This document shows, piece by piece, positions 1-64,000 of a stretch of DNA of 64,000 nucleotides. The position numbers and the translations under genes were made by a program. Origin of the DNA: Bacteroidaceae bacterium (lineage in GTDB: Bacteria; Bacteroidota; Bacteroidia; Bacteroidales; Bacteroidaceae); NCBI GenBank assembly GCA_017622495.1, contig JAGAQY010000031.1:1-64000 (forward strand), in the 5' to 3' direction. The notes beneath the pieces are model-generated. The model ran no database searches and had not been told where the DNA came from. It saw nothing but the letters and a program-made list of their open reading frames with translations. Positions within the stretch are counted from its first letter, which is position 1. The number at the start of each line of letters is the position of its first letter.

Positions 1-237
1 AAAGGAAGTTAAAGGGAGATAAAGGCCAAATGCCCATACACGAGGGAGAACTAATGGCTTTATCTCCAAAAGGAACGAAGTGACCTATCTCCATTTAACT
101 CCATCTATCTCCTTTTCTAAATCATTTTCGACCCGCTTACGCGGGTGGTTTGAAGAGCGGGACAAGCCCGCTCAATAAATCAAATAATTAAATAAATCGA
201 ATACGTCGCTTCGCTCCTTTTTATTGCCTTCGGCGAT
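1..237. other. non-coding edge region with small hairpins
   Basis: No gene is supported here. Two short stem-loops are visible: ACCCGC/GCGGGT at 131-146 and AGCGGG/CCCGCT at 156-172. The stretch lies downstream of the leftward gene that ends at 296. Confidence 0.5.
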
Positions 238-297
238 AATGCCAACGCTCGCTGTGTAACCGCAAGCAAGCTTGCGTTACGCTCGCTCAATGGCATT
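238..297 (-). terminator. long compound hairpin at the end of the first gene
   Basis: AATGCCA at 238-244 pairs with TGGCATT at 291-297, and a second stem sits inside it (GTAA.CGCAAG at 256-266 against CTTGCG.TTAC at 271-280). The outer arm overlaps the stop codon of the leftward gene. No clear T tract follows, so the terminator role is inferred from structure and position. Confidence 0.45.
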
Positions 298-1027
298 ATT
301 CTGTGACGGGGCGAACGGTGTGGCCGTAGTTGCGGTCGTTGAAGTTCCAGTCGTAGTCGTCGCTGTAGAAGTAGAGGTAGTACGCGAGGTAACTGTAGTT
401 CTCGTCCAGCGTGCCAGACCAGTAGTCGCCGCTCGAGGCACGGCCGCCGACCTCCGTGCCGTAGCGGTAGCCCGCAGCGGGGAGAAAGATACTATTACCA
501 TTAGGGCCTGTAACTTTTTGGCCTTTAATACCATTAACCTCTGTCCACTGCCAAGAACATTTATTGCATAGCTCCTTGATTTCATCCAACGTGGGCATGC
601 GCCAACTACCACCCCACTTCACGTGGGCAACATCGTAGGAGGTACCGCTGATGTTGGAACCTATATTAGTAATTTCACTTTCCTCAACACAACCATTACC
701 GTCCCTATCACTCCAATATTTATAGGTATCCCAACTATAGTTACTCTTCTCCTCCGTCTCACCCCAAGCATAGTAACCACCGTAACCCTCAGGAGACTTA
801 GCACCAACGTTACAGCAGGCCCACTTCACAGACAAGCCGAGGTCCACTGCTTCGGGAGTGAATTCGGGAGTGAATTCCTCAACGATGATTATCGAGTCAA
901 TCTGTTCCACTGGATAGGACTGCAAGACGTTGCCGTCCTTCATTATCTGCACAATACGGTTCTGTGCGTTCAACACCATAGTAGCACTTATGGTGAAAAG
1001 TGCAATAAGCGAATATAACTTTTTCAT
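296..1027 (-). CDS. secreted FISUMP-like (major paralogous domain) protein
   Basis: A 243-residue protein with a signal peptide of about 21 residues ending near LNAQ. It is followed by a short strand segment (IMKDGNV, then IDSIII) that is common at the start of Bacteroidales secreted proteins. Residues 58-243 resemble the Fibrobacter major paralogous/DUF1566 domain: DLGLSVKWACCNVGAKSPEGYG, WGGSWRMPTLDEIKEL, LPAAGYR, YWSG and a terminal VRPV. The function of this domain is not established; such proteins are exported and often surface-bound. The gene starts 1 bp after the stop of the upstream gene on the same strand, so the two are almost certainly one transcript. Confidence 0.75.
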   Translation of the reverse strand: MKKLYSLIALFTISATMVLNAQNRIVQIMKDGNVLQSYPVEQIDSIIIVEEFTPEFTPEAVDLGLSVKWACCNVGAKSPEGYGGYYAWGETEEKSNYSWDTYKYWSDRDGNGCVEESEITNIGSNISGTSYDVAHVKWGGSWRMPTLDEIKELCNKCSWQWTEVNGIKGQKVTGPNGNSIFLPAAGYRYGTEVGGRASSGDYWSGTLDENYSYLAYYLYFYSDDYDWNFNDRNYGHTVRPVTE

Positions 1028-1028
1028 A

Positions 1029-1577
1029 TTAGTGAATTTGTAGTTTTAATAAATAGGATTTCTCTTGGTCTGTTAGTTTGGCAACGTACACACCAACCGG
1101 AAGATTTGCAAGTGAATGCAGACTTTGTCCTTCTCCAACTGAAGCAGAGAAGACCAAGGCTCCGCTCATTTTGTAGAGTTGCAAATGCCCACTACCATTA
1201 TTATTCGTAACCACAAGCGACCTAAGCGAAGCGTTGTAGTATATCGCACGTGCCATTTCAGTAGCTTCAACATCATCAGCCAAAGCCTCTTCTTCGAAGG
1301 TAATCTTCCGCACACTGCCATAAGGAAGCGTGTATGTATCCTCACCTTCCCATAAAGAAACTGACACATCTGTATTAGTGAACACGAGTTTTCTTACTTT
1401 CCCTATTGGCCATGAATTGCTCTCTGACTGATTCCAGGCATACAAACACAGATAGTCAGCCTGAACAGACGCTGCACCAACATCTTGCTCCTCTGCCAAC
1501 AAAGGCAGCGAGAAGAACATTGGAATCACGAACGACACTCCAAAGAAAAGTATTCGCCCAGGAAAATCCCTTTTCAT
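1029..1577 (-). CDS. small secreted protein with type IX-like C-terminal sorting domain
   Basis: The ATG at 1577 is preferred because it starts a clean export signal (MKRDFPGRILFFGVSFVIP); the longer reading begins at a TTG. The mature part has two short strand motifs (VRKLVF, VRKITF). Residues from about 105 to the end look like a type IX secretion C-terminal domain: LYKMSGALVFSASV, LPVGVYVAKL and a basic LLKLQ end. No catalytic motif was seen. It lies directly upstream of the FISUMP-like gene with a 1 bp gap. A surface or cell-wall role is inference. Confidence 0.65.
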   Translation of the reverse strand: MKRDFPGRILFFGVSFVIPMFFSLPLLAEEQDVGAASVQADYLCLYAWNQSESNSWPIGKVRKLVFTNTDVSVSLWEGEDTYTLPYGSVRKITFEEEALADDVEATEMARAIYYNASLRSLVVTNNNGSGHLQLYKMSGALVFSASVGEGQSLHSLANLPVGVYVAKLTDQEKSYLLKLQIH

Positions 1578-2165
1578 AATTGTAAACCTTTGCCGCGCCA
1601 AGTCCCTCCGCAGCCTCTATGTGGGTTTAAAATAAAGAAGCGTGGAACTGAAGTACTATATTATGAAAGTGAGGGCCCTGAGAAAGCCTTTAAGACATAA
1701 AATAGACAAACAATCCCGCGCTATATAGCGCAGAACCGTCCGTGCCATTCTTGTCTTATCGAAAATTTCTCAGGTTTTCACTTTCAAGAATGAAGCACAA
1801 CGCTTCTACCAATAATTCAAAAAGTCGGTGGAGCGCACTCCACTCGATGCAAAAGTAATAATTATTTATGATAATTCATGGGGAATTCATGAAAATTTAT
1901 GTTTAAGAAAATAAGGGAACACGAATTGACATGAATTGACCACGAATGTCAACACGATAACACGCGATACACCGTTTTCCTTGCGAGGTTCTATCGCGAG
2001 CACAGCGATGCGACATAGTGTTTAAGTTCGTGTAGACGAATAAGCTCGTACTCCTCTGGGAACCTATAGGTTCCTTCGTCGCATCCGACGCCAATGCTCC
2101 GCATCGGCGTGTTGACAGTAAAATGATAGTATTCTTATGGTATAATATAGTGTTTCCGTTTTTAC
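1578..2165. other. non-coding stretch upstream of the small secreted-protein operon
   Basis: No gene is supported in about 590 bp. It holds a perfect 14-bp palindrome, GCGCTATATAGCGC, at 1718-1731, a small hairpin GTGGAG/CTCCAC at 1829-1844, and a promoter-like box at 1850-1857. If that box is used, the leader of the operon is about 270 nt, long enough to hold a regulatory structure. No known riboswitch was recognised. Confidence 0.5.
1850..1857 (-). promoter_or_regulatory. candidate -7 box for the small secreted-protein operon
   Basis: The reverse strand reads TACTTTTG, which fits the Bacteroidetes TAnnTTTG box. No clear TTTG lies 19 bp upstream, so support is moderate. Confidence 0.35.
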
Positions 2166-2632
2166 CTGCCAGTGTCTGCCGATGCAGCATAACGCAGTGA
2201 ATGACTTATGGTTAATGGCGGACACTGCGTACAAATTTCCATGTAGGCGGTAAAGTACGCCTACCCATCTCACGACTGCTCGTTGCAGGAGATTAAGCAT
2301 CCGATTTTCCAATTCCTAACATCCGTTTATCGATTTCTGCTTGTCGTTTTTATTTGCTGTTCGCGAAGAGCAGCGCTGCCTTTCGCGAAGGGCAGCGCGG
2401 TCGTTCGCGAAGAGCAGCGCGGTCGTTCGCGAACGGCAAATAACTTTGCTTTGCAGAAGATGCCAAAGTAGCCTTCCATTTTCAAAAAACGAAGGTGAGA
2501 GTGACCATCCGTAAGGTAACTCTAAACACTACACACTACACACTACACAACCGACATGGAAAATTGTACTTGGTATCCGCCACTAAAGCACAAAGATGCA
2601 AGCAGTTAAGTAGTATTGGCGGACACCGGCAG
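2166..2632. repeat. composite hairpin-bounded repeat, copy A
   Basis: The left end is a hairpin (CAGTGTCTGCC... against TGGCGGACACTG, 2166-2227). The right end is a second hairpin (GGTATCCGCCA at 2572-2582 against TGGCGGACACC at 2617-2627). The outermost 17 bases of both ends are inverted relative to each other with about three mismatches. Between them are a small stem GTAGGCG/CGCCTAC (2243-2264), a 22-bp tandem array and the phrase CTTTGCAGAAGATGCCAAAG. The same layout recurs at 32858-33585. No transposase is visible; a non-autonomous element is inferred. Confidence 0.75.
2359..2434. repeat. 22-bp tandem repeat with TTCGCGAA core, three units
   Basis: The unit GTTCGCGAAGAGCAGCGCGG plus TC starts at 2359, 2381 and 2403, followed by a partial fourth unit. 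Each unit carries the palindrome TTCGCGAA. The block is framed by ATTTGCtGTTCGCGAA on the left and its near-perfect inverse ending GGCAAAT on the right. The second composite element has two units in the same place. Confidence 0.85.
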
Positions 2633-2711
2633 ATAGGAAAGGAAGAATACATATAGACGTTATTTTGTTCTCCTCTCGGTTTGCAGTATCTTTAGCATAC
2701 TTCGCAAGCAG

Positions 2712-2950
2712 AAGATACTCACGCTCGTTGCAAAAAGTTCAAGACCTGCCTTAGCACTTGGCTTGTCCAAGAAGCTTGATTTTTCACTCGCTTATTCGGC
2801 GGTTTGCTGTATCTTTATGACTACGCCATGAACCGAAGGTCGACGCCCGGAGGGGCTGAAGTCAAGATACTCACGCTCGCTGCAAAAAGTTCAAGACCTG
2901 CCTTAGCACTTGGCTTGTCCAAGAAGCTTGACTTTTCGCTCGCTTATTCG
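2712..2950 (+). repeat. 87-bp direct repeat pair upstream of ispE
   Basis: 2712-2798 and 2864-2950 match over 87 bp with about three differences. Both run from AAGATACTCACGCTCG to CTCGCTTATTCG, and the second is followed at once by TATCTTTA, which resembles a Bacteroidetes -7 box. The shared part includes CTTGGCTTGTCCAAG, a short inverted repeat. Related text occurs upstream of the genes at 40894 and 48423. Confidence 0.85.
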
Positions 2951-3016
2951 TATCTTTAGCATGATTTTGCATGCAGAAGATACGCTGCACCTCGGGATAA
3001 AAAATAAACAAGTTTA

Positions 3017-3048
3017 TTTTGTTCTCCTCTCGGTTTGCTGTATCTTTG
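3017..3048 (+). promoter_or_regulatory. ispE promoter
   Basis: TTTTG at 3017-3021, a 19-bp spacer and TATCTTTG at 3041-3048 match the Bacteroidetes housekeeping promoter. The start codon at 3075 lies 27 bp downstream, giving a leader of about 20 nt. Confidence 0.75.
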
Positions 3049-3074
3049 TCCCAAAGAAAAGAAAAGAAAATGAT

Positions 3075-3923
3075 ATGATAACGTTTCCGAATGCAAAGAT
3101 CAATATTGGGCTGCAGGTGACTGAGCGCCGCCCCGATGGCTACCACAACCTGGATACCGTATTCTACCCTATCCCTACACACGATGCCCTGGAGGTGATC
3201 GTGGCAGAGGGGGCCGACTATGACTGCCGACTGCACCTGAGCGGTGTGGAGATAGAGGGCGACACAGACAACAACTTAGTGGTGCGTGCCTACCGACTGC
3301 TGGCTGCCGACTACTCGCTGCCTGCGGTAGACGTGTATCTGCACAAGCACATCCCCACAGGGGCCGGACTGGGTGGAGGGTCGGCAGACGCCAGCTATAT
3401 GCTGCGCCTACTCAACGAGATGTGCGCACTGGGAATATCGGACGAGGAGCTGGAGGCGTATGCTGCACGCTTGGGAGCCGACTGCCCCTTCTTCATCAAG
3501 AACACACCTGTATATGCCACGGGGATAGGCAATGAGTTTCACCCCATAGCGCTGGACCTGAGCGGATGGCATATCGTGGTGGTGAAGCCGGACGTGTTCG
3601 TATCGACCAAGGAGGCCTACTCGATGGTGCGCCCCGAGAAGCCCGAGGTGACACTCGACAAGAAGATAGTGCGGCCCATAGAGGAATGGAGGGAGACGGT
3701 GAGCAACGACTTCGAGAAGGGCATATTCGCCATACATCCCGAACTGGCCGACATCAAGAACAGGCTATACGAGCTGGGGGCCGTGTATGCTGCCATGAGT
3801 GGAAGCGGATCGGCACTTTACGGACTCTTCGCCGAACCGGTGGAGGGGATAGAGCGTTGTTTCGAAGGATGCTTCTGCGAACAGCAGAAACTCCCCGATT
3901 CACATCGAGGAGTTCCCAAATAA
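3075..3923 (+). CDS. ispE: 4-diphosphocytidyl-2-C-methyl-D-erythritol kinase
   Basis: Cytosolic kinase of the MEP isoprenoid pathway; it phosphorylates CDP-methylerythritol with ATP. The 282-residue length is normal. The N-terminal MITFPNAKINIGLQV and TERRPDGYHNL motifs, the ATP-binding glycine-rich loop IPTGAGLGGGSADA (about residues 92-105) and the C-terminal MSGSGSALYGLF segment are all present, as expected of a GHMP kinase. ATG 3075 is chosen because family alignment begins there and a good promoter sits just upstream; an open frame extends 55 codons further but runs through the promoter and repeats. The last nine residues (PDSHRGVPK) look unlike the family and may be a drifted end. Confidence 0.95.
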   Translation: MITFPNAKINIGLQVTERRPDGYHNLDTVFYPIPTHDALEVIVAEGADYDCRLHLSGVEIEGDTDNNLVVRAYRLLAADYSLPAVDVYLHKHIPTGAGLGGGSADASYMLRLLNEMCALGISDEELEAYAARLGADCPFFIKNTPVYATGIGNEFHPIALDLSGWHIVVVKPDVFVSTKEAYSMVRPEKPEVTLDKKIVRPIEEWRETVSNDFEKGIFAIHPELADIKNRLYELGAVYAAMSGSGSALYGLFAEPVEGIERCFEGCFCEQQKLPDSHRGVPK

Positions 3924-4081
3924 CACAAACACAAAATAAAACACGACAAAACTACTATGCAATTACTATTCACTTCATATCCTACTATATGCAAGCTCTC
4001 AGTGGAGCTAATTGCACAGATATAACATAGGGATTGCAGGGTTGGTTCAGTCGGTTTGTGTTAAAATGCGTTAACAAACAA

Positions 4082-4112
4082 AGCGAGGGTGGAAATCAAT
4101 TTCCACCCTCGC
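4082..4112. terminator. bidirectional hairpin between ispE and the exchanger gene
   Basis: GCGAGGGTGGAAAT at 4083-4096 pairs with ATTTCCACCCTCGC at 4098-4111, nearly perfect with a tiny loop. It lies between two genes that converge. Confidence 0.75.
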
Positions 4113-4131
4113 CATTATAAACAATGCTGTT

Positions 4132-5091
4132 TTAAATGTTCATCGAGAGATAAGTGATATAGGCGATATAGGCCAGGAGAAAGATGGCTCCCTCGATGCG
4201 GTCGAGCTTACGACGCTTGAAGGTGAAGGCAGCCAGCCACAGCAATATGATGCTCACCATCACCATAGCCATATCGACCGAAGAGATGCTCTGGATCTCG
4301 AAAGGCGAAATGGCCGCACTGGTACCAATGATAAGCGTGATATTGAAGATATTGGAGCCAATCACATTGCCCAGGGCGAGCTGATTCTTTCCCTTCATGG
4401 CAGCTACCACACATGTGGCAAGCTCGGGGAGCGAGGTGCCCACAGCCATGAGCGTGATGGAGATGAAGGCCTCAGATACATGGAAGCGCTCGGCAATGCT
4501 CACCGTATGGTCTACAAAGAACCGTCCGCCAAAGATGAGTCCGGCCAGTCCCAATATGACAAACAGGATGGCCTTGCCCATAGGCATGGGCTTGGCTGTA
4601 GATGCCTCATCATCGGCACCATTCTTGGCCGACTTGAAGGAGTCGATCATAAACACAGCAAATATCAGAAGGAGGCTGAGAGCATCAACACGTGAGATGC
4701 CCGGAGCACCGCCAAAGAGTCCGAAACCATTGTATAGCACCAACAGCAGAAACAGCGATACGGCAATAGCGAAGGGGATATCCTTGCGAATATTGCTACG
4801 GGTATAGCTTACTGGTGAGATCAGTGCGGTAACACCCAGGATGAGCAGGGTATTACAGATATTTGACCCTGTAACATTGCCCAGTGCCATATCGCCATGA
4901 CCACCGATGGCCGATATCACACTAGCCACCAACTCGGGCATAGAGGTGCCTATACCAACTATGGTCATACCAATCACAAACTCACTGATACCATACTTAC
5001 GCGCTATACCTGAAGCGCCTTCAACCAACCAGTCTGAACCTACAATAATCATTACCAGACCGGCTATTATCCAAAGAATGTCGAGAAACAT
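4132..5091 (-). CDS. calcium/sodium antiporter, CaCA family (YrbG-like)
   Basis: Inner-membrane cation exchanger of 319 residues with about ten membrane segments. Both alpha repeats that form the ion path are intact: GIGTSMPELVASVISA...GNVTGSNICNTLL in the first half and AVGTSLPELATCVVAA...GNVIGSNIFNITL in the second. These are the signature segments of K+-dependent or YrbG-type Na+/Ca2+ exchangers. The hydrophilic stretch near residue 165 (GADDEASTAKP) is the expected central loop. It stands alone, converges on ispE and shares a terminator hairpin with it. The ion preference cannot be read from sequence. Confidence 0.92.
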   Translation of the reverse strand: MFLDILWIIAGLVMIIVGSDWLVEGASGIARKYGISEFVIGMTIVGIGTSMPELVASVISAIGGHGDMALGNVTGSNICNTLLILGVTALISPVSYTRSNIRKDIPFAIAVSLFLLLVLYNGFGLFGGAPGISRVDALSLLLIFAVFMIDSFKSAKNGADDEASTAKPMPMGKAILFVILGLAGLIFGGRFFVDHTVSIAERFHVSEAFISITLMAVGTSLPELATCVVAAMKGKNQLALGNVIGSNIFNITLIIGTSAAISPFEIQSISSVDMAMVMVSIILLWLAAFTFKRRKLDRIEGAIFLLAYIAYITYLSMNI

Positions 5092-5234
5092 GTTATTTTA
5101 ACGATTTATGATTTATGATGAACGTGGAACGATTAACGATGAACGTGGAATGATTAACGATTAACGTGAAATGATTAATGGCAACTACACCCTAAACACT
5201 ACACTCTACACTCTAAACTCTAAACACTAAACAA

Positions 5235-5606
5235 TTAAGTATGAATAACCTTACCGAAGGGCATCAATGCCAGCACAGCCAACTTGAAATGTTGCTTGCC
5301 GAAGGGGATACCGACAATAGTGATGCAGAATATGAGTCCCAATACGGCATGAGTCAGTGCCATTTCAATACCTCCGAAGACAATCCAAAGGATATTGAGA
5401 AACAGCGACCAGCAACCCATCTGTCCATTTCTGTCGGTCACGACGCGGCCAAAAGGACAGAACGACAGACCTGCCATCTTGAAGAGCTGCAGGCCTACAG
5501 GAATACCGATAATCGTGATACAGTAGGCTACACCTAAAAGCAGGTAGCCTATAGCCATGATGAGTCCGCCAAAGACTATCCAAATAAGATTTCCTAAAAA
5601 TGACAT
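5235..5606 (-). CDS. YccF domain inner-membrane protein
   Basis: About 123 residues with two copies of the YccF (DUF307) unit: GNLIWIVFGG...ITIIGIPVGLQLFKMAGLSFCPFG and LNILWIVFGG...ITIVGIPFGKQHFKLAVLALMPFG. Each has two membrane spans. The ATG at 5606 (MSFLGN) is chosen because the family starts there; an in-frame ATG four codons upstream is possible. A strong promoter lies at 5646-5677. The role of YccF proteins is not established. Confidence 0.88.
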   Translation of the reverse strand: MSFLGNLIWIVFGGLIMAIGYLLLGVAYCITIIGIPVGLQLFKMAGLSFCPFGRVVTDRNGQMGCWSLFLNILWIVFGGIEMALTHAVLGLIFCITIVGIPFGKQHFKLAVLALMPFGKVIHT

Positions 5607-5645
5607 AATATTTATCAATAGTAAGTAATGTATAATAAATCACTG

Positions 5646-5677
5646 CAAAGGTACAACAAAGCATGTGGAGAACAAAA
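5646..5677 (-). promoter_or_regulatory. promoter of the YccF gene
   Basis: The reverse strand reads TTTTG (5673-5677), a 19-bp spacer and TACCTTTG (5646-5653), a full match to the Bacteroidetes promoter. Confidence 0.7.
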
Positions 5678-5693
5678 ATATATTTCATTTTTC

Positions 5694-5724
5694 TTGGAAA
5701 AGCCAAGAAAACGCCGTAATTTTG
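5694..5724 (+). promoter_or_regulatory. promoter of tRNA-Arg
   Basis: TTG at 5694 and TAATTTTG at 5717-5724 with a 20-bp spacer; the tRNA begins 28 bp after the box. Confidence 0.6.
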
Positions 5725-5751
5725 CACCGCTTTACGATAAGCAACAAGGTC

Positions 5752-5825
5752 GGTTCCGTAGCTCAGCTGGATAGAGCAACTGCCTTCTAAGCAGTAGGTC
5801 GAGCGTTCGAGTCGCTCCGGAATCA
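5752..5825 (+). tRNA. tRNA-Arg (anticodon TCT)
   Basis: A 74-nt cloverleaf. The acceptor stem GGTTCCG/CGGAATC has one G-U pair. The anticodon stem ACTGC/GCAGT encloses CTTCTAA, giving TCT, and the T arm is GAGCG-TTCGAGT-CGCTC. CCA is not encoded. Confidence 0.95.
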
Positions 5826-5830
5826 CAAGC

Positions 5831-5866
5831 AAGAGGGTGTGTCATAATTCACGACACACCCTCTTT
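5831..5866 (+). terminator. terminator after tRNA-Arg
   Basis: AAGAGGGTGTGTC at 5831-5843 pairs with GACACACCCTCTT at 5853-5865. It is a 13-bp stem five bases after the tRNA. Confidence 0.8.
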
Positions 5867-6045
5867 CCATTATTCTTTGTCATGCTGAAACGAAGTTCGC
5901 CGCCCGTAGGGGCCAAAGGCAACGCATGTGAAGCATCTCGTAATGGACTCTGCCACCAATTCTGCGAGATCCTTCGCTGCGCTCAGGATGACAAAATCAC
6001 ATTTTGACTTTACCCTTTTGTCAATATTGTAGGAATCCTCTAAGC

Positions 6046-8007
<1,962 letters not shown>

Positions 8008-10731
8008 TTATTGCTTGAATCGCCACCAGTCGAGACGGATATCGCCCTCGGCTTCATCGAAACAGAGATAGAGGTCGTGAACGCCTGACGCGCCAGATAC
8101 CTTGGTGCTAAATGAGCGGTACTTATCAACCGACCCATTGGGCCTCAACACGACCGTGCCTACAATAGGGCCATCGGCACTATCGAGGCGTACATTAAGC
8201 GTAACACTACCCTTACCGGCAGCAGCTATCGTAAAGCGCTTGGCGCCTGTACCGAAGTCGACACCACGCAGGCGGATGTATTCGCCCTTGTCTATATGGT
8301 AGATATACATGTTGCGCTTGCCCTCTGACAGAGGCATCTGCTCCACTACGCCCGTATTATCGAAACCCACCTTGGCACTCTTCAGCCCATATCCCCATGC
8401 CATGGTCTCGGCCTCGACACGACGATAAGGATCAAACACATGGAGCTGCTCGGCCGGACTTTGGTCGAGCCAATAAGGCAGTTCGGGGATGGTGCCATCG
8501 GCATTGTACTTCATCTCGGTGAAGGTAACCGAACGGCGCTCGTAATGACGGCGGATATCGATGTTCTTGAGATCGTAGTTCTGGCCAAAGAGATAGGTGC
8601 GGCCCTTGAAGTCGGCAATGCCGGGATGATTGCCACGGTTGCGCGGTGTATGGTCCATGATATGTCCCTTGTGGGTCCACGGACCTGTAGGGCTATCGCT
8701 CATAGCATAGCCTATACCTTCGGGGCAGCATGTGGAGGCAAATGCCATGTAGTAGTGCTCACCACGCTTGTAGCACCATGGACCCTCCTGATAGTCGGGG
8801 ATGCGGGGGAGCTTCACAATATCACCACTGGTAGATATCATATCCTCATTGAGCTTCACATAATAGGTGTTGGGATTTCCCCAATACATATATGCCTGGC
8901 CGTCATCATCAATGAATACGGTGGGGTCGATGTCTTCCCAATGCTCACGCTGCCACACAAGAGGCTTACCCAGAGGATCCTTGAAGGGGCCATAGGGGGA
9001 ATCGGCTACCAAGACGCCTATGCCATGCCCGTGAAGTGGTGCGTAGAGATAAAACTTACCGTTGCGCTGGACGGTCTGAATGGCCCAGGCACCATTGTCA
9101 CGGCTACGCCATGAGAAATCTTTTAAGGACGCCACAGCGCCATGCTCGGTCCAATTGACCATATCGGTAGTGGAATACAACAGCCAATCATACATAAAGA
9201 AGCCGGCCGAACTTCGCTCATTGGGGTCGACGATATCTTCGGGTGAGGAGTCGTGCGAAGCATACAAGAACAACGTATCACCTACAACCAGCGGGGAGGG
9301 GTCGGCAGTAAACTTTGTCTGCGTGAAGGGCATATTGCACTGTTCGATACCACGCAGCTCCCACCAGTCAAAATTCATCAACTTGGGACCCTTGCGTCCT
9401 GTGAAGCAGAAGTACAGGTCGTGCACACCTGACACCTTTGAGGTGATATCTGCAACGATAGTCTGCCACTTCTCCCAGCCTCCTGTACCAGGAACGCGCA
9501 ATATAGTCAGCAACTGTCCGCCCAAACTATCAACACGCACCTCAATGGCACCACCGCGCAATCCGCTGGCCACACGGGCTGTAAAGGTACGCGGATACAT
9601 GCGGCCAAAGTCTACAGCCTGCAGCTTGATGTAGTCGCCATTATGTATGTCGGTAACATATACACCTATATCTACATTCTGCTCGGTCTTGACACCGCGT
9701 GAGTAGGCCATGGTCTCGGCCTCGACCTTCCGGAACGGATTGAATACACCTACGGGCTTAACACCTTCGTCAGTAGGCAGGATGGTGGGGAATGAGCCAT
9801 CTTCGTTGTACACAAACTCCTCGACTGCTACACTGCGGCCGAAGCCTCCGCCACCGGGCAGCTTGCCTGTATGATAAAAGAAGTAGCTATGCCCCTTATA
9901 GTCGGCCACGCCGGCATGGTTGGTAAAGGAATTGGTGTTTCCGAGAGGCATAATCTCACCGGCATATTTCCATGGGCCGACGGGACTTGCAGCTGTACTA
10001 TATGATATATGCTCGGGGACTCCACCTGCTGCATAAATCAGCTGGTAGGTATCACCCCGCTTGGTAAGCCAAGGGCCCTCCACATAGCTGTCCTTGTATT
10101 TCTTCCCTTTCTCACGGTTCTTCATTGCAGGAGCGCCGAAACCCTCTTCGGTCATCTCGGGAATGATCACATCGCCCTCGTATGAGATCATGTCGTCATT
10201 GAGCTTCAGGTAGTAGAGTTGCGGATTACCCCAACATACCCATGCCTGCCCATCATCATCAATAAATACCGATGGGTCGATATGATCCCATGAACCGTTT
10301 TCAAACAGAGGCTTTCCTATGGCATCCTTGAAGGGGCCTGTGGGTGAGTCGCCAACGGCTACGCCAATGGCCATACCACCCGACAGCTTGGAATGGGCGC
10401 ATATATACCAATAGAACTTCCCGTTGCGCTCTATGCACTGGGCAGCCCATGCACGGTCATCGGCCCAGGAGAAGTCTTCCAATGCCAGAGGCGAACCATG
10501 GTCGACCCAATTGACCATATCATCGGACGAATAGACACGCCACTCCTGCATCCAGAAGAAGTCGGCCTTGTCTTCATCATGACCAGTATATACATACATA
10601 CGGCCATCATGAACCAGAGGAGCCGGGTCGGTAGTATAACAGGTCTGGACAATCGGATTCTGCGCTGTCACATAAAGACACGATGCCGCCATCGACATCA
10701 ACACGCACTTTAGTTTGCTATTCATACTCAT
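8008..10731 (-). CDS. tandem GH43-CBM6-GH43-CBM6 arabinoxylan hydrolase
   Basis: A 907-residue secreted protein that is an internal duplication. First half: GH43 (about 25-330) with TDPAPLVHDG, HIDPSVFIDDDG and YVEGPW supplying base, pKa modulator and acid, then a CBM6-like domain (about 335-460; FRKVEAETMAYSRG, ending FDWWELRG). Second half: GH43 (about 465-760; TADPSPLV, DIDPTVFIDDDG, YQEGPW) and another CBM6-like domain (YRRVEAETMAWG, LDWWRFK). All three GH43 acids are present in both copies, so both halves could be active. Family members act as arabinofuranosidases or xylosidases; the subfamily was not assigned. The stop of the upstream esterase is 9 bp away, so the two are co-transcribed. 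Confidence 0.9.
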   Translation of the reverse strand: MSMNSKLKCVLMSMAASCLYVTAQNPIVQTCYTTDPAPLVHDGRMYVYTGHDEDKADFFWMQEWRVYSSDDMVNWVDHGSPLALEDFSWADDRAWAAQCIERNGKFYWYICAHSKLSGGMAIGVAVGDSPTGPFKDAIGKPLFENGSWDHIDPSVFIDDDGQAWVCWGNPQLYYLKLNDDMISYEGDVIIPEMTEEGFGAPAMKNREKGKKYKDSYVEGPWLTKRGDTYQLIYAAGGVPEHISYSTAASPVGPWKYAGEIMPLGNTNSFTNHAGVADYKGHSYFFYHTGKLPGGGGFGRSVAVEEFVYNEDGSFPTILPTDEGVKPVGVFNPFRKVEAETMAYSRGVKTEQNVDIGVYVTDIHNGDYIKLQAVDFGRMYPRTFTARVASGLRGGAIEVRVDSLGGQLLTILRVPGTGGWEKWQTIVADITSKVSGVHDLYFCFTGRKGPKLMNFDWWELRGIEQCNMPFTQTKFTADPSPLVVGDTLFLYASHDSSPEDIVDPNERSSAGFFMYDWLLYSTTDMVNWTEHGAVASLKDFSWRSRDNGAWAIQTVQRNGKFYLYAPLHGHGIGVLVADSPYGPFKDPLGKPLVWQREHWEDIDPTVFIDDDGQAYMYWGNPNTYYVKLNEDMISTSGDIVKLPRIPDYQEGPWCYKRGEHYYMAFASTCCPEGIGYAMSDSPTGPWTHKGHIMDHTPRNRGNHPGIADFKGRTYLFGQNYDLKNIDIRRHYERRSVTFTEMKYNADGTIPELPYWLDQSPAEQLHVFDPYRRVEAETMAWGYGLKSAKVGFDNTGVVEQMPLSEGKRNMYIYHIDKGEYIRLRGVDFGTGAKRFTIAAAGKGSVTLNVRLDSADGPIVGTVVLRPNGSVDKYRSFSTKVSGASGVHDLYLCFDEAEGDIRLDWWRFKQ

Positions 10732-10740
10732 ATCCCGATA

Positions 10741-12501
10741 TTATTTTATGATTACAACTTCACATTTGCTGGCGCCACTGCACAACACCGACTTACGAAC
10801 GTAGACTCCAGAAGATAGAGGTTGTACAGGCAACCCCGAGAGAGTATAATATTGTATACTCGATACCGTATTCTCATCACTTACCTCCTCTATGGCAGAG
10901 ACATCACCTTTGCGCAGCAGGGCCGCCTGTCCCACGACAAGATCGGCCCAGGGAGCATCGGCTGTGTAGAAGGTGATTACGTAGCGGCCTTTCTCGGTGA
11001 CATCAAAACGGCATGACTTCAACGGGGTACCCGAGAAACTACTCGAGGTTGAATTGCCCACGTTTGATGACGGAGTATAGGAATGGGTGTACACCTCTTT
11101 CCCATCTACAGTCTCTACAGCAATAGTCACTGGCGAGTAGGTGGGAATATTCCAGTTGGCAATACGATAATACAACTGATAGTTGCCTGGATATAACACC
11201 AGAGAGGTAGATGTACCCTTGTCGGCAAAACGTGCATAGCCCGCATGAGCAGCTCCTGTCACATTGCGCGTATAGAGTCCCCAGTCAAAGTCGTGCTGCT
11301 CGCCTGTAAAGTGAAATACACGACTACCCGAAGAGTAACCCGAAGAGAAGCCTACACGCTTTTCGTTGCCATCGTATGTAGACCATCCTTCAGGCACAGA
11401 GCCCTCGGCAGTAAATGCATTTGAAAACACATAACTTCCCGTAGGCTCCAGCACATTAACCATGGTTTGGCCAGTGCCCGTACGCCCTTCATCATCCACT
11501 GCTACGGCACGTATCTGATGCTCACCTTTGGAGAGGTTATCCACAACAATCGTATAAGGAGCTTCGGACAGTGAGCCAAGGAGCTCGTCATCCTTGTAAA
11601 AGTCGACACGCACGACCTTGCCATCAGGATCTGATGCCGTAGCGCTGACAGTCAAAGGCTCTATCTCTGACGCGCCTCCATACGTAAGGTAAGTGAGAGC
11701 ATTAGAGGGTTCTGTTATACGGACTGTAGGATCTTTCAGCTCAAGAGAATAGCGTTTGCAGAAGTTCCATATCTCTTCACCCGTAAAAACTACGTCGTTA
11801 GAGATCCAGTGGCCTTTATTGGCCAACTCAAGCAGTACCACCTCTACCCCATTCTCTCCAGGACCCCATGTATGCTTGGTTATATGTCCCACGCGGTATG
11901 GCTTTACTGTGGTGGGAGTAGCAGGACAGCCGTTGCGCTTCACCCATCCGGCCAAAACGCCCGACACGCCTCCAAAGCCAACGACATCGTCTGTTGTACC
12001 ATGAGTATGGATAATGGGCACAGGACGCGAACTCGTATATACACCACCCCCCATAGGATAACCGCTGATAGGAGCAAAAGCTGCAATCTTATCGGCCATG
12101 CGATTCATGGCATGATAGGTAAACATACCTCCCATGGAGAAACCTGACAGATATACCCTATTACGGTCGATATCATATTTGGCAGCCATCTCATCAATTA
12201 TGGCCTGCACAAACCGCAAGTCGCGGTCTCCTGAAATATCCCATCCTCTGTTGATTCCGTTAGGAAACACCGTCACGAACTTGGCCGTATCTGCAATAGC
12301 CTCAATCTGAAGCATACCCTTCTGATAGCCGGCATCCTGATTCATGCCATGGCAAGAAATAAGCAGAGGTCTTTGCGAGCCCAAATTCTTAGGTGCATAA
12401 ACGATATAGTCTCTGGTAGTATTATCAACAATCAGGGTCTCAGCTTGAAACGTTGTAGACAAGCTTATCAACACGAACAATATAAGGGATAACCGCTTCA
12501 T
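10741..12501 (-). CDS. CE1/LpqC-type esterase with Ig-like and jelly-roll domains
   Basis: A 586-residue secreted protein. After the signal peptide (to about residue 20), residues 35-255 are a polyhydroxybutyrate depolymerase/feruloyl esterase-like alpha/beta hydrolase: SCHGMNQDAG oxyanion strand, nucleophile motif GFSMGG, THGTTDDVV and late KGHWIS. Residues 260-350 are a bacterial Ig-like domain (KVVRVDFYKDDELLG). Residues 360-540 are a beta-rich domain (EGWSTYDGN, GLYTRNV, YQLYYRIANWN) that closely resembles part of the binding protein encoded upstream. The end (YYTLSGLPVQPLSSGVYVRK) looks like a type IX sorting domain. De-esterification of xylan is inferred from the cluster. Confidence 0.85.
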   Translation of the reverse strand: MKRLSLILFVLISLSTTFQAETLIVDNTTRDYIVYAPKNLGSQRPLLISCHGMNQDAGYQKGMLQIEAIADTAKFVTVFPNGINRGWDISGDRDLRFVQAIIDEMAAKYDIDRNRVYLSGFSMGGMFTYHAMNRMADKIAAFAPISGYPMGGGVYTSSRPVPIIHTHGTTDDVVGFGGVSGVLAGWVKRNGCPATPTTVKPYRVGHITKHTWGPGENGVEVVLLELANKGHWISNDVVFTGEEIWNFCKRYSLELKDPTVRITEPSNALTYLTYGGASEIEPLTVSATASDPDGKVVRVDFYKDDELLGSLSEAPYTIVVDNLSKGEHQIRAVAVDDEGRTGTGQTMVNVLEPTGSYVFSNAFTAEGSVPEGWSTYDGNEKRVGFSSGYSSGSRVFHFTGEQHDFDWGLYTRNVTGAAHAGYARFADKGTSTSLVLYPGNYQLYYRIANWNIPTYSPVTIAVETVDGKEVYTHSYTPSSNVGNSTSSSFSGTPLKSCRFDVTEKGRYVITFYTADAPWADLVVGQAALLRKGDVSAIEEVSDENTVSSIQYYTLSGLPVQPLSSGVYVRKSVLCSGASKCEVVIIK

Positions 12502-12571
12502 AGATCTTCCGGGGGCTTTAATTCATAAAAGATTCCTTGATTTACACGTCATATCATAATCGATGAGAGAC

Positions 12572-14161
12572 CTATTCTTCACGCGAATAGTCGAAACTAT
12601 CGACATCAACATATCCACCGGATTGTTTCGTGGCATAGTTGAATATAGCATAACGAGTACCCATAAAGAGACGTCTGTAATCAAACTGCATTTTGAAAGG
12701 CTCACCAATGGGAGTCCAGTCGCCCTTACCTACTTTATAATAGAAGGTAGCTATGTCTTTACCCGGAGTGAAATCTCCATCGATACGCAATTGGATTTTC
12801 TTACATTTTTTTAAGTCGACCTGCTCTACGACATCCTCATCGACTCCTGTAATAGCCTTCTCACGATCGGTCAGGTGCACCAGGGTATTAGACTGCACCA
12901 GCTTATAGGATTTGCCATCACGAACGATGGTGAGCAACCCTGAATGTCCGTTAAAGGCTGCCAAACCGCAACGGTCTCCATCGACCATGTGGCGGAGGTC
13001 AAGCGTCACTGAAGCAGAGCAGCGCGGCCCCTCCATGCGCTGACTGATGGTATTGCGTGCAGCATAGACATTAGAGACAATCTTATTGGTCTTCAGACGA
13101 AGGAAACCGGGACGCTCAGTCAGGCTCCACGCCTCATCGATAGGATTATGGTTCCATTGCCAGTACAGGCTCAACTTATCATTGGAGAAGTCATCACTCG
13201 TCACCAAATGAGTAGACCGCACTTCATCACCTCCTTGTGGCATCGTGTCGGGCACACGACCCTGCTCATCGCCCAAGATAGGCCAACCATCAATCCAACG
13301 GCAAGGCATATAAGTGAGCACACGCCCTACTCCACCACGGTCCTGGAATATCACGCCATACCATTTACCGTCATTGCCATCGACAATCGTTCCCTGACCT
13401 ACATGAGGAAATCCTCCGAAGTCGCTCTGCAGGATAACCTTCTTCTCGTAAGGTCCCTTGATGTCATCGGCACGATAACATACCTGACGACGATAACGGC
13501 CGGGCGCCCACACATGAGAGATCATAAGCAAATAGTATTTACCATCGTGCTTGATAAAGCGAGAGCCTTCCAAAAGTCCTGTCTCATCGGCTTCACGCTG
13601 GAAGATGCGACATTCTGAACCGGGAACTACTCCTTGGAGATCTGATGTAAGTTCACACATCTCACCTGTCCCATAAATCACATATACACGGTCGTCATCA
13701 TCAAAGAAGAGAGAAGCATCATGAAAATGGCGCAGACGAGAATGGATCTTCCAGGGACCGGCAGCATCTTTTGCTGTCATGATATAGGTATCGCCTCCAA
13801 GATTATCGTTGGGAGCAAACAAAGCATAGAATGTGCCTTTATGATACCTCAACGAAGTAGCCCATTGGCCACGTCCATATACAGTACCATCTTCCATATC
13901 ATACTTGGGAGAATCGGTAAGGCGATCAAAGAGATAACCTATGGTCTCCCAATTGGAGAAATCCTTGCTCCTCATAATCGGTGCTCCCGGCATAAGGTGC
14001 ATCGTAGTAGTCACCATATAATAGTATTCACCTACACGAATCACATCGGGATCGGGCACATCGGCCCAGATCATCGGGTTACGTACGATAGCCGATACGG
14101 AGCCACTCATACAGAGACAGGCTACCAAGGCCAAGCAAAACCTTCGAATATTCACATGCAT
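12572..14161 (-). CDS. GH43 family xylosidase/arabinofuranosidase
   Basis: About 529 residues from ATG 14161; this start gives a clean signal peptide (MHVNIRRFCLALVACLC) and leaves room for the promoter-like box at 14190, while the ATG nine codons earlier would not. The five-blade catalytic domain (about 25-330) shows MIWADVPDPDVIRVG (base Asp), HDASLFFDDDDRVYVIYG (modulator Asp) and GLLEGSRFIKHDGKYYLL (acid Glu), a pattern close to GH43 subfamily 12. The C-terminal 190 residues are a beta sandwich of the GH43_C2/DUF1349 type (WQWNHNP, RPGFLRLKT). It lies 70 bp upstream of the esterase gene. Confidence 0.9.
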   Translation of the reverse strand: MHVNIRRFCLALVACLCMSGSVSAIVRNPMIWADVPDPDVIRVGEYYYMVTTTMHLMPGAPIMRSKDFSNWETIGYLFDRLTDSPKYDMEDGTVYGRGQWATSLRYHKGTFYALFAPNDNLGGDTYIMTAKDAAGPWKIHSRLRHFHDASLFFDDDDRVYVIYGTGEMCELTSDLQGVVPGSECRIFQREADETGLLEGSRFIKHDGKYYLLMISHVWAPGRYRRQVCYRADDIKGPYEKKVILQSDFGGFPHVGQGTIVDGNDGKWYGVIFQDRGGVGRVLTYMPCRWIDGWPILGDEQGRVPDTMPQGGDEVRSTHLVTSDDFSNDKLSLYWQWNHNPIDEAWSLTERPGFLRLKTNKIVSNVYAARNTISQRMEGPRCSASVTLDLRHMVDGDRCGLAAFNGHSGLLTIVRDGKSYKLVQSNTLVHLTDREKAITGVDEDVVEQVDLKKCKKIQLRIDGDFTPGKDIATFYYKVGKGDWTPIGEPFKMQFDYRRLFMGTRYAIFNYATKQSGGYVDVDSFDYSREE

Positions 14162-14189
14162 AGTATCCGTTTTTTTGAATTTCAACATA

Positions 14190-14217
14190 CAAATATATAA
14201 TTTATTATCTCATCAAA
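14190..14217 (-). promoter_or_regulatory. candidate promoter of the GH43 gene
   Basis: The reverse strand reads TTTG (14214-14217), a 16-bp spacer and TATATTTG (14190-14197). The spacer is shorter than the usual 19 bp. Confidence 0.45.
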
Positions 14218-14279
14218 GGCACGAATCACGTATCTTATATCTTTCGATTTGTATCATTGACCCATTATAAGACAAAAAA

Positions 14280-14314
14280 GGTGGACAAATACACCTCGCG
14301 TGTATCTGCCCACC
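14280..14314 (-). terminator. terminator after the binding-protein gene
   Basis: A GGTGG.CA.ATACAC arm pairs with GTGTAT.TG.CCACC across a short loop with two mismatches, and a run of T follows on the reverse strand (A run at 14273-14279). Confidence 0.65.
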
Positions 14315-14336
14315 ACAAACAACTATGAAGAAACTA

Positions 14337-16847
14337 CTACTTCTTAATTATCTTCTGCACATTGATACTACCATCGCTCATGTACTTCTTCACGATGACA
14401 ATACCCTGTGTTGCTACGTTGATGCGACGTCCGTTCAGGTCGTAGAGTTCGATGCCCACTACCTGAGCAGCATTCTCTATTGTCTCAACACCTTGAACCA
14501 CCTCATCATAAGCAGCGGCATAATCGAATCCTGCAGCAGCTCCAGCGATACGTACCTGTACGTCATTGAAGAATGTGTGTGAGGTAGGACCACCAACTAC
14601 ACCTATGGTGAGTACACCGTCAGTAACCAGAATATTCTCAACCTGGAGGTTAGCATAGGGGAATGTCTGTCCAATAACAGGGCTATGTACTGAATCAGCA
14701 ACCTCACCTTCAGGAGTCTCAGATGTCTTCACGTAGAAGTATGAGCCTTCTGTGTCGGCCTCTGTATTACGCTCACCGAAACCAACCTTGATAGTGTAAA
14801 CACCAGCAGGAAGATCTGTGATAGTCTGCTCTACACCGTAGCTTGCACCCCATGTCTGGAACATACCATCCAATACATTGTAACCAGGATCGCTCCATCC
14901 CCAGCTGAGACCAGGAGTTGCTGCACCTTCTGGAACAATCCAACCAGGAACGCTCTCAGTGTTGTAGTTCAAATCCTCACCCTGCTTGTATACGTTAGGA
15001 TTCTTCACAAACACGGTCATATCATATGTATCGGTATAAGATTCCAAGGTAAGGGTATCCAACTTCTCTTCGAAGAGAGTGTTATCGGCATTCTTCAACT
15101 CACCATAGAGCTTGAGCTTCAGAGCAGCCTTGATCTTTTCGGCCAACTCATCATCATCAGTAAGTGCATTGTTTGCAGCTACAACGAGTTCGTCATCATC
15201 AGTAGCACCGAAGGCCTTCAGAGCCTCAGCACCGAGACGGAGACGCTCTACGAGAGCAGCAACACCTGTTGTACCTACCTGTGACACACCTTCGGTGAAC
15301 AACTTAGCAGAAGTATTGACAGGAACCTTCAACTCATCAATAGCAGCCTGGAGCTCAGCATCGTCGGTAATTCTCTTTACAATGAGAGTAACAACCTCTA
15401 CAACCTCGCCAGTCTCTTCGTTGGTCTGGTTCTCGATGTTCTTTGTTACATACTTTGCAGCCAAATCCTTCAAAGTTACATAAAGATCGGTATTGGCAAA
15501 CTTCTTGGTGGCATTGTCGTCAACAATCTTCTGAGCCTGCTCGGGAAGTGCATAGTAGGTATCGCAGAGATTACGGTGATCAGAGAGGAGCTGAGCAGCA
15601 GCATCAAGAGCAGCAATAGCGTTGGTATAAGCAGAAGGAGCTGTGTAGGTCTCATATTCAGCCTCATACTTAGCAATAGCAGCAGTCAGTGCATCGAGAG
15701 CAGCACCTGCATAACGATCATCATCGCTTGAAGTACAAGCTGCGAGTACAGACTTCGCATTGTTCAAAGACTTGATCAAAGCCTGAGTCTCTTCTACACC
15801 AGCAGCATTGGGCATATATACAACAGAAGGATTAGCAAATACGATTTCGGTCATACCCTCTACCAACTCACCGTTAGCATTTGTAGGAGTCCATCTGAGC
15901 TTGTAGTCACCAGTAGTCTGAGGATAGAAAACATAGTCGATAGAGTTAGAACCCTGAACCACAACACCTGTAGCACCGTTTACAGTACCCTTATTCTCAT
16001 CTACACGAGTGTAAACAATCTCACCATTGGGATCATAAATCTCGAATCTGGTAAATGTAGTACCCTTCCAGCTCAGGAGGTTGTAATGAATCTTATACTT
16101 CTTACCTGCCTCAAGAGTCAGAGCATAACCTTCAAGAGTACCATACTCTACGATACATTGGTCAGGAGTAGAGTTGTTGGTACGTGTGTAGAAACCTCTT
16201 GTGAAGTCACCACCTGCAGCAAACTCCTTCATATTGGCACCAGAGCCATGTGATGTACCAGGCTCGCGCTGTACGCCATCATATACCATATACCAACCTT
16301 CGGGGATGCCGCCCTGAGCAGTAGCACTGAAGTAGTCGGGCAATACGACACGCAAAGTATCGCTCGGATCAAGGTTAACCTTACCTACATTAATTACATA
16401 GGTAGTATCACCATAGATGTCATCGGCAAGACGCATCTCAGGATAGATATTGGTAATGTTGATGGTGTATTCACCTGAAGCGAGGTCGCCACCTGCACGC
16501 TTCAGTACGACCTGCTCAGCAAAGCCATCGGCAGGAGATACGGTCAAAGCCTCACCACTCAAAGTAGCAACCAACGCAGCGCAGTCAACGTTCTTGTCGA
16601 ATGTAACCTTGAACTCATTGATGCTGTTGGGCAAGTTGAATGAGCCATTCTCAGGATCAGCAGCTACAACGATAGGAGTCACAAAGTCATAAGGATAAGC
16701 ATCCTCAGCCTCATATACAGAAGAGTTGTTGGTAGCAGCACCAGCAAAATCCTTCACATCACCGCCAGGGCCACCATTATATATAAGGTGATAAGCCTCC
16801 TCGGCAGGATTAGCAAATACTACCTCTACGGCATCGTCATCGTTCAA
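14337..16847 (-). CDS. 3' part of carbohydrate-binding protein, after an in-frame TAG
   Basis: An 836-codon open frame in the same frame as the gene fragment at 16854-18086, separated from it only by one TAG; its apparent start is a TTG and it has no signal peptide. It continues the strand pattern of the fragment before it. Domains: an Ig-like segment (about 90-170), a jelly-roll (about 190-335; EGWYMVYDG, GFYTRTN, KKYKIHYNLLSWKG) like that of the esterase at 10741-12501, a helical segment (about 350-600, Ala-rich, DAL...AAIAKYEAEYETY), a second beta domain (GVYTIKVGFGERN, TFFNDVQVRI) and a type IX-like end (LYDLNGRRI). Binding to xylan is inferred. If the stop is real, this part is not made except by readthrough or re-initiation. 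Confidence 0.7.
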   Translation of the reverse strand: MNDDDAVEVVFANPAEEAYHLIYNGGPGGDVKDFAGAATNNSSVYEAEDAYPYDFVTPIVVAADPENGSFNLPNSINEFKVTFDKNVDCAALVATLSGEALTVSPADGFAEQVVLKRAGGDLASGEYTINITNIYPEMRLADDIYGDTTYVINVGKVNLDPSDTLRVVLPDYFSATAQGGIPEGWYMVYDGVQREPGTSHGSGANMKEFAAGGDFTRGFYTRTNNSTPDQCIVEYGTLEGYALTLEAGKKYKIHYNLLSWKGTTFTRFEIYDPNGEIVYTRVDENKGTVNGATGVVVQGSNSIDYVFYPQTTGDYKLRWTPTNANGELVEGMTEIVFANPSVVYMPNAAGVEETQALIKSLNNAKSVLAACTSSDDDRYAGAALDALTAAIAKYEAEYETYTAPSAYTNAIAALDAAAQLLSDHRNLCDTYYALPEQAQKIVDDNATKKFANTDLYVTLKDLAAKYVTKNIENQTNEETGEVVEVVTLIVKRITDDAELQAAIDELKVPVNTSAKLFTEGVSQVGTTGVAALVERLRLGAEALKAFGATDDDELVVAANNALTDDDELAEKIKAALKLKLYGELKNADNTLFEEKLDTLTLESYTDTYDMTVFVKNPNVYKQGEDLNYNTESVPGWIVPEGAATPGLSWGWSDPGYNVLDGMFQTWGASYGVEQTITDLPAGVYTIKVGFGERNTEADTEGSYFYVKTSETPEGEVADSVHSPVIGQTFPYANLQVENILVTDGVLTIGVVGGPTSHTFFNDVQVRIAGAAAGFDYAAAYDEVVQGVETIENAAQVVGIELYDLNGRRINVATQGIVIVKKYMSDGSINVQKIIKK

Positions 16848-16853
16848 ACCTTC

Positions 16854-18086
16854 CTACATGAAGATATAGAAACGACCGTCGGCCAGACCTTCGATAGAAT
16901 AGATGGGAGCCTCAGCACCATTTACAGTAACATTGGCGCAGCTCATCGGATAGAGCAGACGGGACTTGCCACAAGCAGCAACCAAAGAAGCCAAGTTGGT
17001 TTCAAAACCAAAGTCGAGCTGGATAACGTCACCAGAGAACTCAGCTGTAACACCATACTTATAAACCTCGAAACGGATGTTATCGAAATAGAACTCTACA
17101 TCAGCCTCCTTGTTTACAGAGAGGTTGAAAGCGATAGATTGCAGCAGATTGTCGGCACCAGCCTGGTCTGCAGTCACCTCACCCTCGAAAGCAAATCTCT
17201 GCCACTCAGAAGTGAAGTTTACAGTACCTACCATATCCCAATGGATATAGTTGCCGGGAGTAGAATGTGCCTGTGTGGGGATGGCTACATCCTGATTGGC
17301 ACGATAGTCAAATGACACACGATACTTAGTACCGGCGGGAAGTGTCTCAGAAGCCATGATCCAGAACTGAGAATCCCAATCGTTAACGGCACCAGCAACA
17401 GATGTCACCATGATACCACGTGTACCATCTACACCAACGCCATCAGTAATCACAGCGGGTAAAATCTCTGTTGCGGGAGCTTCCTTAGCTATGTAGTTGG
17501 TTACATCGTCACCCTCAAGGTCACCGTTGGTAGTCACCTCGGTCCAACCTACCTGCTGAGCCTTACCTTCGCGAACGAGTTCGGCGCTCTCCACGGTTAC
17601 AACAGCTCCATATGCACTAGCTTTAATCGCATGAAGATGAGCAAAACCATAATCCTTTACGATAGCCTTAATGTCATAAGTATACACATTACCCTCAACT
17701 GTTTGGTACTTACTGGTACACCATGCACCATTGGGAATATCAATTAGGAATGATTCCTCAAGGGTAGGTCCTACTTGACCTTCATCCTTTAATCGGTTGA
17801 AGAGTACACGAGGAGTACCCTCTGAGACTGTTAAGATAAGTTTTGAATACAATGTGACATCTGCATAGTTGATAACAGACATGTCACCGTATACATTACC
17901 GGTAGAAGTGCCTACACCCCACTGACATTCGGCCTCTGCCACCTTAGCAGCATTACCATCCCATCCATCCCAAGAATAGAAGGGAACCTCCTGTAGTGAG
18001 ATACGCTCTTCAGCCTTTACACTCACTGCACCCAGCATTACCAATGCGAATGCAAAAAACATACGGGAAAAGTTAAAGTTTCTCAT
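16854..18086 (-). CDS. 5' part of carbohydrate-binding protein, ends at in-frame TAG
   Basis: A 410-residue product with signal peptide MRNFNFSRMFFAFALVMLGAV to about residue 25. Residues 25-170 form a beta domain without clear assignment (VPFYSWDGWDG, YADVTLYSKLIL). Residues 178-345 resemble a CBM4/CBM9-type carbohydrate-binding domain: TTNGDLEGDD, YRVSFDYRAN, WQRFAFEGEV, VEFYFDNIRFEVYK. The frame stops at TAG (16854-16856) in the middle of a beta domain, just after GRFYIFM, and the same frame goes on for another 832 codons. It is the first gene after the regulator. Alone it could still be a secreted xylan-binding protein, but it would lack the sorting domain. Confidence 0.75.
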   Translation of the reverse strand: MRNFNFSRMFFAFALVMLGAVSVKAEERISLQEVPFYSWDGWDGNAAKVAEAECQWGVGTSTGNVYGDMSVINYADVTLYSKLILTVSEGTPRVLFNRLKDEGQVGPTLEESFLIDIPNGAWCTSKYQTVEGNVYTYDIKAIVKDYGFAHLHAIKASAYGAVVTVESAELVREGKAQQVGWTEVTTNGDLEGDDVTNYIAKEAPATEILPAVITDGVGVDGTRGIMVTSVAGAVNDWDSQFWIMASETLPAGTKYRVSFDYRANQDVAIPTQAHSTPGNYIHWDMVGTVNFTSEWQRFAFEGEVTADQAGADNLLQSIAFNLSVNKEADVEFYFDNIRFEVYKYGVTAEFSGDVIQLDFGFETNLASLVAACGKSRLLYPMSCANVTVNGAEAPIYSIEGLADGRFYIFM

Positions 18087-18140
18087 GTTTTTTTGATTTT
18101 AGTTAATACTATATGAATAAAATTAATAAAATTCCATGTG

Positions 18141-18148
18141 CAAAGATA
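18141..18148 (-). promoter_or_regulatory. -7 box of the xylan cluster
   Basis: The reverse strand reads TATCTTTG 55 bp before the start codon at 18086. The upstream TTTG element is not obvious, as expected of a promoter that needs an activator such as the regulator encoded next to it. Confidence 0.5.
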
Positions 18149-18216
18149 AATTCCATACAATTAATAAGCTTTACCTTATGTTTCTTATGCTTTCTTTTTT
18201 GTGTCAGCATGCAAAA

Positions 18217-18244
18217 AAGGGGCTGCAAACCCTTGCAGCCCCTT
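18217..18244 (-). terminator. terminator of the regulator gene
   Basis: AAGGGGCTGCAA at 18217-18228 and TTGCAGCCCCTT at 18233-18244 form a perfect 12-bp stem, followed on the reverse strand by a run of T. Confidence 0.85.
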
Positions 18245-18259
18245 ATCAGTCGAATGTCA

Positions 18260-21200
18260 TCATCCTTCACGCTCCATATACTCGGTAGGAGACACACCAA
18301 AATGTTTTCGGAAAATAGTGGAGAAATGTGCTAAATTGGAGAAACCAACAGTATAAGCCACTTGTGTTACATTGACCTTCTGTTCGCGCAACAAGCGGGC
18401 AGCCTGTTCGAGTCGGATATTGCGGATAAATTCACTCGTAGAGATACCTGTCATCTCCTTCATCTTACGGTGCAATTGGGCACGGCTGATACCGACCTCA
18501 CGAGTGAGCATATCAACGTTGAAGTTGCTGTCAGAAATATTCTTGTTCACCGCTTTCATAATACGCTCCATAAGCAGCTCGTCATTGCCCTTGACCTCGC
18601 ATTGCTCTACCTTGTCGGCCTGTTGCTGTGCACCTGAGAACTTACCCTTAAGCCGCTGACGGTTATGAATAAGATTTTCAATGTTCATGTGCAACTCCTC
18701 CATATTGAACGGCTTGGCCAAGAAAGCATCGGCACCACGCTCCAAGCCCTCCAGGCGGTTACCTATATCAGCCTTTGAGGTCAACATGATAACTGGGATA
18801 TGAGAGATATGCATATTGGTCTTGATCATGCGCAGCATGGTGAATCCATCCATCTCGGGCATCATCACGTCGCTGACCACTACATCATACTCATTGGTAA
18901 GCAGCTCTTTCACACCCTCTTTGCCATTGGTGCATATACCAAACTTATAGTACTGACCCAGCTCGGCAGTAATATAATGTGCTATCTCCAAATCGTCATC
19001 TACAATAAGCACGGTGTGCTGTGCTCTTGAACTGACTTTCGACGAAGATACGACTCCGACATCTTCCTTGCCAATATTTTCTTCGGCTATATTGGATGCA
19101 CCCAGGGGCAGGGTAACCGTAAATATTGAACCACGCTGCACATCGGTACGATTGGATGCATCTATAGTTCCCTGATGCATATCAACAATCATCTTACAGA
19201 GGTTCAAACCTATTCCTGTGCCATTGATATGCATCTTGCGTGAGTTGTCGCCCTGATAGAATCGGTCAAAAATGTGCTTCACCATATCCTTGTCAAGTCC
19301 GACACCTGTATCAGCGACAGCAATGTACACATGTTCCTCATCGCAAGTGAGGCGAATCTCTACATTACCTCCATCGTATGAGTATTTAAAAGCATTTGAC
19401 AACAGGTTGGTAATCACTTTATCAAACTGATTATGGTCAAACCACACATCAAGTCTGTCTATACCTTCATGTACAAAACTAAACTTTATGTTACGCTCCG
19501 CTGCATTGTACTCATACATTCTATACAATCCATAAAGGAACTTCACCATGTCGGTCTTTCTGCACTGCAAATGCATCTGCTGCTTGTCGATCTTGCGCAC
19601 ATCCAATATCTGATTCACGAGGTTTAGGATACGGGTGGCATTATGCTCTATGGTATCAATATCTCGACGTGCGTCCAACTGGTTCTCGTCTACCCGGCGC
19701 TTGAGATTGGCAAGCGGACTCATGATAAGAGTAAGCGGGGAGCGTATATCGTGAGTGCAGTTGATAAGGAACTTCATCTTTTCTTCATTGAGCTGCTCAG
19801 CCATCCTACGCCTATAGATTTGAATAGCCACAACACATACAAACACTGCCAACAATGCATACACGACCATCGCCAATGGAGTCAGATACCATGGCGCACG
19901 CACCACTACCTTGATAACCTTGAGCGGAGAGTACACATCACCCTGCAATGCACGCACCTCAATACGATATGTCCCTGAGCGCATGAGACTAAGCGTAAAA
20001 TCGTTCTTTCCTTCGGGATTTTTCACCCAGTCACCATCGTTGATTCTATATTCAAACACCACATTATAGGGGTTGATAAAGTCAAACTGCGAGAATCCCA
20101 TCGTAAGCGTATGATCACGATGCGAAAGAGTTAGTTCTTTGGTTTCAGGCACTGGGCAATCGATGACCTTGACACCGTTAAGTTCTGTACCAGCATTCAC
20201 AGGCACTCCACCAACGAGCAGCGAAGTCAGCATCAAACTCTCTGAGGCCGGTTTGTGGTCTTGCACCTCACGAGGAGAGAAGACGGTGAGGCCATCATTA
20301 TGGCCAAAGTATATCAAATCCACATCGGTATGCATGCCCACACCGATTATATACTCCTTCTTTGCCAGTCCATTGCCGCTAATATAGCCTACAAATCGCT
20401 CTTGTTGCATATCATAGCGCCATATACCCATTGAAGTAGAGCACCATATATCACCATCGTTTGATTGTGTGATGTAGGTGATAATCTTATTTCTCATCAT
20501 ATCACTATGAGGGAATAAAGTCATTTCTCTTTCCTTACGATCATACAAATAGAGTCCCTTGTCAGTACCCACCGCAATATTGCCATCACGAAGCTCACAT
20601 ATAGAGAAGCACATCACGCCATCGAGTTGCTGATTCCAACCCTGAGAGAGGAAACTCCCTGTAGCAGGATTAAAACAAGACACACCTGACGAAGTGCCCA
20701 GCCACAACAAGCCCTGATGGTCAACAAGCATACACAAGAGCCAGTCATTACACAGCTGACCCAACTCGTCATTTTTCATATACATGTTGTAGTTGCGCCG
20801 CACATCTGTATCGGGGTTATAAATGCAGAATCCAGTACCCCAGACCGACATGTAAAGGTTACCCTCGGTATCACCGACCATACAATTGAGTCGTGCACAA
20901 TCGAACGTAGCCACAGACTTATGCGTGCGCTTCACAGGATCAAACGAATAAAGCGTATTGTCGGTGCCCAGCCAGTAGCGTTTCTGCTTATCTCTATAAA
21001 TATATTCCACCGAGGGAGGAGAATCGGGCAAAGGTAACACCAATCGCCCATTGGAGTCGAGGCCCAAGACTCCAAACCCTTGCATGGCACACCATGTAAC
21101 TCCACCATCACCCTCACATATAGAAGTTATGGTAGATCCCAGATGTACATTTTGGGCAGCGAGGCTCCATGTTGCAAATTGCATAGGTGCTTGAGTTACC

Positions 21201-22153
21201 ATGAGCAATCCTTTGCGCTCAAGACCGAGCCAAAGGTTGTTTTTATAGTCAAAATAGAGAGTACGCACATGTGACGACGACAAATCACAACCAGGAGCAT
21301 CTACCTCGACATGTTCGAGCAGATGTGACCCAAGAGAGATTCTGTATAATCCGCGATTACGCGTACCTATATATATGTTCCCTTCTGCATCCGTCTCTAC
21401 AACATTGAAGTTCACCTCCTTGCTACCAAGCACACTCATATCAATATCAGCAACGGCAAGTTCGCCACCTTGATAGGACATAAATCCCTGAGAGCAAACA
21501 ATCAAGACCTCATCACCACGCTCTACAAATCCGACTACACCTCCAAATAGAGATTGTAGTTTCGTAAAACGATAATCGGCCTTCATCACAAACTCGTCGC
21601 CACCGTCATGCTTCCATATTCGGTGCTTAGAATCCTCAAACATCCCGACAAAATAGACATCTTCATCGTCAAAAGAATAGTCATTAGCCAAGTGCAGCGC
21701 ATCGTCGTCGCCTACGGCAAACACGCCATATCCAGGCGTACATACAAGAACAGTACCATCAGACAGCTGCAAAAGGTCACAAACACGAGGCAGATAGCCT
21801 TCGGGGAAGGGATAATGTGCAAAAGTGCCGTTCTCTGGGCTATATCGGTCAAGTCCGCGATTGGTACCTACCCAAAGCCGTCCTTCACGATCACAAAGAA
21901 GGCTTACAACAGCATTGTTACATAGTGATGTAGCATCTGCATCATCATGCAGGTAGGTAGTAAAACTATATCCATCATACTTGTTTAGCCCGTAATCGGT
22001 CGCCACCCAAATGTTGCCATGCTTATCTTGACACAAATCCGAAATTATACTATTCGAAAAACGGTCGGCAGGAATAAAGTGTCCTGTTTGCCCTACAGCA
22101 GTAAGGCACATGGATATACAGGCACACAAAAACAAAAATACTCTTTTCATCAT
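18260..22153 (-). CDS. hybrid two-component system regulator (HTCS)
   Basis: A 1297-residue one-protein sensor and transcription factor in the inner membrane. After the signal peptide come periplasmic two-component propeller repeats (to about 690; GNIWVATDYGLNKYDG, GRLWVGTNRGLDRY), a Y_Y_Y domain (about 690-770) and one membrane span (about 775-795, TPLAMVVYALLAVFVCVVAI). The cytoplasmic part has a HisKA domain with His in NCTHDIRSPL, an ATPase domain (NLLSNAFKYS, DTGVGL, GTGIGL), a receiver with Asp in VVSDVMMPEMDG (about 1045-1155) and an AraC-type helix-turn-helix (about 1195-1297). Such proteins sense oligosaccharides and switch on the neighbouring cluster. Enzymes encoded next to it point to xylo- or arabinoxylo-oligosaccharide as signal. 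Confidence 0.95.
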   Translation of the reverse strand: MMKRVFLFLCACISMCLTAVGQTGHFIPADRFSNSIISDLCQDKHGNIWVATDYGLNKYDGYSFTTYLHDDADATSLCNNAVVSLLCDREGRLWVGTNRGLDRYSPENGTFAHYPFPEGYLPRVCDLLQLSDGTVLVCTPGYGVFAVGDDDALHLANDYSFDDEDVYFVGMFEDSKHRIWKHDGGDEFVMKADYRFTKLQSLFGGVVGFVERGDEVLIVCSQGFMSYQGGELAVADIDMSVLGSKEVNFNVVETDAEGNIYIGTRNRGLYRISLGSHLLEHVEVDAPGCDLSSSHVRTLYFDYKNNLWLGLERKGLLMVTQAPMQFATWSLAAQNVHLGSTITSICEGDGGVTWCAMQGFGVLGLDSNGRLVLPLPDSPPSVEYIYRDKQKRYWLGTDNTLYSFDPVKRTHKSVATFDCARLNCMVGDTEGNLYMSVWGTGFCIYNPDTDVRRNYNMYMKNDELGQLCNDWLLCMLVDHQGLLWLGTSSGVSCFNPATGSFLSQGWNQQLDGVMCFSICELRDGNIAVGTDKGLYLYDRKEREMTLFPHSDMMRNKIITYITQSNDGDIWCSTSMGIWRYDMQQERFVGYISGNGLAKKEYIIGVGMHTDVDLIYFGHNDGLTVFSPREVQDHKPASESLMLTSLLVGGVPVNAGTELNGVKVIDCPVPETKELTLSHRDHTLTMGFSQFDFINPYNVVFEYRINDGDWVKNPEGKNDFTLSLMRSGTYRIEVRALQGDVYSPLKVIKVVVRAPWYLTPLAMVVYALLAVFVCVVAIQIYRRRMAEQLNEEKMKFLINCTHDIRSPLTLIMSPLANLKRRVDENQLDARRDIDTIEHNATRILNLVNQILDVRKIDKQQMHLQCRKTDMVKFLYGLYRMYEYNAAERNIKFSFVHEGIDRLDVWFDHNQFDKVITNLLSNAFKYSYDGGNVEIRLTCDEEHVYIAVADTGVGLDKDMVKHIFDRFYQGDNSRKMHINGTGIGLNLCKMIVDMHQGTIDASNRTDVQRGSIFTVTLPLGASNIAEENIGKEDVGVVSSSKVSSRAQHTVLIVDDDLEIAHYITAELGQYYKFGICTNGKEGVKELLTNEYDVVVSDVMMPEMDGFTMLRMIKTNMHISHIPVIMLTSKADIGNRLEGLERGADAFLAKPFNMEELHMNIENLIHNRQRLKGKFSGAQQQADKVEQCEVKGNDELLMERIMKAVNKNISDSNFNVDMLTREVGISRAQLHRKMKEMTGISTSEFIRNIRLEQAARLLREQKVNVTQVAYTVGFSNLAHFSTIFRKHFGVSPTEYMEREG

Positions 22154-22175
22154 GTCTCATTCATGGTTTCAGTGG

Positions 22176-22183
22176 CAAAGGTA
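22176..22183 (-). promoter_or_regulatory. -7 box of the regulator gene
   Basis: The reverse strand reads TACCTTTG 23 bp before the start codon. Only a weak ATTG-like element lies upstream. Confidence 0.5.
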
Positions 22184-22381
22184 ATAATCTTACCCATACA
22201 ATGCAATACTGATGCGTCTTTTTCGGTTTTCTATTTGTTTCATTGTCTCACGAACACACCTACAATATCAGACTATCTGAATCAAGAATGCCCAATCAAA
22301 GCAAAAGGCGCAAACCACAGCCTCATAGAAGCCGTCGTCTGCGCCATTCGCGTCATTAGCCAATTACTGTCAATGTATCTA

Positions 22382-23359
22382 CTATACCTCGAAACGGTAT
22401 CCTTCGGCAAGGCGGAAGCCTCGCAAGAAGTCATCTACGCTCATGCGTTTCTTTCCAGCCAGCTGCAGGGTGCGTATGCTAAGTGCACCATCAGAAGTAT
22501 AAACATGTATATACGTCTTGCCATCGGTAGATATTGTACCGATAGGGCACAAAGATCGTGGTTTCTCTATTATAACAGCTTCGTAGACTTTCACCACCTG
22601 TTCCGTGCCATCAGAAGCAATAAGGGTAGTCCATGCTGCAGGATAGGGCGAGAGCCCACGGATGAAGTCATACACCTGCTTAGATGTACGTCCCCAAACA
22701 ATACGGCATGTATCCTTGAAGATTTTAGGTGCAGGACGCAGTTCCTCATCAGGAAGCATAAGTTCCTGCGGTGTAGCCTGAGCTGTCCCGTCAAGAATAG
22801 CATCTACGGTATCGCACACGACACTGCCACCAAGCATCATGAGACGGTCGTGCACGTCGCCAACGCAATCTGTATCACTTATAGGTACTCGTACCTGACG
22901 TATCACGGCACCTGTATCAATCTCATGCTTCAGGAAGAAGGTTGTAACACCCGTCTCCGTATCACCATTGATTACAGCCCAATTGATAGGAGCAGCACCA
23001 CGATACTGAGGCAGCAGTGAAGCATGCAGATTAAATGTGCCCAACGGCGGCATAGCCCACACGATCTCAGGCAGCATACGGAAGGCCACAACAATCTGAA
23101 GGTCGGCACGGAGTGAACGCAGTTCTTCTATGAACGCTTCATCCTTGAGGCGCTCAGGCTGTAACACATGAAGCCCATGCTCAACAGCATATTGCTTGAC
23201 AGGAGTAGGCTGCAATACACTACCATGGCGACCTACGGGTTTGTCTGGCCCCGTAACAACCCCCACAACATTGTATCCGCCCTCGACAAGAGCACGCAGA
23301 CTCTCCACAGCAAAGTCTGGAGTGCCCATATATACGATACGTAAATCTTTTTTTGTCAT
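22382..23359 (-). CDS. fmt: methionyl-tRNA formyltransferase
   Basis: Cytosolic enzyme that formylates initiator Met-tRNA using 10-formyltetrahydrofolate. 325 residues, normal length. The N-terminal Rossmann-like domain shows RIVYMGTPDFAVESL; the folate site motif NLHASLLPQYRGAAPINWA and the downstream TGVTTFFL and EIDTGAVI segments are intact, followed by the OB-fold C-terminal domain (KIFKDTCRIVW, EGYRFEV). It sits downstream of the GH20 gene with a 42-bp gap, so the two may be co-transcribed, though the functions are unrelated. Confidence 0.97.
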   Translation of the reverse strand: MTKKDLRIVYMGTPDFAVESLRALVEGGYNVVGVVTGPDKPVGRHGSVLQPTPVKQYAVEHGLHVLQPERLKDEAFIEELRSLRADLQIVVAFRMLPEIVWAMPPLGTFNLHASLLPQYRGAAPINWAVINGDTETGVTTFFLKHEIDTGAVIRQVRVPISDTDCVGDVHDRLMMLGGSVVCDTVDAILDGTAQATPQELMLPDEELRPAPKIFKDTCRIVWGRTSKQVYDFIRGLSPYPAAWTTLIASDGTEQVVKVYEAVIIEKPRSLCPIGTISTDGKTYIHVYTSDGALSIRTLQLAGKKRMSVDDFLRGFRLAEGYRFEV

Positions 23360-23401
23360 GATTGATATAAATAAATGTCAACGTTCAATGAACACGGCAC
23401 A

Positions 23402-25717
23402 TTACTCAACAATGATTTCATCTATAAATAGAAATGCCCTATGTCCTTTGGCTCCATGCCACTCAGGCATGCTATGCTCAACTAAGGCCTTCACCTTCAC
23501 ATAACGAGCCTGAGAAGGGGCAAACGTTAATGTATGGTTGTAAATCTTATTGGCATCGTCAGCCTTCATAGCAGGATAATTTTCGTCGAACACATCAATA
23601 TACGATTCTCCATCTGTTGAGACCGACACCGTAAAGCCACGAGCATCGAAGACCCAATCGCCTTTTTCAACACAAGTACTCAGAGACACGCTGCTTATCT
23701 CCATAGCCTTCTGCAAATCAATGAGCACCTCAAAGTCATTGTTGGCAAACCCAACCCAACGCCCAGTACGATAGTTATGGTTTCCCTTAAGGCCATCGAC
23801 CAAGGTCGGCGCTCCAGCATACGCATAGCTGCTATAAGCAGGCTGCAAGAAGGTTATGGGCTTAGCAGTAGCCTTATTATAAGACACCTCCTCGATGAAA
23901 GTACGTGTAGCTCCACGCTTCCCTAAGGCCTTTGCCTTGAGTATACAGTTTTGAGTAAGTTTTATAGGCGCCTTATAGCGCATCGAGGAGTTCGTAGGCT
24001 CTTCGCCATCAAGAGTATAGTATATAGGAGAGTCATCAATCGTGCTGAGTATAGCTATCACAGCATTCTCAAGCGTATCAGTGGTAAATGTAGCCGTGAC
24101 ATCAAAGATATGACGAGCGTAGTTGTAACCCTTGACATCATACATGTCAGTCATAGGGATCAGTCGCTGCAAGAAGTCGGCATAATCTTTGTTTTCTGGA
24201 CGACACCACTGTACCTCGGCCAAAGCGGCCATACGTGGCAACTCCATATATTCCACATGACGATATGATGTGACATACTCTGTCCACAGGTTAGCCTGCA
24301 CACCAATGATATGCTTTTGCTGTTCGGGAGTGAGCGAGCTGTGTAGCGGTTCGTATCCATAAACAGTCTCTACAGGCACATAGCCTCCGATAGCGAGTGG
24401 TTCAGTATCGGTATGCTTGGTCTGATAGTAGTCAAAATACATGTATACGTTAGGCGACATGATACAGTCGTGTCCACGCTTAGCAGCCTCCAGACCACCT
24501 CCGATACCACGCCATGAATGTACCGTGGCACTGGGAGCAAGCGAGCCCTCGAGAATCTCATCCCATCCTATGATACGGCGGCCATGAGCATTGAGGAACT
24601 TCTCTGCATGGGCTATCACAAAACTCTGCAGATACATTTCAGCGCTATTCTTTTCATCATCCTTGAGGCCAAGAGCCTTGATGCGGGCCTGACACTTGGG
24701 ACATTGTTCCCAACGAGTCTTGGGACATTCGTCACCACCTACATGAATGTACTCAGAGGGGAACACATCAATGATTTCTGCCAACACATCGGTCACAAAC
24801 TGCAGAGTAGCATCGTTGCCGGCACAAAGCACATCATCAGATACGCCCCACATCTGCCACACCTCGTATGGGCCACCCGTACAGCCCAGTTCGGGATAGG
24901 CAGCCAAGGCAGCCTGCATATGTCCTGGGAGGTCAATCTCAGGGATTATGGTAATATGGCGTTCAGCGGCATAAGCCACAATCTCACGGCACTCATCCTG
25001 TGTGTAGAGGTATGGACCATAAGGTATGCCGTCATACTTTCCACTATTGCGTCCTATGACGGTCTGTGCACGTTGTGTGCCCACAATATTGAGTTTAGGA
25101 TACTTTTTCATCTCGAAGCGCCAGCCCTGGTCATCGGTCAGATGCCAGTGGAAGCGGTTCATATTGTGCAATGCCAACATATCGATAAAGCGCTTCACCG
25201 AATCTACCGTAAAGAAGTGGCGCGAAACATCAAGATGAGCTCCACGATAACCGAAACGCGGAGAATCGGTAATCTCTACCGCAGGGAGCTCTACCACCCC
25301 ACCCTGCACCACAGGCAGAGCCTTACGCAAGGTCTGTATACCATAAAACACGCCAGCAGGAGATGCGCCTGTAATAGCAACACCATCAGGCCCCACAGAT
25401 AGCTTGTAGGCCTCAGCATTGTCTTCTACATCACCAAGAGACAATACGATAGCATTCTCTGCAGCCTCATCGGCAACGGCCAACTTCAGGCCAGTCTTTT
25501 CCTCTACATATTCAGCCAATAGTCGTGCATTGCTCTTCATCGCATCATCATCACTCTGACACACAATCGAGGTATTGCCCGTAAGCACGAAAGCCTCATC
25601 ATCTATCAGAGAAATTTCCTGAGGTAATGGTACTACACGATAATCGGCCACTGGAGCCTTGTGGGCACATGATGCCAACACTGCACAAAGCGATAAGACA
25701 AACAATCCCTTTTTCAT
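23402..25717 (-). CDS. GH20 beta-N-acetylhexosaminidase lipoprotein
   Basis: A 771-residue exo-hydrolase that removes terminal GlcNAc or GalNAc. The signal peptide ends in a lipobox (CAVLASC), so it is membrane anchored. Domains: GH20b (about 22-145), TIM-barrel GH20 (about 150-500; YRGAHLDVSRHFF, FHWHLTDDQGWR, EIDLPGH, and HVGGDEC with the catalytic Asp-Glu pair), a chitobiase C-terminal-like segment (YYTLDGEEPT) and a F5/8 type C-like domain at the end. Likely substrates are host or microbial glycans rather than xylan. It has its own promoter-like box. Confidence 0.95.
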   Translation of the reverse strand: MKKGLFVLSLCAVLASCAHKAPVADYRVVPLPQEISLIDDEAFVLTGNTSIVCQSDDDAMKSNARLLAEYVEEKTGLKLAVADEAAENAIVLSLGDVEDNAEAYKLSVGPDGVAITGASPAGVFYGIQTLRKALPVVQGGVVELPAVEITDSPRFGYRGAHLDVSRHFFTVDSVKRFIDMLALHNMNRFHWHLTDDQGWRFEMKKYPKLNIVGTQRAQTVIGRNSGKYDGIPYGPYLYTQDECREIVAYAAERHITIIPEIDLPGHMQAALAAYPELGCTGGPYEVWQMWGVSDDVLCAGNDATLQFVTDVLAEIIDVFPSEYIHVGGDECPKTRWEQCPKCQARIKALGLKDDEKNSAEMYLQSFVIAHAEKFLNAHGRRIIGWDEILEGSLAPSATVHSWRGIGGGLEAAKRGHDCIMSPNVYMYFDYYQTKHTDTEPLAIGGYVPVETVYGYEPLHSSLTPEQQKHIIGVQANLWTEYVTSYRHVEYMELPRMAALAEVQWCRPENKDYADFLQRLIPMTDMYDVKGYNYARHIFDVTATFTTDTLENAVIAILSTIDDSPIYYTLDGEEPTNSSMRYKAPIKLTQNCILKAKALGKRGATRTFIEEVSYNKATAKPITFLQPAYSSYAYAGAPTLVDGLKGNHNYRTGRWVGFANNDFEVLIDLQKAMEISSVSLSTCVEKGDWVFDARGFTVSVSTDGESYIDVFDENYPAMKADDANKIYNHTLTFAPSQARYVKVKALVEHSMPEWHGAKGHRAFLFIDEIIVE

Positions 25718-25748
25718 ACAATTTTCTTTAAATTAATATTGTGAAATG

Positions 25749-25756
25749 CAAATTTA
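25749..25756 (-). promoter_or_regulatory. -7 box of the GH20 gene
   Basis: The reverse strand reads TAAATTTG, 32 bp before the start codon. Confidence 0.5.
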
Positions 25757-25796
25757 GGCAAAAACAATGACAATACAGCCATTATTCACAAAAAAA

Positions 25797-25818
25797 GGTG
25801 TGCCTTTGCAGACACACC
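25797..25818 (-). terminator. short hairpin after the dipeptidase gene
   Basis: GGTGTG at 25797-25802 pairs with CACACC at 25813-25818 and a T run follows on the reverse strand. The stem is only six to seven base pairs. Confidence 0.5.
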
Positions 25819-25840
25819 CTATAATATTACACACGTATGA

Positions 25841-27481
25841 TTACTTCATCAAGTAGCGGTCACCCGTCTCCTTCACCACACGGCGGTTAAAGTTCTCAGG
25901 ATAGCCGGGGCGCACGGGAGAGGCGCCATAGCCTGTCTCAGTACGCTTGAAGGAGCCATCCTCATTCGTGGGTTTCACCACCATGTCGTTGTGCTTCACG
26001 ATAAGGAACTTGGCCAGGTTGCCCCATGCATCCATAGCAGTCTGAGCCATCTCGGCGGTATACTTGGTGAGCATGGCCACAGCCTTGGGAGGATTGTCGT
26101 TGTAGAGTTCCACGGCCTTAGCCTCCACGGTGGGCTGACCAGCAGCAAAACTATCTTCAAGGCTTTGCTGAGTATTCTTCAAGTCACCTATGAGAGCCGA
26201 GTAGCGGGGATATACCATATTTGACACCATGTTGAAGAGCCAGAACGATGACTTCTCCGAGAAGGTCACTGCATCGGCAGTCTCTACATCGTAGCACTCG
26301 GGCACATTGTTGGTACAGCAGTATACAGGAGTGAATACAGCCATGTTGGCATCGTCGGTACCGAACCACAGCACGCCACCTACGGGGTTGGGCAACCAGT
26401 TGCGCATCTGCGACACGAAAGTGAAGGCAGTCTGCTGGGTAGAGATGGGACGCTCGTTGAAATACTCCACGCCATCTACCTTGAAGCTCAGGGGTGAGGG
26501 ACGATAAGGCATGCTCCAGGGGCCTGCACCGAGGTCACCGGTGATATCCATCGGCGTACCTTCATAATGGTCGCGCATGGCAGCCTGCACGTCGCGTACA
26601 GACACCTTCTGCTTGGGCTTCACGAAGAGAGGCATTGGAGTGGCCGAAGCATCGCCCATAGCCCAGGGAAGGTATTGGTTCATGTCGAGGTCGGCATACA
26701 TATTGAAGTAGCTCCATACACGGGCATCGCAGTAGCGAAGGCCACCGAAGTCGGCAGGGCAGTAGGCTGCTGCAAAGTCAAAGTCCTTGTCCTTACCATC
26801 GAAGTAGCCCATCTCGCGGGCAAACTTGATCACATCCTTTGCATAAATACAATTCTCCTTGTCCTTCAAGGGGAACTGACGGATGCGTGCCTGGTTGGCG
26901 TGAGCCGAGATGCAGTCATCGGGCACGCGGATAGCTACCCACACGGCACCCTTGCGGCCAGGGCCCTTACCTATCATCTCCATTATCCACACCTCGTTGG
27001 GGTCGGCAATGGTGAAGCTCTCACCGCTACTGTAATATCCGTATTCCTCCACGAGCGAAGTCATCACGTCGATAGCCTCGCGAGCGGTTTTCGAGCGCTG
27101 CAGAGCGATGTAGATAAGGCTACCGTAGTCGATGATACCCTCAGGGTTGACCAGTTCCTCACGTCCACCGAAAGTGGTCTCGGCGATAGTGAGCTGATGC
27201 TCGTTGATGTTACCCACCACATTATAGGTCTGTGGAGCCTCCGGGATGCGTCCCAGGAACTTGCCCGAATCCCAGTCATACACCTCACGCACGGTACCCT
27301 CGGCATGCACGCCAGCGGGATAGTGGCAAAGGTAACCAAACATGCCGTACGAGTCGGCCGAATAGCTCACGATAACAGACCCATCAGCCGATGCGGCCTT
27401 ACCTACGATAAGGTTCGTACACGCCATACCGCTCGTGATGGCGGCAAGCAGTGTCACTACTGTCAGGAATAACTTTTTCAT
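25841..27481 (-). CDS. C69 family dipeptidase
   Basis: A 546-residue N-terminal nucleophile peptidase of the PepD family. The signal-like start MKKLFLTVVTLLAAITSGMA is followed directly by Cys21 (CTNLIVGK), which becomes the catalytic N-terminal residue after processing. Other family segments are present: ADGSVIVSYSADSYG, EHQLTIAETTFGG, IMEMIGKGPGRKGAVWVA and HANQARI. It is exported, so it probably trims dipeptides in the periplasm, consistent with amino-acid or peptide feeding. It stands alone in its transcript, with a terminator-like hairpin after it. Confidence 0.93.
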   Translation of the reverse strand: MKKLFLTVVTLLAAITSGMACTNLIVGKAASADGSVIVSYSADSYGMFGYLCHYPAGVHAEGTVREVYDWDSGKFLGRIPEAPQTYNVVGNINEHQLTIAETTFGGREELVNPEGIIDYGSLIYIALQRSKTAREAIDVMTSLVEEYGYYSSGESFTIADPNEVWIMEMIGKGPGRKGAVWVAIRVPDDCISAHANQARIRQFPLKDKENCIYAKDVIKFAREMGYFDGKDKDFDFAAAYCPADFGGLRYCDARVWSYFNMYADLDMNQYLPWAMGDASATPMPLFVKPKQKVSVRDVQAAMRDHYEGTPMDITGDLGAGPWSMPYRPSPLSFKVDGVEYFNERPISTQQTAFTFVSQMRNWLPNPVGGVLWFGTDDANMAVFTPVYCCTNNVPECYDVETADAVTFSEKSSFWLFNMVSNMVYPRYSALIGDLKNTQQSLEDSFAAGQPTVEAKAVELYNDNPPKAVAMLTKYTAEMAQTAMDAWGNLAKFLIVKHNDMVVKPTNEDGSFKRTETGYGASPVRPGYPENFNRRVVKETGDRYLMK

Positions 27482-27908
27482 TTTGCTTTGTTGTGTTTTA
27501 TACTATTTATTTACCTTTTATCTCATCCACCGTCTGCGCTCATGCAGCGCCTTTGGCGGTTTTGCGATGTAAAGGTAATAAAATCTTTGTATAGCCCCAC
27601 TATTTCCCTTAACTTTTTGTGCAGAACGGGACGAAACGTGAAGAAATCCTGTACAGATTTTTTGTAGCATTATGCAAGGCAACCCCTGCAGTTTGCTTAC
27701 ATGGTGTTGAAATCGGAAGTATAGACTTCTTCGCTCTCGTGGCAGATTGTCACCGGTTCCCTATTTCTTGCTAACGTTTTGCATTTTCCTAATCGCTCAT
27801 GGCTGCGTTCTTTTCATCCGCCTTGGGGATTGGGCGAGAAGATTGCAAGGATTCTCCTTTTCTTTTTATCTTGTTATCTTGTGAACATGAAATGACTTTC
27901 AGGAATAT
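27482..27908. other. intergenic stretch without a visible gene
   Basis: About 427 bp. The only signal is TACCTTTA on the reverse strand near 27570, a partial -7 box for the C69 gene. No hairpin, RNA gene or conserved reading frame was seen. Confidence 0.4.
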
Positions 27909-28652
27909 TTACAAGTTTGACTTGAAATTACACTGTGGATAGTTGCTACATCCCAGGAACTCTCCATATTTACCCCTTCTGACTACTAACTCCCCCTTAC
28001 ATTTTGGGCATATCCTAGAAGCTATTAGCGCCTGTCTTTCGTTAATACCCTCATTTATTCTATGAACGTGATTACTTCTACGTTTCTTTTCGACGATGCG
28101 TGATGAAGATAACAGGGTTATCAGTTTCTCTACTTCTGCGTCAGAAAATAATGGAACAGAATGATCAAGGATTGTACGCCTCAGTTGGTGGGAATATATT
28201 ACAATTCCAGTCGTATCACACTTGAGCGTTGCTCCATTGAGGAAGACAATTATTGGAATAAACTTACTCTCAGGAACGCCCAAAAGTGCCTGAAGTGATT
28301 TAACGTGAGAGTAATTCTGCTTCAAAGGATTGCGGAACTGATATTTGTTCCCGTACATGTTCTTGATCCAAAACTCAGAGTTGTCATTCCCATAAATCCA
28401 GCCTGTATAGTTCTTGGTCTCTATCACAAATATTCCATACCGAGATGCTACAATATGGTCTATCTGTACGGAGCGGCCTTGAACCTCAATATGAACATCA
28501 TTAAATACGTGATATTCGCTCGGCAAAGAGAACAGCCTTAATGAAATTCGCCTTTCTCCTCTACGTCCTCGAATATTTGCTTGGTTGAGACGCAGAAAGA
28601 CTATAGCTCCAATAATAAGGAGCAGTAAAAGCGCATAAAGATGTTGTTGCAT
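27909..28652 (-). CDS. membrane-anchored NERD nuclease-like protein with zinc finger
   Basis: 247 residues. An N-terminal membrane segment (residues 5-20, LYALLLLLIIGAIVFL) is followed by a NERD domain (about 25-150), with the usual nuclease-fold motifs GRRGERRIS, VQIDHIV and GIFVIETKNYTGW; the Asp and the Glu-x-Lys are the presumed metal/catalytic residues. The end is a topoisomerase-type C4 zinc finger (CPKCKGEL...GEFLGCSNYPQC). This NERD plus zf-C4_Topoisom layout is common in bacteria, but its job is unproven; DNA processing is inferred. It is the last gene of a leftward run that starts with an HTH protein. Confidence 0.85.
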   Translation of the reverse strand: MQQHLYALLLLLIIGAIVFLRLNQANIRGRRGERRISLRLFSLPSEYHVFNDVHIEVQGRSVQIDHIVASRYGIFVIETKNYTGWIYGNDNSEFWIKNMYGNKYQFRNPLKQNYSHVKSLQALLGVPESKFIPIIVFLNGATLKCDTTGIVIYSHQLRRTILDHSVPLFSDAEVEKLITLLSSSRIVEKKRRSNHVHRINEGINERQALIASRICPKCKGELVVRRGKYGEFLGCSNYPQCNFKSNL

Positions 28653-28666
28653 CCTTTTTGCGACAT

Positions 28667-29050
28667 CTAATATATGCCCTCCTCTATACTAACCATACCA
28701 TAATAATAGCCCAATGGGGAACGCCAAATTACAATTTGGTTAAAATTCGGTTTCCCTATTTGAACTTGCCCACGCGAGAATACATAAAGATAAGTATTAT
28801 ATAAAGTTTTCTTCCATATTAGATTACCGTCTTTATCCTTCACTCTTATCTTTACTCTAGGATTATTATGGATAAAATAATCAGGTGAAATGCATATCAT
28901 GGAGACTGTCACATTCTCATACCAGTCATTCTCAATACAAAGAGTATCACAGAACCTCATAACTTTTGTGTCATAAAGAGGGTCTACAGTTTCGCCATAG
29001 GTAGAAAACGCTGATAAGAAAATAGCAAATAATAGTATCAACTTTCTCAT
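28667..29050 (-). CDS. small secreted protein of unknown function
   Basis: About 127 residues from ATG 29050, chosen because it starts a signal peptide (MRKLILLFAIFLSAFSTYG). The mature protein is beta-rich (VTVSMICISP, VKIRVKDKDGNLIWKK, GYYYGMVSIEEGIY). No known family was recognised. It lies 13 bp after the next upstream gene and 14 bp before the NERD gene, so all three look co-transcribed. The stop codon is TAG. Confidence 0.6.
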   Translation of the reverse strand: MRKLILLFAIFLSAFSTYGETVDPLYDTKVMRFCDTLCIENDWYENVTVSMICISPDYFIHNNPRVKIRVKDKDGNLIWKKTLYNTYLYVFSRGQVQIGKPNFNQIVIWRSPLGYYYGMVSIEEGIY

Positions 29051-29063
29051 ATTATCCCAAACC

Positions 29064-29642
29064 TTAAATATCTTCCAAATGCTTTTGTATCTTGGCCTCC
29101 TCATTTTGGGCATCGCGATAGCGTATTACTACCGCACCTTCGAGGTAACCATCTGTCTTCTCTATATTGATTTCTATTTCACCGCCAGTAACTTCCCAAA
29201 GGCTTCCCCATGTAGCTCGTCTCTCGTCAAGTTCAATCATCAATAAACCATTGTTAGGGCTAGTTGACATCAGTTCTTTATTCTTCTCTATTGATGCTTT
29301 CGGTTTTCCATACTTCCGAGTGTACAAATCCTTGTAGTAATCGTATGTATTGACTAATACTTTCCATTCGTCAGAAGAATCAAAGAGTACAACTACCGAA
29401 TACACATTCTCGCCATCATCATCGGCAATTATACCTACCGTAGAGTTACGTCCAGTGAAGTCACCAACAAACAGCGTCGTATTGTTGTCGTTACCAAGCT
29501 TAGTAAAACCTTTGTCCGCCAATTTCTCGCAGAACGATTCCATACTACCCTCAATAGGGATACCTTTGAATGAAAGATGCTCTTGTGCCATGCTTGTTAA
29601 CCCAAAGAAGAATGCAACAAGTACAAAAATACCCTTTTTCAT
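29064..29642 (-). CDS. secreted protein of unknown function
   Basis: 192 residues with a signal peptide ending at SMAQ. The rest alternates strands and helices, with FKGIPIEGSMESFCEKLADKGF, a pattern seen in many uncharacterised Bacteroidales secreted proteins that look for drift between two values (SVVVLFDSSDEWKVL, YYKDLYTRKYGKP). No catalytic motif was recognised. It is followed closely by another small secreted protein gene. Confidence 0.65.
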   Translation of the reverse strand: MKKGIFVLVAFFFGLTSMAQEHLSFKGIPIEGSMESFCEKLADKGFTKLGNDNNTTLFVGDFTGRNSTVGIIADDDGENVYSVVVLFDSSDEWKVLVNTYDYYKDLYTRKYGKPKASIEKNKELMSTSPNNGLLMIELDERRATWGSLWEVTGGEIEINIEKTDGYLEGAVVIRYRDAQNEEAKIQKHLEDI

Positions 29643-29714
29643 AATACGTATGATATAGTTGTTATTTACTTGACAACAAAATTACTAAACTTCTATATAA
29701 ACGCAAAAAACTCA

Positions 29715-30773
29715 TTAACAAAAATCGTCAAAAACCTCTCCACCAGTCCATTCTTTTCCTTGAACTTTAGTAAAGTACTTCATTGCTCCATCTTTCTTAA
29801 AGAATGTACTATATGCAGAATGTATATAGTAAGTATTCTCGTATGAGATTTCCGCTAAAGCCCATCGTTTGAAAGAGTTTTCACCACTGTCTGTTACAAC
29901 CCATAGTTTTTGTTTGTCTGCAGAAATAGCAAAATCAATTATTTTGCTTTCTGAATACTTGTTACGACAAAATGTTTTATCAGCTTCAAGATTCTCATAG
30001 TATTCAGCAATGGCTTCAAACTTCACTTCGATAGGACAAAGAGGGAACTCTGTCGGTGTCTTCCAATTCTTCTGCAATGCATTAGTGGTTAACGATTCGG
30101 TCAATCCGTATCTCCAGCCTTCTACAGCATTTGTATTTTCTTCTTTTTCTACACGATTTGTTCTATTAAAATCAAGATCCGATGATTTCTTGGATGGATT
30201 GTATGATTGGTATATCCATTCTCCCATTTTTATTCCTGATGGAGCAGATACACTGGGCTTTTGCGCCCAACTCATAACGCGTTCGTAGGCATTCTTGGCC
30301 TCTTCCTTGGTGACGGTTCGCATCCACATGATGTCTTGGTTTGTTCCAGCCAAATCACGTATGCAACTAGGGTCTGCTATAAATTTTTGAATATCTCCAT
30401 CACATAAATATTCTATTCTTTTCCTTGTTACAGGATTGTTTAGAACATTTTCCAGTCTCGTAAGCCATCGGAGATTCTCAGCTCTATTGTTGCAGCGATT
30501 TGTGTCTATATGATCTACCACATAGACTTTAGAATCATTGGTTCCATAGAATGCTGTTGCAACAATAATATGTATTCGGTGACTTCCATGCATCATATAT
30601 CCGTTGCGTTCACACTTTATTCCGAAAGTCCAATAGTTGTCAAGTTGCCTTGGCTTAGACGGATTTTTAGGATGTCTAAAAACTGCTCCATTATCACGTA
30701 CAGAATACTTCTCATCTTTATAAACACATTCTCTGATTTCAGAGAATTCATCTATTATCCCCTTTGTTTCCAT
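29715..30773 (-). CDS. HNH endonuclease-like protein with unknown C-terminal domain
   Basis: 352 residues, not exported. The N-terminal third carries an HNH motif of the homing-endonuclease/NUMOD type: YSVRDNGAVFRH, then HRIHIIVATAFYG, VVDHIDTNRCNNRAENLRWLT and NVLNN. The C-terminal part (about 195-352) has no recognised family; it contains a strand-rich segment ending GKEWTGGEVFDDFC. The start codon overlaps the end of the HTH gene by 19 bp, so translation may be coupled. A defence, plasmid-like or homing role is possible; none is shown by sequence alone. Confidence 0.7.
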   Translation of the reverse strand: METKGIIDEFSEIRECVYKDEKYSVRDNGAVFRHPKNPSKPRQLDNYWTFGIKCERNGYMMHGSHRIHIIVATAFYGTNDSKVYVVDHIDTNRCNNRAENLRWLTRLENVLNNPVTRKRIEYLCDGDIQKFIADPSCIRDLAGTNQDIMWMRTVTKEEAKNAYERVMSWAQKPSVSAPSGIKMGEWIYQSYNPSKKSSDLDFNRTNRVEKEENTNAVEGWRYGLTESLTTNALQKNWKTPTEFPLCPIEVKFEAIAEYYENLEADKTFCRNKYSESKIIDFAISADKQKLWVVTDSGENSFKRWALAEISYENTYYIHSAYSTFFKKDGAMKYFTKVQGKEWTGGEVFDDFC

Positions 30774-31375
30774 ACTCCTGATATGCTATATTCCTCATAA
30801 AGTTCAAAAGCGAAGGCCAAAGTGCCGCGCCACTCTTCTTCTGTCTTGTAATCCAGTTTTATGTTTAGACTCCTATTTCGATGCACCAAATTTGTCAGGA
30901 GTTCAATCTCTATACCATCTTCATTCTTCATATTTCTCACAGGCAAAAGAGGATTCTCTCCAAAACGCTCCTTAAAGGTGTCACCAATAGTAAAAGAGAT
31001 GATATAGTCTGGCAACAAGAAGTCAGGTACAGGGCAATCGGGTTCATCGGGTAGGCTCCCCGAGATGATAGTATCATCCTTACCCATTTCTCGCAAGATG
31101 GTGGGAACAACTTTGTAGAATTGTGCAATCGCTTTGTCTCTTGCCATTTCACCCTCTTCATCAATAAGGCTTAGGTCATTGGCCAAATCTTGGAAGAAAT
31201 TGTGATTTAACACTTCCGATATGCGTTTCAATAATATCGTGTCAATTTTACTACGGTTGAAAATATTATACACATTGTTTCTTTGGCAACAGATTGCATC
31301 GGCAAATTGCGTAATGGACATCTGCTTGTACACTTCCTGCTTTATGAGTTCTCCAATTGTTTGTTTCTTTTCCAT
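30755..31375 (-). CDS. XRE-like helix-turn-helix protein
   Basis: 206 residues. Residues 1-65 form a helix-turn-helix domain of the type common in Bacteroidales: IGELIKQEV, SITQFADAICCQRNNVYNIFNRSKIDTILLKRISEVLNHNFF. The rest (70-206) has no recognised family; it is acidic and beta-rich, with PLLPVRNMKNEDGIEIELL. It is first in a leftward run with the HNH gene, which it overlaps by 19 bp, and has a full promoter 28 bp upstream. It may regulate the run or act with the HNH protein. Confidence 0.7.
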   Translation of the reverse strand: MEKKQTIGELIKQEVYKQMSITQFADAICCQRNNVYNIFNRSKIDTILLKRISEVLNHNFFQDLANDLSLIDEEGEMARDKAIAQFYKVVPTILREMGKDDTIISGSLPDEPDCPVPDFLLPDYIISFTIGDTFKERFGENPLLPVRNMKNEDGIEIELLTNLVHRNRSLNIKLDYKTEEEWRGTLAFAFELYEEYSISGVWKQRG

Positions 31376-31402
31376 ATCCTCTGTCTATTCTTGTTTATGC
31401 CA

Positions 31403-31434
31403 CAAAGGTAGGGACAATAGTTCGTTGCACAAAG
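31403..31434 (-). promoter_or_regulatory. promoter of the HTH-HNH-NERD run
   Basis: The reverse strand reads CTTTG (31430-31434), a 19-bp spacer and TACCTTTG (31403-31410), an exact match to the Bacteroidetes promoter. Confidence 0.75.
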
Positions 31435-31684
31435 AAAATAGTGTATCCTCTTTTTGTGCATTCTTACAGTAGGAGACTAAAACACGTGAGAGTAACCTTG
31501 TCTTTCAATCCTCACCCAGTTTCGTTTCCATCTCCTGATAGTCGGGATGAAAGTGAATAATAAGAAACAGGCGAAAAACGCTTTAACAGCCATTGGCATA
31601 ACTTAGAATCTAAAAATCTATTCTTATTTTAAAGATTCATATCCCATACCACTAATTTATTGCCTGTTCTCTCTGGTCTGCAGG

Positions 31685-32659
31685 CTATAAGTTGCGTTGA
31701 TTAATCAGATTCACCACAACCTTCACCATCACATCCTTTTCCTCGGTGCGGCTCTCGGCAATCATTAGCGTGAGGGCTACGAGGGTGTTGTCCGCTATAC
31801 GTTTGGTGCCGTCGGGACGGTAGAGGATGCCGTTGTTGTTGAGGAACCAAAGGAACAGAGTAGCAGCAATGCGCTTGTTGCCATCGCTGAACGAGTGGTT
31901 CTTGGTGACGAGGTAGAGGAGCATGGCGGCTTTCTCCTCCACCGAAGGGTAGAGTTCCTCGCCTCCGAAGGTCTGATAGATCTGCCCTATGCTGCTCTTG
32001 AAGGAGTCGTCCTTCTCGTTGCCAAACCATTGACTACCGCCAAACTTATCGTGTAGGCGACGAATTTCGGTCATGGCATTCTCGTAGGTAGCACGGAAGG
32101 GCTCCTCGGAGGTGGTGCGCTCGATGGAGAGGCGCTCGTAGTCGTAGTTATCGAGCGTGTCGAGGGCATAGGTGTAGTCTACCACCACATCGAACAGCGC
32201 TTGTCCATCAGCCGTGGCGGTGACGTCCTGACTCTGGAGGGTGCGGCCTACCACCTGTACCAACTGGCGAAGCTCGCCCAGCTGATCGCGACGGAGACGG
32301 TCGTTCACGGCATAACCTTTCGTGAGGTATTCCTTGAGGATACGGTTGGCCCACTGACGGAACTTAACGCCACGTTGGCTCTTTACACGATAACCTACGG
32401 AGATGATGACATCGAGGTTATAGAATGCCACAGGCTTATCAGAATGAGCAAGACGCAAAAATTGCGTGTTGCTTTCTTTTTCTAATTCTTCGTCAGAAAA
32501 AACATTATTAATGTGCTTCCTGACCGTTTTTTCATCTCGGTCGAAAAGCATTGCCATTTGATTGGCACTAAGCCACACCGTGTCGTTCTCCATGCGGACA
32601 TCCACCTGTGTCTGTCCGTCCTCGGTCTGATAGATGATTATCTGGTTGTTGTCGTTCAT
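31685..32659 (-). CDS. RhuM-Fic/Doc fusion protein
   Basis: About 324 residues from ATG 32659; a promoter-like box at 32685 and family alignment (MNDNNQIIIYQTEDGQ) favour it over the ATG five codons earlier. The N-terminal 190 residues are a RhuM-type domain (VWLSANQMAMLFDRDEKTVRKHI, LDVIISVGYRVKSQRG). The C-terminal 130 are a Fic/Doc fold with motif HSFSDGNKR; the Lys in place of the second Gly is the Doc form, which in known Doc toxins phosphorylates EF-Tu rather than adding AMP. No antitoxin gene adjoins it. It lies on its own between two repeat-rich regions, typical of horizontally moved genes. Confidence 0.88.
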   Translation of the reverse strand: MNDNNQIIIYQTEDGQTQVDVRMENDTVWLSANQMAMLFDRDEKTVRKHINNVFSDEELEKESNTQFLRLAHSDKPVAFYNLDVIISVGYRVKSQRGVKFRQWANRILKEYLTKGYAVNDRLRRDQLGELRQLVQVVGRTLQSQDVTATADGQALFDVVVDYTYALDTLDNYDYERLSIERTTSEEPFRATYENAMTEIRRLHDKFGGSQWFGNEKDDSFKSSIGQIYQTFGGEELYPSVEEKAAMLLYLVTKNHSFSDGNKRIAATLFLWFLNNNGILYRPDGTKRIADNTLVALTLMIAESRTEEKDVMVKVVVNLINQRNL

Positions 32660-32684
32660 TTCTGTAAGATGCATATGTATTTCG

Positions 32685-32692
32685 CAAATTTA
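32685..32692 (-). promoter_or_regulatory. -7 box of the RhuM-Fic/Doc gene
   Basis: The reverse strand reads TAAATTTG, 26 bp before the preferred start codon at 32659. Confidence 0.45.
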
Positions 32693-33090
32693 GCAATAAT
32701 ATATGAGAAATCCGTTTCTCCACGCCCGCTTTTTTGCAAGCAAACTAATACATGGTCTACTCTAACAGTTAGAACTTTGTATTTGGGAAGGTACATCATG
32801 TAACGATTTTGTCGCATGCGCCAAATTGTGGCATAATATAGTGTTCCCGTTTTTCACCTGCCAGTGTCCGCCAATGCATCATAACACAATGAATGACTAG
32901 CGGTTAATGGCGGACACTGCGTACAAATTCACATGTAGGCCTGTATCTGCCACATGCAAAAGGGAGCCTACTCAGCAATAACGGACGTACCTAAACATGG
33001 AAGCATCAGCATTACGTTTTCCCGGCAACGAGCGTCAGGGAATACGCATTATAAATTTAGTTTATTTCTCGCAGATAATCAACCTTTTGC

Positions 33091-33228
33091 CTCACACAGA
33101 TCTCACGAATCTCACGAAGGCTGCATCGCTAAAGGCTCGCAGCTGACGGCTTTGCCGAGTGTTATCAACCGGATGGCTAGCACGAGCGTAGCAAGAGCTC
33201 TTCGTGAGATTCGTGAGATCTGTGTGAG
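33091..33228. repeat. 29-bp perfect inverted repeat
   Basis: The left arm at 33091-33119 (CTCACACAGATCTCAC... ending ACGAAG) and the right arm at 33200-33228 are exact inverses around an 80-bp loop. The same arm with one or two changes occurs at 49194-49329, and a remnant at 53237-53253. Confidence 0.9.
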
Positions 33229-33338
33229 AATTAAATATTTGCGAGAGGATAGACTATTGAAACATAAATTATTAAGACATCTTTTTAGTGTGATTTTAAC
33301 ATCCGTTTCTCTATTTCTGCTTGTCGTTTTTATTTGCT

Positions 33339-33395
33339 GTTCGCGAAGAGCAGCGCGGCTGTTCGCGAAGAGCAGCGCGGTCGTTCGCGAACGGC
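33339..33395. repeat. 22-bp tandem repeat with TTCGCGAA core, two units
   Basis: Units begin at 33339 and 33361, with a partial third from 33383. It occupies the same place as the three-unit array at 2359 in the other composite element. Confidence 0.85.
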
Positions 33396-33827
33396 AAATA
33401 ACTTTGCTTTGGAGAAGATGCCAAAGTAGCCTTCCTTTTTCAAAAATCGAAGATGCGATTTTGCCTGTAAGGCACAGCCTTACATGGTATTGGAAACAGG
33501 TGGCTGATGTGGAAAAATTGTACTTAGTGTCCGCCATTAGCATGTTGATTATATGGCCATTATCTATCCTTGGCGGACACTGGCAGATAGAAAAGGAAGA
33601 ATACAGATTTGCGCTTAATCAGACATAGATGAGTTGAAATCGACTATGGGCGTAGCACAACTCACAACTCAACCGACGCCAAACCGAGAGCAGAGATAAG
33701 TTTGCTTAATCTATGCCGAGGTGCGAACCGACGAACGAAGCGAGAGTAGAAGCAAAGTTCACTTTGATTATACCGAGCAAGAAGGAGGAAACGCAAGTCG
33801 TAAGGAGGAAAAGCCTACGAAGTAGGA

Positions 33828-35564
33828 TTATAGCTCACAACTCACAACCTGCACGTTGCCCCGCATATCGGTCACCTTGATTTCTACATGGTGACGGCCG
33901 GGGCCGATGCCTTCGGCACGGAGGTCGCAGGTGAGGCGGGCATTCTTGCTGCTATACTTGAAGAGCACCCAGCGGCCATCTATCGTGCCGCGATAGTCGC
34001 GGATGCCGGTCTCGGCATCGGCAATGCGGCACACTATCCTACCCTGCTTGCGCCACGAGGTGCTGCCTATGGGAGTAATCTTGGGTGCTATGGTATCGGC
34101 ACATACGGTGTAGCTGCCCAGTTCGGTGATGTTGGCGGTAATGCGGCCATACTGGTAGGTGCCTCCGCAATAGGTGCGGCGCTTGCCATCGACACGGGCC
34201 ACGTAGAGTTTGGAGTCATCTACGGACTCACTCTTGTGGGTAGGCAATGTGATCTCGGCAGCACGGCGCAAGGGGATGCGTGTGGTAGTGAGCTGGTAGA
34301 TGGGGGCTTGGTCGCTCTCGGAGGGCAACACGTGGTAGTCGAGCTCCACATCATCGAACAGCGTGCCTTGCGGCATCCATAGCTCGAAGCCCTGCGCATA
34401 GAAGCGGCTGTCGCGCGAGGCATCCATGAGGTAATAGTAATTGGGCAGGCGACTGGGTATCTCCATACGCTTGCCACGCACCACGAAGCGATAGACGGAG
34501 CGGTTGCCATAGAGGTCCTCGAGCTCATAGCGGAAGTGGTAGTCGCGCTCCTCATCGATGGTGACCCATCCGCGCTGCTCATCGGCACGGAGCATACGCA
34601 GCTCGTTGTTCTCGGCTATGGAGGCACGCATATACCAGCGGCCTGTGGTGCGCTGCTCGGCATAGTCGGCCCATGAGTTGATGAGGCGGTTCTCATCAAA
34701 GGAGAAGCGGTCTACATCGCTGCTGCTCACAAGCTTATCGTCCACATAGAGGCGCACGTAGCGTACGCCGTAGTTGTTGTGGGTGCCATTCATATAGTCG
34801 TTGGCCGAGATGGCGGCGGAGATGCGGCCCCAACAATAAAAGACAAGGCCCCCCTCGTTCCCCCCAAGGGGGGATGACACGCTCGGCTCTTTCTTTTCAA
34901 CACTCATTTCGTTTGTCTCAAGATTCTCCCATTGAGAGACACTCAAGACCTTCCCCCCTTGGGGGGATAAGAGGGGGGCCCCATATACCATAATACGTGT
35001 GGCGCGTGGAGCGATATTATCGGTAATCTTGTCCTTATAGAACTGTAGCGGGTCGATGGGTTCATTGGTAGCGGTCTTGCGAATCTCCATGTGTAGATGG
35101 GGACCGAAGGAGTAGCCTGTGTTGCCGGCGTATGCCACGACCTCGCCTTGGCGGAAGCGAAACTCATCGGGGCCAAACTCCAGCGTCACGGCAAAGGCCT
35201 GCTCGGCGTATTGTTTCTGACGAACCAGCTCGGCAATCTCGGGCAGGAAGCGGTCGAGATGGCCGTGCACGGAGGTATAGCCATTGTCGTGAGTGAGATA
35301 CAGCGCATTGCCATAGCCACCGGGAGTGACCGTCACCTTGGAGATGTAGCCATCGGCAATGGCAAGCAGCGGCTTGCCCACCACGCCCTGGGTCTTGAAG
35401 TCGAGACCTCCGTGGAAGTGGTTGGAGCGGAGCTCTCCGAAGTTACCACTCAGATAGAGCGGGAAGTCGAACGGTGCGCCGAAGCGCACTTCTTGGCCAC
35501 GAAGCGGCATCCACCCAAGGAGCAGCCCCAGTAACGACACCATAACGAGACGAGAACAGTTCAT
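33828..35564 (-). CDS. M23 family metallopeptidase
   Basis: A 578-residue exported peptidase of the LytM type that cuts peptidoglycan cross-bridges, or an inactive relative. Signal peptide to about residue 23. The catalytic domain (about 30-180) has the zinc ligands in SNHFHGGLDF and GPHLHMEIR, with the HGHLDRF His between. The remaining 390 residues are beta-rich (YDLYGNRS, TDMRGNVQ). A GC-rich inverted repeat of about 130 bp sits in frame at 34848-34981, giving the odd stretch SPQGGKV...SPLGGNEGG in the protein. The start overlaps the flippase stop by 4 bp (ATGA), so the two are translationally linked. Confidence 0.9.
   Translation of the reverse strand: MNCSRLVMVSLLGLLLGWMPLRGQEVRFGAPFDFPLYLSGNFGELRSNHFHGGLDFKTQGVVGKPLLAIADGYISKVTVTPGGYGNALYLTHDNGYTSVHGHLDRFLPEIAELVRQKQYAEQAFAVTLEFGPDEFRFRQGEVVAYAGNTGYSFGPHLHMEIRKTATNEPIDPLQFYKDKITDNIAPRATRIMVYGAPLLSPQGGKVLSVSQWENLETNEMSVEKKEPSVSSPLGGNEGGLVFYCWGRISAAISANDYMNGTHNNYGVRYVRLYVDDKLVSSSDVDRFSFDENRLINSWADYAEQRTTGRWYMRASIAENNELRMLRADEQRGWVTIDEERDYHFRYELEDLYGNRSVYRFVVRGKRMEIPSRLPNYYYLMDASRDSRFYAQGFELWMPQGTLFDDVELDYHVLPSESDQAPIYQLTTTRIPLRRAAEITLPTHKSESVDDSKLYVARVDGKRRTYCGGTYQYGRITANITELGSYTVCADTIAPKITPIGSTSWRKQGRIVCRIADAETGIRDYRGTIDGRWVLFKYSSKNARLTCDLRAEGIGPGRHHVEIKVTDMRGNVQVVSCEL
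34848..34981. repeat. in-frame GC-rich inverted-repeat insert in the M23 gene
   Basis: Arms of about 32 bp, left GGCCCCCCTCGTTCCCCCCA and onward, right ending AGAGGGGGGCC, are inverted with a few mismatches around a 70-bp centre. The frame stays open through it, adding about 44 codons rich in Pro, Gly and Ser. Confidence 0.75.
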
Positions 35565-37081
35565 CGGGCATTCCTCCTAACTTTGACTAACAGACGATGA
35601 ATGAAATCGGTATTCCGATACAAGAAACGAATGGAAAACACGAAAGACATTGCCACGAAAAGTGTGCCCAAAAGTACATATAGCCAACCTGTAGTGGTGA
35701 CTACAGCTATCACAGTGCACGCAATCAATGGAAGCTGCTTCGCAAAGAGCCGCCACACGCGACCGCTATAATGGAAATCATAACAGATAAGCGAGATTAT
35801 CCATACGCTAAGCCAATCAAACACACCCGAAATCAACATTCCTATACCCAATCCCGGCAGTCCATAATACATGAAGCCTCCTATCATGATAGCTACCATG
35901 AAGGTATATGAGACCACCTCCTGCAGGAGGAATATCCGAGAATCTTTCTTGGAAAGACAGAGATAGGCCGTGGGCAACATCATGGCCTTGAAGAAGAGGC
36001 CCATCACACCCCATTGCGCCATCTCGACGAGTGGCATAAACTCTACATCGAGCAACAGACGAGGCACTAAGGGAAGGCACACGGCAAAGCATATAATAAG
36101 CGGAGTGATGAGGACCATCAGCAACTCGACCTGGGTATTCACGAGCCCGTTGGAACGTGTCTTATCTTTGTTGACAGCCGACAGACGGGGGAAGAACTCA
36201 CTGTCGAGTGCAGCAAAGGCCAACATGCTGAGGTATGAAATCAACAGATTGCCATACGAGTAGCATCCCACCTCACCCTCATTGCCATGAGCAAAGAGAT
36301 AGATGGATACCAAATAGTAGGCACCCGAATTGAGCAGTCCGGCCAACGTATAATTCAGTCCCTGGCGGATAATATAGAGTCCATCAACGATGACGGCTTT
36401 AGAGAAAAGTGCCACCCGATAGGGGAATACCTTGAACGAATGCCAGCAAGCCACGGCAAGCAGCCCCACTGCTGTGAGCAACAGGCTGGGTATTATACCC
36501 GAGAATCCCCAGAAGTAGTAGCATGGGACGGCAATCACCAACATCACCACAGCACTAAGCAGCTGATACCAAGCCACACGCCTCAGCATACGGACACCCT
36601 TGAGCACAGCCACCTCACCCATCATCAGAGCCGAGCAGCCAACCGTGAGCGAAAGCATACGAAACATGTTGGTATAAGCAGCGTCACCCTCGAAACTCCA
36701 ACGGCTAAGTAGAGGAGCGAGACAAAAGAACAGCAGGGTACCGAATACGGCCAGCCACAAGGACCACGAGCGCACCACTTTGATACCATACCCTACGGCA
36801 TCCGTATCGCCACATTCGCCACGCTGCTCCGAGATGGCCTGCACAGCGCTATATGAAATACCCAGGTCGGTAGCTTTCTTGCCGAGTTCGGTGGAGCGGT
36901 TATACACTTCCAGCACTCCTACCCCTACAGGGCCTAACAGGCGCGACACTATACTGACCTTCAACAAGGCTATCAGACTCACCAGACCCTGTACGCCACC
37001 GAAGATACCGGCATATTTCAGGATACCCTCGTATCCTGAGTCTTTGGCCGTAGTATTGTCTTGCTCTTGCTTCACGTGCAT
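35561..37081 (-). CDS. O-antigen/capsule flippase (Wzx-like)
   Basis: A 506-residue inner-membrane protein with about 12-14 spans, of the MATE/polysaccharide exporter superfamily. The first segment (LKYAGIFGGVQGLVSLIALLKVSIVSRLLGPVGVGVLEVYNR) is typical of Wzx O-antigen flippases, which move undecaprenyl-linked repeat units across the membrane. It is read away from the glycosyltransferase operon, and both start at the same palindromic promoter region at 37100-37147. It is followed with a 4-bp overlap by the M23 gene. Confidence 0.9.
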   Translation of the reverse strand: MHVKQEQDNTTAKDSGYEGILKYAGIFGGVQGLVSLIALLKVSIVSRLLGPVGVGVLEVYNRSTELGKKATDLGISYSAVQAISEQRGECGDTDAVGYGIKVVRSWSLWLAVFGTLLFFCLAPLLSRWSFEGDAAYTNMFRMLSLTVGCSALMMGEVAVLKGVRMLRRVAWYQLLSAVVMLVIAVPCYYFWGFSGIIPSLLLTAVGLLAVACWHSFKVFPYRVALFSKAVIVDGLYIIRQGLNYTLAGLLNSGAYYLVSIYLFAHGNEGEVGCYSYGNLLISYLSMLAFAALDSEFFPRLSAVNKDKTRSNGLVNTQVELLMVLITPLIICFAVCLPLVPRLLLDVEFMPLVEMAQWGVMGLFFKAMMLPTAYLCLSKKDSRIFLLQEVVSYTFMVAIMIGGFMYYGLPGLGIGMLISGVFDWLSVWIISLICYDFHYSGRVWRLFAKQLPLIACTVIAVVTTTGWLYVLLGTLFVAMSFVFSIRFLYRNTDFIHRLLVKVRRNAR

Positions 37082-37099
37082 GTTTTATTATAGAAGATA

Positions 37100-37147
37100 C
37101 AAAAATAGTGCAAAATTTCGATTTAGCGAAATTTTGCACTATCTTTG
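37100..37147. promoter_or_regulatory. divergent promoter with a 16-bp palindrome
   Basis: ATAGTGCAAAATTTCG at 37105-37120 and its exact inverse at 37127-37142 flank a 6-bp centre. The plus strand has TATCTTTG at 37140-37147 (toward the glycosyltransferases); the reverse strand has TATTTTTG at 37100-37107 (toward the flippase). The two -33 regions (TTTCG) lie inside the palindrome arms. Either a shared operator or simply two back-to-back promoters is possible. Confidence 0.7.
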
Positions 37148-37168
37148 CGAGTATTGACAGACACAGCC

Positions 37169-38137
37169 ATGCAACTGAGCATCATCATACCCGTATACAA
37201 CGTAGAGCAGCACCTCGTGCGATGCATACAATCGGTCCTAGCACAAGGGCTGACCAACTACGAGGTCATACTCGTTGACGATGGTTCGACCGATCAGAGC
37301 GGAACGTTATGCGATGCCTTGCAGAGTGAGCATAGTTGCATCAGGACAATACACCAAGCCAATGGCGGTCTCAGCGCTGCACGCAACACAGGAATCGGAA
37401 TTGCCAAGGGAGCATACATCACCTTCGTTGACTCCGACGACGAACTGTCTCCCAACACCCTGAAGAGCAATCTGGATTATCTCATCAGCCACCCCGAAGT
37501 GGACATGCTGGAATATCCTGTCGAGGTACATGCCGATAGCGACCGGGCATACCGTCTCAGCTTTCCCGACGAGACACAGCATACCGATATCTTTGCCGAC
37601 TGGATACGTCGCGAGGGGTACCTCCATTGCTATGCCTGGAACAAGATCTATCGCCGGGAGCTGTGGAGCGAGACACGCTTCCCCGCAGGCGCCTACTATG
37701 AGGACACTGCCGTGATGCCCGCCATCGTGCGCCAATGCCGTGGCATACACTACTCGAGCCACGGATGCTACCGCTACATCATGCACCCGGGCACTATCAC
37801 GACAAGCTACAGATACGACAAGCAACGCCAACTCTTCGAGAACAACCATCGCCTCTATAAAGAGATAAAGGAGAATGATACGCTACGCACCGAAGCCATG
37901 CATCTGTGGATCTGTTGCCTCAACCTGCTCATCGACATGGGACGATGCACCGATGCCGACCAGGCCGACTATCACTACATGATTGACGAGGCCGATGCGC
38001 ACCACCCCTCATACAAGGAACTGATCAAAGCTGCGCCCGACATTGCTACACGCGCCAAGCTACTGCCTCTTCCGCTCATGGGGCTAAAAGCCTATTGCCG
38101 TTCATACACGACTCTCACCCAACCTCTGCAACCATGA
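37169..38137 (+). CDS. glycosyltransferase family 2
   Basis: 322 residues from ATG 37169 (MQLSIIIPVYNVEQHLVRC), the usual start of the GT2 family. The GT-A fold motifs are present: VILVDDGSTDQSG (nucleotide binding), NGGLSAARNTGI, and the metal-binding FVDSDDELSP, then CYAWNKIYRRELW and the acceptor-side YYEDTA. It transfers a sugar from a nucleotide donor to a lipid-linked acceptor in the cytoplasm. It is first of three transferase genes that each overlap the next by 4 bp. The donor and acceptor cannot be read from sequence. Confidence 0.9.
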   Translation: MQLSIIIPVYNVEQHLVRCIQSVLAQGLTNYEVILVDDGSTDQSGTLCDALQSEHSCIRTIHQANGGLSAARNTGIGIAKGAYITFVDSDDELSPNTLKSNLDYLISHPEVDMLEYPVEVHADSDRAYRLSFPDETQHTDIFADWIRREGYLHCYAWNKIYRRELWSETRFPAGAYYEDTAVMPAIVRQCRGIHYSSHGCYRYIMHPGTITTSYRYDKQRQLFENNHRLYKEIKENDTLRTEAMHLWICCLNLLIDMGRCTDADQADYHYMIDEADAHHPSYKELIKAAPDIATRAKLLPLPLMGLKAYCRSYTTLTQPLQP

Positions 38138-39201
38138 TAACCTTCATCGTCACCACTTACAACCTGGAGGACTGGCTGCTACGTCGCTGCCTCGAGAGCA
38201 TCACCGCACAGGGGATTGACCGCGAAAGCTACGAAATCATTGTCGTGGATGACGAGAGCATCGTAAGTCCGCAGCATATCATTGATGAGTTTGCCCAAAA
38301 GGCCAACATCACACTTTATATTCAGGAACATGCACGCCAAGGTGCTGCACGCAACCTTGCCTTGCAACACGCCAAGGGAGAGTGGATACAGTTTGTCGAT
38401 GGTGACGACTACCTATACACTGGCGCCATTGCTCCCCTGCTGAAGTTGGCTGAGGAGAACAACTTGGACCTACTCACCTTCGGTTTCAGAGAGGTAGGAG
38501 ATGAAGCGGGAGCAACCACTGACCACGGAAAGGGATCCCCCAGCGATACATCCCAGCCGAATGGCAGTAACAATTCTCAATACTCAATACTCAAACGAAG
38601 TTCGCTGGCCGAAGGGAAAAGCAATTCTCAATTAGAGAGCGGCGACTCCTACATGCTCCATCATAACCTCTTCGGCAGCTGCTGCACCCTACTCTTCCGC
38701 CGTAGCCTCTGCGAGGAGGAGTGCTACGGATCACCACTGAGATTCACCGAGAATATCTACATCGAAGATGAGGAGTTTATCACCAAGCTCGTATGGAGAG
38801 CCCAACGTATGGCCTCAACAAACGCCATAGCATACGCTTACTATCAACGTCCCGGCTCTACCGTACACAACCGCAGTCGCGAACATACCGACGAGCTGTT
38901 CCGCAACTACTTTATAGTACTGAAGCGCCTGATAGATTTTGAGAGAGAGGTTGTAGCCAAACCCCACGATGGACTCACACGCAAGATACGCTTCTTAGCC
39001 ATCGACATACTGCGCCGCGCACTGCGCGAACCTGACTGGAAGGACAGATGGTACCGTTCGGCCATGGAGCTGCTCAGGCTGAACCTCTACCCTATCCCAT
39101 CGGCCGACTATTCATGGAAGTACCGTATCTTCCGCCTTTTAGCACAGAGAAGCCTCGGGCGCCACGTACTGAGAATCATTGAAAAAAGACAACAGAGATG
39201 A
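38134..39201 (+). CDS. glycosyltransferase family 2, with in-frame insert
   Basis: 355 residues from ATG 38134, which overlaps the previous stop by 4 bp. GT2 motifs: MITFIVTTYNLEDWLLRRCL, IIVVDDESIVS, RQGAARNLALQHA, FVDGDDYLY and, later, IEDEEFITKLVWRA. Between FREVGDE (near residue 125) and YMLHHNLFGS there are about 40 residues rich in Ser, Asn and Gln that do not look like the family. The DNA there carries CAATTCTCAATACTCAATAC-type repeats, so this looks like an accepted insertion. The gene remains open throughout. Confidence 0.87.
   Translation: MITFIVTTYNLEDWLLRRCLESITAQGIDRESYEIIVVDDESIVSPQHIIDEFAQKANITLYIQEHARQGAARNLALQHAKGEWIQFVDGDDYLYTGAIAPLLKLAEENNLDLLTFGFREVGDEAGATTDHGKGSPSDTSQPNGSNNSQYSILKRSSLAEGKSNSQLESGDSYMLHHNLFGSCCTLLFRRSLCEEECYGSPLRFTENIYIEDEEFITKLVWRAQRMASTNAIAYAYYQRPGSTVHNRSREHTDELFRNYFIVLKRLIDFEREVVAKPHDGLTRKIRFLAIDILRRALREPDWKDRWYRSAMELLRLNLYPIPSADYSWKYRIFRLLAQRSLGRHVLRIIEKRQQR
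38569..38636. repeat. in-frame CAATTCTCAA-type insert in a glycosyltransferase gene
   Basis: CAATTCTCAATACTCAATAC begins at 38573 and a second CAATTCTCAATT lies near 38622, around a GC-rich middle. The words match the insert at 42909-43028. The exact edges are not clear. Confidence 0.5.
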
Positions 39202-40304
39202 AGATATTACTCCTCGGCGAATATAGCAACGTACACTGGACACTGGCCTGCGCACTGCGCAAGCTGGGACACGAGGTTTGCGTGGTATCAAACGGTGACG
39301 AATGGAAAGGTTATCCTGCCGATATATCACTCATACGCAAGCCCGGCCGATGGGGAGCCATCACCTATCTATATAAGGTTCTGAGACTATTGCCCAAACT
39401 GAGGGGATACGATGTGGTGCAACTTATCAACCCCGTACACTTCATCGACCTCAAGGCCGAACGCGGTATTCGCATCTACGACTACTTGCGCCAACACAAC
39501 AAGCGCGTGTTCCTCGGCGCTTTCGGGTATGATTATTATCTGGTACACGACAGTGTGGTGAGGCGCACCTTGCGCTACTGCGACTTCTATACTCCTACTC
39601 AAGAGGTACATCACGAGTGGAACACTGCCAACGAGCACGATTGGCTGCACACCTTCAAGAAGGAGGCCAATATACACATTGCCGAGACATGCGACGGCAT
39701 CATCAGCGGACTTTACGAGTACGACGTGGCCTACCGCCCCTACTTCCCCGAAAAGACTACGTTTATACCCTTCCCTATCGAACTGGAGCATACAGAAACA
39801 GAGATACGAATCCCGAGAAGGCAAGGCCAGAAAATCCGTTTCTTCATCGGCATACAGCGCCATCGTACCGCACTGAAGGGAACAGACATCATGCTGCGTG
39901 CACTTGAGCGCATCGTTGCCGACTACCCCGACAGGGCCGAGATGATAAAAGCAGAGTCTGTACCCTTCAATCAATACAAGGAGATGATGCGCAGCAGCGA
40001 TGTGCTGCTCGACCAGATTTATTCATACACTCCTGCCATGAATGCCCTACTGGCCATGAGCCAGGGACTAATACTGGTAGGAGGAGGTGAAGAGGAGAAT
40101 TACGCCATTCTTGGCGAAGACGAGCTGCGCCCCATCATCAATGTGCAACCCGACGAGGAGGACGTATACCGCCAGCTCGAACAACTGGTGCTGCACCCCG
40201 AGCGCATAGACCAACTCAAGCGCGACAGCATCACCTACATCCGCCGTCATCACGACAGCATCAAAGTGGCCAAGCGGTACCTGGAGGCTTGGAATAAAGC
40301 ATAA
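39198..40304 (+). CDS. glycosyltransferase, GT4-like (GT-B fold)
   Basis: 368 residues; start overlaps the previous stop by 4 bp. The N-terminal half is a Rossmann-type domain (MKILLLGEYSNVHWTLACALRKLGHEV); the C-terminal half has the GT-B donor site pattern: IRFFIGIQRHRTALKGTDIMLRALERI, MRSSDVLLDQIYSYTPAMNALLAMSQGLILVGGGEEE. It is probably a GT4 relative that acts late in repeat-unit assembly. A perfect terminator hairpin follows, ending the three-gene operon. Confidence 0.82.
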   Translation: MKILLLGEYSNVHWTLACALRKLGHEVCVVSNGDEWKGYPADISLIRKPGRWGAITYLYKVLRLLPKLRGYDVVQLINPVHFIDLKAERGIRIYDYLRQHNKRVFLGAFGYDYYLVHDSVVRRTLRYCDFYTPTQEVHHEWNTANEHDWLHTFKKEANIHIAETCDGIISGLYEYDVAYRPYFPEKTTFIPFPIELEHTETEIRIPRRQGQKIRFFIGIQRHRTALKGTDIMLRALERIVADYPDRAEMIKAESVPFNQYKEMMRSSDVLLDQIYSYTPAMNALLAMSQGLILVGGGEEENYAILGEDELRPIINVQPDEEDVYRQLEQLVLHPERIDQLKRDSITYIRRHHDSIKVAKRYLEAWNKA

Positions 40305-40310
40305 AGAAAA

Positions 40311-40334
40311 AGACTCAAGCAAATGCTTGAGTCT
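40311..40334. terminator. terminator between glycosyltransferase operon and tRNA cluster
   Basis: AGACTCAAGCA at 40311-40321 and TGCTTGAGTCT at 40324-40334 are exact inverses around two bases. It can serve the rightward operon and the leftward tRNA operon. Confidence 0.8.
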
Positions 40335-40340
40335 TCATTT

Positions 40341-40415
40341 TGGTAGCGCCTACGGGAATCGAACCCGTGTTCCATGCGTGAGAGGCATGTGTCCTAGCCG
40401 CTAGACGAAAGCGCC
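40341..40415 (-). tRNA. tRNA-Glu (anticodon CTC), copy 1
   Basis: A 75-nt gene with CCA encoded. The acceptor GGCGCTT/AGGCGCT has two G-U pairs, and the anticodon stem CATGC/GCATG encloses CTCTCAC. It is identical to the copy 122 bp away. Confidence 0.92.
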
Positions 40416-40462
40416 ATCTTCGTAAAAGCCCCTTATGTTTATCCACCCCGGGGCGGGTGTTT

Positions 40463-40537
40463 TGGTAGCGCCTACGGGAATCGAACCCGTGTTCCATGCG
40501 TGAGAGGCATGTGTCCTAGCCGCTAGACGAAAGCGCC
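40463..40537 (-). tRNA. tRNA-Glu (anticodon CTC), copy 2
   Basis: Identical in sequence to the copy at 40341-40415, with CCA encoded. It lies between that copy and tRNA-Ser in the same leftward operon. Confidence 0.92.
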
Positions 40538-40551
40538 ATTTGCAAAAGGAG

Positions 40552-40638
40552 CGGAAGCTGGGGGATTCGAACCCCCGGTACGGTAACCCGTACGGCAGTT
40601 TAGCAAACTGCTGGTTTCAGCCACTCACCCAAACTTCC
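40552..40638 (-). tRNA. tRNA-Ser (anticodon GCT)
   Basis: An 87-nt class II tRNA with the long variable arm (CCGTACGGGTTACCGTACCG). The anticodon stem GCAGT/ACTGC encloses TTGCTAA. The acceptor GGAAGTT/AGCTTCC has one G-U pair. CCA is not encoded. Confidence 0.93.
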
Positions 40639-40669
40639 TTGGATTTGCGCCGTTCCCTTTTTGCGAGTG

Positions 40670-40701
40670 CAAAGGTAGAAACTTTTTTCCGACTTAACAA
40701 A
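40670..40701 (-). promoter_or_regulatory. promoter of the tRNA-Ser-Glu-Glu operon
   Basis: The reverse strand reads TTTG (40698-40701), a 20-bp spacer and TACCTTTG (40670-40677), 32 bp before tRNA-Ser. Confidence 0.7.
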
Positions 40702-40805
40702 CAATTCTCTATTTTTTTCATACCTTTATGGAAATTTTCATGAAGATACAGCACTCGCAGTAAGAAATATTCAACCAAGCTTGATATTTCTCGCTCGTTT
40801 ATTTG

Positions 40806-40813
40806 TATCTTTG
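40806..40813 (+). promoter_or_regulatory. -7 box upstream of the FdtA-like fusion gene
   Basis: TATCTTTG preceded by AAGCTTGATATTTCTCGCTCG, which matches the repeat upstream of ispE (AAGCTTGAcTTTTCGCTCG). The upstream TTG at 40781 is 22 bp away. Confidence 0.55.
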
Positions 40814-40893
40814 TATTAAAATTTTTCAAAATACACGATTTACGTTTTTTTCACGTTATACAAACGAAGCATATACCTATATATAATATAAGC

Positions 40894-42261
40894 ATGAGCG
40901 AACACGACAATTTACCACGCGGCTGCCGCATCATCGATTTCCCCGAATTCATGGATGCTCGCGGAGGACTCTCCTTTGCAGAGAGCGAAGGCCATATCCC
41001 ATTTGCCGTAGAACGCGTGTTCTGGCTATACAACCTTTCCGGTTGCCATTCTCGTGGCGGACACTCGCACGGACACTGCGCCCAGGTGGTAGTTGCCGTG
41101 CATGGGGCATTTGACCTTCTTCTCGACGACGGCACCACGACGGCCACCATACACCTCGACTCGCCCCATCGTGGCGTGCTTATTGCACCCACTGTATGGG
41201 ACGAACTCAAGAATTTTGCCGAGGGCACCGTAGTCATGGTAATGGCCTCACACCATTTCGATGCAGAAGACTACATCAGCGACTATGAAGAATATCGAAA
41301 CGAACTGGTAGAGCTGCGCACATACTCTCCCTCCCTTGCGGCAGAATGGGACGCTTTTGTCGACAAAGCCAAGAATAGCACCTTCCTACATAAGCGTAGC
41401 TATATGGACTATCATGCCGACCGCTTCACCGACTGTTCGCTCATGTTTTACAAGCACGACGAACTCATCGCCCTATTGCCCGCCAATCACGTGAAAGAAC
41501 GACAGGCCGTGTATTCACATGGCGGACTCACTTATGGCGGACTCCTATTGTCAGAAAACATTACGGCCATAGAGGCAATGCAAGCCATGGCCTGTGCCAA
41601 AGAATGGATGAGCAAGGCACTCAACGCACAATATTGGTACTATAAACCCACGCCACACATCTATCACCGCATGCCCGCCGAGGAGGATCTGTATGCATTG
41701 TTCAGACACGACGCCACCATAGTGACACGCGCCGTATCCTCAGTCATCGAGAATGCCTACCGACTGCCTCTCCACAAGTCGCGCCGCCATGGCGCCAACA
41801 AAGCCCGCAACAACCACGTCACTTACCATGAGAGCAACAACCTGTATGCTTTCTGGAAGATACTTGACGAGAGATTGCGCACACGACACAACAACAAGCC
41901 GGTACATACCGTAGATGAGATGATACGTCTGCAAGACTCATTCCCCGAACAGATACGCCTATTTGTCGCTACGATAGATGACGAGGTAGTGGCAGGTACA
42001 CTCATATATGAGACAGAGCAGACGGCCCACACACAATACATAGCCTCTACCGAGCAAGGACGTTCGGTAAGAGCACTTGACGGACTCCTCAAATACCTGA
42101 TAGAAGAGGTTTTCGCCCACAAGCGCTATTTTGATTTCGGCACCTCCATGGAACCTGGCAGCGACCACATCAGTGAAGGGCTATTCATGCAGAAAGGCGA
42201 ATTCGGAGCACGCACCATTGTGTATGACACCTACTTGATTCGATTGACAATTGATAATTGA
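40894..42261 (+). CDS. FdtA-like ketoisomerase fused to FemAB/GNAT-like acyltransferase
   Basis: 455 residues in two domains. Residues 1-135 are a cupin of the WxcM/FdtA type: CRIIDFPEFMDARGGLSFAE, RVFWLYNL, and the His cluster SRGGHSHGHCAQVVVAVHGAF; known members turn dTDP-4-keto-6-deoxyglucose into the 3-keto sugar. Residues 145-455 look like an acyltransferase of the FemAB/GNAT kind (FLHKRSYMDYHADRF, HGGLTYGGL, FVATIDDEVVAGTLIYE, YFDFGTSMEPG). Next comes an aminotransferase gene, so together they could make a dTDP-3-acylamino-3,6-dideoxyhexose such as Fuc3NAc or Qui3NAc. Sugar identity and donor are inference. Confidence 0.82.
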   Translation: MSEHDNLPRGCRIIDFPEFMDARGGLSFAESEGHIPFAVERVFWLYNLSGCHSRGGHSHGHCAQVVVAVHGAFDLLLDDGTTTATIHLDSPHRGVLIAPTVWDELKNFAEGTVVMVMASHHFDAEDYISDYEEYRNELVELRTYSPSLAAEWDAFVDKAKNSTFLHKRSYMDYHADRFTDCSLMFYKHDELIALLPANHVKERQAVYSHGGLTYGGLLLSENITAIEAMQAMACAKEWMSKALNAQYWYYKPTPHIYHRMPAEEDLYALFRHDATIVTRAVSSVIENAYRLPLHKSRRHGANKARNNHVTYHESNNLYAFWKILDERLRTRHNNKPVHTVDEMIRLQDSFPEQIRLFVATIDDEVVAGTLIYETEQTAHTQYIASTEQGRSVRALDGLLKYLIEEVFAHKRYFDFGTSMEPGSDHISEGLFMQKGEFGARTIVYDTYLIRLTIDN

Positions 42262-42401
42262 CAATTCCGCAGCGCAGCGAGAGCAGAGTCAAATTTATTT
42301 GAGCTATGCCGAGCAAGCAAGGAATCTTAATGCGCAGCATTATAATTTACAAATCACAATTACCTACCGAGAGTTATTTTCACGTTATCGCCACCATACT
42401 T

Positions 42402-43616
42402 ATGATCAAGTTTCTCGACATACAAGCCATGAACGCTGCCCACGGAGCAGAGATTGAGGAGGCCGTACTGCGCGCCACACGCTCGGGGTGGTATCTCCGT
42501 GGCGAGGAGACCCGCCGCTTCGAAGAAGCCTATGCCCGCTATATCGGCTGTCGCCATGCCATCGGCTGCGGCAATGGGCTCGATGCGCTGCGCCTCATCT
42601 TCCGTGCCTATATTGAGATGGGAGTGCTACACGAAGGCGAAGAAGTCATCGTACCGGCCAACACCTACATCGCCAGCATCCTTGCCGTCACCGACAACCG
42701 CTTGAAGCCCATCTTCGTGGAGCCCAATGCCGAGACACTGCAAATCGACGACACCCTGATAGAGCAAGCCATCACACCCCGCACACGCGCCATCATGATT
42801 GTTCACCTCTACGGCCGCTGCGCCTATACAGAGCATATAGGTAACCTGTGCCAACAGCACAACCTTTTGCTCATCGAGGACAATGCGCAAGCGCATGGAT
42901 GCATGAGTAAATTGAAAATTGAAAATGAAAAATTGAAAATGGAAGGCTACAATCATTCGGACGACAATTCCCTCCATCAGGTTCATCTGGAAGAGAATTT
43001 TCAATTTTCAATTCTCAATTCTCAATTTAAGCGTACTGGTTCACTCGGTCACGCCGCAGGCCACAGTTTCTATCCGGGTAAGAACCTCGGTGCGCTGGGC
43101 GATGCCGGTTGCGTCACTACCGACAACGATGAGTTGGCAGCAACGGTGCGTGCTTTAGGCAACTACGGCTCTTCAGAGAAGTACGTGTTCCGCTACACCG
43201 GCTACAACAGTCGCATCGATGAGCTGCAAGCTGCCGTGCTCACGGCCAAGCTCCCCCACCTCGACGACGACAACCGCCACCGAGCCAGCATTGCCGAACT
43301 CTATTATAAAGGTATAGCCAACCCGCTCGTGCGTCTGCCGCGCCATGTCGCTCCCGAGCACAATGTCTACCACCTCTTCCCTATCTTCAGCGAAGAGCGT
43401 GACCGCCTACAGCAGCACCTCAAGGAGTGTGGTATCGAGACCCTCATCCACTACCCCATCCCGCCCCATCAGCAGGAGTGCTACAGGGAGTACGAGCACC
43501 TGTCGCTTCCCATCACCGAGAAGATTCACTGCACCGAGCTATCGCTGCCTATAAGCCCTGTTCTTAGCGAGAGTGAGGCAAAGAGAGTAATAGAGGCCAT
43601 CAACTCTTTCAAATAA
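42402..43616 (+). CDS. FdtB/QdtB-like sugar 3-aminotransferase, with in-frame insert
   Basis: 404 residues from ATG 42402 (MIKFLDIQAMNAAHGAEIEEA). A pyridoxal-phosphate enzyme of the DegT/DnrJ/EryC1 family: GCGNGLDALRLIFRAY, EVIVPANTYIASI, LLIEDNAQAHGC and SFYPGKNLGALGDAG with the PLP lysine. It would aminate the 3-keto sugar made by the preceding fusion protein, using glutamate. Between AHGC and RTGSLGHAAGHS, where close relatives have a few residues, there are about 40 extra residues encoded by an AT-rich inverted repeat (42909-43028). The insert lies at a surface-type loop and all family motifs before and after it remain. A terminator follows. Confidence 0.88.
   Translation: MIKFLDIQAMNAAHGAEIEEAVLRATRSGWYLRGEETRRFEEAYARYIGCRHAIGCGNGLDALRLIFRAYIEMGVLHEGEEVIVPANTYIASILAVTDNRLKPIFVEPNAETLQIDDTLIEQAITPRTRAIMIVHLYGRCAYTEHIGNLCQQHNLLLIEDNAQAHGCMSKLKIENEKLKMEGYNHSDDNSLHQVHLEENFQFSILNSQFKRTGSLGHAAGHSFYPGKNLGALGDAGCVTTDNDELAATVRALGNYGSSEKYVFRYTGYNSRIDELQAAVLTAKLPHLDDDNRHRASIAELYYKGIANPLVRLPRHVAPEHNVYHLFPIFSEERDRLQQHLKECGIETLIHYPIPPHQQECYREYEHLSLPITEKIHCTELSLPISPVLSESEAKRVIEAINSFK
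42909..43028. repeat. in-frame AATTGAAAAT inverted-repeat insert in the aminotransferase gene
   Basis: The left arm at 42909-42940 (AAATTGAAAATTGAAAATG...) and the right arm at 42997-43028 (...CAATTCTCAATTCTCAATTT) are inverted over 32 bp with a few mismatches. The frame stays open, encoding KLKIENEKLKME on the left and NFQFSILNSQF on the right. Confidence 0.8.
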
Positions 43617-43641
43617 TCCTATCTCACGAATAGCAACAAAA

Positions 43642-43669
43642 AAAGGAAGTACGCGGCGTACTTCCTTTT
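43642..43669. terminator. terminator between aminotransferase and DPP7-like genes
   Basis: GGAAGTACG and CGTACTTCC enclose a 3-base loop, with an A run before and a T run after. It lies between two convergent genes and suits both. Confidence 0.85.
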
Positions 43670-43687
43670 TATATTATCACGTCATCC

Positions 43688-45847
43688 TTACTCCACGATG
43701 GTCATCTCATCGATGAGGTGCTTGCAACCGCCCAGTTTTTCAAGCACAAACAGCACATAACGGATATCCACTACGATACAGCGCTGCTTGTCATTATCAA
43801 AGTTTATGTCTCCACTCAGCGACTCCCAATTACCGTCAAAGGCAGAGCCAATGAGTTCACCGTGCGCATTCATCACAGGGCTACCGCTATTACCTCCGGT
43901 GATGTCGTTGGTCGTGATAAAGTTCACCGGCAGACGGCCATCACTCAGTGCATAGCGGCCATAGTCCTTGGCTGCATAGAGTTGCTTGAGTTTCTCGGGC
44001 ACCACAAACTCGGGGTTGGTGGCATCTTCCTTTTCCATCACTCCCTCCAGCGTGGTGTAGTAGTCGTAGCTGACACCATTCTTGGGACTATAGGGTTTTA
44101 CCGTACCATAGGTCAGACGAAGGGTAAAGTTGGCATCGGGAGCCTTGGGAGCAGGAGCATACATCTCACACAATCCGCGCACATAGGTCTTATGCAACTG
44201 CTGCAATTTCTCTCTCACAGGGACTGCTTTGGCCGAAATCTCGTTATACATCTCCCATTTGCCACGCGAGAAAGCTACAGCCAGGTCCTTGTCAATAGCC
44301 TTTAACGTAGGTTTCTTGAGGAACTTCTCCAGATTCTGCTCGTTGGCAGTAATAGAGTTGTCATACATAGCGTCAACATAGCGGTCGATATCCCCCTTGT
44401 AGTCCTTTTCTATCGTTTCGTAGAATGCGGGGAGCTCGAGCCCCATCTCCTTGTAAAGGGCAAAGAGTGCCTTGGCCACCTTACGGTCTACCTCGTGGTC
44501 GTAGTCCTTATTATGTATCTGGGCATACGACTGCCTCAGCTGATTGCCCCATCTCTCGATAGCCTCTTTATCCTTGGCCTTGATAGCCACCTTGAGGCTA
44601 TCCATCACCTTATAGGGAGCACCAAACTCAATACCCATCATAAAGGTCTCGGTGAACGCCATGCGCAGATAGGTAACAGGAGAGCTCTCGGCTATCACCT
44701 CATCAATCTGTGCCACCACATTGGCATACTCCTCATTGCCCTTCTCAGCAGCAAATTGTGCAAAGCGTGCTTCCTGTTCGCTCTTGGCCTCACGCACCTT
44801 GTTATCCACAATTGCCTTGTTCATTCCTATCGAGTTTTTCCAGTAATTGCTACTGCTGGCATACTTGCCTGCATACTGTATGCGCACCTTGTCACTGGCT
44901 GCCATCTCCTTCTTCAGCACCTCCTGACGAGCCTCACGCACTTGTATACGCGGAGTATTCTGGCAATCCATGCGCTCCTGAATCTCACTGCGCGTGAGGA
45001 AACGCTGTGTGCTACCGGGAAATCCCATCACCATGGCATAGTCTCCCTCCTGCAATCCTCTGATCGATATACTCAGATGCTTGGGTGTCTTCAGAGGCAC
45101 ATTATCTTCGCTATACAGGGAGGGGTTACCCAGCGAGTCGGCGTAGATACGGAACATGGAGAAGTCGCCCGTATGGCGCGGCCACATCCAGTTATCGGTT
45201 TCACCACCAAACTTACCTATCGATGAGGGAGGAGCAGCCACCATACGTACGTCGGAGTACACCTTAAGGAAGAAGAGGTAATAGCGGTTGCCTGCATAGA
45301 AGGGGCGCACCAAGGCTTCTACGCCCGGTACACCGTCATATTCACTCTGCTGCAGCTCCTCACGAGCCATCTTGTCAAGAAACGCATAAGACAGCGACTC
45401 ATTGACACTGATACTGTCGTTCTCAATCAATGCATTCACCTTGGATGTCACGTCCACTATCTTTTCCACGAAGGTAAACTCAAGGCCGGGCGTAGGGAGT
45501 TCCTCGGCACGAGTCATTGCCCAGAAACCATCGGTAAGGTAATCATGCTCCACCGAGCTGTGCTGCTGTATGGCGCCATAGCCGCAATGATGGTTAGTAA
45601 GGATGAGTCCTTCGGGAGATATAATCTCACCGGTACATCCACCACCGAAGATGCCCACGGCATCCTTTATCGAGGGCGCAGACGCGTTGTAAAGGTCAGC
45701 GGCTTCGAGTTGCAAGCCCTGCTTCTTCATCTGCTCCACCAAGTACTGCTCCTCCATCATCTGGAGCAGCCACATTCCTTCGTCGGCTCTCGCGCCCAAG
45801 ATGGCGCAGGCCAACATCATCGTCACATAGAATCTCTGTTTTCTCAT
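43688..45847 (-). CDS. S46 family dipeptidyl-peptidase, DPP7-like
   Basis: A 719-residue periplasmic serine peptidase that removes dipeptides from peptide N-termini. Signal peptide to about residue 21. Chymotrypsin-type triad: His in LTNHHCGYG, Asp in the MRPHTGDF-like segment ([13 protein letters not shown]), and Ser in ITGGNSGSP near residue 650. The residue that sets specificity in this family follows in FDGNWES: Gly here, as in DPP7 (hydrophobic P1), not the Arg of DPP11 (acidic P1). This pairs well with the exported C69 dipeptidase for peptide feeding. Confidence 0.93.
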
Positions 45848-45870
45848 TGTTGTTTGTTTATTGTCATTAG

Positions 45871-48423
45871 TTATTTATAGTCTTCAGCCTTATAGGGTGA
45901 TATGTTGTTGAGCTTGCCTATCTCGCCAGCCACCACGGGTGTCGTCATCAGGCGATGGAAGTCGGCCACGGTGATAGCTGTCTTCGGAGCAAAGTGCTGC
46001 GAGGTCATGTAGCGGAGTACGCTCAGGTAGAACTGCTCACCCTCGGGATACTCTGCAGCCTTCTCCAGGTCGCTCATCACCACGAGCAGCTTGCCCTTGC
46101 CAACGGCAAACTCAAACACGAGGCCCAGCTTGTGGTTGCGCTCGATATTGTCGATGACCTGCACGATGGGACGGTAGTCGGCAGCAGTATTGTCCAACTT
46201 GAAGGGGTGGCTTGCCTTGACCACGGGAAACCATTGCCAGTTGGTATGCATCTCGGTGGGGAAGCTAGCAAAGAGGGGGTGCGCAGGATCGGTGAGGATG
46301 CCCAGTGTGCCGGGTGACACGTGGCGATTGTTGTTCTCCGAGATGGTCTTAAACATGCGGTAGTTCCAGTAGTCGGTTTGGAAGAGTCCACCCACGGTTT
46401 GCTCCGAGGCGTCGGGCATGAGCAGTACCGACTCGCCACTCTCGAGGCGGCGGGCAACATCGGCCGTCAAGGTGCGGGTGATGACAACCCTCTCCTTCAG
46501 CCTTTCGAGGTCGTTCTTTGCAGGATATACCCAGATGTCATACGTGTTGCACTCCTTATTTCCCTCGACCTGCAGTATCAGCTTCAGCTGAGTGGCTTGC
46601 TGGTAGTCAGCCAAGGGTATGTCGAGCACACCAGCATCGATGAGTCCAAACTCATCGGTAGGCACCACGATAGCGCCGCTCTTTTCGCCAAGGCTCCAGG
46701 TCACGGTCTTTCCCTTCAGACTCTCCTCGCCGTAGTTGGCAATCTGGATATCGGCATGCAGCACCTCCTCGTTGGTGTAGCAAAACTTATCGGCAATGAG
46801 CAGGGGTACCACAGGAGCGCAGAATCCGCGCCACTCCTCGGACGTGCACAGTCCCTTGGTATCAAGGAAAGCATCGAGAATACCTACATACGCACTACCC
46901 TGCCCCGGATAGTCCTGCAGGTCGAGCAGCTGGAATCCTGCCATATTCGGTGTGCGCAGGTCCATCTCGATGTCCTGCTTGTAGAGGCGTAGCGACCACT
47001 GACCACTGGCCTGGTGGAAAGCCTTGGCCTGGTCGGCCATGCCCGCCTTTTCCAGTCGGTCGCGGAAGATCTCCATATTATAAGGATAGAGCGCGCCCGT
47101 GTATTTGGCTATTTCGTCGTAGTTGGGGTAAGTCTGAAACTGGGCCGTCTCATGCGAGATGATGGGCACCTCGGCAAGCGAACATCCCTCTTCAAAGTTC
47201 ATCCGCGTGTTGGGATAGAAATGATTGATCATACCTCCGTCAGCGGCATCGGCAAAGGAGAACGAGCCGCGTGTATGGGTGCCGTAATTGCCCCATCCCT
47301 CACCGCCTACACGGCAGGTAACGAAAAAGTCCATACCGGGCTTCACACCCTGATAGCCCAGATAGTAGTTGGAGCTGAGCGTGTATATCTTATCGGGAGC
47401 CATCGCGCGGAAGTGCTCGATAAACTCCGTCATCTTGGGGATGCTGCCGCGCAATTCGTTGCCCAGCGCAAACATGCGGAACGAGGGATGATGGGCATAC
47501 TCACGCATGATAGCCTCGCCCTCGGCCATGAGAAAATCCATCAGCACCGTATCCTTGGGATTGACGTCGCCCCAGAAGGGAAGTTCGGGCTGTAGGTAGA
47601 TGCCATACTCATCGGCTGCCACGAAAGCCGCCTCGGGAGGGCACCACGAATGGAAACGCACGTGATTGAGACCATACTCCTCGCACACTTTGAAATAGTG
47701 TCGCCACGAGTCCACATCCATAGCCACATGACCTGTCAGAGGCCATACACACGCATCGTGTCTACCACGAAGGTAGATGGGATGACCACCCGCAAAGAAC
47801 TGCTGTCCCTCGATGTGGAAGTCCTTGAAGGCCGGGTGCACGGGAATCGCCTCCTTCTCGGGCAGTGAGGTAGTGAGGGCAATCTCTCCGATGATACCGT
47901 TCCAGTTGGTCTGCGTATTCTCTGTATAGGCATGACTGCTGTCATATACCTGCCAGGGCACTCCACTGCCATTGTCGACCATGATGGCCAGTTCATGCAC
48001 TCCGGGAGTGAGCGCGGCCGTGAGGTCAAATCGTTGGGGAGTAGAGATGTTATTGGCCGAGCCTACCAGTACGCCATCCACATATACCTCAGAAGGCTTG
48101 GTACGCTCCAGTGTCAAGTAGACATTCTCGCCCGCCCACTTTTCGGGGATGGTCACAGTGCGGCGATACCACGCCCGTCCCTTATAGGAGTATGGGCGCG
48201 AGAGATGGGTAGTCTCACCCTTCCACGCTATAGCATCTCCCTTACGGTTGGTATCGGTAGTGCCCGGAAGCACTATCGTATCACTCATCGCATCGTCAGG
48301 CTTTACCAATCCCTCCCTATCAAGGGCAAACTGCCATACACCACTCAGGTCGATACGTTCTTCATCAGGAGTACAGGCCACGAGGCCCAGTACAGCCAAG
48401 CATACAAGAAAACACTTTTTCAT
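45871..48423 (-). CDS. GH2 family glycoside hydrolase lipoprotein
   Basis: About 850 residues from ATG 48423; the frame extends to a TTG three codons upstream, but ATG gives a clean lipoprotein signal ([17 protein letters not shown]). Sugar-binding domain (about 25-185; [27 protein letters not shown]), then a TIM barrel ([32 protein letters not shown], acid/base in FALGNELRG, likely nucleophile in SHETAQFQ). The last 300 residues are beta-rich. The family covers beta-galactosidase, glucuronidase, mannosidase and others; the activity is not decided by what I can see. It is read from a promoter within the repeat array just upstream. Confidence 0.88.
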
Positions 48424-48447
48424 ATCTTTCAACTATATAATCTCTTG

Positions 48448-48455
48448 CAAAGATA
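48448..48455 (-). promoter_or_regulatory. -7 box of the GH2 gene
   Basis: The reverse strand reads CGCTCGCTTATTCGTATCTTTG, whose last 8 bases form the box, 24 bp before the start codon. It is the first member of the array at 48448-48717. Confidence 0.6.
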
Positions 48456-48717
48456 CGAATAAGCGAGCGAATATACAATACAGATGCGAAAGCTTGCTTG
48501 CGCAATCGGTATTGATATATTCACTGCGAGCGAAAGTATCTTCTTGGCGTAGCCATAAAGATACGATAAGCGAGCGAGAGTATCTTGACTTCGGCCCCTA
48601 CGGGCGTCGACCTTCGGTTCATGGCGTAGCCATAAAGATACGATAAGCGAGCGAAAGTATCTTCTTAACGAAGTCATTAAGATACGAATAAGCGAGCGAG
48701 AGTATCTTCTTGGCGCC
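48448..48717 (-). repeat. array of promoter-like TATCTT repeats
   Basis: The word AAGATACG(A)ATAAGCGAGCG recurs near 48450, 48568, 48638 and 48679, each followed (except the first) by AGTATCTT, so each unit is a hairpin with AAGATAC/GTATCTT arms. The spacers carry GGCGTAGCCAT and the same CGACCTTCGGTTC text seen at 2826-2850 upstream of ispE. Confidence 0.75.
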
Positions 48718-48718
48718 A

Positions 48719-49096
48719 TCACCTACACCCACCCAAAGCCTGCCTAATCTCATACTCATAGAACTCCTCGAGAGCATCGTTGCTCTGCACCACGATGAGC
48801 ACGATGGTACCTATGCACAGGGCAAAGGTCGTGAAGGTCTCCACGGAGGGGAGCGTATGGTCGAGCAGCGATGACGCCACGGCGAGCATCGATGCCGCTA
48901 TCGGCTGCCAGTAGCAGAGGAGCAGGGCTATGCCGCCTCCCCATAGCAGGGCAAAGATGATGACAAGGTATATGCGGCGCAGGTTGCGCTCGGGCAGCTG
49001 GCGCATGATGCGTGCGTGCAGCGAGGCTTCGTGCTCGCGGCTTGTGGTGTCTGCTTTCTGTAGCAGCGCTCTTATCTGTCGGTCTTCCTTGTTCAT
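48719..49096 (-). CDS. small two-span membrane protein, possible anti-sigma partner
   Basis: 125 residues. A charged N-terminal segment of about 40 residues (MNKEDRQIRALLQKADTTSREHEASLHARI) faces two membrane spans (IYLVIIFALLWGGGIALLL; FTTFALCIGTIVLIVVQ). No zinc-binding anti-sigma motif is visible. It lies 290 bp downstream of a frameshifted ECF sigma gene and is read the same way, a position where Bacteroidales often keep an anti-sigma or small membrane partner. The function is inferred from position. Confidence 0.6.
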   Translation of the reverse strand: MNKEDRQIRALLQKADTTSREHEASLHARIMRQLPERNLRRIYLVIIFALLWGGGIALLLCYWQPIAASMLAVASSLLDHTLPSVETFTTFALCIGTIVLIVVQSNDALEEFYEYEIRQALGGCR

Positions 49097-49193
49097 ATTC
49101 TCTTCCTTTCTTATTCTTCTCCTAAGAGGATGTGTACATTATTATTCTTCAGTCAGTAAGGTCCGTAGTTCTCTCTCTCACGGATTTTTTTAT

Positions 49194-49329
49194 CTCACAC
49201 AGATCTCACAAATCTCACGAAGAGCACTTGCTGTCGCTCGTGCTTACCTCCGGGATGTGTACACTCGGCGAAGCCGACAAGCGCGGGCGAAGCGACGCGC
49301 TATCTGTGAGATTTGTGAGATCTGTGTGA
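49194..49329. repeat. 24-29 bp inverted repeat, second copy
   Basis: TCACACAGATCTCACAAATC at 49195 and onward is exactly inverted at 49306-49329 over 24 bp. The left arm matches the arm at 33091 with one change (CAAAT for CGAAT). It lies between the sigma fragment and the small membrane protein gene. Confidence 0.85.
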
Positions 49330-49383
49330 AACATAAATCATTTGCGTGAGTCAATCGTACATTTTATATTATAGGTAAACATC

Positions 49384-49930
49384 TATATTTTTTCTTCAGT
49401 CAGCAGGGTTCGTAAATGGTTTCGTCCGCGGCTCAGCGATGTCTTGATGGCAGCGACCGACATTTCCGTCACGGCCGCTATTTCCTTGATGCTCATCTCC
49501 TCCAGGTAGAAGAGCGTGATGCAGGTCTTCTCGCCTCGCCCAGCATTCCGATGGCGCGGTGCAGGGCCGCTATCTCCTCAGCATCATAGTCGGGCTCCAC
49601 GGCCAGATGCTGCAGGGCAGGTGCCACGTGCTCGTCGTCGAGACTCAGGTGATGCTTCACTCCCTTGAGATGGTTCTGATAGGTGGTGAAGGCGATGCGG
49701 TACACCCACGTGCCGAACGCCGAGAGCCGCTTGTAGCTGTCCAGTCCGCGCCACACACGGATGAAGGTCTCCTGCGTGAGGTCATCGCTCAGCGCCTCAT
49801 CGCCACCCGTCTGTATGAGGAAGTAGCGGCGCACCGGGCGCAGATACCGCTTCATCAGTCGGCCGAATGCACGTCCATCGTTCAGGAGCAGCACACGGGA
49901 GATAAGGAGTATTTCTTCGGGAGTGGACAC
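49384..49930 (-). pseudogene. ECF sigma factor with frameshift
   Basis: The frame from GTG 49930 encodes sigma region 2 (YFLIQTGGDEALSDDLTQETFIRVWRGLDSYK, TWVYRIAFTTYQNH) and breaks after AIGMLGE. Region 4 continues in another frame from about 49532: EKTCITLFYLEEMSIKEIAAV, then AAIKTSLSRGRNHLRTLL. At the switch the DNA reads GGCGAGGCGAGAAG; one more G would restore GEGEKT, so a single-base loss in a GGG run explains it. No ATG lies near the expected start. An inverted repeat TTAAGAGTC/GACTCTTAA (49984-50056) lies upstream. It may be dead, or the gap may be a sequencing error. Confidence 0.8.
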
Positions 49931-50080
49931 GGGGAGATAATTATGAATTATGAGTTTTGAGTTATGAGTAAGGACAGTCGGAATTAAGAGTCAGGCATGG
50001 CGTATCATTTCACAAGCATCATAAAGAAAATCTGACGTCAGTGGCTCGACTCTTAATATCAACTCTTTTACTTGGTATGA

Positions 50081-50782
50081 TTACTTTTCCTCAATCACCT
50101 CAGCTTCTTGCACGATATCGGTTCTCTGTTTTCGTACAGCCTCTTCCATTAGCTTTGTCTCCAGTTTACGCTTTGCATTTCTACGCTCTATGATTGTAGT
50201 TATAGTACGTATGATGAGGCGGAACAGGCCTAATCCAAAAAGAATCAGTCCTGCAAGTCCCAGGAAATCTTCTGGACCACCGTGTATTTCTAGAGCCCCA
50301 ACAAACAGACCTATACCAAGTCCCAGCAATGTAGCATCGCCTATGAACCGTTCCTTCTCTGTCTTCTTCGGCTTCATCAACGCCTCGATGGCCTCCTTAC
50401 TGATGGGCTCGGTAGAGTTCAGCAGATTATTGTCGATGAGTTTGTTGATAAGTTCCTTGTGGTCTTCGGCCTTACGGCGTGAGTGGCGCAGGCAGAGAAC
50501 GAGCACGATAATGCCTGCCGCAACGAAACAAACCATAATCAATATGTCATCGTCCCAGATGGCATTGATTTTTCGTATTTGGGCATCAGTTTCCAGCTGT
50601 GCCATTCTTTCGGTGTGCCTATCTAGTTGTGCTTGCCTTGCACCAGCCACCGAGTCCTCATACTCCTTAATCTGCCTTGTGCGTTCATACTGTGCCTCCG
50701 GAGAATTGTAGTCTTGCGCCATTCCCATCACCGGCATCAATGCCACTGCTGCCAGTAGCAGCACTTTGAAAAACTTTTTCAT
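50081..50782 (-). CDS. membrane protein with DUF6249-like region
   Basis: About 233 residues from ATG 50782 (MKKFFKVLLLAAVALMPVMG, cleaved signal). A charged coiled-coil-like segment (EAQYERTRQIKEYEDSVAGARQ) is followed by a membrane span (DDILIMVCFVAAGIIVLVLC) and two more (GDATLLGLGIGLFVGAL, FLGLAGLILFGLGLFRLII) and a charged tail. The pattern fits small inner-membrane proteins of the DUF6249 type often found next to ECF sigma genes in this phylum. Its upstream region is a near copy of that of the S41 gene, so both are probably in the same regulon. Confidence 0.65.
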   Translation of the reverse strand: MKKFFKVLLLAAVALMPVMGMAQDYNSPEAQYERTRQIKEYEDSVAGARQAQLDRHTERMAQLETDAQIRKINAIWDDDILIMVCFVAAGIIVLVLCLRHSRRKAEDHKELINKLIDNNLLNSTEPISKEAIEALMKPKKTEKERFIGDATLLGLGIGLFVGALEIHGGPEDFLGLAGLILFGLGLFRLIIRTITTIIERRNAKRKLETKLMEEAVRKQRTDIVQEAEVIEEK

Positions 50783-50826
50783 ATCGTTCGTTGTTTTAGT
50801 TTGTTTGTTCATTTTGTTCGCCTTTG

Positions 50827-50883
50827 TTGGTGTCACCGTCAATTAGACAACACGGCTTGCCAAAAGGTTACACGAAGGTAAAA
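50827..50883 (-). promoter_or_regulatory. ECF-type promoter of the membrane protein gene
   Basis: A 57-bp block that matches 52581-52637 at all but a few positions. On the reverse strand TAACCTTTT (about 50863-50871) and GTTGTCTAAT (50842-50851) lie about 11 bp apart. The TGTCTA word fits ECF -10 elements; the assignment is inference. Confidence 0.6.
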
Positions 50884-50901
50884 CTTTTTTTTAGAAATAT
50901 C

Positions 50902-52554
50902 CTATTTCCTTCGAGCTAGCTTCAAGGCTTTCTCCATAGCCATGGCTTGTGGCACTTGGTAGTCGGGGATTGCGCCGTGTATATTCTTCTCATCGGCACC
51001 ATATTGCCAGAAGCGCTTGTATGAGATACTACAAACGAGTCCTGATACAGGCAGCCTGTAGGGAAGGATGTCGCCGAAGCAGACGTTCATCCCTCCTGTC
51101 TCTTCGCCTACAATTGTACCCATGCCGAATGCCTTGAAAGCCCAAGCGAAGGAACCTGCCGAGGAAAACGTCTGGTGCGATGTGAGCAGGTATACATTGC
51201 CTGTAAAACGGCCCTCCTCAGGAGTCAACGGGAGGGTGAGGTCTTGGGAGTTGTCGTAATGATAGAGGCCGGGGTGTCTATCTTTAATCTTGGCCAAACG
51301 ACGCGTGGTAGGGGTGATGCGCACGAATGCCTTGCTCATCTGCTTAAACGGGACGGGTGATATGTACCTAAACAGTTCGTCACCTACGGCAGAGTTGCCC
51401 CCTCCATTCTTGCGGATGTCAATGATGAGATTGCCAATGCCCTCGTGGCGCATACATGTAAACATAGAATCGGCAAAGGCACGCATCTTGCCAGGATTAT
51501 TAAATCTACGGAAGTCCATAATTGCCACATTCTGCTTTTTGTCTATCGTGAAAGAATAGTCTTCAGTCTTTTGTTTCTGTTGTTTCTGATATGGCAATCG
51601 CTTTGAGATTTCCTCATACTTAGCGGGCAGGAGAGTTGCCGTCTTTCGTTTTTTGCTCTCAGATTCCCGATATTCCACCTTGTAACTGTCGGCCGCGTAG
51701 AGCAGTTCGAAGAGCGCAGTAAAGCCTTCGTTCACTCGTGCCAGACGGAAGAAATAACGCTCACCACTGACATACTGCATCATGTGCTCAAGCATCGTGC
51801 GGCTATCCACACCATTTATCGATAGTATCTGTGAGCCGCGTGGTATGATGCTGTCGATACAGGCTTTTGTAGTGATATTGTAGTTGTGCAGGTCGATATC
51901 GACAAAGAGCGGCAGACGGAGAAGTTCTTTAGTAAAGAGGTCATTGAGCGGAAAACCGAGGTTGCTGTGCCCATCGCCCAACATAGCAACAAGAGGGGCG
52001 ACCTCCTTGTAGAGCTGTACGCGATTGAGCGAATCGGGCAGATTGTTCTTCACGCGGTTCACGGCTTCCATAAATTCTGCCTGTCCACATTCGTAAAACA
52101 TGTTTGGATGCACCTCGCTGAATGTGTATACCAAGGCATCAATGTCAAACTCTGCCTGTTTACGGCTGAGCATGCCCGATGGACTTCGTCTGCAGAAATC
52201 TTCCGCAGGTTCTTCGAGCGGATTGTCGGTAATCCATTTTATACGCGTGTAGGCTGTGTCACATCCGTTCTGCAAGATGATAAAGTCATACACTCCTCCC
52301 CGTTCGATGTTAAAGGACAGCGTATCACGCTTCTCGTTCATAAAGAAGAGTTTCTTTGCCGATGTTTCATATATGTCGGGCCGAATCTTGGGGTTTATTA
52401 TCCACCATCCTGTCGGCTTTCCTGCTCCGTCTTCAAAGATGGGCAATGCCTTCTCGCTTGTTCTGATTATCGGAAGCGCAGTTCTCTTCTCGTCTTGTTG
52501 TGCCACTCCAGCCAAAGGAAGAATTATGGCAATTGTCAAGAGTAATTTTTTCAT
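50902..52554 (-). CDS. S41 family (C-terminal processing) peptidase
   Basis: About 550 residues from ATG 52554 (MKKLLLTIAIILPLAGVAQ, signal peptide). The peptidase domain is C-terminal: NVAIMDFRRFNNPGKM, NLIIDIRKNGGGNS, nucleophile Ser in LTSHQTFSSAGSFAWAF and GEETGG. The middle part shows a short PDZ-like segment (IIPRGSQILSINGVDSRTM). The first 150 residues are beta-rich without a family. S41 enzymes degrade or trim proteins in the periplasm. It has an ECF-type promoter and lies in the sigma locus, so an envelope-stress role is likely. Confidence 0.85.
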   Translation of the reverse strand: MKKLLLTIAIILPLAGVAQQDEKRTALPIIRTSEKALPIFEDGAGKPTGWWIINPKIRPDIYETSAKKLFFMNEKRDTLSFNIERGGVYDFIILQNGCDTAYTRIKWITDNPLEEPAEDFCRRSPSGMLSRKQAEFDIDALVYTFSEVHPNMFYECGQAEFMEAVNRVKNNLPDSLNRVQLYKEVAPLVAMLGDGHSNLGFPLNDLFTKELLRLPLFVDIDLHNYNITTKACIDSIIPRGSQILSINGVDSRTMLEHMMQYVSGERYFFRLARVNEGFTALFELLYAADSYKVEYRESESKKRKTATLLPAKYEEISKRLPYQKQQKQKTEDYSFTIDKKQNVAIMDFRRFNNPGKMRAFADSMFTCMRHEGIGNLIIDIRKNGGGNSAVGDELFRYISPVPFKQMSKAFVRITPTTRRLAKIKDRHPGLYHYDNSQDLTLPLTPEEGRFTGNVYLLTSHQTFSSAGSFAWAFKAFGMGTIVGEETGGMNVCFGDILPYRLPVSGLVCSISYKRFWQYGADEKNIHGAIPDYQVPQAMAMEKALKLARRK

Positions 52555-52580
52555 ATGTGTCATGTCTATTTGTTTGTACC

Positions 52581-52637
52581 TTGGTGTCACCGTCAATTAG
52601 ACAACACGACTTGCCAAAAGGTTACAGCAAAGGTAAA
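52581..52637 (-). promoter_or_regulatory. ECF-type promoter of the S41 peptidase gene
   Basis: Near copy of 50827-50883; the differences are CGRCTT (A for G) and the bases just before AAGGTAAAA. The start codon is about 42 bp downstream of the GTTGTCTAAT word. Confidence 0.6.
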
Positions 52638-52873
52638 AAAAAATTAACATTGGGAAACGAAACTATCCATAAAACTATCCATAAACTGTACATAACTTTG
52701 GCGCAACTACTATATATCCCAGTGCGTTATGCAAACAAAATGTACATAATTCGGGAAGTGTCTGTTTTTATCGTCCGAAGTTACCCTTGCTCGGCATTGA
52801 TTAAGCAAGCTGATCATTGCTCTCGCTACGCTGCGCGGTTGCAGGCTCTTGAATTTCTCCTTGTCCTACGTAT

Positions 52874-52961
52874 TTTCTATCTGCAGCCGGAAGGATTTCT
52901 ACTTGCAGGTAGAATAGTTTCTATTTGCAGTTAGAAATATTTCTACTTGCAAGTAGAAACA
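52874..52961. repeat. four 22-bp tandem palindromes
   Basis: Units at 52874, 52896, 52918 and 52940 are each exactly 22 bp. The last is the perfect palindrome TTTCTACTTGCAAGTAGAAA; the others differ at a few positions but keep TTTCTA..TGCAG..AGAA. The period equals about two turns of B-DNA. Confidence 0.85.
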
Positions 52962-53340
52962 TTTTTCTCTTTGCCCAACAAAAATAATCTATTGTTCCAT
53001 TTTTTGCAAACGAACCTCACAAAATGGCAAGTCGCTTCGCCCTTGCTGGCGGCTTAGCCGCCGACGCGGAAGAAGCGTCGGTTCTTGGACAAGCCAAGCG
53101 CAAGCATTACGACGAAGGAAACTTCAGTTTCCCCGAGGAGTGCAGCTTGCTGCATATCTCAGCCGGATGGTAAACGCGAGAGTAACGATGCGTTCTTCGT
53201 GAGATTGCCTTTAGCCCCTTCGGGCGGCGAACACGTTTCGTGAGATCTGTGTGGGAAAGACAAATCAACATGAAGGAAAAAATTCGCGAGATTCGCGAGA
53301 TTCGCGTGAAGATGAATCAGTAGAATATCACACCCCAACA
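52962..53340. other. intergenic stretch with remnants of repeats
   Basis: No gene is supported. It carries hairpins GGCGGCTTAGCCGCC (about 53048-53062) and CGACGC/GCGTCG just after, a remnant of the CTCACACAGATC family (53237-53253) and a triple GCGAGATTC (53283-53310). Confidence 0.5.
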
Positions 53341-53347
53341 AAAAAAG

Positions 53348-53384
53348 CTGCCACCCGGCAAAACAGATTTGCATCGGGTGGCAG
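53348..53384 (-). terminator. terminator of xylA
   Basis: CTGCCACCCG at 53348-53357 and CGGGTGGCAG at 53375-53384 form a 10-bp stem, followed on the reverse strand by a T run. Confidence 0.85.
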
Positions 53385-53409
53385 ATGGTATCAATAGGAC
53401 TCGCGTGTA

Positions 53410-54723
53410 TTAGCAGTACATATTGAGGATAGCCTCGTAGAGTTCCTGCTTGCCGCTAATCTGAGCAGGCTCGCCATGCTCCTTGGCATAGGCAACGAGA
53501 TCTTCGAGACCGAGCTTGCCCTCCTCGAAGGCCTTACCCTGACCCTCGTCGAATGAGGCATAGCGCTGAGCGAGCATCTGCTTGTAGGGAGACTCCTCGA
53601 GCAATGCTGCTGCAGACTCGAGTGCACGTGCCATAGCATCCATACCAGCGATGTGAGCGATGAAGATATCCTCGAGGTCGGTAGAGTTGCGGCGGGTCTT
53701 GGCATCGAAGTTGGTACCACCATTGCCGAAGCCACCGGCACGGATAACGTGAATCATAGCCTGAGTGAGCTCGTAGTTGTCGATGGGGAACTGGTCGGTA
53801 TCCCAGCCGTTCTGGTAGTCACCACGGTTGGCATCGATAGAGCCCAGCATGTCGTTGTCAACAGCTACAGCGAGTTCGTGTTCGAAGGTGTGACCAGCCA
53901 GTGTAGCGTGGTTAACCTCAATATTCACCTTGAAGTCCTTGTCGAGGCCATGAGCCTTGAGGAAGCCGATAACGGTCTCGGTATCGACATCGTACTGATG
54001 CTTGGTAGGCTCCATGGGCTTGGGCTCGATGAGGAAGGTACCCGTGAAGCCCTTGGCACGAGCATAGTCGCGAGCCTTGGTGAGCATCATGGCGAGATGC
54101 TCTTTCTCACGCTTCTGATCGGTATTGAGCAGGCTCATATAGCCTTCGCGGCCACCCCAGAACACATAGTTCTGTCCGCCCAGCTCGATGGTGGCATCGA
54201 TGGCGTTCTTGATCTGTACGGCTGCACGTGCTACAACGTCAAAGTTGGGGTTGGTAGCGGCACCATTCATATAGCGCTTGTGGCCAAACACATTGGCTGT
54301 GCCCCACAGGAGCTTGATGCCTGTCTCTTCCTGCTTCTGCTTGGCATAAGCCACGATAGCCTTGAGGTTGGCCTCATACTCCTCGATGCTGCAGCCCTCG
54401 CTCACGAGGTCCACATCGTGGAAACAGTAGTACTCGATACCTATCTTTTGCATGAACTCGAAGCCGGCATCCATCTTGTCCTTGGCAGCCTGAATGGGAT
54501 CAGAAGCTGTGTTCCAGGGGAAATCCTTGGTGCCACCGCCAAACTGGTCGGCTCCCTCGGCGCACAGTGTGTGCCACCATGCCATAGAGAACTTGAGCCA
54601 GTCTTTCATCTTCTTGCCCAGCACTACCTTCTCGGCATCGTAATAACGGAATGCCATGGGGTTCTTACTCTCGCGTCCTTCAAACTGAATCTTACCGATT
54701 CCTGGGAAAAATTCTTTTGCCAT
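53410..54723 (-). CDS. xylA: xylose isomerase
   Basis: Cytosolic TIM-barrel enzyme turning D-xylose into D-xylulose. 437 residues, the length of the class II enzymes of Bacteroidales. Key segments: [19 protein letters not shown] (catalytic His), [38 protein letters not shown] (metal-binding Glu, then Lys), [15 protein letters not shown] and [10 protein letters not shown] (metal ligands). It is followed by a terminator and preceded 54 bp upstream by xylB, with which it is probably co-transcribed. Confidence 0.98.
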
Positions 54724-54777
54724 AATAATAGTGTTTAATTATGAGTTTTATAAATTGTCTGTAAATTGATATATCGG

Positions 54778-56256
54778 TTATACGAATGATTTCCATCGCT
54801 CGTAGGCCTCGGCTGTAGCCTCAACCTCATCGGCACACGGCTCTACCACTGCCAACTTCTGCAACGAGGCAAATGCCTCGGTATGGTCCTTATAGATACC
54901 GGCACCGATACCGGCTCCCTTGGCCGCACCTACCGAGCCGTCGGTATCGTAGAGTTCGATAGTGGCACCGGTGACATTGGCCAGTGTATGGCGGAAGAGC
55001 GGACTGAGGAACATATTGGCATGTCCGGCATGTATCTTTGATACCTCCATGCCCATCTGCTCCATCACCTCTATACCATATTTAAAGGAGAAGACAATAC
55101 CCTCCTGGGCAGCACGCAAGAGATGGGCACGGGTGTGGGTATTGAAGTTGACACCATGGATGCTGCAGCCAGGAGCACGATTCTCAAGCACGCGCTCGGC
55201 GCCATTACCGAATGGCAGGATGCTCACACCGGCAGCACCGATGGGTGCCGAGGCGGCTATATCATTCATCTCGGCATAAGAGACACCGCCGGGCAGCACA
55301 TTGCGGCGAATCCAGGAATTGAGGATACCTGTGCCGTTGATGCAGAGCAATACGCCAAGGCGAGTCTGCAAGTCGGTATGGTTGACATGGGCAAAGGTAT
55401 TGACACGCGACTTGGGGTCATAGTTGACATTGCCCAATACACCATACACCACACCCGAAGTGCCGGCCGTAGAGGCTATCTCACCCGGATTGAACACGCC
55501 CAATGACAAGGCATTGTTGGGTTGGTCGCCAGCACGATAGGTCACAGGTATGCCTGCAGCCAATCCCAACTGAGCCGCTGCAGATGCGGTGAGCTCGCCC
55601 TGAGGTGCAAATGTGGGGCGTATGGAAGGTATCAATGACTTGTCGAAACCATAGTAACCCATCACATCGTCCGATAGGCATCCCTCAAGGAAATCCCAGA
55701 ACATACCCTCGGAAAGGCCCGACACGGTAGTGCATGCCTCGCCCGTAAGACGCAAAGCGATATAATCGCCAGGGAGCATAATCTTGTCAATCTGCGCAAA
55801 GAGTGCAGGCTCGTGCTCCTTGACCCACGCCAACTTGGAAGCGGTAAAGTTTCCCGGAGAATTGAGCAGATGGCTCAAACAACGCTCCTCACCTATGGTC
55901 TCGAAAGCACGCTGGCCATAGGGCACGGCACGTGAGTCGCACCAGATGATGGAGGGACGCAGAGGAGCACCGTTCTTGTCGACACACACCAGTCCATGCA
56001 TCTGATAAGAGATACCAATGGCAGCCACATCACTACCATGGGCACCTGAGGCTGTCATCACATCAGATGTAGCCTCACACAAATATTGCCACCAACTGTT
56101 GGGGTCCTGCTCGGCCCATCCGGGCTGCTGAGCCATGATGGGGGCTTCGCTCTTGGGATAAAAGGCCGATGCCACACATCGCCCGCTCTCGGCCTCGACG
56201 AGACTGGCCTTCACTGACGAACTGCCGATATCGTAACCTATCAAATACTTTTTCAT
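54778..56256 (-). CDS. xylB: xylulokinase
   Basis: 492-residue FGGY-type kinase that phosphorylates D-xylulose. MKKYLIGYDIGSSSVKASLV is the phosphate loop; AIGISYQMHGLVCVD carries the substrate motif of xylulokinases, with WCDSRA and MLPGDYIALRLTG downstream, and the second domain shows AGTSGVVYG and LRAAQEGIVFSFKYGIE. The gene begins its own transcript after a promoter-like box and the terminator hairpin of the fucO-like gene. Confidence 0.96.
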   Translation of the reverse strand: MKKYLIGYDIGSSSVKASLVEAESGRCVASAFYPKSEAPIMAQQPGWAEQDPNSWWQYLCEATSDVMTASGAHGSDVAAIGISYQMHGLVCVDKNGAPLRPSIIWCDSRAVPYGQRAFETIGEERCLSHLLNSPGNFTASKLAWVKEHEPALFAQIDKIMLPGDYIALRLTGEACTTVSGLSEGMFWDFLEGCLSDDVMGYYGFDKSLIPSIRPTFAPQGELTASAAAQLGLAAGIPVTYRAGDQPNNALSLGVFNPGEIASTAGTSGVVYGVLGNVNYDPKSRVNTFAHVNHTDLQTRLGVLLCINGTGILNSWIRRNVLPGGVSYAEMNDIAASAPIGAAGVSILPFGNGAERVLENRAPGCSIHGVNFNTHTRAHLLRAAQEGIVFSFKYGIEVMEQMGMEVSKIHAGHANMFLSPLFRHTLANVTGATIELYDTDGSVGAAKGAGIGAGIYKDHTEAFASLQKLAVVEPCADEVEATAEAYERWKSFV

Positions 56257-56329
56257 AGCGCTGTATTTTTATAACATGTATTACCTATGGACTGATACGC
56301 TTATGCGGCGATAAATCAGTCTACATGCG

Positions 56330-56337
56330 CAAAAATA
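56330..56337 (-). promoter_or_regulatory. -7 box of xylB
   Basis: The reverse strand reads TATTTTTG, 74 bp before the start codon; a possible TTTG lies 22 bp upstream. Confidence 0.4.
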
Positions 56338-56416
56338 ACAAATAATAGCCTACCAATAGCAAAAAAACAACAAAAGTTTCGCTCTACACAACATTTACAA
56401 AACCATTTAATACAAA

Positions 56417-56446
56417 CGGTGCCCGACTTTTATGAGTCGGGCACCG
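56417..56446 (-). terminator. terminator of the fucO-like gene
   Basis: CGGTGCCCGACT at 56417-56428 pairs exactly with AGTCGGGCACCG at 56435-56446, a 12-bp stem. Confidence 0.8.
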
Positions 56447-56467
56447 ATATTGGTTGATATTATTTGT

Positions 56468-57622
56468 TTAAAGCACCTTTTTATACAAAGCAATGATATC
56501 CTCCTTGGTCACTTCGCGCGGATTGCCCGGTGTGCACACATCGGTGATAGCCTGCTCGGCAAGTGCGGGAATATCCTCTTCCTTGATACCAATCTCGGTC
56601 AGGTGTTGGGGAATGCCAACCTCGATAGCAAGGTCGCGCACAGCCTTGCATGCAGCATCGGCAGCCTCCTCCTTGCTCATGCCTTCACGATAAGCACCCA
56701 TAGCCTTGGCTATCTCTACATACTTGTCGAGACATACGGGAGCATTGAACTCCATAATCGTGGGAAGCAACATGGCATTAGCTACACCATGAGGAATATC
56801 GAAGAGTGAACCCATAGGATGGGCCATACCATGAACCACACCAAGGCCCACATTAGAGAAGGCCATACCGGCAATATACTGGGCTACGGCCATACCGTTG
56901 CGGCCCACAGGATTGGTAGGCTCAAAGACGGCTGTACGCAGGTACTTGTTGATCATACGGATAGCCTCGATCTCAAACATATCGGACATTTCCCAAGCGC
57001 CCTTGGTGATATAGCCCTCAATGGCATGAGTCAGTGCATCAAGACCAGTAGCAGCTGTAGTGCCCTTAGGCAATGAGTACATGAGCTCGGCATCCACGAT
57101 AGAGCAGCAGGGGATATCGTTGGGGTCTACACATACCATCTTTTTCTGTTTCTCCTCATCGATGATGACGTAGTTAATGGTAGTCTCGGCTGCTGTGCCA
57201 GCTGTGGTAGGCAGAGCGATGATGGGCACACTCTTACGCTTGGTAGGAGCCACACCCTCAAGAGATACTACATCGGCAAACTCTGGATTATTGATGATGA
57301 TACCGATACCCTTGGCTGTGTCCATAGCAGAACCTCCACCTATAGCCACCAGACAGTCGGCACCAGATTGCTTGAATGCCTCTACACCCATCTGTACGTT
57401 GGTTACAGTAGGATTGGGCTTCACCTCGCTATAGATCTCGTAAGGGATGGCAGCCTCATCGAGCACATCGCTCACCATCTTGGCAACACCGTATTGGATG
57501 AGCCCCTTGTCTGTTACAATCATAGCTTTCTTGAAACCTAAGCGAGCAATCACACCAGGAAGCTCCTTGCGAGCACCAGGACCGAAGTATGACACTTCGT
57601 TGAGAATAAAACGATTTACCAT
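56468..57622 (-). CDS. fucO: iron-containing alcohol dehydrogenase, lactaldehyde reductase-like
   Basis: 384 residues of the group III dehydrogenase family. N-terminal domain MVNRFILNEVSYFGPGARKELP and the NAD-binding stretch AIGGGSAMDTAKGIGI; C-terminal metal site DALTHAIEGY and GMAHPMGSLFDIPHGVANAMLLP, with the Asp and three His that hold the iron. Close to FucO, which reduces L-lactaldehyde to 1,2-propanediol, but substrate cannot be proved from sequence. It has its own promoter and terminator, so it is not strictly part of the xylose operon. Confidence 0.85.
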   Translation of the reverse strand: MVNRFILNEVSYFGPGARKELPGVIARLGFKKAMIVTDKGLIQYGVAKMVSDVLDEAAIPYEIYSEVKPNPTVTNVQMGVEAFKQSGADCLVAIGGGSAMDTAKGIGIIINNPEFADVVSLEGVAPTKRKSVPIIALPTTAGTAAETTINYVIIDEEKQKKMVCVDPNDIPCCSIVDAELMYSLPKGTTAATGLDALTHAIEGYITKGAWEMSDMFEIEAIRMINKYLRTAVFEPTNPVGRNGMAVAQYIAGMAFSNVGLGVVHGMAHPMGSLFDIPHGVANAMLLPTIMEFNAPVCLDKYVEIAKAMGAYREGMSKEEAADAACKAVRDLAIEVGIPQHLTEIGIKEEDIPALAEQAITDVCTPGNPREVTKEDIIALYKKVL

Positions 57623-57670
57623 TGTGTTTTTTCTTTTAGTTAGTATTACGGATTAACTGAGTTGTGAGAA

Positions 57671-57701
57671 CAAAAGTAAACTTTATCAGCGAGAAATCAA
57701 A
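57671..57701 (-). promoter_or_regulatory. promoter of the fucO-like gene
   Basis: The reverse strand reads TTTG (57698-57701), a 19-bp spacer and TACTTTTG (57671-57678). Confidence 0.7.
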
Positions 57702-57717
57702 GCATACAGGCAAAAAA

Positions 57718-57746
57718 GATAGGCAAGCTACAACGGCTTGCCTATC
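57718..57746 (-). terminator. terminator of the SusC/SusD operon
   Basis: GATAGGCAAGC at 57718-57728 and GCTTGCCTATC at 57736-57746 form an exact 11-bp stem 22 bp after the SusD stop, with an A run before it (T run on the reverse strand). Confidence 0.85.
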
Positions 57747-57767
57747 TTAAGTATCGAAAGTATGTGA

Positions 57768-59627
57768 TTAGTCACGGTTTATAAACCAATTGTCAGGTGT
57801 AGACAGGCGGTTGAAGAGCTCTTCGTTGCGAGGATGAGTATCTCCCTTACGGCGAGCAACCTTATCGGCCAAATAAGCGGGGTCGTTGCGACGGATAGCT
57901 ATACGCATAAGGTCGGCAAAACGGCTTCCCTCGAAGGCTGTCTCGAGTGCAAACTCATCGATGATAAGGTCCTCAACTTTCTCCACGAGATAGTTCTTGG
58001 GATAAATGTTCATGATAAGTGTATCGGGACTCTCCTTATCCTTCTTACGGTCGGGATTGCGCCATTCCTCTACAGGATACATACCATATTCGCCCTCATC
58101 CTCAGAATGATAAGTAGTGATATACACGATAGTATCACCCACAACACCTGTAGATGCCTCATAATAGGTACCATTCACGAGATAGTAGGTCAACGTAGGC
58201 TCTACACTTGATGCCTTGAACTCAGAATAGTCGGGCAACACATACTCATCGTTCAGAGCGACCTCACCGGAGCCACGGGCATGGATACCCTTGTCTGATG
58301 TGTTTTCTGCTGTAGGAATGTATAGTCCGTCGAATACGCCGTCGACAATGGATATGCGCTCTACTCCCTCTTTAAGGATAGTGAATGCCAGTTCAGATTC
58401 GCCAACACGATTGAGAGCCTCGGCCAGACGGAGGTACACATTACCTACGGTATAGACAGGAAGGCTATAGTTGGCTGAATACTTGGAATTCACCAAGTAC
58501 TTGCTCTCCACATCGACAAGATACCATTCATCTTCCTGAGGACGGTTGGGGCTATAAGAGCCATCTGTCCACTTCTCCGTGCCATAGTCACGGTATGCAC
58601 GCACGTCGCCGCATGACAGATGGCGAATAATCGTACCCTGCTTAAATGCATAGTCCTGACTCTCGGCCAACTCTTTCCATGCATACGAAGGAGATATGGG
58701 ACGCTTGCCCTCATTGTAATCGGTAGCACTGAAGATGTTGTTGAGATTGGTGGTGGTACCATGCAGCTTGCTGTCAGACATGGGGATAACGGTAATATTC
58801 TCGTCTGTTGACATCGTAGTGATGAATCCAGTGACATCGCCAGTCTGAGCGCTGATACCACCTACCTGAATACCATTACCCGCAGTACCGAGCTGGTTGA
58901 GATAAAGATACTCGGCATAATAACGGGCAGCATTGGCATAATCCTGCTTCCACAAGTACATATCACCCATAAGCAGACGCACGGGGAAGAACATGGTCTC
59001 AGACTCGATCTTATTGATCACGCCATAATTGGGCAATTCGGTATTGACGTAAGGAAGGAGGTCATCGATGAAGTAATCGCACACATCCTCAAATGTATAG
59101 TAAGGATAGTCCTTCTCTGAATCGGCAACAGAGAGGATAGGCTCAGTGATGAAGGGCACCGACTTGTAGATGAGTGTCATCTGCAGATAGGTCCATGCAC
59201 GTATGGCCTTGACAGCAGCATACTCATACAACAGCACGGGCTGATTGGAAACGAGCACAGTGGTATCTACCTTGGAAAGGAAGTAGTTGCAGTTGTTTAT
59301 CACTGAATAATAATCCCTATAGCTGTAATACTTATTTGAGGGAGATACATTGTAATTGATGATCTCGCGCAAATCATTCTCTGTATTTACACTCTCGTCA
59401 ACGAGGTCGCCACGGAGCTCACCAAAGAGAATGGTCTGATCGGCGATTCCCTGCAGTTTGGCCAAGATACCGACTACAGAATACAAACTGTCGGCAGGTG
59501 AATCCAGTTCGTGATTGTTCTCATACTGCACCGAAGACGATGTCAGGTCAAACATATCTTCACATGCCGTGAAGACACTCATGACAGAGCACAACGCTAA
59601 AGCATAGAATATTGATTTTCTTTTCAT
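57768..59627 (-). CDS. SusD/RagB family outer-membrane lipoprotein
   Basis: 619 residues. Signal peptide ends in the lipobox VFTAC (Cys about 21), so it is anchored on the outer membrane. The N-terminal segment LFGELRGDLVDESVNTENDLREI and the TPR-like AAVKAIRAWTYLQMTLIYKSVPFITEPI are typical of SusD. The C-terminal end has YLVEKVEDLIIDEFALETAFEGSRFADLMRIAIRRN, the RagB helix pair. It caps the SusC transporter encoded 15 bp upstream. Longer than many SusD proteins. Its ligand cannot be read from sequence. Confidence 0.93.
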   Translation of the reverse strand: MKRKSIFYALALCSVMSVFTACEDMFDLTSSSVQYENNHELDSPADSLYSVVGILAKLQGIADQTILFGELRGDLVDESVNTENDLREIINYNVSPSNKYYSYRDYYSVINNCNYFLSKVDTTVLVSNQPVLLYEYAAVKAIRAWTYLQMTLIYKSVPFITEPILSVADSEKDYPYYTFEDVCDYFIDDLLPYVNTELPNYGVINKIESETMFFPVRLLMGDMYLWKQDYANAARYYAEYLYLNQLGTAGNGIQVGGISAQTGDVTGFITTMSTDENITVIPMSDSKLHGTTTNLNNIFSATDYNEGKRPISPSYAWKELAESQDYAFKQGTIIRHLSCGDVRAYRDYGTEKWTDGSYSPNRPQEDEWYLVDVESKYLVNSKYSANYSLPVYTVGNVYLRLAEALNRVGESELAFTILKEGVERISIVDGVFDGLYIPTAENTSDKGIHARGSGEVALNDEYVLPDYSEFKASSVEPTLTYYLVNGTYYEASTGVVGDTIVYITTYHSEDEGEYGMYPVEEWRNPDRKKDKESPDTLIMNIYPKNYLVEKVEDLIIDEFALETAFEGSRFADLMRIAIRRNDPAYLADKVARRKGDTHPRNEELFNRLSTPDNWFINRD

Positions 59628-59642
59628 GATTCGTTCGTTTTT

Positions 59643-62600
59643 TTAGAGGTTAATCTTAATACCCATCAACACACTACGTCCCTGTGCTGTGAGGCCGCGG
59701 TCAATACCCTGATACAGTACAGAGTTACCAGCCCATACCTCAGGATCACTTCCGAGATAGTTGGTGAGTGTAAAGAGATTATTGGCAGTAGCCCATACGG
59801 TGAGGCCCTGCAACCAAACAGAGTTTACAGGAAGCTCGTAGCTGAGTGTCACACTGCGGAGTCGGAGATATGAGCCATCCTCAATCCAGCGGTCAGAGAA
59901 GCGTGAGTTACCCATCGGGTCACCAAAGGTAGCCTTAGGAATATCGGTGTGATGTCCCTCAGCAATCCAACGGCGGTTGAGCGCTGTGGTCTGATTGAAG
60001 AACTGTGAACCACTCTCAAGCTGTGAACGCTGATAGTTGTAGATGTCATTGCCGAATGAATAGTTGAAATTCATGTTAAGGCTCAAACGCTTGTATGACA
60101 AATTCGAATACAGGTTACCATATACATCGGGGTTGGGATTACCGATAACGACCATATCCTTTTCGTTGATAATACCATCCTGCACATGATCAACAAACTT
60201 CATGTCACCAGCTGCAAACGGAGTAACCTCGCCAGTGGTAGACACTAAGGTAAGGCCTGCTTCCTCGGCCTCTTGCTGAGTAGCATACACGCCGTCTGTC
60301 TCATAACCATAGAATACGCCAGCAGCACGACCTACAGAGGTCAGCACGTTTGCACCATATATAGTAGTGGTATAGTCGCCGTCAGGGAGTGCAGTAATCT
60401 TATTCTTATAGGCTGTAGCATTGGCTCCAAGCTCCCACTTCCAGTTCTTGCGGTTGAGGAGTTTGAAACGAACACCGAAATCAAGGCCGATATTCTCCAA
60501 AGAACCATCGTTTGACCAATAATAACCCTCACCTGTAATCTCGGGAAGTGACTTCAATGTGAGCAAATTATTGGTGTAGCTCTTGAAGAAGTTCAATGAG
60601 AATGCAAGGATATTGTTATACTCTGTCAAGTCCAAGCCTACACGAAGACGATGGGTAGTCTCCCACTGAATGCCTGTATTACCGATATTATTCAACACCA
60701 GACCAACCGAGTTATTCATGAATCGGGTAGCGCTCAAACTTGTACGCGATGCCGTGATAGCCACATCATCGTTACCTGACACGTCATAACCTGCACTGAG
60801 CTTCAAGCTATTGATGCCCAATGCCTCACGATTGAAGAAATCCTCTGAAGAGAGCAACCATGCGGTCTGGATAGATGGGAACAATCCCCAATGCACACCG
60901 GCCAACTTGAGGCCAGCCTCAACATCTCTACCAAAACGTGATGAGGTCTCCATAGACAGACCACCCTGCACGAAGTACTTATACTTGTAGTTGTAATCGG
61001 CATTGGCATAATAGGCAAACGAGCGCCATGTCTCATCCACACCACTCACATCACTGAAGTTCAACGAGCCAGACACGTTAGGAGTCTTGTCATTACCCGT
61101 ATTGTGTCCCTCCTGAAGAGCTGACACATAATGGTCATTGGTGTAACGGAATCCGCCAATGAGGTTGAGGTAATGTGCCTTGTTGCGATAGGTCCAGTCT
61201 ACCTTTGTATCACTGAACAGCGACTCCTGCTTGGCATTAAAGGCCGACGCACGGTTCTGCGACGTACCTACTCCATCAATATAGAAGTCGGGAGTACCTG
61301 TCATAGGAACAAATGCACGTTGGTTATTATTCGACAATGCATAGTAGAACAAGGTGGTAGCATAAAGATTGCTATTGAAATCGTAACGCGGAGCAATAGA
61401 GATATTAAACATGCTATACTCCAGGCGGTTCTTGTTCTTGGCATCGCCATACTGATTGATTGCAACGGGGTTGGCCCAAGAGGTATTGAGTCCGAAGCCT
61501 TCTGCAAAGTCATCGGCAGGCGAAAGGAACGAAGTCACCTCACCATTCTCATCCTGACGATAGGGATTAAGGAAAGGAGCCTTGATCAATGCCAGGAAGT
61601 TGGGCGACAGGATAGTCTCTGCCTCAAAGTCCTCTATGACACCATCATCACGCAGATTACGGGTATTATAATTGTATGCTACGTCGAAGCGTGTGCTCAA
61701 ATCACCTATCAGCTTAATGTCAGTATTGAAGCGTAGATTGATGCGGCTGAAATTGTTATAATCCAAGGTACTGGCAGCATTGGCATATCCCAATGAGAGG
61801 TTATAGTCGGCTACCTCGTCACCTCCTTGAACGCTGATATTATAGTTTTGAGTGAGTGCTTCACGATATACGTATTCATCCCAATCTGTCTCATTATGAT
61901 ACATGTGATAATAGTAATAATCGGGATCATCATTCAAGAACTTAAACTTGGAGAGCTCGGTATCAGTACTACCAATCAACTCTGAAGCATACATACGATA
62001 CTGACTTGCATTCATCATAGAAGGACGATCGGGCATAAACTCTACACCAGCCATAACATTGGCTTCGATACGTGTAGCCATGCTTGTGCTTCGCTTGGTA
62101 TCAATGATGATTACACCGTTAGCACCCTTTGTACCATACAAAGCAGTGGCATTCTTCAGCACTGTGACCTTATCAATATCATTCACATTGATAGATGAGA
62201 GCACATTATTGAAATGTCCCTCATGCAAGGCATCGCGGCTATACTGCTGATCCAAGAATACACCATCCAAAATGATGAGCGGCTGAGCATTGGCATTCAG
62301 CGAGTTGAGACCACCAATAAACATGGCAGAACCCATAGCAGGAGTACCACTACGAGTAATCGAGCGCAAATCGCCACCAAAACGTGAGCCAATCTCCTGA
62401 TCTACGGAGAGAGCTGTGCTCAATGAGAAATCCTCTGTCTGGGATACATCAGTAACCTGAACCTTGGATGTAAAGTCTTGAGCGAAACGCTCAGAGTGCA
62501 TGAACACCTCTTGCGCCTTATCACTCACCGCCATCTGCACCAGATTGTAGCCAGGAGCTGTGAGGTCAAGCAGAGTCACATATTCAGGAACATTCAATGT

Positions 62601-62840
62601 ATAGCTACCCGACTCGTTGGTCATCACTGAATACTTGGAATTACCATGAGCAGCAATACGGACACCAGCCAAAGGAGTACGAGTAGCAGCATCATAAGCA
62701 ACACCACTGACAGTAACCATCTGTTCGGTCTGTTCGGCTTTGTCTTCAGGCATAGCTGCATATGCAGCAGGAGATGTCAGCAACATGCTGCCTAATGCCA
62801 AACCACACAATATAAGTTGTATATGATTCATCTTTTTCAT
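59643..62840 (-). CDS. SusC/RagA family TonB-linked transporter
   Basis: 1065-residue outer-membrane transporter. Signal peptide to about residue 29, then a carboxypeptidase-regulatory-like beta domain (GVAYDAATRTPLAGVRIAAHG, SYTLNVPEY), a plug (about 115-255; RFGGDLRSITRSGTPAMGS, PLIILDGVFLDQQY, INVNDIDKVTVLKNATALYGTKGANGVIIIDTK) and a 22-strand barrel ending VLMGIKINL. The plug has VDQEIGSRFGGDLRS rather than the usual GRVAGV. It imports oligosaccharides with SusD, using TonB energy. It is preceded 6 bp upstream by a FAS1 protein gene. Confidence 0.95.
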   Translation of the reverse strand: MKKMNHIQLILCGLALGSMLLTSPAAYAAMPEDKAEQTEQMVTVSGVAYDAATRTPLAGVRIAAHGNSKYSVMTNESGSYTLNVPEYVTLLDLTAPGYNLVQMAVSDKAQEVFMHSERFAQDFTSKVQVTDVSQTEDFSLSTALSVDQEIGSRFGGDLRSITRSGTPAMGSAMFIGGLNSLNANAQPLIILDGVFLDQQYSRDALHEGHFNNVLSSINVNDIDKVTVLKNATALYGTKGANGVIIIDTKRSTSMATRIEANVMAGVEFMPDRPSMMNASQYRMYASELIGSTDTELSKFKFLNDDPDYYYYHMYHNETDWDEYVYREALTQNYNISVQGGDEVADYNLSLGYANAASTLDYNNFSRINLRFNTDIKLIGDLSTRFDVAYNYNTRNLRDDGVIEDFEAETILSPNFLALIKAPFLNPYRQDENGEVTSFLSPADDFAEGFGLNTSWANPVAINQYGDAKNKNRLEYSMFNISIAPRYDFNSNLYATTLFYYALSNNNQRAFVPMTGTPDFYIDGVGTSQNRASAFNAKQESLFSDTKVDWTYRNKAHYLNLIGGFRYTNDHYVSALQEGHNTGNDKTPNVSGSLNFSDVSGVDETWRSFAYYANADYNYKYKYFVQGGLSMETSSRFGRDVEAGLKLAGVHWGLFPSIQTAWLLSSEDFFNREALGINSLKLSAGYDVSGNDDVAITASRTSLSATRFMNNSVGLVLNNIGNTGIQWETTHRLRVGLDLTEYNNILAFSLNFFKSYTNNLLTLKSLPEITGEGYYWSNDGSLENIGLDFGVRFKLLNRKNWKWELGANATAYKNKITALPDGDYTTTIYGANVLTSVGRAAGVFYGYETDGVYATQQEAEEAGLTLVSTTGEVTPFAAGDMKFVDHVQDGIINEKDMVVIGNPNPDVYGNLYSNLSYKRLSLNMNFNYSFGNDIYNYQRSQLESGSQFFNQTTALNRRWIAEGHHTDIPKATFGDPMGNSRFSDRWIEDGSYLRLRSVTLSYELPVNSVWLQGLTVWATANNLFTLTNYLGSDPEVWAGNSVLYQGIDRGLTAQGRSVLMGIKINL

Positions 62841-62846
62841 AATCTA

Positions 62847-64000
62847 TCAGTTTTTTGCAGGTTCAAGAATTACGCAGTCAATCAAGAACGTACGAGATTT
62901 AGTTTTTTCTCCAGATTTGCCGGCAAACCTCAAATTCAATTTTGTGGATGCAACTTCATCAGCATATGTTGAAACAGGGAAGGTGATAGAACCGACGTTC
63001 ACCGTATCAATACGAGTAGGATCAACCATTACAGAATCCTTGGCTGCAACCAGATGAACAGTTTCCGTCTTACTACCGCCCTCGTTAAGATAAGACATGT
63101 CCACTCTAATGTAATTGGGCTGACATTGTTTTGCCACACTCTTGTCGGTAGCTAAATGCTGAGGCAAGAAAACAATCTTGACATCATACGTGGCTGCCAA
63201 CGTGTTCCAAATATTGAAATCAACTTCTGTAGCAGAACTTGAACTCTTGGGTACAAGTTCCAGATATGATCTATTGGATACTTTATAATACAAGGAATCT
63301 GTCACCTCAAGATTTCTACTATACTCTACTGTGGTGCTCTCCTTTGACTTATGCGTATTGATATACTCAGCCTCAATCTTCAACTTACTATGCCATGAAT
63401 CCCAAGGAGCATGACGCAATGAGTCTACAACAAAGACATTACCATTGCTACATACCACACCATCATTGATCGAGCTATAATCCGACAATATGTAATCGAA
63501 AGGATTATAGAACACATTTTCTGAAGTAGAAATCAATGAATCCTCCACCGAACGCTGCACGGTATGACTGAAGATCAAGTCATTGATAATACCTCTCTTT
63601 GTATACAGATCCTGCAAAGAATCACGGAACTCCTTCTTCTTATTATATACATAGTAAGGAGCCAAACGCTCATAAGCAGCATCCCAAGCCTCATTGGTAG
63701 GTATAATCATGGTATAGGTGCTGTCCTCATCGTTCAATTGACCTAAAAGATAATGGAGCTCGTTGTATGTCACCGTTACCGAATCCACATAGGTCTGAAG
63801 GCCATCTACAATGGGGCCCTTCACACTGGCATTCTCATCCAGTTCCACTTCATCGAACGAGTACATGAACTCACGAATCTTACTGAAGTCGTCACTCGTG
63901 GTCAGATACTCCCAAATATTGAAGAAGAAGGGCACCTGACTATTCAGTACATGCAATACACCATTCTTGGCAATAATATTGGTCTCGACCAAAGGAGCAT
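62847..64000 (-). CDS. fasciclin (FAS1) domain protein, cut by the window end
   Basis: The frame is open to the end of the window, so the true start lies beyond 64000 and this is the C-terminal 380 or so residues. TNIIAKNGVLHVLNSQV is the end of one FAS1 domain; a second follows (about 65-190; FNIWEYLTTSDDFSKI, STYTMIIPTNEAWDAAYERLAPYY, DLIFSHTV, CSNGNVFVVDSL). The last 170 residues are a beta sandwich with a shape like carbohydrate-binding domains. It is first of the SusC/SusD operon within view. FAS1 lipoproteins often accompany SusC/SusD pairs, probably as surface glycan-binding partners. Confidence 0.8.
   Translation of the reverse strand, partial: APLVETNIIAKNGVLHVLNSQVPFFFNIWEYLTTSDDFSKIREFMYSFDEVELDENASVKGPIVDGLQTYVDSVTVTYNELHYLLGQLNDEDSTYTMIIPTNEAWDAAYERLAPYYVYNKKKEFRDSLQDLYTKRGIINDLIFSHTVQRSVEDSLISTSENVFYNPFDYILSDYSSINDGVVCSNGNVFVVDSLRHAPWDSWHSKLKIEAEYINTHKSKESTTVEYSRNLEVTDSLYYKVSNRSYLELVPKSSSSATEVDFNIWNTLAATYDVKIVFLPQHLATDKSVAKQCQPNYIRVDMSYLNEGGSKTETVHLVAAKDSVMVDPTRIDTVNVGSITFPVSTYADEVASTKLNLRFAGKSGEKTKSRTFLIDCVILEPAKN

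Follow-up and report, generated by a model that had tools for sequence, protein, structure and literature searches.

Different in-frame repeat cassettes occupy the same intragenic sites in closely related Bacteroidaceae genomes

Short repeat cassettes of several unrelated families are dispersed through the genome of a Bacteroidaceae bacterium, where they lie in frame inside genes of unrelated function, and close relatives hold different families at one and the same site. The copying process itself has no rule of three, and it is inside genes that the frame is kept. The studied genome (G000) amounts to 3.18 Mb in 76 contigs and is 87% complete; the window, that is, the whole stretch of DNA analysed, covers 64,000 nucleotides of its contig C26. 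Its nearest named relatives, as judged by the aminotransferase described below, are ruminant-gut Bacteroidaceae MAGs. The initial annotation had noticed three such inserts; the fixed position of the sites and the exchange of their content among close relatives go beyond what it had envisaged.

Three cassettes within polysaccharide genes

A full cassette of family A is carried by the gene of a DegT/DnrJ/EryC1/StrS aminotransferase (42306..43616, forward strand), an ORF with a Pfam DegT match and with 7n63 and QdtB among its relatives. The insert is a 122-bp inverted repeat, whose 33-nt arms are 88% complementary and consist of heptamers: AATTGAR in the left arm and its reverse complement in the right one. 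In the left arm (42908..42940, forward strand), the third unit is altered to AATGAAA, so that an in-frame TGA is avoided. The right arm (42997..43029, forward strand), made of TTTTCAATT / TCTCAATT heptamers, is free of stop codons in all frames. Between them lies a spacer (42941..42996, forward strand) that is homologous but diverged in G004, whose aminotransferase loop contains an orthologous, diverged copy of the G000 cassette.

Residues 201-239 of the aminotransferase are unmatched in solved relatives, the best of which, 7n63, passes from residue 164 to 166 at this place. The loop counts 70 aa, compared with 32-33 aa in 57 of the 68 named homologues parsed. Within the genus, it has no insert in G011 and G013, a family B-like palindrome in G003 and G008, half of one in G010 and a heptamer fragment in G012. 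Bacteroidales outside this close circle carry short inserts of their own in this loop, several of them heptamer runs, for instance CAATGGT in Prevotellaceae HUN156 and MN60, which stem from two separate genome projects, and GTTAGAG in one Bacteroidales MAG. A different palindromic insert, with CACAGTGTAACACTGTG words, is seen in the loop of a distant Bacteroidales MAG (L164). An AlphaFold2 model computed with 23 homologues predicts an intact fold for the G000 protein (mean pLDDT 88); its sole low-confidence part, residues 173-207 (pLDDT below 50), is predicted to be a loop between two strands.

In the gene of an M23 peptidase (33828..35564, reverse strand; 578-aa ORF, Pfam Peptidase_M23), with orthologues in genus relatives and beyond, a family B paired palindrome of 134 bp (34847..34980, reverse strand; inverted repeat) reads APLLSPQGGK...SSPLGGNEGG in place of the native loop. 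In relatives, the two strands that flank the cassette are connected by a native stretch, and since the cassette substitutes for it, the net gain of ~11-20 aa remains below the 45 codons of the repeat. The cassette, together with ~20 bp alongside, is about 99-100% identical between G000 and G013, and the gene around it is mostly 68-85% identical. This near-identity breaks off no more than ~8 bp away from either edge of the cassette, a pattern that constitutes the clearest sign of recent movement. Between G000 and G006, identity shifts along the gene from 95-100% to ~65-84%.

The third cassette, in a family 2 glycosyltransferase gene (38095..39201, forward strand; ORF, Pfam Glycos_transf_2), is a decayed family A array with a nested core. 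Tandem Repeats Finder (TRF) delimits a heptamer array (AATTCTC/CAATACT; ~38570..38633, forward strand) that is split by the 28-bp core AAACGAAGTTCGCTGGCCGAAGGGAAAA. The corresponding protein segment is 76 aa long in G000 versus 49-68 aa in four relatives. The same core was found at two places in G018, one within the aminotransferase cassette and the other upstream of hemW. A relative of it (AAACGAAGTTCGCCGCCCG...) is also present at position 5888 of the window, and another nested core, AACTCCGTTGAAGTTGCT.CGCTCGGCAGAGCCTGCAAGCAG...CTCGC, was observed within heptamer arms at L329, L333, L029 and L006.

Working from the sequence alone, the initial annotation had claimed that each of these three genes contains an extra repeat stretch in frame, with family motifs on both sides. 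Both claims held, as the ORFs are open through the repeats and the proteins are continuous, with a family match on each side of the insert. For the same reason, the possible refutation that the inserts lie at assembly joins does not hold. As to absence from homologues, the DegT insert is indeed lacking in most of them, and the M23 and glycosyltransferase segments are longer than those of relatives; the M23 insert as a pure addition held only in part, a native stretch being replaced there. The suggestion that the same DNA words occur elsewhere in the genome was borne out for both families A and B. The count of three in 8 kb turned out to be understated, these being three among dozens of sites genome-wide.

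Repeat families and exchange at fixed sites

Several families, labelled A to E, were distinguished. Family A consists of inverted heptamer arms and its words occur at ~50 places in G000, while family B, with ~20 copies, consists of paired GC palindromes, mostly of 79-85 bp. Family C is made of GAGAACTCN nonamers and families D and E of other heptamers; these last three were named by eye from the alleles and not clustered. Chance is excluded for A and B, whose further G000 copies match at E ~1e-11 to 1e-7. The inventory of G000 rests on searches rather than on base-by-base reading, and the site counts are lower bounds.

Almost every full B copy of G000 is located within a long ORF and uses one reading frame per orientation, giving the peptides APLLSPQGGK...LPLGGG.EGA or PL.TSPKGE...SSPLGGNEGG. 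The recurrent peptides that the cassettes encode in a preferred frame also include KLKIEN...PDGNNSQFSILNSQL. Between B copies from unrelated genes and species, identity amounts to 86-94%, and B-like peptides were detected in 10 of 151 genomes of the family, in 4 genera and partly in short frames. The family A peptide was found in none of ~294 other genomes sampled from the order, so that the word itself is local. Many of the copies lie in housekeeping genes, such as those of valyl-tRNA synthetase (ValRS), MetH, an AcrB-type pump and a P-type ATPase; the gene of a glycogen synthase-like protein is a further host. Cassettes also occupy the joints of gene fusions: hisD-hisC (L042) and thiE-thiD (L012) each read as one fused ORF, whose two parts meet at a repeat cassette.

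Where A elements lie between genes (L009, L016, L177 and L178), they start directly at the preceding gene's stop codon, and their other end often coincides with, or lies close to, the start codon that follows. The window also contains tandem arrays. Two of them (2359-2433 and 33336-33391) share a 22-bp repeat (GTTCGCGAAGAGCAGCGCGGTC) that probably represents one more dispersed family. Further arrays, at 52874-52964 and 5098-5233, are composed of 22-bp TTTCTACTTGCAGGTAGAAAT palindromic units and of 21-bp and 7-bp repeats (ATGATTAACGATGAACGTGGA; CTAAACT).

For comparison of sites, the flanks of G000 sites were joined and used as queries against relatives, after which the sequence lying between them was read. 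At no fewer than 15 intragenic sites, the corresponding position in another genome is occupied by a different family or is almost vacant. These are the sites of DegT, M23, MetH, HisD-HisC, ValRS, P-type ATPase, glycogen synthase-like protein, ThiE-ThiD and AcrB, as well as those of the genes in L005, L029, L032, L033, L040 and L044. Flanks are often 90-100% identical, and 92-100% for most sites of G002 and G006. Thus, these protein segments are exchanged much faster than the surrounding genes change. The intergenic sites L024 and L010, followed by genes which, from their protein starts, we take to be efp and hemW, also show swapped content.

Several sites retain traces of the exchange. At L044, an A cassette is common to G002, G006 and G018, and the B cassette found there in G000 starts inside the leftover of an A arm, which requires replacement in place. 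At L040, the B cassette of G000 and the heptamer cassette of G006 are equal in length and have identical left and right junctions. The L029 site is near-empty in G002, which retains just a scar, and at L034 and L038 a B element stands where native residues were. The ValRS and HisD-HisC sites are occupied in nearly every relative examined. The relatives compared at replaced sites are incomplete drafts or metagenome-assembled genomes; no tree was built, and the polarity of the swaps is inferred from few species.

Preservation of the reading frame

The initial annotation had left two possibilities for the maintenance of frame: an insertion process that itself works in threes, or selective survival of such events alone. 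A modulo-3 check of insert lengths decides for selection. Inside genes, whenever two compared alleles differ in length, the difference is a multiple of three (32 of 32 comparisons; 23/23 distinct values), versus 15 of 43 (14/35 distinct) at intergenic sites, as chance predicts. The difference is significant by the Fisher test (p 6e-10; 8e-7 for distinct values). Comparisons within one site are not independent, and the alleles of relatives were not picked for openness.

The composition of family A arms was also compared between coding and non-coding contexts. Three consecutive intact AATTGAR units produce a TGA in every frame. Arms with three intact units were found in 0 of 9 coding-strand intragenic cases versus 19 of 37 intergenic ones (p 0.006), and in 8 of 20 antisense arms (p 0.03 against the coding strand). 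Since intergenic lengths follow no rule of three and coding arms are devoid of the stop-making units, selection keeps the frame, and insertion in multiples of three is rejected.

Possible modes of exchange and relation to known repeats

We propose that the cassettes are non-autonomous, hairpin-forming elements of several unrelated families that reside in permissive sites, and we favour, by a modest margin, their exchange through repair at hairpins. These sites comprise surface loops, domain linkers, joints of fused genes and intergenic gaps. A resident hairpin may render its site fragile; a break or stalled fork would then delete the hairpin, at times along with native sequence, and repair would copy in a hairpin repeat taken from a different genomic location, a step that is inferred and has not been observed. 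Selection would afterwards eliminate out-of-frame or stop-bearing products. It is the replacement in place, the remnants, the nested cores and the loss of native residues that lead us to infer repair at a hairpin with ectopic copying. The encoded peptide is probably tolerated rather than needed. Two points could speak against this proposal: near-universal occupancy of the ValRS and HisD-HisC sites might mean selection for presence, and the exactness of the sites leaves transposase site preference or import of alleles by homologous recombination unexcluded. A bolder reading, which we consider possible but less probable than not, sees here a self-perpetuating cassette exchange without a dedicated transposase, in which hairpin repeats create fixed fragile sites within and between genes and are themselves superseded there by copies of unrelated hairpin repeats of the genome. 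Housekeeping proteins would thereby acquire a rapidly changing set of in-frame loops and linkers, and fused genes a changing set of joints.

Among the alternatives, transposition of REPIN or MITE type remains possible. Here, a RAYT-like single-strand tyrosine transposase would copy hairpins in trans, only in-frame insertions in tolerant loops would survive, and the same few loops would be hit by different families. In its favour, family B has paired inverted palindromes of REPIN size, its copies keep their high identity across unrelated genes and species, and 7 of the 19 genus genomes, G000, G002 and G006 among them, have a Y1 transposase gene. No target-site duplication above the level of shuffled pairs was detected at 22 B copies, which also fits single-strand transposition; a DDE-type MITE is rejected on the same absence. 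However, the search did not detect a Y1 gene in G005, G008, G012 and G018, genomes that are incomplete but show swapped cassettes, and no A or B elements lie beside the Y1 gene of G000 in the stretches read. This limited distribution and the lack of adjacent elements speak against RAYT as the mover without excluding it. Moreover, the words of A-type arms are variable and their ends are not fixed, and native sequence is replaced, not merely interrupted. Simple slippage of low-complexity DNA is rejected in view of the inverted arms, shared cores and dispersed copies.

It is unlikely, though it cannot be dismissed, that the cassettes are old in separate lineages and are traded between species by homologous recombination of host genes. 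The jumps in M23 identity between G000 and G006 imply that recombination is active, and the M23 cassette is almost identical in G013. Yet the near-identity with G013 ends so close to the cassette on both sides, the A-arm remnant of L044 cannot be obtained without replacement in place, and the source of the differing alleles would stay unexplained. We regard as improbable a role of the inserts as selected linkers, serving the protein or the mRNA (hinge, mRNA hairpin), in which any sequence would do provided that it acts as a spacer. Some insert is found in every relative read at the HisD-HisC and ThiE-ThiD joints and in the MetH linker, and intergenic sites often retain some element, but several sites are empty or nearly so in relatives (DegT in G011 and G013; L034, L038 and L029) and most Bacteroidales aminotransferases have no insert. 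Finally, an assembly or binning artefact, with repeats joining unrelated reads, is practically ruled out. One contig of G018 (C229, L066) does join the 5' part of the aminotransferase to a clpB-like 3' part via a repeat cassette, a junction due to misassembly or ectopic recombination, and repeats of this kind can mislead assemblies. Nevertheless, the compared sites have both flanks in one gene across several independent assemblies with the frame kept, the aminotransferase inserts of G000 and G004 are orthologous and diverged, and heptamer inserts in the same loop come from the separate HUN156 and MN60 projects.

Among known systems, Rickettsia palindromic elements (RPEs) comprise several families of short palindromic repeats that lie in frame in unrelated genes and encode a recurrent peptide, and intragenic REPs have been described as in-frame palindromic repeats in Opitutus terrae, Rickettsia and others (PMC10969869, PMC3733652). 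The likeness to RPEs put forward by the initial annotation held: a palindromic element is in frame within ORFs of unrelated function, with a recurrent peptide and a preferred frame. By contrast, the sequences and lengths differ (79-85 bp for B versus ~150 bp given for RPEs), unrelated families swap at one loop in close relatives, arms are made of tandem heptamers, and the hosts are Bacteroidaceae. By analogy, and with no sequence comparison to RPEs, these elements appear to work like RPEs, but we class them as neither RPEs nor REPs. Intragenic REP dimers, which code for 20-30 aa inside ORFs (PMC3733652), and REPINs (GTAG and CGTC families, RAYT) resemble family B in having paired inverted palindromes with a spacer. 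They differ in that no consistent Y1 transposase accompanies the present elements, which involve many sites and several families; by inspection, the GTAG/CGTC tag is absent at the visible ends, B ending in GGCC or GCCC and A arms being AATTGAR heptamers. Different REPs at about the same site have one precedent, in recB of two Xanthomonas species (PMC3733652).

Cyanobacterial STRRs are heptamer tandem repeats. TAACTGA heptamer repeats are based on one word and lie mostly between genes, with few cases in Bacteroidetes (PMC4679880). Both share with our elements the 7-bp units, often directly 5' of start codons, but they are mostly direct and intergenic, whereas here the arms are inverted, in frame within genes and turning over. 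Bacteroidales also harbour the BrickBuilt MITE of Porphyromonas gingivalis, a miniature repeat that is reported to be strictly confined to the gaps between genes (PMC10969869). The initial annotation knew of no in-frame case in Bacteroidales, and no description of such repeats was found in the open-licence literature searched. What is new, as far as this literature shows, is that such repeats occur in Bacteroidales, that they belong to several families and that they are exchanged at fixed sites.

Cassette loops and joints are a potential source of error in gene annotation, orthology, indel-based trees and assembly. Furthermore, these elements offer a test bed, in common ruminant-gut bacteria, for how mobile repeats enter coding genes and add loops. 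Because close relatives differ at many near-identically flanked sites, the rate, mechanism and cost of insertion are measurable, which few systems allow.
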